A stretch of 21,513 nt of DNA, from positions 1 to 21,513 of the IMG/VR virus record IMGVR_UViG_3300037963_005623; one strand, given 5' to 3'. A model generated the notes under the pieces. The model saw only the letters and a list, made by a program, of their open reading frames with translations, did no database searches and had not been told where the DNA came from. The DNA is from a virus. Both the position numbers and the translations under genes were made by a program. Positions 1 through 21,513 of this stretch are shown here, piece after piece. Positions within the stretch are counted from its first letter, which is position 1; the number at the start of each line of letters is the position of its first letter.

Positions 1-39
1 TGTACCATCGGGAGTTCTGAGAGTGATATTATATGACAT
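1..39 (-). CDS. petF: ferredoxin-like protein, N-terminal fragment (runs off window)
   Basis: An ATG at 37-39 opens a frame that stays open to the window edge and encodes MSYNITLRTPDGT. This resembles the start of plant-type [2Fe-2S] ferredoxins, in which an N-terminal beta strand of the form YxVTLxTPDG precedes the cluster-binding cysteines. The cysteines lie outside the window, so the call rests on 13 residues. The predicted transcription start from the promoter at 62-90 would give a leader of about 16 nt. Ferredoxin genes are known auxiliary genes in cyanophages, where they could carry electrons from photosystem I or to phage-encoded bilin reductases. The adjacent hli supports a photosynthesis-related block. 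No clear Shine-Dalgarno is visible. Confidence 0.55.
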   Translation of the reverse strand, partial: MSYNITLRTPDGT

Positions 40-61
40 TCGGTTTTCTATAGAAAGTTTA

Positions 62-90
62 AGTATATAGAATTTTTGTTACCCTGTCAA
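62..90 (-). promoter_or_regulatory. sigma70-like promoter for the ferredoxin-like gene
   Basis: Read on the minus strand, TTGACA (85-90) and TATACT (62-67) are separated by exactly 17 bp. This is a perfect -35 and a 5/6 -10. It lies between the hli stop codon and the start of the ferredoxin-like gene, and its -35 sits inside an inverted repeat (83-105). Confidence 0.8.
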
Positions 91-105
91 GTATAACTTG
101 TCAGG
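83..105. repeat. inverted repeat overlapping a -35 box
   Basis: The arms CCTGTCAAG (83-91) and CTTGTCAGG (97-105) pair at 8 of 9 positions around a 5-nt spacer (TATAA). The -35 hexamer of the downstream promoter (85-90) lies within one arm. It could be an operator for a dyad-binding regulator, or a weak hairpin at the 3' end of hli. There is no T-tract, so it is not a standard intrinsic terminator. Confidence 0.5.
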
Positions 106-107
106 AA

Positions 108-326
108 TCAAATACCAAATGCACCGAAGAAGAAAAGACTGCCGGTTGTGGCATAAGAAAGAATCGCAGCCACAAATCCAATCATTGCAGTACGACCATT
201 AAGTTTCTCTGCCTTCTCAGCATAAGTCTCATAACCGTAACGCTCTGCCGCAGTCTTGTCAATATACATTCGTGGTTCTGTAGCCCACATATTCATTTGT
301 CCTTGTTCGTTGCTCGTTACGGTCAT
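108..326 (-). CDS. hli: high-light-inducible protein (Hli), chlorophyll-binding single helix
   Basis: This 72-residue protein has a soluble N-terminal half and one hydrophobic helix from about residue 46 to 70. The chlorophyll-binding signature ExxNxRxAMIGF is intact (E40, N43, R45). Hli proteins bind chlorophyll and carotenoid in thylakoid membranes and protect photosystem II assembly. Cyanophage copies are thought to keep the photosystems working during infection. The gene has its own promoter (354-382), which separates it from the glycan cluster upstream. The ATG at 326 lies about 21 nt from the predicted transcription start. An in-frame ATG at 296 is preceded by AAGGA and could be the real start, giving 62 residues. 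The family call is very safe; the start is less so. Confidence 0.95.
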   Translation of the reverse strand: MTVTSNEQGQMNMWATEPRMYIDKTAAERYGYETYAEKAEKLNGRTAMIGFVAAILSYATTGSLFFFGAFGI

Positions 327-353
327 TTGTCTTTTTATGAAGAACTGTTACAT

Positions 354-382
354 AGTATATAGTAATGTAACAACGTTGTCAA
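354..382 (-). promoter_or_regulatory. sigma70-like promoter for hli
   Basis: TTGACA (377-382) and TATACT (354-359) on the minus strand are spaced by exactly 17 bp in the 80-bp gap between the glycan cluster and hli. An 8-bp palindrome, CAACGTTG (371-378), touches the -35. No intrinsic terminator for the upstream operon is evident in this gap. Confidence 0.8.
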
Positions 383-406
383 GCTTTGATATGTAAAATA
401 TGATAC

Positions 407-1198
407 TTATTTGCCTTCGAATCCTGGAGGAAGTCGATTAAAGTATGGATCATAATCAAAAATATCGTTCCAATCTTCAACCTCAACTGATTGATTTTTC
501 CAAAAATTCCAAAGTCCTTCATAACTTGACTTATGAAAAACATCGATGTGTTCATCATGAATAGAGGATCCTAATTCAAGTTTATATAAAAACAAGGGAA
601 TAGAAAAAGTATTACCAGAATTATAAATCAAATCATCAGCAACTGCTCTCGGTTTAACTCCATTATCAATCTTATACTTATCACCTCTCACATGAAGGTC
701 AATCAACTTTTGAGCATGTCTACGAGTTATCATATAACATGCTGTAGAAAAATCATTCACAAATCTCTTATGCATCTTCAAATAAACTGATGCGGGATTA
801 ATAATTGCAAGTTGAATTACATCATAATCATAGGGAACTTTTGCATAAAAATCTTTCCATGTAAAAGGCCAATGAGTTACCGTGGAAATATCACAGTCAT
901 CTTCCATCATTAAAGCACATGGAGAATCCGTTTTAAGAAACTCTACCATTGCTTTCAGATGAGACGTAGTGCATCCTACCTCACCTGAAGACATACTATC
1001 AGGATACCTACCTTTAAGAATATCTCCAAGGTCTCTGCCATCTCTACCATCATATGCAGAGATTCGAGTATAATTCTCAATACCCCAGTATTCAAATTGA
1101 TTTTCAATATATTCTTTTCTTTCTGGTTGATCATCCAGATTCAAATAAAATATTGGAGGAAGTCCTTTTAGTTTATATAATGCTTTATTCTTATCCAT
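407..1198 (-). CDS. glycosyltransferase family 25 (LPS biosynthesis type)
   Basis: The last gene of the glycosyltransferase operon encodes a 263-residue protein of the GT25/LPS galactosyltransferase type. Seen: an N-terminal IFYLNLDDQPERKEY (residues 16-30), which matches the family's opening strand. The signature GEVGCTTSH (72-80) is followed by a metal/nucleotide-binding acidic motif MMEDD (97-101). GT25 enzymes add galactose or related sugars to lipooligosaccharide cores. The ATG at 1198 overlaps the upstream stop as TGATG and is preceded by GGAAGG at a workable distance. A longer frame beginning with TTG at 1222 is unlikely. The precise donor and acceptor cannot be read from the sequence. 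Confidence 0.85.
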   Translation of the reverse strand: MDKNKALYKLKGLPPIFYLNLDDQPERKEYIENQFEYWGIENYTRISAYDGRDGRDLGDILKGRYPDSMSSGEVGCTTSHLKAMVEFLKTDSPCALMMEDDCDISTVTHWPFTWKDFYAKVPYDYDVIQLAIINPASVYLKMHKRFVNDFSTACYMITRRHAQKLIDLHVRGDKYKIDNGVKPRAVADDLIYNSGNTFSIPLFLYKLELGSSIHDEHIDVFHKSSYEGLWNFWKNQSVEVEDWNDIFDYDPYFNRLPPGFEGK

Positions 1199-2049
1199 CA
1201 AATTACCTTCCAATTTTGACAATATAAATCTTTGGTGTTTTTATCAGAGTAGTCAGAACCAAACCACATTTTTGGTGCAACAACTTTTTGATATGGATTT
1301 GTCTGCAACCAAGCACCCCACCATGACATGGAACTATTAGCAATAATAGCATGATCACATAGAGACATCAAGCACATATCAAGGTATGGAACTAATGCTC
1401 CATCAGAGTGCTTATCCTGAGGTTCTGAAAACATAAATCGATCACCTCTAAAAAATGGTTGTTCCTTTACCCAATCAATTGAATCTGAAAATACAACAAC
1501 CGGTAAACTATCATCAAACTCTGCAAGTGCCTTTTCATAATACTCAAGGGGTTGTACAGGATGTTGATGAGCAAGATTTACATATGCCCACTTAAATCCT
1601 CTCTTGTCAGCAAGTCCAGGATCACCACGACGAACATGCAAAAAGATAACCTCTCCATCTATTTGCTCACGAAAATTTTTACAGGGTTCCAACCATTCAT
1701 CTTTAAATACAAAGTCCTTACGAATGTCATTCTCTATATGCTTGAAATATTTTTCAGTTTGAAAGAAACCATGAACATTCACATTATCAGGACACTTATT
1801 GAAAAATTCCTCGTCAAAATGAAATTGCCTCTCTTGAATAACATTATCAGATTGAATCCAACCTACGTTTTTATTGGTTGATAATTCAAATGCTTCTAAC
1901 AATCCATAGTTATCAATTTGAATTTCATTATTAATTGGAGGAATTGTATAATCAAATCCACGATTAGCAGCAATACCTTTCAGTGCTGCATATTGAAACA
2001 TCTGATTACCAAATCTTCCAATAGTGCCAATACCATTAAACCCAATCAT
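1198..2049 (-). CDS. alpha-1,2-fucosyltransferase-like, glycosyltransferase family 11
   Basis: This 283-residue protein carries both hallmark blocks of GT11. The first is GRFGNQMFQYAA (residues 11-22). The second is the GDP-fucose-binding HVRRGD (138-143). A C-terminal block ANSSMSWWGAW precedes the final strand, as in bacterial FutC/WbsJ-type enzymes. The family normally transfers L-fucose from GDP-fucose in alpha-1,2 linkage; related 6-deoxy or L-galactose donors are plausible here because the cluster also encodes a GDP-mannose 3,5-epimerase and a GMD-like SDR. The start overlaps the upstream SDR gene by 14 nt, and the stop overlaps the GT25 gene by 1 nt, so the genes are probably translationally coupled. 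Length is typical for the family. Confidence 0.9.
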   Translation of the reverse strand: MIGFNGIGTIGRFGNQMFQYAALKGIAANRGFDYTIPPINNEIQIDNYGLLEAFELSTNKNVGWIQSDNVIQERQFHFDEEFFNKCPDNVNVHGFFQTEKYFKHIENDIRKDFVFKDEWLEPCKNFREQIDGEVIFLHVRRGDPGLADKRGFKWAYVNLAHQHPVQPLEYYEKALAEFDDSLPVVVFSDSIDWVKEQPFFRGDRFMFSEPQDKHSDGALVPYLDMCLMSLCDHAIIANSSMSWWGAWLQTNPYQKVVAPKMWFGSDYSDKNTKDLYCQNWKVI

Positions 2050-2896
2050 TTTTCATCGCCTCAAACACTTTATCAATACCATCTTGAATACCAGTTTTTG
2101 GTAACCACCATCCAGTAATATAGGTATCCGCTTCGTTTCTCTTATCCATCTGAACACTATCCTTTGCAAGACCTGGTTTAATTTTTACATCATACCTTCC
2201 GATTTTATTGAAACAACCCTGAATAATTGCAGCAACATCTTTGATAGAAGTTGAGTTGAATGATGTAATATGCAGTGGATCTTCTGGTTTAAAGTCAGTG
2301 AAGTTCTCCATCACTGTTTCCAGTGCCTCACAGCAGTCCTCAGCATACAAGAACTGACGTTCTTCTGTGCCGTCTGTCATCATCTCGAATTCTCCCTCCT
2401 CAAATCCTTTACGGATGAAGTCAGTGATGACGTGTGCTTTCTCCATATCCTTTTCGATACCATAAACGTTCCAGAACTTTACAGTAAGTCCCTTAAGTGC
2501 AGTAGTATGAAGTTCTCCCACACGTTTCATGACACCATATGGTGAATAAGACATGTTGCTCATCTGAGAAGATGCAAAGACGAATCTCTTATTATATCTT
2601 TTTAGTAGAGCAAAAGTATTTGCCATCATACGTGTATTATTGTTGATGAACTGAAAAGTATGTTGATACTTTTTTAGGTAGTGTGAACCACCAACATCAA
2701 ATGCAAGGAAGAATACAAAGTCTGCTTTACTTATAATACGCTCAACATATGTATTAGGTGTTGCTCTCAGGTCATTCTGAATACCATCAACAATATCAAC
2801 ACCAGTAACCTCGTGTCCTTTCTCTGTCAGATACTCTTTTAAGTACGCTCCAATCTGACCTGCAGATCCTAAGATAACAATGTTCATTTTAGACAT
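2036..2896 (-). CDS. NAD(P)-dependent extended SDR (sugar epimerase/dehydratase family)
   Basis: This 286-residue protein is an extended short-chain dehydrogenase acting on nucleotide sugars. The Rossmann glycine motif GSAGQIG lies at residues 10-16. A catalytic Ser region (S109-S110) and the YxxxK pair (Y120, K124 in YGVMK) are intact. C-terminal text around FLYAEDCCEAL is typical of substrate-binding parts of NDP-sugar epimerases. It sits among glycosyltransferases rather than with the other sugar-nucleotide genes, so it may supply the donor for one of its direct neighbours. It overlaps the GT4-GT6 gene by 8 nt upstream and the GT11 gene by 14 nt downstream. A second ATG three codons in is a possible start. 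Reaction type (epimerase, dehydratase or reductase) is not resolvable. Confidence 0.8.
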   Translation of the reverse strand: MSKMNIVILGSAGQIGAYLKEYLTEKGHEVTGVDIVDGIQNDLRATPNTYVERIISKADFVFFLAFDVGGSHYLKKYQHTFQFINNNTRMMANTFALLKRYNKRFVFASSQMSNMSYSPYGVMKRVGELHTTALKGLTVKFWNVYGIEKDMEKAHVITDFIRKGFEEGEFEMMTDGTEERQFLYAEDCCEALETVMENFTDFKPEDPLHITSFNSTSIKDVAAIIQGCFNKIGRYDVKIKPGLAKDSVQMDKRNEADTYITGWWLPKTGIQDGIDKVFEAMKNDWV

Positions 2897-4556
2897 GATA
2901 ATTTGAATTATTTTTTGATAGATGAACTATTTTTGCTTCAAAATTACATACATCAGAAAAATCTTCCGGGTATGCATAAGATGAGGATAAAGTATTTACT
3001 CTGGACTTATTCTCTATAAAAAATTTATTTAGATGGCTCTCATCATGCCATATTGCTACTATATCATCTTTTAGATCATCATTGGTTCTGTTCTGAAGTT
3101 CATCAATTAATTCGAATACATAGGGAACTTTACCACCCCATAAACATCCCTGCCAGTATGTTGATATATCATCACCCTCTTTGATGGCAGCACGACACTT
3201 AGGGTTAGTCTCAAATGCACCAGGAAACTTACCGTGCGGTGGCATACTAAGGAAGTGACAGGGATGATGCACCCCAAAGAATGGTTTACTAGGATCAAAG
3301 AATTCTTCTTCAGTAATGTCACTAGTCACCAGAGCATCAGCATCAATGAACACAAACCAATCATTCTTCATGATCTCCTGTCTTGCCTTATTAAGAATTT
3401 CAAATCTTTTAAGGGTGATGAATGGCCAATCTAAATGATCCTGTTGATATTGAATCACGTTGTCGGGCATTCCCTCTAGTTCTCCGTCCGTGAAAACTAA
3501 AAATGTCTTCTCAGACTCAGGTAAGAAGTGCTCTTCAATTTTTTCATAGTAACTAGGAAGATAGTTTAAATATTTCCCTGTCCCTATGAAGCAAATAGCA
3601 ACTTTATTCCTCTTATTCTCAATCATCTGTTCGACATTTGGTATGAAATAATTTTCAATTACATTAGTCCAATCAAACTGCTTGGAGTATTCTAAGATTT
3701 CATCTCTATTGTTTACAGAGTATTCTCTATTCTCAATGATTGCTCTCTCAACATACTCCAAGTCATCAACTTTATCCTCAGGGATCACAGTAATAAACTT
3801 CTTACTCAGGTCAAGGTTTGCTGTTGCCCACTGACTAACAACAACTCCAAGACCAGCAGCAAATGCTTCCATGACAACCAGTGAGTGTGCCTCACCATCA
3901 GATAGTAGAACTAGATTACCATAGTCAGTCAGATTATCATATAGATAATCCTTTTCCCATTCACCAAGATAGTTCCTGGACTGGTCAAATCTGTGATCTA
4001 CAATGTTACCTGCATACCATAGACTATCTATTGATTGGAAGAAGCATTGCCTCTTCCTATAATCAACCTTCGCAAGGAAAATAGATCTGTCAGCAAACTT
4101 AGGAGTGTCAGTCACTCTAAAGTTATCTGACATAACTCCATTTGGATTTAAGTATAGTCTATCTGATGGTATCTTACAATCATTTTCATACACTCTATTG
4201 ATACCATCAGATAATCCAAAGACTACAGGTTTAACCTGTCCAAAAACATCAAAAACCCTCTGCTTATATGGTCCCAAGAGTTCGGGTCTTTCAATATAAG
4301 CAAAATGAGTTGTTATAGCACAAGGATATCTGATATAGGGATATAGAGGAACCCAATCATCATAGTTAATATGTACAAAGTCTGGTTTAAATTCATCAAT
4401 CATACCCAGAATCTTCATCGGATCTCCGATGTTTATGATCTGAACATCATGTCCTAGTTTTTCTAGAGTTATCTTATAATCCCAGATTAAAGATTCTACA
4501 GCACCCCATCCTTTGGGTGGGATTGGAGTGTCTGGTCCAATAATACTAATTCGCAT
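2889..4556 (-). CDS. two-domain glycosyltransferase: GT4-like domain fused to GT6 (ABO-like) domain
   Basis: This 555-residue protein is a fusion. Residues 1 to about 312 form a GT-B, GT4-like domain: a glycine-rich N-terminal loop (IPPKGWGAVES), LVLLSDGEAHSLVVMEAFAAG (about 215-235) and a C-terminal helix. This half is a clear paralogue of the next gene upstream (4546-5523). Residues from about 317 to 555 form a GT6 domain, the family of the ABO blood-group and alpha-1,3-galactosyl transferases. It has FIDADALV with the DxD-type triad D405-A406-D407, a WQGCLWGG block (468-475) and the strong family signature WHDESHLNKFF (503-513). Many bacterial GT6 enzymes have NxN in place of DxD, so retention of DxD suggests metal dependence. 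One chain probably adds two successive sugars. No frameshift or linker damage is visible. Confidence 0.88.
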   Translation of the reverse strand: MRISIIGPDTPIPPKGWGAVESLIWDYKITLEKLGHDVQIINIGDPMKILGMIDEFKPDFVHINYDDWVPLYPYIRYPCAITTHFAYIERPELLGPYKQRVFDVFGQVKPVVFGLSDGINRVYENDCKIPSDRLYLNPNGVMSDNFRVTDTPKFADRSIFLAKVDYRKRQCFFQSIDSLWYAGNIVDHRFDQSRNYLGEWEKDYLYDNLTDYGNLVLLSDGEAHSLVVMEAFAAGLGVVVSQWATANLDLSKKFITVIPEDKVDDLEYVERAIIENREYSVNNRDEILEYSKQFDWTNVIENYFIPNVEQMIENKRNKVAICFIGTGKYLNYLPSYYEKIEEHFLPESEKTFLVFTDGELEGMPDNVIQYQQDHLDWPFITLKRFEILNKARQEIMKNDWFVFIDADALVTSDITEEEFFDPSKPFFGVHHPCHFLSMPPHGKFPGAFETNPKCRAAIKEGDDISTYWQGCLWGGKVPYVFELIDELQNRTNDDLKDDIVAIWHDESHLNKFFIENKSRVNTLSSSYAYPEDFSDVCNFEAKIVHLSKNNSNYHV

Positions 4557-5523
4557 TTGGTTCTAATTTCTCAATATTTTGAGCATAAAGTTTTACAAGA
4601 CCTTCCCAAGAAAAATTATCAATACCAAATTGTCTAATATCATCTCTCATACTAATAGAGACCTCACGGTTTTCTTTGATCTTCTCTTCAACATAGGAAA
4701 TGTCTTCAAGTTTATCATCAGGAATTACAGTAACAAAAGGTAGATCCTTTGGTAGATCATGTGCAGCATACTTAGAAATAACTACACCCAACCCATTGAT
4801 AATTGCCTCCTTAACAACCAAAGGTGTTCCATTTTCTCCGTCAGACAAAAGAACAAGACTTGCAAAGTCTGTAAAATGTTCACGCTTATAATCATCACTC
4901 CACTCACCAAGATAGTTCTTAGACTGATCGAATGGAGTAGCACCAGTATCCTGTCCCACATAATCAATAGAGTCAATGTCTTGATACAACCATTGCTTCT
5001 TACGATGATAAATCTGTCCCAGATACAAAGATCGATCAGCTTTTAGTGCCTCACTACGATATGTGAATCGTTTATGATTAGCACCGTTCTCAGATAGAAG
5101 AAGTGTGCTCTCATCTGCTCCAGCATTCTTGAAAGTCTCATAATCTTTCTTAGAAATACAAAAAACATAATATTTTTTGTTATTGATAATCCAATCAAAA
5201 ATGCGATCATATCCATCACGACGGTGCATATGCGGTTGATCAATATATGGATAGTGACTACTAAATGCTAACTTAGGAATATTAGTTTCAGCAACAATTC
5301 TATCCATGATAGGATGAAAAACATCGTAATGAACATGAGCAAAATCATATTGCTCCTCATTCAAATACTCAATAATGTCATCATAATTGGGAGTGTTTAC
5401 AATTGACCCTTCATGCCCTAGTTCATCCAACTCAAGGGCATAATCCCAAATTAAACTTTCAACGGCACCCCATCCATCAGGAGGAATGGGCATAATACCA
5501 GGTCCAACAAGTGCAATTTTCAT
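4546..5523 (-). CDS. GT4-like glycosyltransferase, paralogue of the fusion's N-terminal half
   Basis: This 325-residue GT-B type glycosyltransferase begins MKIALVGPGIMPIPPDGWG. It aligns along its length with residues 1-310 of the next gene downstream: shared blocks include WGAVESLIWDY, RSLYLGQIYHRKKQ, DQSKNYLGEW and LVLLSDGENGTPLVVKEA. The donor-binding Glu region (VVKEA) is intact. The two genes therefore arose by tandem duplication, one copy being linked to a GT6 domain. The start is the ATG at 5523, overlapping the upstream stop as TGATG and preceded by AAGGAG at good spacing; a TTG one codon earlier is not favoured. The last 11 nt overlap the fusion gene. Linkage and donor are unknown. 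Confidence 0.85.
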   Translation of the reverse strand: MKIALVGPGIMPIPPDGWGAVESLIWDYALELDELGHEGSIVNTPNYDDIIEYLNEEQYDFAHVHYDVFHPIMDRIVAETNIPKLAFSSHYPYIDQPHMHRRDGYDRIFDWIINNKKYYVFCISKKDYETFKNAGADESTLLLSENGANHKRFTYRSEALKADRSLYLGQIYHRKKQWLYQDIDSIDYVGQDTGATPFDQSKNYLGEWSDDYKREHFTDFASLVLLSDGENGTPLVVKEAIINGLGVVISKYAAHDLPKDLPFVTVIPDDKLEDISYVEEKIKENREVSISMRDDIRQFGIDNFSWEGLVKLYAQNIEKLEPNAN

Positions 5524-6251
5524 CAATAAAGCTCCTTATACGCATGAACAAGAGAAAAATCAGTCTCACGGAAGTTAGGTGTCTTCCAGGTTTCAGTTAA
5601 ATTAGTGTTGATAGAATAGTCTTTACCACAGACAAAGTATGCAATCTGCATGTAGAGATCTAACCATCCAAATCTGTGATCCATATACTTGAGAATATAA
5701 TCAAACTCAAAATCTAGGAAGTCATAGATCTTGTGGTAGTTATCTAGGAAAGTATCAATATTGTAGATGCTACCCCCTCCTGCTCCATACCAATCAACAT
5801 TTGGATTAGCACCATACTTTGTTTTAATGAAATCCATCAATGCTGGTTGAATCTTATTCTCAGGAACTTCAAATCCAGCACACTCCCATTCAAGAGGAAT
5901 CTTCACTTCACCTTGGGTAAGAACATCATCCTCCATCATAATCATGTGAGTGCCACCAGAGGACTTCACATATCGTGCTGCTTCTCGAAACATATGAATC
6001 CAATGTAGAGTTTCATCTTTTGTGAATCCATATACACCAGACTCATGTCCCCAGTTTCTACGACCAATCCTCATATAGGAATGAACGTAGTTTACATTAT
6101 ACTTTTCACAAAGATCAGAGTAATCTACACCACCGTCACAGCAAATTGTATATGGTGCATCAGGGTGATACTTTCTAAACTCCTGTAGAATAAATTCTGT
6201 TGCTTTCTTGTTCTCATACACCGTATGAAAACATCCAAATTTTGTGCTCAT
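5523..6251 (-). CDS. putative GT-A fold glycosyltransferase
   Basis: This 242-residue protein has no signal peptide or membrane segment. It shows a GT-A-like plan: an N-terminal FGCFHTVYENKKATEFIL strand and helix, a THMIMMEDDV block (residues 101-110) whose EDD triad (107-109) probably binds metal and the sugar nucleotide, then DWYGAGGGSIYN, which fits an acceptor-binding loop. I do not recognise a CAZy family with confidence. The acidic triad and location among known glycosyltransferases carry the call. It starts with an ATGA overlap on the upstream gene and has AAGGA just before the ATG. Its stop overlaps the GT4 gene by 1 nt. Substrates are unknown. Confidence 0.6.
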   Translation of the reverse strand: MSTKFGCFHTVYENKKATEFILQEFRKYHPDAPYTICCDGGVDYSDLCEKYNVNYVHSYMRIGRRNWGHESGVYGFTKDETLHWIHMFREAARYVKSSGGTHMIMMEDDVLTQGEVKIPLEWECAGFEVPENKIQPALMDFIKTKYGANPNVDWYGAGGGSIYNIDTFLDNYHKIYDFLDFEFDYILKYMDHRFGWLDLYMQIAYFVCGKDYSINTNLTETWKTPNFRETDFSLVHAYKELY

Positions 6252-7054
6252 GATTCCTTTAAGTAATGTGGATGAATGTCGTCACGATACAACCAGAACC
6301 AGTGCGGTTCCCCAGGAGGTGTGGGTTGCACATCGGGTTTCATACCTTTGAAATCGTAACTGAACGGTGGATTATAGAAACTGAATGTGGAAGGGTTCTT
6401 CATACCAATCCACTTTTCAAAATTCATCCGCTCAATGGGACCGAAGTCCTCTTTCTCTCTGATAAATGCATCTTTGGTGGGGTGTTGCAGTTTTGAAATA
6501 TAATCTGCTCTTGCCCACCAAAAGTTACCACTCATATGTGGCCAGGGATCCAAACAGTAGTTTACCCCAGATACTTGATATTCATCTAATTTGTCAAGAT
6601 TCTCTTCCCATTTATCAATACAACCCCATTCCATGAGGTGTCTCCAACTATTTATTGCTCTCACTTTACGATCAGAATAGTGATCTCTAGTACCACACAT
6701 ATGACTCATACCTTTAGTATGAAAGTACATGACTTTGGTTACACGTTCGTTCACACAATCTTCATAGAGATGCTTCAACGTAAAACCCTCATATTCTTCA
6801 TCACTGTCCCGAACATCAAGAATATCAATCCAATCATATAATGAAACAAATTTTTCAATTCTTGATGCTTGAGGTCCGTTAATTGCACATTTTATAGTAG
6901 CAATTTCTGCCAATCCCGATCTGTAAAGTCTTTTAATCTGCTCATCAACCATGATCTTCCACATATCTGTATTTGCGGGTGCCCAGATATGATAGTAAAC
7001 ATTAGTTTTCATATAATATTTCCAAATGTATTTCTTTGCCTCTTCCTTTTTCAT
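6248..7054 (-). CDS. glycosyltransferase-like protein with HTKG and GNFWWA motifs
   Basis: This 268-residue soluble protein has conserved-looking blocks VMYFHTKGMSH, INSWRHLMEWGCI and PHMSGNFWWARADYISKL. This combination recalls uncharacterised proteins of polysaccharide loci that are often annotated as glycosyltransferases, but I cannot name a family or identify a catalytic triad. It is flanked on both sides by glycosyltransferase genes with 4-nt ATGA overlaps. The chosen ATG at 7054 follows AGAGGA at short spacing. An internal Met at residue 15 could be an alternative start. A role in glycan assembly is inferred from context only. Confidence 0.5.
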   Translation of the reverse strand: MKKEEAKKYIWKYYMKTNVYYHIWAPANTDMWKIMVDEQIKRLYRSGLAEIATIKCAINGPQASRIEKFVSLYDWIDILDVRDSDEEYEGFTLKHLYEDCVNERVTKVMYFHTKGMSHMCGTRDHYSDRKVRAINSWRHLMEWGCIDKWEENLDKLDEYQVSGVNYCLDPWPHMSGNFWWARADYISKLQHPTKDAFIREKEDFGPIERMNFEKWIGMKNPSTFSFYNPPFSYDFKGMKPDVQPTPPGEPHWFWLYRDDIHPHYLKES

Positions 7055-8004
7055 AATCCTCTGATGATTTCAATAATACCATTACACCTATTCAGATATG
7101 TATGATCTCGTTTCACAATCTCAAACAAGTGTTTCATTCTTTCCTTATCATACTGATGCTCTATACCAAGATCAAAGATCTCTTGTGCAGTCTCAGCACA
7201 TAAAACTTCCTTATCAATAAAGTCTTTAACATAAGGAGCATCACACACAACAGGGCAACCATAACTGATTGCTTTCATAACACGACAAGAAACATAGAGA
7301 GTGTCTTTCTGCTCTTGTGGTCTGAAGTCAGGGACAAAAAATGACTTCTGCATCAATTTGATATTTGTATCTTCGTCGATTGCCCTATCACCAGAAGGAA
7401 CATGTGCTTTCTCCGCATCATAGTGATTGAAAGTAATATTATTCTGCTTTACAATCTCAATAAATTGTTGATGTAGAGGTTCTGCATTAGGTCGTGGTGC
7501 ATGAATAGTCCCAATAAAATTATACTCATTATTCCGAGTAATATCAATATCTTCAATCTCCATTTCTTCTGGCCAAATGTTTGTTGCCAAGGAGAAATAC
7601 ATTACCTCATAGGGAACCTCAGGAGTCTTGTCGTAGATGACTCCTTTATCAGCTTCAATAAACCTAACTCCATCAGGGTTTGGACGTTCAAACTCAGGAA
7701 CCCTCATGTTAATGAGTCTTTTAACATTACCAAGATACTTATCCACATTGCGAAATCTATCCCATGAAATATAGATTCCACTAGAAATCACAGGACAATT
7801 GATATCTGTTCCGGATTGATTATCAATAAAAAAGATAGAATTATTATAATCAAACTCTCTAGTATTTGGATATTCTCTATCATCAAACCAATAAACATCA
7901 TATCCAAGTTTTTCAAATGTCCTATAGATACATACCAAAAAGTACGATGCAGTGTCTGTATAATGCTTATGGCCCCAGATGATAATCTTATTACTTTTAT
8001 CCAT
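7051..8004 (-). CDS. putative GT-B type glycosyltransferase, first gene of the transferase operon
   Basis: This 317-residue protein opens with IIIWGHKHYTDTASYF and has, near the C terminus, a block SCRVMKAISYGCPVVCDAPYVKDF that resembles the donor-binding region of GT-B glycosyltransferases (a chain of small residues followed by G-x-P-V-V). The sequence between is less familiar, so the exact family is open. The ATG at 8004 is chosen because it lies about 13 nt from the transcription start predicted for the promoter at 8024-8052. A TTG at 8013 would leave almost no leader. No Shine-Dalgarno is obvious. It ends with an ATGA overlap on the next gene. It heads an operon of eight genes. Confidence 0.6.
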   Translation of the reverse strand: MDKSNKIIIWGHKHYTDTASYFLVCIYRTFEKLGYDVYWFDDREYPNTREFDYNNSIFFIDNQSGTDINCPVISSGIYISWDRFRNVDKYLGNVKRLINMRVPEFERPNPDGVRFIEADKGVIYDKTPEVPYEVMYFSLATNIWPEEMEIEDIDITRNNEYNFIGTIHAPRPNAEPLHQQFIEIVKQNNITFNHYDAEKAHVPSGDRAIDEDTNIKLMQKSFFVPDFRPQEQKDTLYVSCRVMKAISYGCPVVCDAPYVKDFIDKEVLCAETAQEIFDLGIEHQYDKERMKHLFEIVKRDHTYLNRCNGIIEIIRGL

Positions 8005-8023
8005 AATTAACAATATTTTTTAC

Positions 8024-8052
8024 ATTATAGTATGAAGTGAACAAATAGTCAA
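8024..8052 (-). promoter_or_regulatory. sigma70-like promoter of the glycosyltransferase operon
   Basis: On the minus strand TTGACT (8047-8052) and TATAAT (8024-8029) are spaced by exactly 17 bp. The TGA of the -35 (8049-8051) is the stop codon of the GMD-like gene upstream, so coding and promoter sequence share bases. The predicted start falls near 8017, only about 13 nt before the ATG. Confidence 0.85.
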
Positions 8053-9068
8053 CGATTCAAAGGAACTCTCCCACCTTTAATTTGTTTCCTCCAATGATTT
8101 AGGAGATCTTGGAACATTTGATTTGTAGGTATTTCAGGTTTCCAGTCAATAACATTTTTTATCTTAGTATTATCAAACATTTGATAGTCAGCATCTATGG
8201 GTCGTAAACGATTCACGTCAGTTTTAACTACTATATCTGATCTATTACTAAAACTTAAAAGCAAATCAACCACATCTTTTAAGGAATATGATTCTTCACC
8301 AGCAATATTAAAATAAGATCCTGGTTCAATTCTACCATCATCACTAGCTTTAAGTAACATAAAATATGCCCTTACAGCATCTCTTGCATCCTGAAAAGTT
8401 CTGACACTGGAAAGATTTCCCACATAGATTATGGGCTCTTGATATCCTTCTTCAATCAATGCAATTTGTTTTGCTACAGTGCTTTCAAAGAAAACATCAC
8501 TCCTACGTGGACCGGTATGAGTTCCCATACGAGTCATAAATGTTTTCATTCCATATGCTTCACCGTAAAATCTACCAAGATAATCAGTTCCAATCTTACT
8601 AATACTATAAGGACTTGCACCATGCATAGGAGTATCTTCGGATAAAATTACCCCTGAAGGTGCTCTACCATATACTTCACTAGAAGAACAGACATGAACT
8701 ACAGGATCATATCTCTCAGTTTGTCTTATTGCCTCAAGAATATTTGCTGTTCCAATAATATTTGTTTGCAGTGTTTCAATTGGAATATCAAAAGATGTTT
8801 TAGGATATGATTGTGCTGCAAGATGAGAAATATAATCAGGTCTAACTTCTTCAATCATTCTTCTTACAGACATTCCGTCATTTAAATCCGCATAATAAAG
8901 AGAAATACGATCTTTCTTATTAATACGATCAGTGAGATGATAGATATTATCAAGTGGTTCTTGCCATCGCATCATACCAATCACTTGATAGTCAGTATTA
9001 TCAAGAACATAATCTGCTAATTGAGATCCTACCTGACCTGTAATACCAGTAATGAGAAATTTTTTCAT
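8049..9068 (-). CDS. GDP-mannose 4,6-dehydratase / GDP-6-deoxy-mannose reductase family SDR (possibly GDP-heptose specific)
   Basis: This 339-residue extended SDR resembles GMD and the related RMD reductases. Seen: TGITGQVG (residues 7-14), YYADLNDGMSVRRMI, SHLAAQSYPKTSFDIP, SSSEVYGR with an acidic E131, catalytic Y154 and K158 (YSISK), VGNLSSVRTFQDARDAVRAY, and a C-terminal RPIDADYQMFDNTKIK. Length lies between GMD (about 350-370) and RMD (about 300), and both families share these blocks. GMD forms GDP-4-keto-6-deoxymannose; RMD reduces it to GDP-D-rhamnose. Because HddA and HddC homologues lie in the same operon, a GDP-heptose 4,6-dehydratase (DmhA-like) role is a serious alternative. The start overlaps the upstream SDR gene as ATGA. 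The stop codon lies inside the next promoter. Confidence 0.8.
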   Translation of the reverse strand: MKKFLITGITGQVGSQLADYVLDNTDYQVIGMMRWQEPLDNIYHLTDRINKKDRISLYYADLNDGMSVRRMIEEVRPDYISHLAAQSYPKTSFDIPIETLQTNIIGTANILEAIRQTERYDPVVHVCSSSEVYGRAPSGVILSEDTPMHGASPYSISKIGTDYLGRFYGEAYGMKTFMTRMGTHTGPRRSDVFFESTVAKQIALIEEGYQEPIIYVGNLSSVRTFQDARDAVRAYFMLLKASDDGRIEPGSYFNIAGEESYSLKDVVDLLLSFSNRSDIVVKTDVNRLRPIDADYQMFDNTKIKNVIDWKPEIPTNQMFQDLLNHWRKQIKGGRVPLNR

Positions 9069-9880
9069 TCAAACTCCGCACGAATTGCTTCTCGTAATAA
9101 TTTTTGTGGTCTTCCTAAAATATCGATAAGTGGAGTAGAGATCATTGCTATCGAACAAGGTCTGTCTTCATAAAATTTTTCAGACGGTTCAACAACTTTT
9201 AGTTTTAAGTTAGGAAAGACTTCCTCTTTTAGAATCTGTGCAAACTCTGATCTACAAAGAGTTTCAGATCCACCACAATTAATAATTTGCGGACCTTTCC
9301 AATTTTCAGAAAGGTTTAAAATGGCATCAACAGTGTCATCTATGTAAATGATTGATCGTTTGAATGGAGAAAATACTTCTGCAGTTTCTCCTGTCAATGC
9401 ACACTTCTCCAAATAAGAGGTGAATCGATCCTTTTTAAAAAAATTATAAGAGGATCTCAATATTTTTACATTGCTATTTCCAATAAAATATTTTTCTACT
9501 TCTTCTTTCATTTGACCATAGACACCAATAGGATTTGTTTCCCTTTGTTCATCAAAAGGTTTATCAATATCACCATATACAGCATCACTTGACATAAAAA
9601 TAACTTTTGCCCCACATTGAATCGAATTCTCGATGAATTCAATAGTCTTATCTACGTTAACTTTTCTTGCCAACTCAGGATTATTAGCACATATTGTTGG
9701 TTCTGAAATAGCAGCACAAAATGCAATAGTATCTTCACTTGTAAGATTTTTAAAATTATAATCTAATATATCATTATCTAATCTTACTTTAATTACTTCT
9801 ACATGATCTCGACAAACATCGATTGATTTTTGAAGCAATCTTTTACCAACGTTACCTGTAGATCCAATGATTTTTAACAT
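9065..9880 (-). CDS. RmlD-like NDP-sugar reductase (SDR)
   Basis: This 271-residue SDR begins MLKIIGSTGNVG, with the glycine motif GSTGNVG at residues 6-12. It continues with IFMSSDAVYGD (S98, D99) and the catalytic Y121-x-x-x-K125 in YGQMK. The layout (SSDxVYG, PF.E, NPIGVYGxxK) resembles RmlD, which reduces dTDP-4-keto-rhamnose, and also 4-reductases of GDP-deoxyheptose routes. Lying between the GMD-like and HddC-like genes, it probably completes a GDP-sugar conversion; that is inference. The ATG at 9880 is preferred to a TTG at 9886. It overlaps the upstream gene by 7 nt and the downstream gene by an ATGA. Substrate is not defined by sequence. Confidence 0.75.
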   Translation of the reverse strand: MLKIIGSTGNVGKRLLQKSIDVCRDHVEVIKVRLDNDILDYNFKNLTSEDTIAFCAAISEPTICANNPELARKVNVDKTIEFIENSIQCGAKVIFMSSDAVYGDIDKPFDEQRETNPIGVYGQMKEEVEKYFIGNSNVKILRSSYNFFKKDRFTSYLEKCALTGETAEVFSPFKRSIIYIDDTVDAILNLSENWKGPQIINCGGSETLCRSEFAQILKEEVFPNLKLKVVEPSEKFYEDRPCSIAMISTPLIDILGRPQKLLREAIRAEFE

Positions 9881-10515
9881 AACCAACTCATAAATTTTTC
9901 AAGTCTTTCCGGTGTTCCAATATCAAATCTATTAGTATCAATTACTTTATATAATAGATCCATCTCTGGTAATATATCATACTCCATACTAATTGGCAAT
10001 TTATTTGGAATGATTAAATCTTTCTTAAATAATTTATAGATTCCAAGACTAACAAGTTCCTTTCCTCTGGCAGTTGAGTCTTTTTCCACAAAACAATGAA
10101 CCTCACCATTATTACCTTTAATATATCCAACATCGTCAGTAATATTTTCTTCAGAAACAAATATAGTTGATTTCTCACAATCAATACTAAAATCATCAGA
10201 AAAAAAGGTATCACCATTCATAACATAAAAAGATTCTGGTAAATCCACTTTACTCAAAAATCCAGCCGTTCCTGATGGATCACCCTCATTGAAAATATCT
10301 ACTCCCAAGTCTTTAAAGAATTCATAATTTAAATTGGAGCACACTAAAGTGATATCAAAACCAGATAAATTATCCAACACTCTCTGGACAAATGGCCTAC
10401 CTTTTACATCAACCATAGGTTTTGGCACACCATTAGTAACCGAAGATAATCTAGTTCCCCTTCCACCAACTAATAGATATAATTTAATCCCCTTTGATAA
10501 CTCGGTAACTATCAT
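9874..10515 (-). CDS. hddC: HddC-like sugar-1-phosphate nucleotidyltransferase (D-glycero-D-manno-heptose 1-phosphate guanylyltransferase type)
   Basis: This 213-residue protein belongs to the NTP_transferase family. Seen: LLVGGRGTRL (residues 14-23) binding the nucleotide triphosphate, the VPKPM signature with catalytic K32 (30-34), GTAG (82-85) and NGDTF with metal-binding D102. The spacing of GGRGTRLxxVxxxVPKPM and the modest length match HddC, which makes GDP-D-glycero-alpha-D-manno-heptose. A kinase of the HddA type lies three genes upstream, which supports this reading over a mannose or glucose enzyme. The start is uncertain: ATG 10515 gives a ten-residue lead before the first strand and a 32-nt overlap with the cupin gene; a longer TTG frame exists but would add a low-complexity extension. 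Confidence 0.78.
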   Translation of the reverse strand: MIVTELSKGIKLYLLVGGRGTRLSSVTNGVPKPMVDVKGRPFVQRVLDNLSGFDITLVCSNLNYEFFKDLGVDIFNEGDPSGTAGFLSKVDLPESFYVMNGDTFFSDDFSIDCEKSTIFVSEENITDDVGYIKGNNGEVHCFVEKDSTARGKELVSLGIYKLFKKDLIIPNKLPISMEYDILPEMDLLYKVIDTNRFDIGTPERLEKFMSWLC

Positions 10516-10840
10516 CTTCAAAATGTTGTGTAGAAAATTCAAATAATTCAGAAGATTCAATAGCAATCATTTGATGCCTCAATCCCCTATAGATATGAAA
10601 CTTGTCTCCTGGAACTAAAACTTTATCTTTCGCATCTTCTAGATTATCAGTATCTCCGTAATACAAAAGAATTTTTCCAGACTGAAGATAAAAAGTTTCA
10701 TCTTTTTCTTTATGATAGTGCCATGAACATCTTTTCCCCTCATTGAAGAAAAGAAGTTTACCACAATACTCTTCAGTATTGACTATCCATTTTTCAAATC
10801 CCCATCCCTTTGGAATAAATTTAATTTCCGAAGAAGTCAT
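10484..10840 (-). CDS. small cupin, phosphomannose isomerase type II-like
   Basis: A 118-residue single-domain cupin. The metal-binding motif HxHxxxxE is present (H41, H43, E48), and a second motif supplies H89 after VLVPGDKFHIYRG. The opening KGWGFEKWIVNTEEYCGKLL resembles the C-terminal isomerase domain of ManC-type bifunctional enzymes and free-standing cupins of capsule clusters. It may isomerise or epimerise a sugar phosphate that feeds the guanylyltransferase next to it. It overlaps the HAD gene by 20 nt and the HddC-like gene by about 32 nt, so all three are probably co-translated. A catalytic role is not proven by the motifs, because many cupins only bind sugars. Confidence 0.72.
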   Translation of the reverse strand: MTSSEIKFIPKGWGFEKWIVNTEEYCGKLLFFNEGKRCSWHYHKEKDETFYLQSGKILLYYGDTDNLEDAKDKVLVPGDKFHIYRGLRHQMIAIESSELFEFSTQHFEDDSYRVIKGD

Positions 10841-11150
10841 TAGAGTTTACTCCCTTATCATCAATATAATAATCACCGGAAGGTTTTCCCATATGCAATT
10901 CGTGAAATTTACATCCCCAAGATATTAATTGATTTCGTGTAAATTCATAATGTTCCATATGTGCAAGACCTGGAGAGTTCTTATATTTCCCCATACCTCT
11001 TGCAGTGAGATATAAGATACGATTTCCATCGTCATACAATTTATTTATTTTAGCAATCCTATCTAATATCGGTTTAGCACTAGTGTATTTTGTCTCTTCT
11101 GTGGGTCCTGGAATACAAATAGTATCATCAATATCTATAACATAATTCAT
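10821..11150 (-). CDS. small HAD-superfamily phosphatase of polysaccharide clusters
   Basis: A 109-residue HAD protein with all four motifs. Motif I is DIDDT with nucleophile D6 and acid D8. Motif II is YLTARG with T49. Motif III is supplied by K89 in MGKP. Motif IV is IDDKG with D97 and D98. The cap is minimal, as in small capsule-locus phosphatases. It lies directly after the HddA-like kinase, so it may remove a phosphate from a sugar bisphosphate and fill the GmhB role, although true GmhB belongs to another HAD subgroup. The ATG at 11150 overlaps the upstream stop as TAATG and is preceded by GGAG; a GTG at 11162 is less likely. Confidence 0.75.
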   Translation of the reverse strand: MNYVIDIDDTICIPGPTEETKYTSAKPILDRIAKINKLYDDGNRILYLTARGMGKYKNSPGLAHMEHYEFTRNQLISWGCKFHELHMGKPSGDYYIDDKGVNSNDFFGN

Positions 11151-12169
11151 TATGATCTCCACAAATCAACACCATGTTTCACAAACTTAAATGGAACTAC
11201 TTTTCCAATCTTCCTATTTTCAAGAGAAGTTATAAGTTGATGCCTCTTATCAAAATCAGTAAAGAGAATCATATGTCCTCCACCACCAGCACCTGATATT
11301 TTAGCACCAGTAGCACCATTTTGCAAAGCAAAGTTATAAGCATCAATCAACTCAGGTGAAGCAACATTTTCATTAGTTTCCATTTTCATTTTCCAATACG
11401 TATTCATTAACTTTGATATCATATTAAAATCTCCAGTCAATAAAGCATTCTTATATTCAATACATGTTTCTTTAATTTTATGTGTTGCTTGAATAACTTT
11501 TTTATTGTCTGTTAAATTTTTAGTAGTATTGAGAATAACATTTGCATCTTTACGTGGTTTACCAACATAATAAAGAACTGTATTCAATTCCATCATATTT
11601 TGTGTTTTGTAATTCAATCTCAATGGATTAACAATAGTCCTTCCATCAGGTAAAAACTCCATAAAATTAAATCCCCCAAACGCTGAAGCAAATTGATCTT
11701 GCTTTCCTCCGGGAAGATTACATATACTTCTTTCAATTTTTATAGCATCCTCTGCAATATCATATTCACCTCTAGGCAAACCATAATATTCTGCAATAGC
11801 AGAGACCAAAGCAACAACTAAAGCACTAGAACTCCCCAAACCACTACCAGGAGGTGCCTCAACATATGTTGTGATTTTAACAGGGTGTCTATCCAAATCT
11901 TTAGTTAGATATTGATAGGTATTAACTAAGAGTTTCAATGCCCCATCATAATATGAATCACTAGCATCAAAGAAGAAAAAGTTTTTTTCTATACCAAGAT
12001 CAACACTTTTAAAACTCCATTGAGAAAAAGGTTCTATTTTACAATATGCATATTGGTCTATTGTTCCGTTCAATACAACTCCACCATACTTACTCCAATA
12101 TGGTTGAAGATCTGTACCTCCACCGGACATTGCTAATCTTAAAGGAGCTTTAGAGAATACTGTTTTCAT
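11150..12169 (-). CDS. hddA: HddA-like GHMP kinase (D-glycero-alpha-D-manno-heptose 7-phosphate kinase type)
   Basis: This 339-residue GHMP kinase begins MKTVFSKAPLRLAMSGGGTD, the characteristic opening of HddA and of related fucose kinases. The ATP-binding PPGSGLGSSSA lies at residues 106-116. GGKQDQFASAFGGFNF (154-169) and a C-terminal KISGAGGGGH complete the fold. HddA phosphorylates D-glycero-D-manno-heptose 7-phosphate at C1 on the way to GDP-heptose. Together with the HddC-like gene it suggests such a route, although neither GmhA (isomerase) nor a classical GmhB is in the window, so the host or another phage locus would have to supply them. It overlaps both neighbours by one nucleotide. 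An L-fucose or other sugar kinase is the alternative. Confidence 0.82.
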   Translation of the reverse strand: MKTVFSKAPLRLAMSGGGTDLQPYWSKYGGVVLNGTIDQYAYCKIEPFSQWSFKSVDLGIEKNFFFFDASDSYYDGALKLLVNTYQYLTKDLDRHPVKITTYVEAPPGSGLGSSSALVVALVSAIAEYYGLPRGEYDIAEDAIKIERSICNLPGGKQDQFASAFGGFNFMEFLPDGRTIVNPLRLNYKTQNMMELNTVLYYVGKPRKDANVILNTTKNLTDNKKVIQATHKIKETCIEYKNALLTGDFNMISKLMNTYWKMKMETNENVASPELIDAYNFALQNGATGAKISGAGGGGHMILFTDFDKRHQLITSLENRKIGKVVPFKFVKHGVDLWRS

Positions 12170-12909
12170 TAGTGATGAACGTTGAGATCAATTGGTTCTG
12201 CTTTTATATTATTATTCATTAAATGATATTTCAAAAGTAATTCATTACACCAATATCCAACATCCTCGTTTGATTGTTTGACGAGAGGATACAGACTTAA
12301 AAATACACTTGAATATGCGTTCATAGAACTATTAGAACCCATCGCAAACCAATCACCTAGCATACCATCAGGATGATCAGGATTATGTTGATAGTACACT
12401 GTATTCTCCTCGGGACTTTCTTCAAAAGTCACACCCAAATGAGGTCCATAATCAATTCTGTTGCGAATGATCCAATCATATTGAACACCAGTTTCAGATG
12501 AATATTGCTCTTTAATTAAATTTGACATCATCAGACTATACCACATACAGTGCGTGGTATTATTCAAATATGCTTTTGCATCGTCAAGTCCTGACGGAAC
12601 TTCAAGTGCCCATGTATGAGCCCTTTCAAAAGTTTTCTGTGGATATTCAAAAGTACGTTTCCAAACTTTAGGATGTTCCACCATCAACACCTTAGGTTTA
12701 TACAACGATTGCAGAGAATCAATAGCATCAGATGATAAACGATGCCCCTCTCTACCAGGAATAACTGACTGAGTACTTAAATTTTCCTCATCAAACCAGG
12801 TATGAATGAATACATCAACATCATTGTTCTTCAAAATAGTTTCATTTAATTTTTGAAACCCGACTTCAACAACTCTTGGTTGTCCAGATAAACAAAGTGC
12901 TACTTTCAT
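12169..12909 (-). CDS. glycosyltransferase-like protein of unknown family (SGQPR type)
   Basis: This 246-residue protein opens MKVALCLSGQPRVVEVGF and carries DVFIHTWFD a little later. That is the pattern of an uncharacterised group in polysaccharide clusters of bacteria and algal or cyanobacterial viruses, often presumed to be glycosyltransferases. A middle block DWIIRNRIDYG, with R and D residues, and GMLGDWFAMGS could form a donor-binding site. No classical DxD is secure. It is soluble and without repeats. The gene ends in a TAATG overlap with hddA and starts with an ATGA overlap on the methyltransferase. Function is inferred from context. Confidence 0.55.
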   Translation of the reverse strand: MKVALCLSGQPRVVEVGFQKLNETILKNNDVDVFIHTWFDEENLSTQSVIPGREGHRLSSDAIDSLQSLYKPKVLMVEHPKVWKRTFEYPQKTFERAHTWALEVPSGLDDAKAYLNNTTHCMWYSLMMSNLIKEQYSSETGVQYDWIIRNRIDYGPHLGVTFEESPEENTVYYQHNPDHPDGMLGDWFAMGSNSSMNAYSSVFLSLYPLVKQSNEDVGYWCNELLLKYHLMNNNIKAEPIDLNVHH

Positions 12910-13514
12910 TTGTTATTAGAATTAATAAAAACAACATCACTAACACCAGATCCATTATCAGTGTCATGACAGAAAAATACATCAAATCCTATAGACTCAA
13001 AATATTCAATACATTCATTCTTCGTAAACTCTCCATCATATCTTGCTCCATTGTGAGGACACTCTATTGCAATAAACTTAGTTCTGAAAAGAACATCTTC
13101 TGAAAGAGATTTGACGATATGGAGATCTTTTCCTTCTGCATCAATTTTAATAAAATGAATCGTATCATTAGGAATATTGTCATTAATAATGTTATTGAGA
13201 TTGAGAATATCGATTTCCCCAATCATTTCTCCATTATTAGAAAATAAAGACGATGCTTGATCGTCAGATATATTTTTATAAAAAATCTGCTTTCTTGAAT
13301 TATCTACATTATCTACACAAGCATGATAAAATTTATCGTAGTGATCTTCAATACCATGACTGATTGGATCAATACCAATAGCATATACATTATTGAGATC
13401 AATAAGTTGATCCAACTCAACTAAAAATGATGCTCTGGCAGCTCCAACGTCTACCACGTTTACTTTATTGAATTTTTTAAGCTCTTTGAGAGCAGGAACA
13501 ATTGTAGATGTCAT
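12906..13514 (-). CDS. FkbM-family SAM-dependent methyltransferase
   Basis: This 202-residue protein matches the FkbM methyltransferase plan. Motif I is VNVVDVGAARASF (residues about 18-30), which binds S-adenosylmethionine. The family-specific HFIKIDAEGKDLHIVKSL follows, and FIAIECPHNGARYDGE forms the later strand. FkbM enzymes O-methylate sugars or polyketides, so this one probably caps or modifies a sugar in the glycan. It overlaps both neighbours by ATGA and has no promoter of its own. Length is slightly below the family norm, but all core strands seem present. The target hydroxyl is unknown. Confidence 0.82.
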   Translation of the reverse strand: MTSTIVPALKELKKFNKVNVVDVGAARASFLVELDQLIDLNNVYAIGIDPISHGIEDHYDKFYHACVDNVDNSRKQIFYKNISDDQASSLFSNNGEMIGEIDILNLNNIINDNIPNDTIHFIKIDAEGKDLHIVKSLSEDVLFRTKFIAIECPHNGARYDGEFTKNECIEYFESIGFDVFFCHDTDNGSGVSDVVFINSNNK

Positions 13515-13969
13515 TTTAATTTTGATATGTAATCACTACAAATACCATAGCAATTTTTAACTTTTAATCTAGAAAAATCAGAGTCAGACCACTCTGGCAT
13601 TAAAACCACACTATTTAGAGTTGATGGGGTATTCACATTACTCCAAATAATTTTTTGACTCGTTAAAGTATAAGTATCATTCTCGTGCCAAAAGTAATTA
13701 AATCCACTGGTGTTAGTAGACATATAATCAAGAGTATCAATGTTTTTACAATGTATCCAAAGTTGTTTGTTTCTCTTTGCCAACCACCACCAATCAATTT
13801 TATACTGAGGTTCATCGTGACCCAACCACAAACTCTGAGTCAATATGTGATATCTTAAATCGATCTCAACATCAAATCCCGAATCAATAGCTTCATCAAT
13901 ATATTCTGGATTATTTTCCATTAATGGATTAGGTCCGGAAGTATTTCCCCTATGTGAAATCAATTTCAT
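13511..13969 (-). CDS. short glycerophosphodiester phosphodiesterase-like protein
   Basis: A 152-residue protein with the catalytic residues of the GDPD/PI-PLC-like fold in order: H6-R7 in ISHRGN, E35 and D37 in VEIDLR, and H51 in LGHD. True GDPDs are about 240-300 residues, so the barrel is shortened; the middle (WWLAKRNKQLWIHCKN) and the end (CSDYISKLK) still look like GDPD strands. The family hydrolyses glycerophosphodiesters to glycerol 3-phosphate. In a glycan cluster it might cut a phosphodiester intermediate or release glycerol phosphate. Placement between a cupin and a methyltransferase, with ATGA overlaps on both sides, shows it is part of the operon. Activity is unproven. Confidence 0.65.
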   Translation of the reverse strand: MKLISHRGNTSGPNPLMENNPEYIDEAIDSGFDVEIDLRYHILTQSLWLGHDEPQYKIDWWWLAKRNKQLWIHCKNIDTLDYMSTNTSGFNYFWHENDTYTLTSQKIIWSNVNTPSTLNSVVLMPEWSDSDFSRLKVKNCYGICSDYISKLK

Positions 13970-14283
13970 ATCAAATACTTATCAGACGGGACAGATGGCC
14001 ATCTTACCACCACAAGACTAACATCGGTTAAATTCTCAACATCCGAAACTTCGTTCTGTTCATATATCCACATATCACCTGCTTTAAGATGATGTCCAGA
14101 TACAAGCATCTCACCTTCAATGATGTAAGTGAGTTCTGTGGTTACTTTGTGATAGTGAGGTTCTCCCTTACCTTTCGGATGTTTGTGGTGAGCAACCTCA
14201 AAAAAAGGATTCTTAAATGCAGATGGTTCAAAGTCACCAACAAACCATCCTCTCTTCATTTCATCTATTTTGAAGGTCTGCAT
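13966..14283 (-). CDS. small cupin-domain protein
   Basis: A 105-residue cupin. Metal ligands are H43, H45 and E50 in EPHYHKVTTEL, followed by an EGEMLVSGHHLKAGD turn. The start is set at the ATG at 14283 because GGAGG lies six bases before it; a longer frame to 14376 would overlap the nucleotidyltransferase gene by more than 100 nt and add an unrelated N terminus. With this start the overlap is 23 nt. The next gene follows with an ATGA overlap. Cupins in such loci are often sugar-phosphate isomerases or dTDP-keto-sugar isomerases, but the motifs alone do not tell binding from catalysis. Confidence 0.7.
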   Translation of the reverse strand: MQTFKIDEMKRGWFVGDFEPSAFKNPFFEVAHHKHPKGKGEPHYHKVTTELTYIIEGEMLVSGHHLKAGDMWIYEQNEVSDVENLTDVSLVVVRWPSVPSDKYLI

Positions 14284-14989
14284 ACTCTTCCTCCAAAAAG
14301 TGTTTGCGTTCGTCTGGTGTTCCCATCGACCAAAGTCTATCAATGGGAAGAATAGCAATTTTCTTACCCTCTTCAATAAAAAGATTATACAATGGTGCTA
14401 CGTAAAATTCATTTTTCACCCTGATATCTCTTTTAATCATCTCCTTAGAAAGACGAACAAAGTCAGAACCTTTACCAAAGTGGTAGAGACCAGCATGTGC
14501 ATTGTTACTGATCACTTGCTTTTCAGCAGTTTTAACTACGAATCCATCTTCACCTAGTAAAGAATAACTATATGCTGGATTGTTAGCATCAAAGGTCAGT
14601 AGTGTTCCATCACCATCAACCTTTGATGGATCAAAGTGAGGTTCAAAATACATATCCAATGTAGTGATACTCAAAGACAAATCATTGTCAATGTATTTCT
14701 CTGCAAGCAAACAAGACGATACAGTTCCCTCTGTCTCTGTCTCAGCAATGACTATAGTAATATCATCACCAAACTTTGAACGCAGGACTTTATCCATCTG
14801 ATTATTATCAACAGTATCTCGACGAATAACAAAGATCATATTACATTCTTCTGTCTTGATACAAGACATACTCCAATCAATCATTTGTTGATGGCCAACA
14901 TCAATCAATTGTTTTGGCAAAGTAAATCCTTCGTCCCGAAATCTTTGTCCTCTACCCACCATTGGGATAAGAAGGTTATACTTTTTCAT
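14261..14989 (-). CDS. sugar-phosphate nucleotidyltransferase
   Basis: This 242-residue protein is an NTP_transferase-fold enzyme. The N-terminal IPMVGRGQRFRDEGF (residues 8-22) and LPKQLIDV with K26 are the nucleotide-binding loop and catalytic lysine. SITTLDMYF near residue 110 gives the metal-binding Asp, and a C-terminal IDRLWSMGTPDE is typical of the family. It is not an RmlA: the RmlA pattern after the glycine loop is absent. Position next to a PfkB kinase and a KdsC-type phosphatase suggests that it activates the sugar phosphate produced by them. The nucleotide and the sugar are unknown. It starts with an ATGA overlap on the kinase gene. Confidence 0.78.
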   Translation of the reverse strand: MKKYNLLIPMVGRGQRFRDEGFTLPKQLIDVGHQQMIDWSMSCIKTEECNMIFVIRRDTVDNNQMDKVLRSKFGDDITIVIAETETEGTVSSCLLAEKYIDNDLSLSITTLDMYFEPHFDPSKVDGDGTLLTFDANNPAYSYSLLGEDGFVVKTAEKQVISNNAHAGLYHFGKGSDFVRLSKEMIKRDIRVKNEFYVAPLYNLFIEEGKKIAILPIDRLWSMGTPDERKHFLEEEYADLQNR

Positions 14990-15663
14990 AGCAGATTTTC
15001 TTTTAGTAAATTAGTGGCAATGTGATGAGAATTTATCACAGATTTCTTCAGATCATTTCCAGTAATCATGGACTTGATGAACCCAGAAGCAAAGTAATCA
15101 CCTGCACCTAAGACATTGACATCAGATAGAAACAATTCCTCTGGAAGAATATAATCTTCCACGGTCTTTCCATCTGAAATGGAACTTCCATGTGGATGAT
15201 GCATAATAACATGACCCTTAACTAAAGCACCAATATCTCTGATGTCCATGAATAAATCTTCTTTCGCAATAAAGAGATAGTCAAGATACTTCAATTGATC
15301 AATACATCTTTCAGGACTCTCTTTTGTGATATCAGCAGATACAATACCATTTAATTCTGATACAAAAGAGATATCATTTAATTGATTGATATAAGAAATA
15401 TGATGCCAATCAGAATCAGTAGGAGATGCAGGGTTTTCTTTTACATTGAAAGAACACCTACCAACTCTATAATTATTTTCTTTGTCAACTAATACCAAAG
15501 CATGTCCAATAGACAGAGGTTGAATAGAAACATTCAATCCCTGCCCCTGAGATACTAAACCTGACCAGACATTAGCAATACCCCCAAGAGATGGTGTTTC
15601 TTTGAAGTCAACTATAATTCTATCTACAGTAAGGTGTCCATATAAGGTGACATTTTTACACAT
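14986..15663 (-). CDS. PfkB-family carbohydrate kinase (short)
   Basis: This 225-residue protein has the C-terminal PfkB signature VLGAGDYFASGF, in which the GAGD aspartate is the catalytic base. It also has an N-terminal VTLYGHLTVDRI strand and a SLGGIANVW substrate loop. It is shorter than the usual 290-320 residues, mainly in the lid and central region, but no frameshift is seen. The family includes ribokinase, fructokinase and the heptose kinase domain of HldE. With the adjacent nucleotidyltransferase and phosphatase it could form a dedicated sugar-activation route. The ATG at 15663 overlaps the upstream stop as TGATG; the GTG one codon earlier is less likely. Confidence 0.75.
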   Translation of the reverse strand: MCKNVTLYGHLTVDRIIVDFKETPSLGGIANVWSGLVSQGQGLNVSIQPLSIGHALVLVDKENNYRVGRCSFNVKENPASPTDSDWHHISYINQLNDISFVSELNGIVSADITKESPERCIDQLKYLDYLFIAKEDLFMDIRDIGALVKGHVIMHHPHGSSISDGKTVEDYILPEELFLSDVNVLGAGDYFASGFIKSMITGNDLKKSVINSHHIATNLLKENLL

Positions 15664-16292
15664 CACTTCATTGCTGCACTAGACGCTTCTTTCTTATCTA
15701 ACTCTGCAACTGCTTCTTCAGATGCATCATCAACAATACCTTTACTAACTAAGAAATCATAGAGTTCTTGAATAACACCCTCACCACCTTTAGACTCTAG
15801 AAGATAGAGACAATTTTGTTTGATAATTTTGGGTGCGTCGGATGGAGCAAAGGTCCAAAACAAAGTCTTGAACATGGAAAGGTCAAAGAAATCATCCCCG
15901 ACAAATGCCATATTTTCTCGTTTTACATCATACTGCTGCTCAAGGTGACTCAGGTATACAGACTTATCCAAACTCAAATCACTACCACGAGTGCAATAGA
16001 AAGGGATATTTCTTTGCCTTGCCATATTTGCATTCCAATTATCTCCAGAGAGCATAATAACTTTCACTCCTGCAGCAACAAATCTTTTAATAGCAGTGAA
16101 ATCCTTACAACGAAATCTTTTATGAACAGGAGTATGATCTTCAGTGTATACTTTTGTCCCGTCAGTCAAGACACCATCAACATCAAGAATCAACAATTTA
16201 ATTTTTGACTTCTCACCAATATTGTCACTGAGAACTTGACTATGACGGACTGATGATGGTCGTCCACCAATGGTATCGGGATATTCGGACAT
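15663..16292 (-). CDS. KdsC-type HAD phosphatase
   Basis: This 209-residue protein carries a KdsC-like HAD domain from about residue 30. Motif I is LDVDGVLTDG with D37 and D39. Motif II is S82 in MLSGD. K110 supplies motif III. VGDDFFD with D133 and D134 gives motif IV, and SKGGEGVIQEL (168-178) is the KdsC-style C terminus. KdsC removes the phosphate from KDO 8-phosphate, and relatives act on other nonulosonate or sugar phosphates. There is an unusual 30-residue N-terminal extension and an Ala/Glu-rich tail after the domain. It opens the longest operon, and its promoter (16315-16343) gives a leader of about 16 nt. Whether the substrate is KDO 8-phosphate is uncertain, as no KdsA or KdsB is in view. 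Confidence 0.8.
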   Translation of the reverse strand: MSEYPDTIGGRPSSVRHSQVLSDNIGEKSKIKLLILDVDGVLTDGTKVYTEDHTPVHKRFRCKDFTAIKRFVAAGVKVIMLSGDNWNANMARQRNIPFYCTRGSDLSLDKSVYLSHLEQQYDVKRENMAFVGDDFFDLSMFKTLFWTFAPSDAPKIIKQNCLYLLESKGGEGVIQELYDFLVSKGIVDDASEEAVAELDKKEASSAAMK

Positions 16293-16314
16293 AATTTTTA
16301 AGTGTTACGGTTTA

Positions 16315-16343
16315 ATTTTATCATGGTTTGATTGAAACGTCAA
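16315..16343 (-). promoter_or_regulatory. sigma70-like promoter of the central sugar operon
   Basis: TTGACG (16338-16343) and TAAAAT (16315-16320) on the minus strand are spaced by exactly 17 bp. The TGA of the -35 (16340-16342) is the stop codon of the GDP-mannose 3,5-epimerase gene. Predicted leader to the ATG at 16292 is about 16 nt. Confidence 0.78.
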
Positions 16344-17383
16344 TGATCAGTTTGAGTATTAATCCAATAATATGTGCAACGAATACCCTCTTCAAGGGTC
16401 ATTGAGTAATCCCAATCAAGTTTCTCTCGAATCAAATCATTGTTAGAATTGCGTCCACGAACACCGAGAGGACCGTCAATATGAATTTTTCTGACCTCTT
16501 TTTCGGCAACCCTAGAAACAATTTCTACCAATTGATTAATGGTGACCATTTCTTCAGAACCAATATTCACAGGACCCATAAAGTCACTATCCATCAATCT
16601 TCTAGTTGCTTCGATGCATTCATCAACATACAGGAAGGAACGAGTTTGCAGACCGTCACCCCATACTTCGATTGCTCCCCCCTCGTTGGGGAGATTGGCA
16701 ACCTTTCTACAGATTGCCGCTGGTGCCTTCTCTCTTCCCCCATCCCAGGTTCCTTCGGGTCCGAATATGTTATGATACCTAGCAATGCGAACAGGAATCC
16801 CATAATTACGATTGTAAGCCCGGTATAGTCTCTCACTGAATAGTTTTTCCCATCCATATTCGGAATCTGGGTTTGCTGGATATGCTGATTCTTCACGGCA
16901 ATCTGGATTATCGGGGTCTAATTGATTATGCTCTGGATACATACAAGCAGATCCAGAATAGAAGATTTTAGTTTTATTCTGTTCTGAAATTTCATTAAAT
17001 TTACGTTGTTCCTCAAGAACGTTCAAATTAATAGACACAGAGTTGTGCATGATATCTGCATCATTCTCACCAGTGAATACAAATCCTGCACCACCCATAT
17101 CAGCAGCAAACTGATAGATCTCATCAAAAGGTTCTGCGAATTTATCTACAATATCTTTATAGAAGTTTCCAAGATATCCAGTAAAACGAACACATCGTTT
17201 CACTATATTAACATCTCTCAAATCAGCGACAATAAACTCATTTGCATGAGATGCACAATATTCGGGATGTTTAAGATCAACTCCACGAATCCAGTATCCC
17301 TCAGAACGAAGTCTCTTTACCATGTGACTTCCAATAAATCCACCGGCACCAAGTACCAATGCGGTTTTCTTATATTCAGACAT
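16340..17383 (-). CDS. GDP-mannose 3,5-epimerase
   Basis: This 347-residue extended SDR matches plant GDP-mannose 3,5-epimerase (GME) block by block: LGAGGFIGSHMVKRL at the Rossmann loop, FAADMGGAGFV, SGSACMYPE with catalytic Cys147, the YxxxK pair Y176/K180 in YGWEK, RYHNIFGPEGTWDGGREKAP with Lys219, WGDGLQTRSF, and GVRGRNSNN near the end. Cys and Lys are the acid/base pair in the Arabidopsis enzyme. GME converts GDP-D-mannose to GDP-L-galactose and GDP-L-gulose. An insertion of about 20 residues near position 65-85 is unusual. The gene forms a unit of its own with a promoter at each end and a Shine-Dalgarno (GAGG) before the ATG. It probably feeds a GDP-L-hexose to the transferases downstream. 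Confidence 0.92.
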   Translation of the reverse strand: MSEYKKTALVLGAGGFIGSHMVKRLRSEGYWIRGVDLKHPEYCASHANEFIVADLRDVNIVKRCVRFTGYLGNFYKDIVDKFAEPFDEIYQFAADMGGAGFVFTGENDADIMHNSVSINLNVLEEQRKFNEISEQNKTKIFYSGSACMYPEHNQLDPDNPDCREESAYPANPDSEYGWEKLFSERLYRAYNRNYGIPVRIARYHNIFGPEGTWDGGREKAPAAICRKVANLPNEGGAIEVWGDGLQTRSFLYVDECIEATRRLMDSDFMGPVNIGSEEMVTINQLVEIVSRVAEKEVRKIHIDGPLGVRGRNSNNDLIREKLDWDYSMTLEEGIRCTYYWINTQTDH

Positions 17384-17406
17384 TAAAATTACCTCACGTA
17401 ATATGT

Positions 17407-17435
17407 ATAATACTATAAAAAAATGATACGGTCAA
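17407..17435 (-). promoter_or_regulatory. sigma70-like promoter for the GDP-mannose 3,5-epimerase gene
   Basis: TTGACC (17430-17435) and TATTAT (17407-17412) on the minus strand are spaced by exactly 17 bp. The TGA within the -35 (17432-17434) is the stop codon of the SDR gene upstream. Leader to the ATG is about 17 nt and contains GAGG. Confidence 0.8.
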
Positions 17436-18256
17436 TATATTTTACACATTTCAGACAATCCTTCTTCAAAACTCATCTCTGAAGTAAACATCATAGAAGT
17501 AAGTTTATTTGTATTCAATGTCATATTTTTTACCTGTAAATATTCTTGATCTTGCGGAAACGAAACTGGATATATGTCACTATCACTACAGGTTATATTT
17601 TTAGCAATAAAAAGTATTTCTTTAAATGACATAGATTTACCTGTTGCAATATTGTAGATTTGATTTTTATCAGACTTTTCGATCAAAAATTTAATAGCTC
17701 TACAAATATCATCAACAAACATATAGTCTTTCTGAAAATCACCTCCACCAAATAATTTAATGTCTTTATTCTGTTTCATTAGACTAATCATAAAACCAAG
17801 GACATTTTTACCTGGAGTGATAGTAGGATCCAGTCCATACACATTTCCTACCCTAAAAATCCTGTATTTTACACCAAAAGTATTGCAATAAGAGATCAAT
17901 AATTGCTCTGCAGTTCTCTTTGTAATCGAATAAAACCCTGTAGGATTGCAGCAGTCAGTCTCCTTTGCATCTAAAACATCATTTCCATAAACAAAACCAG
18001 AACTTACAAAGTTAAATGTGATGTCTTTATCTTTGCAGTTAGATAAAACCTCCATTAATAAGGTCAAGTTAGTATTGATATCTACATGCAAATCACTGAA
18101 GACACTTTGATTAGTTGTCGTGCTAATGAAGTATAAAACATCTTTTGTTGGTGGTTTTCTACCCTCTCTAGGCACTAAAGTAACCTTATCAGTATATAAT
18201 TCACAAAATTTACCACCAATAAATCCAGTTCCACCGAAAACAGATAGATTATTCAT
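17432..18256 (-). CDS. NDP-sugar epimerase/reductase (extended SDR)
   Basis: This 274-residue SDR begins MNNLSVFGGTGFIGGKF, with the glycine motif GGTGFIGG (residues 8-15). FNFVSSGFVYG supplies S85-S86, and the catalytic pair is Y109/K113 in YSITK. RVGNVYGLDP and QKDYMFVDDICRAI are typical of dTDP- or CDP-sugar epimerases. Coming right after RmlB and RmlC, it may be the 4-reductase that completes a dTDP-6-deoxysugar, although it does not look like standard RmlD. The ATG at 18256 gives an 8-nt overlap with rmlC; another ATG at 18271 is possible. Its stop codon is embedded in the next promoter. Confidence 0.75.
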   Translation of the reverse strand: MNNLSVFGGTGFIGGKFCELYTDKVTLVPREGRKPPTKDVLYFISTTTNQSVFSDLHVDINTNLTLLMEVLSNCKDKDITFNFVSSGFVYGNDVLDAKETDCCNPTGFYSITKRTAEQLLISYCNTFGVKYRIFRVGNVYGLDPTITPGKNVLGFMISLMKQNKDIKLFGGGDFQKDYMFVDDICRAIKFLIEKSDKNQIYNIATGKSMSFKEILFIAKNITCSDSDIYPVSFPQDQEYLQVKNMTLNTNKLTSMMFTSEMSFEEGLSEMCKIY

Positions 18257-18791
18257 AGGTATGACACTCATCAAATGACTTTCCTACCATATCTTTATTA
18301 GATAAAATGGGGTTTCTAGTCGTCAACCAGTCAATATTCAAAGTAGGATCGTCCCATGCAAGGGTCTCCTGATCATTTGGCACATAGTAATCCGTGGTTT
18401 TGTATGTAACCTCAGCTGTTTCACTCATCACATGAAACCCATGAGCAAATCCAGGAGGGATCCACAATTGCTTCTCCGGCCTATTCAAAGTAACTCCAAT
18501 CCACCTACCAAAAGTGTGCGAGGACCTTCTAAGGTCAACAGCAACGTCATAAATGGCACCCGAAATACATCGCATCAACTTTCCTTGTGGACGTTTGACC
18601 TGATAATGCAATCCCCTCAATACGGATTGAGATGATTTAGAATGATTATCCTGCACAAACTCTAAAGAATACCCAATAATGTCACAGAATTGTTGTGAAT
18701 TAAAGGACTCCATGAAAAAACCACGATCATCCTGAAATAATTTATTCTCAATGATATAGACATCTTTGAGTTCAGTTCCTATTGCTTTCAT
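18249..18791 (-). CDS. rmlC: dTDP-4-dehydrorhamnose 3,5-epimerase (RmlC)
   Basis: This 180-residue protein is a full-length RmlC cupin epimerase. Diagnostic residues: DDRGFFMESF (21-30), catalytic H62 in VLRGLHYQ, K71 in PQGKLMRC, the AVDLRRSS strand, IPPGFAHGFHV (111-121) and Y130 in EVTYKTTDYY. It epimerises C3 and C5 of dTDP-4-keto-6-deoxyglucose. The start is the Met of MKAIGTELKD; a longer frame to 18914 is only an extension into rmlB in another frame. It overlaps rmlB by 20 nt and the downstream SDR by 8 nt. With RmlB and the following SDR it forms most of a dTDP-L-rhamnose-type route. Confidence 0.94.
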   Translation of the reverse strand: MKAIGTELKDVYIIENKLFQDDRGFFMESFNSQQFCDIIGYSLEFVQDNHSKSSQSVLRGLHYQVKRPQGKLMRCISGAIYDVAVDLRRSSHTFGRWIGVTLNRPEKQLWIPPGFAHGFHVMSETAEVTYKTTDYYVPNDQETLAWDDPTLNIDWLTTRNPILSNKDMVGKSFDECHTYE

Positions 18792-19686
18792 ACCATTCAA
18801 TCGTTTCTTTAAGTCCGTCATCAATATTAAATCTTGGTTTCCAACCCAAAGTTTTAGAAATTTTACTAATGTCAGTAGAGTATCGTCGATCATGACCAGG
18901 ACGATCCTTAACATATTCTATCATACTTTCATCTTTTCCCATGAAAGATAATATTTTTTTAACCAGATCAATATTCTCCATTTCACATTCACCACCGATA
19001 TTATATTTTTCACCTATAGATCCATCTCTCCAAATTTTAATCAATGCCTCACAATGATCCTGAACATATAACCAATCTCTAATTTGTTTTCCATCACCAT
19101 AAATTGGAATTTTTTTACAATTCAGTATGTTTAAAATTGTTTGTGGAATAAATTTTTCTTTATGTTGTCTTGGTCCATAATTATTAGAGCAGTTAGTAAT
19201 AATTGCAGGAAGACCATATGTATTATTAAATGCTTTTACAAAATGATCACTAGATGCTTTTGATGCAGAATACGGATTCTTAGGATCATAATTTGTTTCC
19301 TCTGTAAATGATCCATTCTCTATAGATCCATATACTTCATCAGTAGAGATATGCATAAATTTATTAACTTCTTTTTTTAAAGAAGCATTTAGAAGATTAA
19401 CAGTTCCCACAATATTAGTTAAAATAAACTCAGAACAATCTTTAATTGAGTTATCTACATGACTTTCTGCAGCAAAGTGAAAGACTGATCTGACATCATA
19501 CTTTTCAAAAACATATTGAACGAATTGCTCATCAGCAATATCCCCCACCTCAAGAGGAATTTTCCAAGGAACTTGACGAGCATCACCAGCGTATGTAAGT
19601 TTGTCTATACACACGATTGATTCGTCTAGGGCATGTAGAAAATTGCTGCCAATGAATCCTGCACCACCTGTTACTAATATTGTCAT
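18772..19686 (-). CDS. rmlB: dTDP-glucose 4,6-dehydratase (RmlB)
   Basis: This 304-residue extended SDR has the RmlB residues: TGGAGFIG (6-13), HFAAESHVDNSI (70-81), the triad T115-D116-E117 in STDEVYG, Y139/K143 in NPYSASK, NCSNNYGPRQHKEKFIP, and DRPGHDRRYSTD near 261-272. It converts dTDP-glucose to dTDP-4-keto-6-deoxyglucose. It is somewhat shorter than the usual 340-360 residues, mostly by loops; all catalytic residues remain. No RmlA is present, so dTDP-glucose presumably comes from the host. It starts by an ATGA overlap on the cytidylyltransferase gene. Confidence 0.95.
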   Translation of the reverse strand: MTILVTGGAGFIGSNFLHALDESIVCIDKLTYAGDARQVPWKIPLEVGDIADEQFVQYVFEKYDVRSVFHFAAESHVDNSIKDCSEFILTNIVGTVNLLNASLKKEVNKFMHISTDEVYGSIENGSFTEETNYDPKNPYSASKASSDHFVKAFNNTYGLPAIITNCSNNYGPRQHKEKFIPQTILNILNCKKIPIYGDGKQIRDWLYVQDHCEALIKIWRDGSIGEKYNIGGECEMENIDLVKKILSFMGKDESMIEYVKDRPGHDRRYSTDISKISKTLGWKPRFNIDDGLKETIEWYESNRN

Positions 19687-20174
19687 TTTTGCTTATATTT
19701 TTCTAGGAGTTCTGGGGAATATTGAGGTAATTCTTTTACTTCTCTTTCTTCTCTCTTTGCATTTTCTAAATCAAAAACTCTATTGCGAAGTTCAGTAGAA
19801 GAATATTTGTGCTTTCTTACATGAAAATGCAGTTCAATTCCGTTATCTATACAATATTGCTTACCGGTAAAATCAACATTCTTATACTCTTCACTTAAAA
19901 AACGAATATCAATCTTCTGAGTTTGAATTAAGTTAAGTAAGTCTTCTTCGGTTTGATATACAAGTATCTCATCAATATATTTACATCCCTGTAGTTGAAC
20001 ATATCTCTCATAGACTCCTTGAGTAGGTTTATTCTTAATACCAGGTCTATCAATAGTAGGATCCACTTGAAGTGCCACAATCAAGTGATCGCATAATTGT
20101 TTTTCCATCTTTAGCATTGTGACATGTCCAGCATGAAACAAATCAAAAGAACTACATTGAAATCCTATTTTCAT
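19683..20174 (-). CDS. cytidylyltransferase-like protein (TagD/HldE C-domain type)
   Basis: This 163-residue protein has the nucleotidyltransferase HxGH motif, H14-A-G-H17 in DLFHAGHV, and a late SSTELRNR (125-132) that corresponds to the ISTT signature of glycerol-3-phosphate cytidylyltransferases and of the HldE adenylyltransferase domain. A charged tail (about 138-163) follows. It would transfer CMP or AMP to a phosphorylated polyol or sugar. It is the first gene of the cluster behind a composite terminator-promoter, with a leader of about 15 nt and no clear Shine-Dalgarno. The ATG at 20174 is preferred to a TTG two codons upstream. The substrate might be glycerol 3-phosphate or a heptose phosphate; the sequence does not decide. 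Confidence 0.75.
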   Translation of the reverse strand: MKIGFQCSSFDLFHAGHVTMLKMEKQLCDHLIVALQVDPTIDRPGIKNKPTQGVYERYVQLQGCKYIDEILVYQTEEDLLNLIQTQKIDIRFLSEEYKNVDFTGKQYCIDNGIELHFHVRKHKYSSTELRNRVFDLENAKREEREVKELPQYSPELLEKYKQK

Positions 20175-20195
20175 TTTCAATATTTGTTTGATAGC

Positions 20196-20224
20196 ATTAT
20201 ACTAAAAAAGAACGGTTTATGCAA
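20196..20224 (-). promoter_or_regulatory. promoter of the glycan cluster, interlocked with a terminator
   Basis: On the minus strand TATAAT (20196-20201) is a perfect -10, and 17 bp upstream lies TTGCAT (20219-20224), a weaker -35. The -35 occupies the loop and the start of the 3' arm of the terminator hairpin, and the T-tract lies in the spacer. Transcription would start near 20189. Confidence 0.68.
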
Positions 20225-20230
20225 CCGTTC
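20204..20230 (-). terminator. intrinsic terminator before the glycan cluster
   Basis: Read on the minus strand, the arms GAACGGTT and AACCGTTC form a perfect 8-bp stem with a 5-nt loop (GCATA), followed at once by six T (20204-20209). It would end transcripts from the small-gene unit at 20886-20414 and separate them from the glycan cluster. Confidence 0.85.
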
Positions 20231-20244
20231 CGGTAAGGTCTTTG

Positions 20245-20391
20245 CCATGCACGCCACTTGTTCTTTTACAGGAAACAAGAAACCTGGCGGGAGTTTCCTC
20301 CATCCGCACCACTTGCTCTTTGGGGAAGCAAGAAACCAAAGTAGGGTCTGTGACTCCACCAGTTCTGTTATAGTCCATCCGTGACTTTGGG
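20245..20391 (-). repeat. tandem hairpin repeats in a 239-bp gap, possible structured RNA
   Basis: The gap 20175-20413 has no convincing gene. It contains two similar units (20245-20284 and 20300-20337), each with CCAT, CCACTTG, a 6-bp hairpin and CAAGAAACC. Arms are CTTGTT/AACAAG in one unit and CTTGCT/AGCAAG in the other, so one T-A pair is replaced by C-G: a compensatory change. A third, decayed unit seems to start at 20375 (CCATCCG, then CTTTGGGG). Strand is assumed from the flanking genes. The block lies between the stop of the small gene at 20414 and the terminator, so it could be a 3' UTR element or a small RNA. Confidence 0.55.
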
Positions 20392-20413
20392 GGGGATCCC
20401 GACCAGGGCTAGT

Positions 20414-20668
20414 TTATCGACCTACCGAGTCTTTGACATAAGCAGGGACCATATCAGGGTCTAACCAACATGTATAATCATGATCTTCCATAGCAGTCAT
20501 CAACTGCATTTCATTATCACAAAGATACATATCACGATAACGACCCGTATATGAATCTACTTTTTGAATGCGACAGTCTGGCATACCATTAGTTTCTAGT
20601 TTACCAACTTGAATGTAACGATAAGGAAACCGTTCAAGGAGAACGGTTGGTTTCTTAGTCACTTGCAT
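20414..20668 (-). CDS. hypothetical small protein
   Basis: An 84-residue protein starting MQVTKKPTVLLERFPY, with no recognised domain, signal peptide or membrane segment. The composition is mixed charged and aromatic, with several Asp, Met and Tyr residues and two Cys. The ATG at 20668 overlaps the preceding stop as TGATG, so it is probably coupled to the 72-residue gene upstream. Codons 7-14 form a perfect inverted repeat (20628-20648) whose arms are identical to those of the downstream terminator. Function unknown. Confidence 0.7.
   Translation of the reverse strand: MQVTKKPTVLLERFPYRYIQVGKLETNGMPDCRIQKVDSYTGRYRDMYLCDNEMQLMTAMEDHDYTCWLDPDMVPAYVKDSVGR
20628..20648. repeat. intragenic hairpin with the same arms as the terminator
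   Basis: AACCGTTC (20628-20635) and GAACGGTT (20641-20648) are perfect inverted 8-mers around AAGGA. On the transcribed strand the loop reads TCCTT, complementary to a Shine-Dalgarno core. The same two 8-mers, in swapped order, form the terminator stem at 20210-20230. Confidence 0.6.
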
Positions 20669-20886
20669 CAAATAACCTCAACAGTTTCAAGATCTTGGAC
20701 TAAGCAATCGACCAAGATTTCATAATCATCAAGAGGATCTCCAGAGAAAATCACTCCTTCTGTTTCATAATATTTACGGACTTTTTTGTAAAGTTTCGGA
20801 CTCTTTACATCAAGAAAAAAATCTCCATTTGACGCAGCACGAAGTGTGCTGATATCTTTGGTCTTGAATTTTTCAGTCAGTGCCAT
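20668..20886 (-). CDS. hypothetical small protein
   Basis: A 72-residue soluble protein beginning MALTEKFKTKDISTLRAASNGDFFLDV. The centre is lysine- and tyrosine-rich (KLYKKVRKYYE), and the C terminus is acidic (DDYEILVDCLVQDLETVEVI). No family is recognised. It is well supported as a gene by a consensus promoter 16 nt before its ATG in transcript terms, and by the coupled small gene after it. Small genes in such early-type units of T4-like phages often modify host functions, but nothing in the sequence shows this here. Confidence 0.72.
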   Translation of the reverse strand: MALTEKFKTKDISTLRAASNGDFFLDVKSPKLYKKVRKYYETEGVIFSGDPLDDYEILVDCLVQDLETVEVI

Positions 20887-20908
20887 TTTCTGTTTTGTTT
20901 ACCTGTAT

Positions 20909-20937
20909 ATTATAAGGTGTTTTGATTATGTAGTCAA
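20909..20937 (-). promoter_or_regulatory. consensus sigma70 promoter for two small genes
   Basis: TTGACT (20932-20937) and a perfect TATAAT (20909-20914) on the minus strand, spaced by exactly 17 bp, lie between tRNA-Pro and the 72-residue gene. The predicted leader is about 16 nt. Confidence 0.88.
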
Positions 20938-20940
20938 GTA

Positions 20941-20960
20941 TGCCAGAAGTTGAACTGGCA
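20941..20960. repeat. hairpin between tRNA-Pro and the next promoter
   Basis: TGCCAG and CTGGCA form a perfect 6-bp stem around an 8-nt loop. It begins one base after the tRNA discriminator and ends three bases before a -35 box. Without a T-tract it is not a standard terminator; it may mark the tRNA 3' end for processing or protect the precursor. Confidence 0.55.
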
Positions 20961-20961
20961 A

Positions 20962-21033
20962 TCGGGGTGAGAGGGATCGAACCTCCGACCTATGCTTCCC
21001 AAAAGCACCGCGCTACCTCTGCGCTACACCCCG
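20962..21033 (-). tRNA. tRNA-Pro (anticodon UGG)
   Basis: The 72-nt minus-strand sequence folds into a full cloverleaf. The acceptor is CGGGGTG/CACCCCG with discriminator A. The D stem is GCGC/GCGC. The anticodon stem GTGCT/AGCAT carries the loop TTTGGGA, giving anticodon TGG (20999-21001). The T arm is GGAGG/CCTCT with loop TTCGATC. C1-G72 is usual for bacterial tRNA-Pro. CCA is not encoded. Transcription probably starts at the promoter at 21106-21134, leaving a leader of about 66 nt. It may supplement the host tRNA pool for CCA/CCN codons. Confidence 0.95.
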
Positions 21034-21037
21034 TAAA

Positions 21038-21100
21038 CAGGTTCCTATCGCCGCTACTCCTGAACCTGCAAGGGGAGCACCGCAGTGGTTTTTATCCACT
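21038..21100 (-). other. structured leader upstream of tRNA-Pro
   Basis: Two inverted repeats fill the gap between the preceding gene and the tRNA. AGTGG/CCACT (21084-21100) would form a hairpin at the very 5' end of the predicted transcript. CAGGTTC/GAACCTG (21038-21068) has a 7-bp stem with a 17-nt loop. The second could be a decayed tRNA or a processing signal. Neither reaches tRNA criteria. Confidence 0.4.
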
Positions 21101-21105
21101 CATCA

Positions 21106-21134
21106 ATTATAACTCTACTTATGTCCTCTGTCAA
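21106..21134 (-). promoter_or_regulatory. perfect-consensus sigma70 promoter for the tRNA, inside the end of a gene
   Basis: TTGACA (21129-21134) and TATAAT (21106-21111) on the minus strand with exactly 17 bp between them match the bacterial consensus at all 12 positions. The -35 lies in the last codons of the small membrane protein gene, and the -10 lies just past its stop. Confidence 0.9.
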
Positions 21135-21285
21135 ATGGTTCCCAGTGTTCCCATCCATACCTATGAACTGCCCACATTCCTATTATGGGAACAAAGATTA
21201 ATATAAAACTTAGACTACCAATACCCCATGGATTATTGAGTGTGGCAGATGCAAAGTGTGCTGCTTTTAGTGCTATGTCTTTCAT
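21115..21285 (-). CDS. small single-span membrane protein, unknown function
   Basis: A 56-residue protein with one hydrophobic segment at about residues 24-47 (GIGSLSFILIFVPIIGMWAV), preceded by an amphipathic stretch (KDIALKAAHFASATLNN) and followed by a polar, aromatic-rich tail (HRYGWEHWEPFDRGHK). The ATG at 21285 overlaps the upstream stop as ATGA and has GGAGG at good spacing, so the longer frame to 21309 is rejected. Located near hli and ferredoxin in a cyanophage, it might act at the thylakoid or cell membrane, but no homologue is recognised. Confidence 0.75.
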   Translation of the reverse strand: MKDIALKAAHFASATLNNPWGIGSLSFILIFVPIIGMWAVHRYGWEHWEPFDRGHK

Positions 21286-21491
21286 AATCGTCCTCCCCAG
21301 ACATCCCACCTATCTTTAAAATAAAAATTAACTTCTGTTAGTGTTCCTGTTGGAGTCGGCTCATCGGATTCTGCCCACTTCTCACAAAATCTATGTAGAG
21401 GTTCTGAACCATTAACTGCTACGACTCCATACATTCTTGCAAATGCACACATAGCAAATCCATATCTATTCTTGATTTCTTCTTGATCCAT
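21282..21491 (-). CDS. hypothetical small protein
   Basis: A 69-residue soluble protein starting MDQEEIKNRYGFAMCAFARMYG, with two Cys and a tryptophan-rich C terminus (DRWDVWGGRL). No domain is recognised. A strong Shine-Dalgarno, AGGAGG (21502-21507), lies 10 nt before the ATG, which makes the start secure. It is coupled by an ATGA overlap to the small membrane protein that follows. Its promoter lies outside the window. Confidence 0.75.
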   Translation of the reverse strand: MDQEEIKNRYGFAMCAFARMYGVVAVNGSEPLHRFCEKWAESDEPTPTGTLTEVNFYFKDRWDVWGGRL

Positions 21492-21513
21492 TTACTGTTT
21501 CCCTCCTTTCGCA

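Follow-up and report, generated by a model that had tools for sequence, protein, structure and literature searches.

Recurrent fusion of a GT4-like and a GT6 glycosyltransferase, with exchange of C-terminal partners, in a sugar gene cluster of marine cyanophages

A 21.5-kb virus record (IMGVR_UViG_3300037963_005623, analysed over its full 21,513 nucleotides and hereafter termed the window) contains a gene in which a first-pass annotation discerned a GT4-like glycosyltransferase joined in frame to a member of family GT6, immediately beside an unfused homologue of its first half. This arrangement raises the questions of whether the two halves constitute a genuine single protein, whence each of them was derived, and what such a combination might accomplish in the course of infection. 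At the DNA level the window matches records of Synechococcus phages and of other marine phages, the isolate relatives examined being Kyanoviridae, and its content consists almost entirely of one series of minus-strand sugar genes. In addition to the features collected in Table 1, these include GMD-like, rmlB (RmlB), rmlC (RmlC), HddA-like heptose-kinase-like and FkbM methyltransferase genes.

Table 1. Features of the window, with coordinates, strand and the basis of each assignment.
Feature	Position	Strand	Basis
GT4-GT6 fusion gene, 555 aa, ATG start	2889..4556	-	ORF list; Pfam/PHROG; AlphaFold2
GT4-like GT-B domain, residues 1-315	3612..4556	-	phrog_33732; tll1591 fold match; EX7E
GT6 GT-A domain, residues 318-555	2892..3605	-	Pfam PF03414; BoGT6a 4ayj fold match
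Junction, residues 314-317	3606..3617	-	DSSP of model; junction comparison
EX7E motif of GT4 half (E222, E230)	3867..3893	-	Alignments
DAD (DxD) of GT6 half, residues 405-407	3336..3344	-	Alignments
QGC at ABO donor-selecting positions 266-268 (Q469, G470, C471)	3144..3152	-	Alignment to human ABO transferase; kept in cyanophages
WHDESHLNKFF, residues 503-513, with catalytic Glu506 (= BoGT6a Glu192)	3018..3050	-	Alignment
Adjacent GT4-like paralogue (PAR), 325 aa from its ATG, E-x8-E	4546..5523	-	39% identity
NAD-dependent sugar epimerase adjoining fusion gene, 286 aa	2036..2896	-	Pfam Epimerase 1e-24
GT11 (alpha-1,2-fucosyltransferase family) gene, 283 aa	1198..2049	-	Pfam PF01531 4.4e-23
GT25 gene at end of glycan cluster, 271 aa (ORF from its TTG)	407..1222	-	Pfam PF01755 5.6e-13
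High-light-inducible gene (hli)	108-326		
tRNA-Pro	20962-21033		

Pfam, PHROG and a structure model all bore out the first-pass description of the 555-residue product, and confirmed it as a genuine two-domain fusion in which a GT4-like half is followed by a complete GT6. The GT6 profile of Pfam (PF03414) matched residues 308-537 (1.9e-20; 73.3 bits against a cut-off of 25), and two PHROG families of glycosyltransferases, which elsewhere are separate proteins, divided the chain between them, phrog_33732 covering residues 1-315 (1.6e-145) and phrog_3317 residues 317-555 (1.5e-103). An AlphaFold2 model of the fusion protein, prepared with 73 sequences drawn from the window and the proteins of the fetched loci (rows from annotated phage records being left out), returned a mean pLDDT of 92.9 and a pTM of 0.84, with both halves modelled confidently (pLDDT 93). 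The C-terminal half (model residues 317-554) exhibited a GT-A fold of the GT6 type and superposed on BoGT6a of Bacteroides ovatus (PDB 4ayj; also 4cj8) with Z = 31.3 and 1.9 Å over 228 residues, at 32% identity. Profile and fold searches thus agreed in placing residues 317-555 within GT6; the score of this half against NCBIfam NF041524 (family 6 glucosyltransferase) was 171 bits, short of the cut-off of 250. The N-terminal half exhibited a GT-B fold, for which the closest solved structure was the alpha-1,2-glucosyltransferase tll1591 (PDB 7fg9, 8x3q; Z = 27.5 over model residues 1-315), with MshA (Z = 27.0) and AviGT4 (Z = 25.9) also matched; identity with tll1591 is 17-18%, and function need not carry over. 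The Pfam models Glycos_transf_1 and Glyco_transf_4 gave 16.3 and 19.7 bits against cut-offs of 26.4 and 28.5; the GT4 assignment is drawn from this fold together with EX7E and membership of the phage family. Secondary structure assigned by DSSP indicated that the last GT4 helix (296-313) nearly abuts the first GT6 strand (318-324), leaving some 2-4 residues between the folds.

That the two genes, which lie apart in most relatives, were joined here by an assembly or sequencing artefact is of negligible probability, and was ruled out by recurrence in independent samples: the open fused frame, which is under purifying selection, was found on at least 27 contigs from many different metagenomes. 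By manual count among the matches listed, 10 of these contigs group with the window, 11 around L083/L097/L116/L134 and 6 around L137-L143; the nine further contigs with the same fusion as the window are 74-94% identical to it over the aligned parts. The initial impression that such a protein is unusual in a phage consequently survives only in part, in that the two-domain transferase is real and phage-borne but is not unique to this phage, and GT6 had already been reported in two cyanophages (PMC3961637). No report of a GT4-GT6 fusion was found in the literature searched, which covered few subscription papers; the enzyme families themselves are known, and what is new here is the recurrent fusion, the exchange of its partners and the linkage of GT6 to GT11.

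Comparison with characterised GT6 enzymes established which features of the C-terminal half are ordinary and which are not. Residues E506 and K548 align with E192 and K231 of BoGT6a, the catalytic Glu and the diphosphate-contacting C-terminal Lys common to both proteins, and are mostly kept across the phage family. The WHDESHLNKFF stretch is present as first described, and WHDESHLNK is common to the human ABO transferases GTA and GTB, which are likewise DxD members of GT6 and match the phage domain with Z about 26. By way of contrast, BoGT6a is a metal-independent enzyme with NAN (PMC3961637) in place of the DAD of the phage domain, and has AGG where the latter has QGC at the donor positions, while GTA and GTB have Leu/Met266 and Gly/Ala268 where the phage family has Gln and Cys; in both comparisons the fusion partner is found on the phage side. 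The DxD-type DAD had been remarked upon at first as a peculiarity of this copy; the motif is indeed present, but the supposed peculiarity was rejected, DxD being the rule in the phage family (116 of 116 distinct cyanophage-type GT6 among the matches listed, with 115 DAD and 1 DGD). In the 79 GT6 taken from bacterial or archaeal genomes, DAD was seen in 11 and NAN, or a variant of it, in the remaining 68. One bacterial GT6 with DxD has been shown to require metal (PMC3961637), and the phage domain would probably be metal-dependent.

As judged from the alignments, it is the QGC donor loop that is the unusual feature of the phage family, Gln and Cys being present in the window copy and predominant in phage GT6. 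The residue pairs which, at positions 266 and 268 of the ABO enzymes, select GalNAc or Gal (Leu/Gly or Met/Ala; PMC4692239) are absent from the window GT6, and with Gln and Cys in their place ABO-like chemistry is not to be assumed, nor the donor called from sequence. The phage GT6 clade, combining DxD with this donor loop, constitutes a natural test of metal and donor choice in the family. A host origin of the phage GT6 was rejected on the basis of low identities and the absence of picocyanobacteria, none of which appeared by record title in the best 80 genome-collection matches (top identity 43%). In one phylum, sampled round a Melainabacteria MAG, GT6 was present in 11 of 386 genomes, and G261, the only one of those 11 with photosystem genes, had a GT6 that was 27% identical.

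The adjacent gene PAR, which shares an 11-bp overlap with the fusion gene, had been taken both as a tandem duplicate of the GT4 half and as the source from which that half arose. The homology is significant (39% identity over 325 columns; E = 3e-71), and on that footing a recent tandem duplication, in which this 325-residue neighbour gave rise to the GT4 half prior to capture of a GT6, might be envisaged. However, in a tree of 93 sequences PAR forms its own clade apart from all GT4 genes (SH-aLRT 100), and the fused GT4 is far nearer the unfused GT4 genes of other phages, with which it is ~60-75% identical. Furthermore, PAR lies directly upstream of an unfused GT4 in 46 of the 80 cases in which the upstream flank could be seen, and all 12 PAR representatives have the motif E-x8-E as opposed to the E-x7-E of GT4. 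Recent duplication of the neighbour was ruled out by the tree and the identities, and must be considered highly improbable. Because of the separate clade, the closer unfused GT4 genes, the frequent pairing and the difference in motif spacing, the PAR-GT4 tandem pair appears instead to be an old and common feature, and sequence comparison indicates that PAR is an ancient paralogue and not the source of the GT4 half; the duplication first proposed stands only as an old event.

A survey of 110 distinct GT4 open reading frames, the counts being lower bounds as they refer to the matches listed, comprised 83 unfused genes, 22 fused to GT6, 4 fused to GT25 (L091, L098, L101, L144) and 1 fused to a carbamoyltransferase, with every fusion junction lying no more than a few residues away from position 312-325. 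The last of these, SynMITS9220M01_208 (QJT70214.1, annotated as hypothetical), is the nearest isolate relative of the GT4 half; it is fused at the same residue and has the same GT4 C-terminus, joined in this instance to a Nol-like carbamoyltransferase, the GT6 of that phage standing alone elsewhere. In the isolate Bellamy, GT4 and carbamoyltransferase genes of those families are separate, with a 4 bp overlap. The commonest layout among the matches listed, recorded in 54 of 110 cases, is GT4 and GT25 overlapping by a few bases, often with PAR upstream and hli downstream; cassettes found between GT4 and GT25 include GT11-GT6, carbamoyltransferase and others. The GT4 gene lies upstream of swappable tailoring genes that begin beside its stop codon or overlap it and, to judge from the junctions, such short overlaps would permit in-frame welding by small changes.

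A single origin of the GT4-GT6 fusion was rejected on both trees, constraint of the fused copies to one group giving p-AU values of 7e-88 (GT6 tree) and 1e-43 (GT4 tree). Conservatively, these results point to at least two GT4-GT6 events in addition to GT25 and carbamoyltransferase events. Repeated gain is hard to distinguish entirely from a history of gain, loss and recombination, since the junctions of the window and L083 sets are similar and L005 is mixed, pairing a window-type GT6 with an L083-type GT4. An internal in-frame ATG (around residue 311), which might have yielded free GT6, was not relied upon, being absent in L002, L003 and L007.

The exchange of partners bears on whether both halves are active. 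If just one of them (GT6 or GT4) were functional and the other tethered or scaffolded its partner, whether at the membrane or within a complex, the presence of three different partners on the same GT4, with GT6, GT25 and carbamoyltransferase swapped at one junction, would be explained, as would the very short linkers. Such a role is nevertheless rather improbable, given that EX7E (E222, E230), DAD (405-407) and Glu506 are all intact in the fusion protein, that EX7E is kept in 81 of 81 GT4 rows irrespective of fusion, and that purifying selection acts strongly on each half (dN/dS against four relatives of 0.024-0.054 for the GT4 half and 0.056-0.084 for the GT6 half). Two-step transferase activity of the fusion protein is plausible; no measured activity of any phage member was found in the literature searched.

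Evidence as to what the second step might be was provided by the neighbouring genes. GT11 was found within 3 kb of 70 of the 73 GT6 genes among the matches listed, and the GT4-GT25 interval, again among the matches listed, contained both GT6 and GT11 in 35 cases, GT6 only in 4, GT11 only in 0 and neither in 60 (Fisher p 1e-22, a value inflated by shared ancestry of the cassettes). GT6 and GT11 are also immediate neighbours in isolates that have them away from this cassette, Bellamy, S-CAM9 and S-PRM1 among them. The alpha-1,2-fucosyltransferases that make the H antigen belong to GT11 and the A/B transferases to GT6; from these memberships and the linkage, the simplest model would have GT11 act first and GT6 second, both on one and the same sugar. 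The proximity of GT11 bears only indirectly on whether the phage GT6 would use a fucosylated galactose acceptor in the manner of the ABO transferases. The donor of the GT11 may not be fucose, since genes for GDP-fucose synthesis are represented in the window only by distant matches under curated cut-offs.

The preferred reading, to which a probability of about 0.6 is assigned, is that the protein is a bifunctional glycosyltransferase of a phage-encoded surface-glycan (LPS/O-antigen-like) pathway in a Kyanoviridae-type cyanophage, fused by way of abutting tailoring genes. The N-terminal half, as a retaining-type GT4 enzyme, would extend the chain; the neighbouring GT11 would probably attach a fucose-like 6-deoxy-L-sugar to the acceptor sugar that would also receive an alpha-linked hexose from the GT6 half, the outcome being a blood-group-like branch on a chain made longer by the GT4 half, with two of the steps placed on one polypeptide. 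The recurrent fusions point to steps that are likely to be consecutive on one glycan, and the repeated welding to the same first half probably serves remodelling of the surface sugars of the infected cell. A more general proposal, which can be advanced only tentatively, is that one GT4 acts as a fixed N-terminal module to which GT6, GT25 and carbamoyltransferase are attached, at one and the same residue, as interchangeable C-terminal tailoring enzymes, fusion being a repeated route to coupling glycan steps and switching the surface glycan of the infected cell.

It is unlikely that the cluster is directed at virion proteins of the phage, glycosylating these in place of host LPS. Multidomain transferases that build a virus's own capsid glycans do occur in other large viruses, as illustrated by A111/114R of the algal virus PBCV-1, likewise a viral chain with several transferase activities, which combines three functions, acts on capsid N-glycans and carries no claim of a GT4-GT6 pairing (PMC7826918). 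However, the set of GMD-like, rml, heptose-kinase-like, FkbM methyltransferase and GT25 genes resembles an LPS or capsule locus, and related cyanophage genes have been read as directing LPS modification that influences grazing or whether other phages attach (PMC9602691). Large-genome cyanophages carry many transferases, and for the surface-glycan pathway preferred here the tie between GT6 and GT11 supplies a concrete and testable guess at a product, the blood-group-like branch. The same GT4-GT11-GT6-GT25 set occupies the same place beside hli in Synechococcus phage DSL-LC02, where it consists of four separate genes without fusion.

Partners other than GT6 were found joined to the GT4 domain in the loci compared with the window. 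The 839-aa protein of SynMITS9220M01 (MT408532.1; locus L050:4001-6520), which carries the annotation "hypothetical", combined a GT4 domain and a Nol-like carbamoyltransferase in one chain, with the junction between them being that of the window's GT4-GT6 protein. At four other loci (L091, L098, L101 and L144), GT25 was fused to GT4 in proteins of 585-589 aa, and in the GT4 tree these fusions fell at two or more positions. At L007:5514-6486, the GT4-like paralogue gene was split into a 157-aa ORF and a 178-aa ORF that overlap.

A divergent GT6 clade was formed by L020, L030, L136, L137, L138 and L139-L143. A few phage GT6 sequences (HSPSD/HSPAD, QHPT) had lost the conserved C-terminal Lys and HHPCH motif, and seemingly belong to this clade.

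Outside the cyanophages, a 2.3-Mb photosynthetic genome (G261) encoded a GT6 with a DAD motif (L284:8314-9000), 27% identical to the phage GT6 domain and directly preceded by a long ORF that appeared by eye to be secA-like. The AlphaFold2 model of the two-domain protein was matched (E=1.2e-19, low TM-score) by BFVD A0A5J6VM96, a 958-aa Megaviridae environmental protein bearing the name GT6, possibly another viral multidomain GT6.

Among other genes of the window, the 242-aa product is probably another transferase. The best NCBIfam match of the 347-aa epimerase was GDP-L-fucose synthase, below cut-off, and its DNA was ~78% identical in several other phages.

Other genes in the window
Position	Product	Matches
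5523-6251	242-aa protein	SseK/NleB glycosyltransferases (Pfam; weak, E=0.0047, below cut-off)
12169-12909	246-aa protein, inside sugar cluster	DUF7796 (3.6e-7); phrog_13607 (function unknown)
16340-17383	347-aa epimerase	Resembles GDP-mannose 3,5-epimerase, judged by eye
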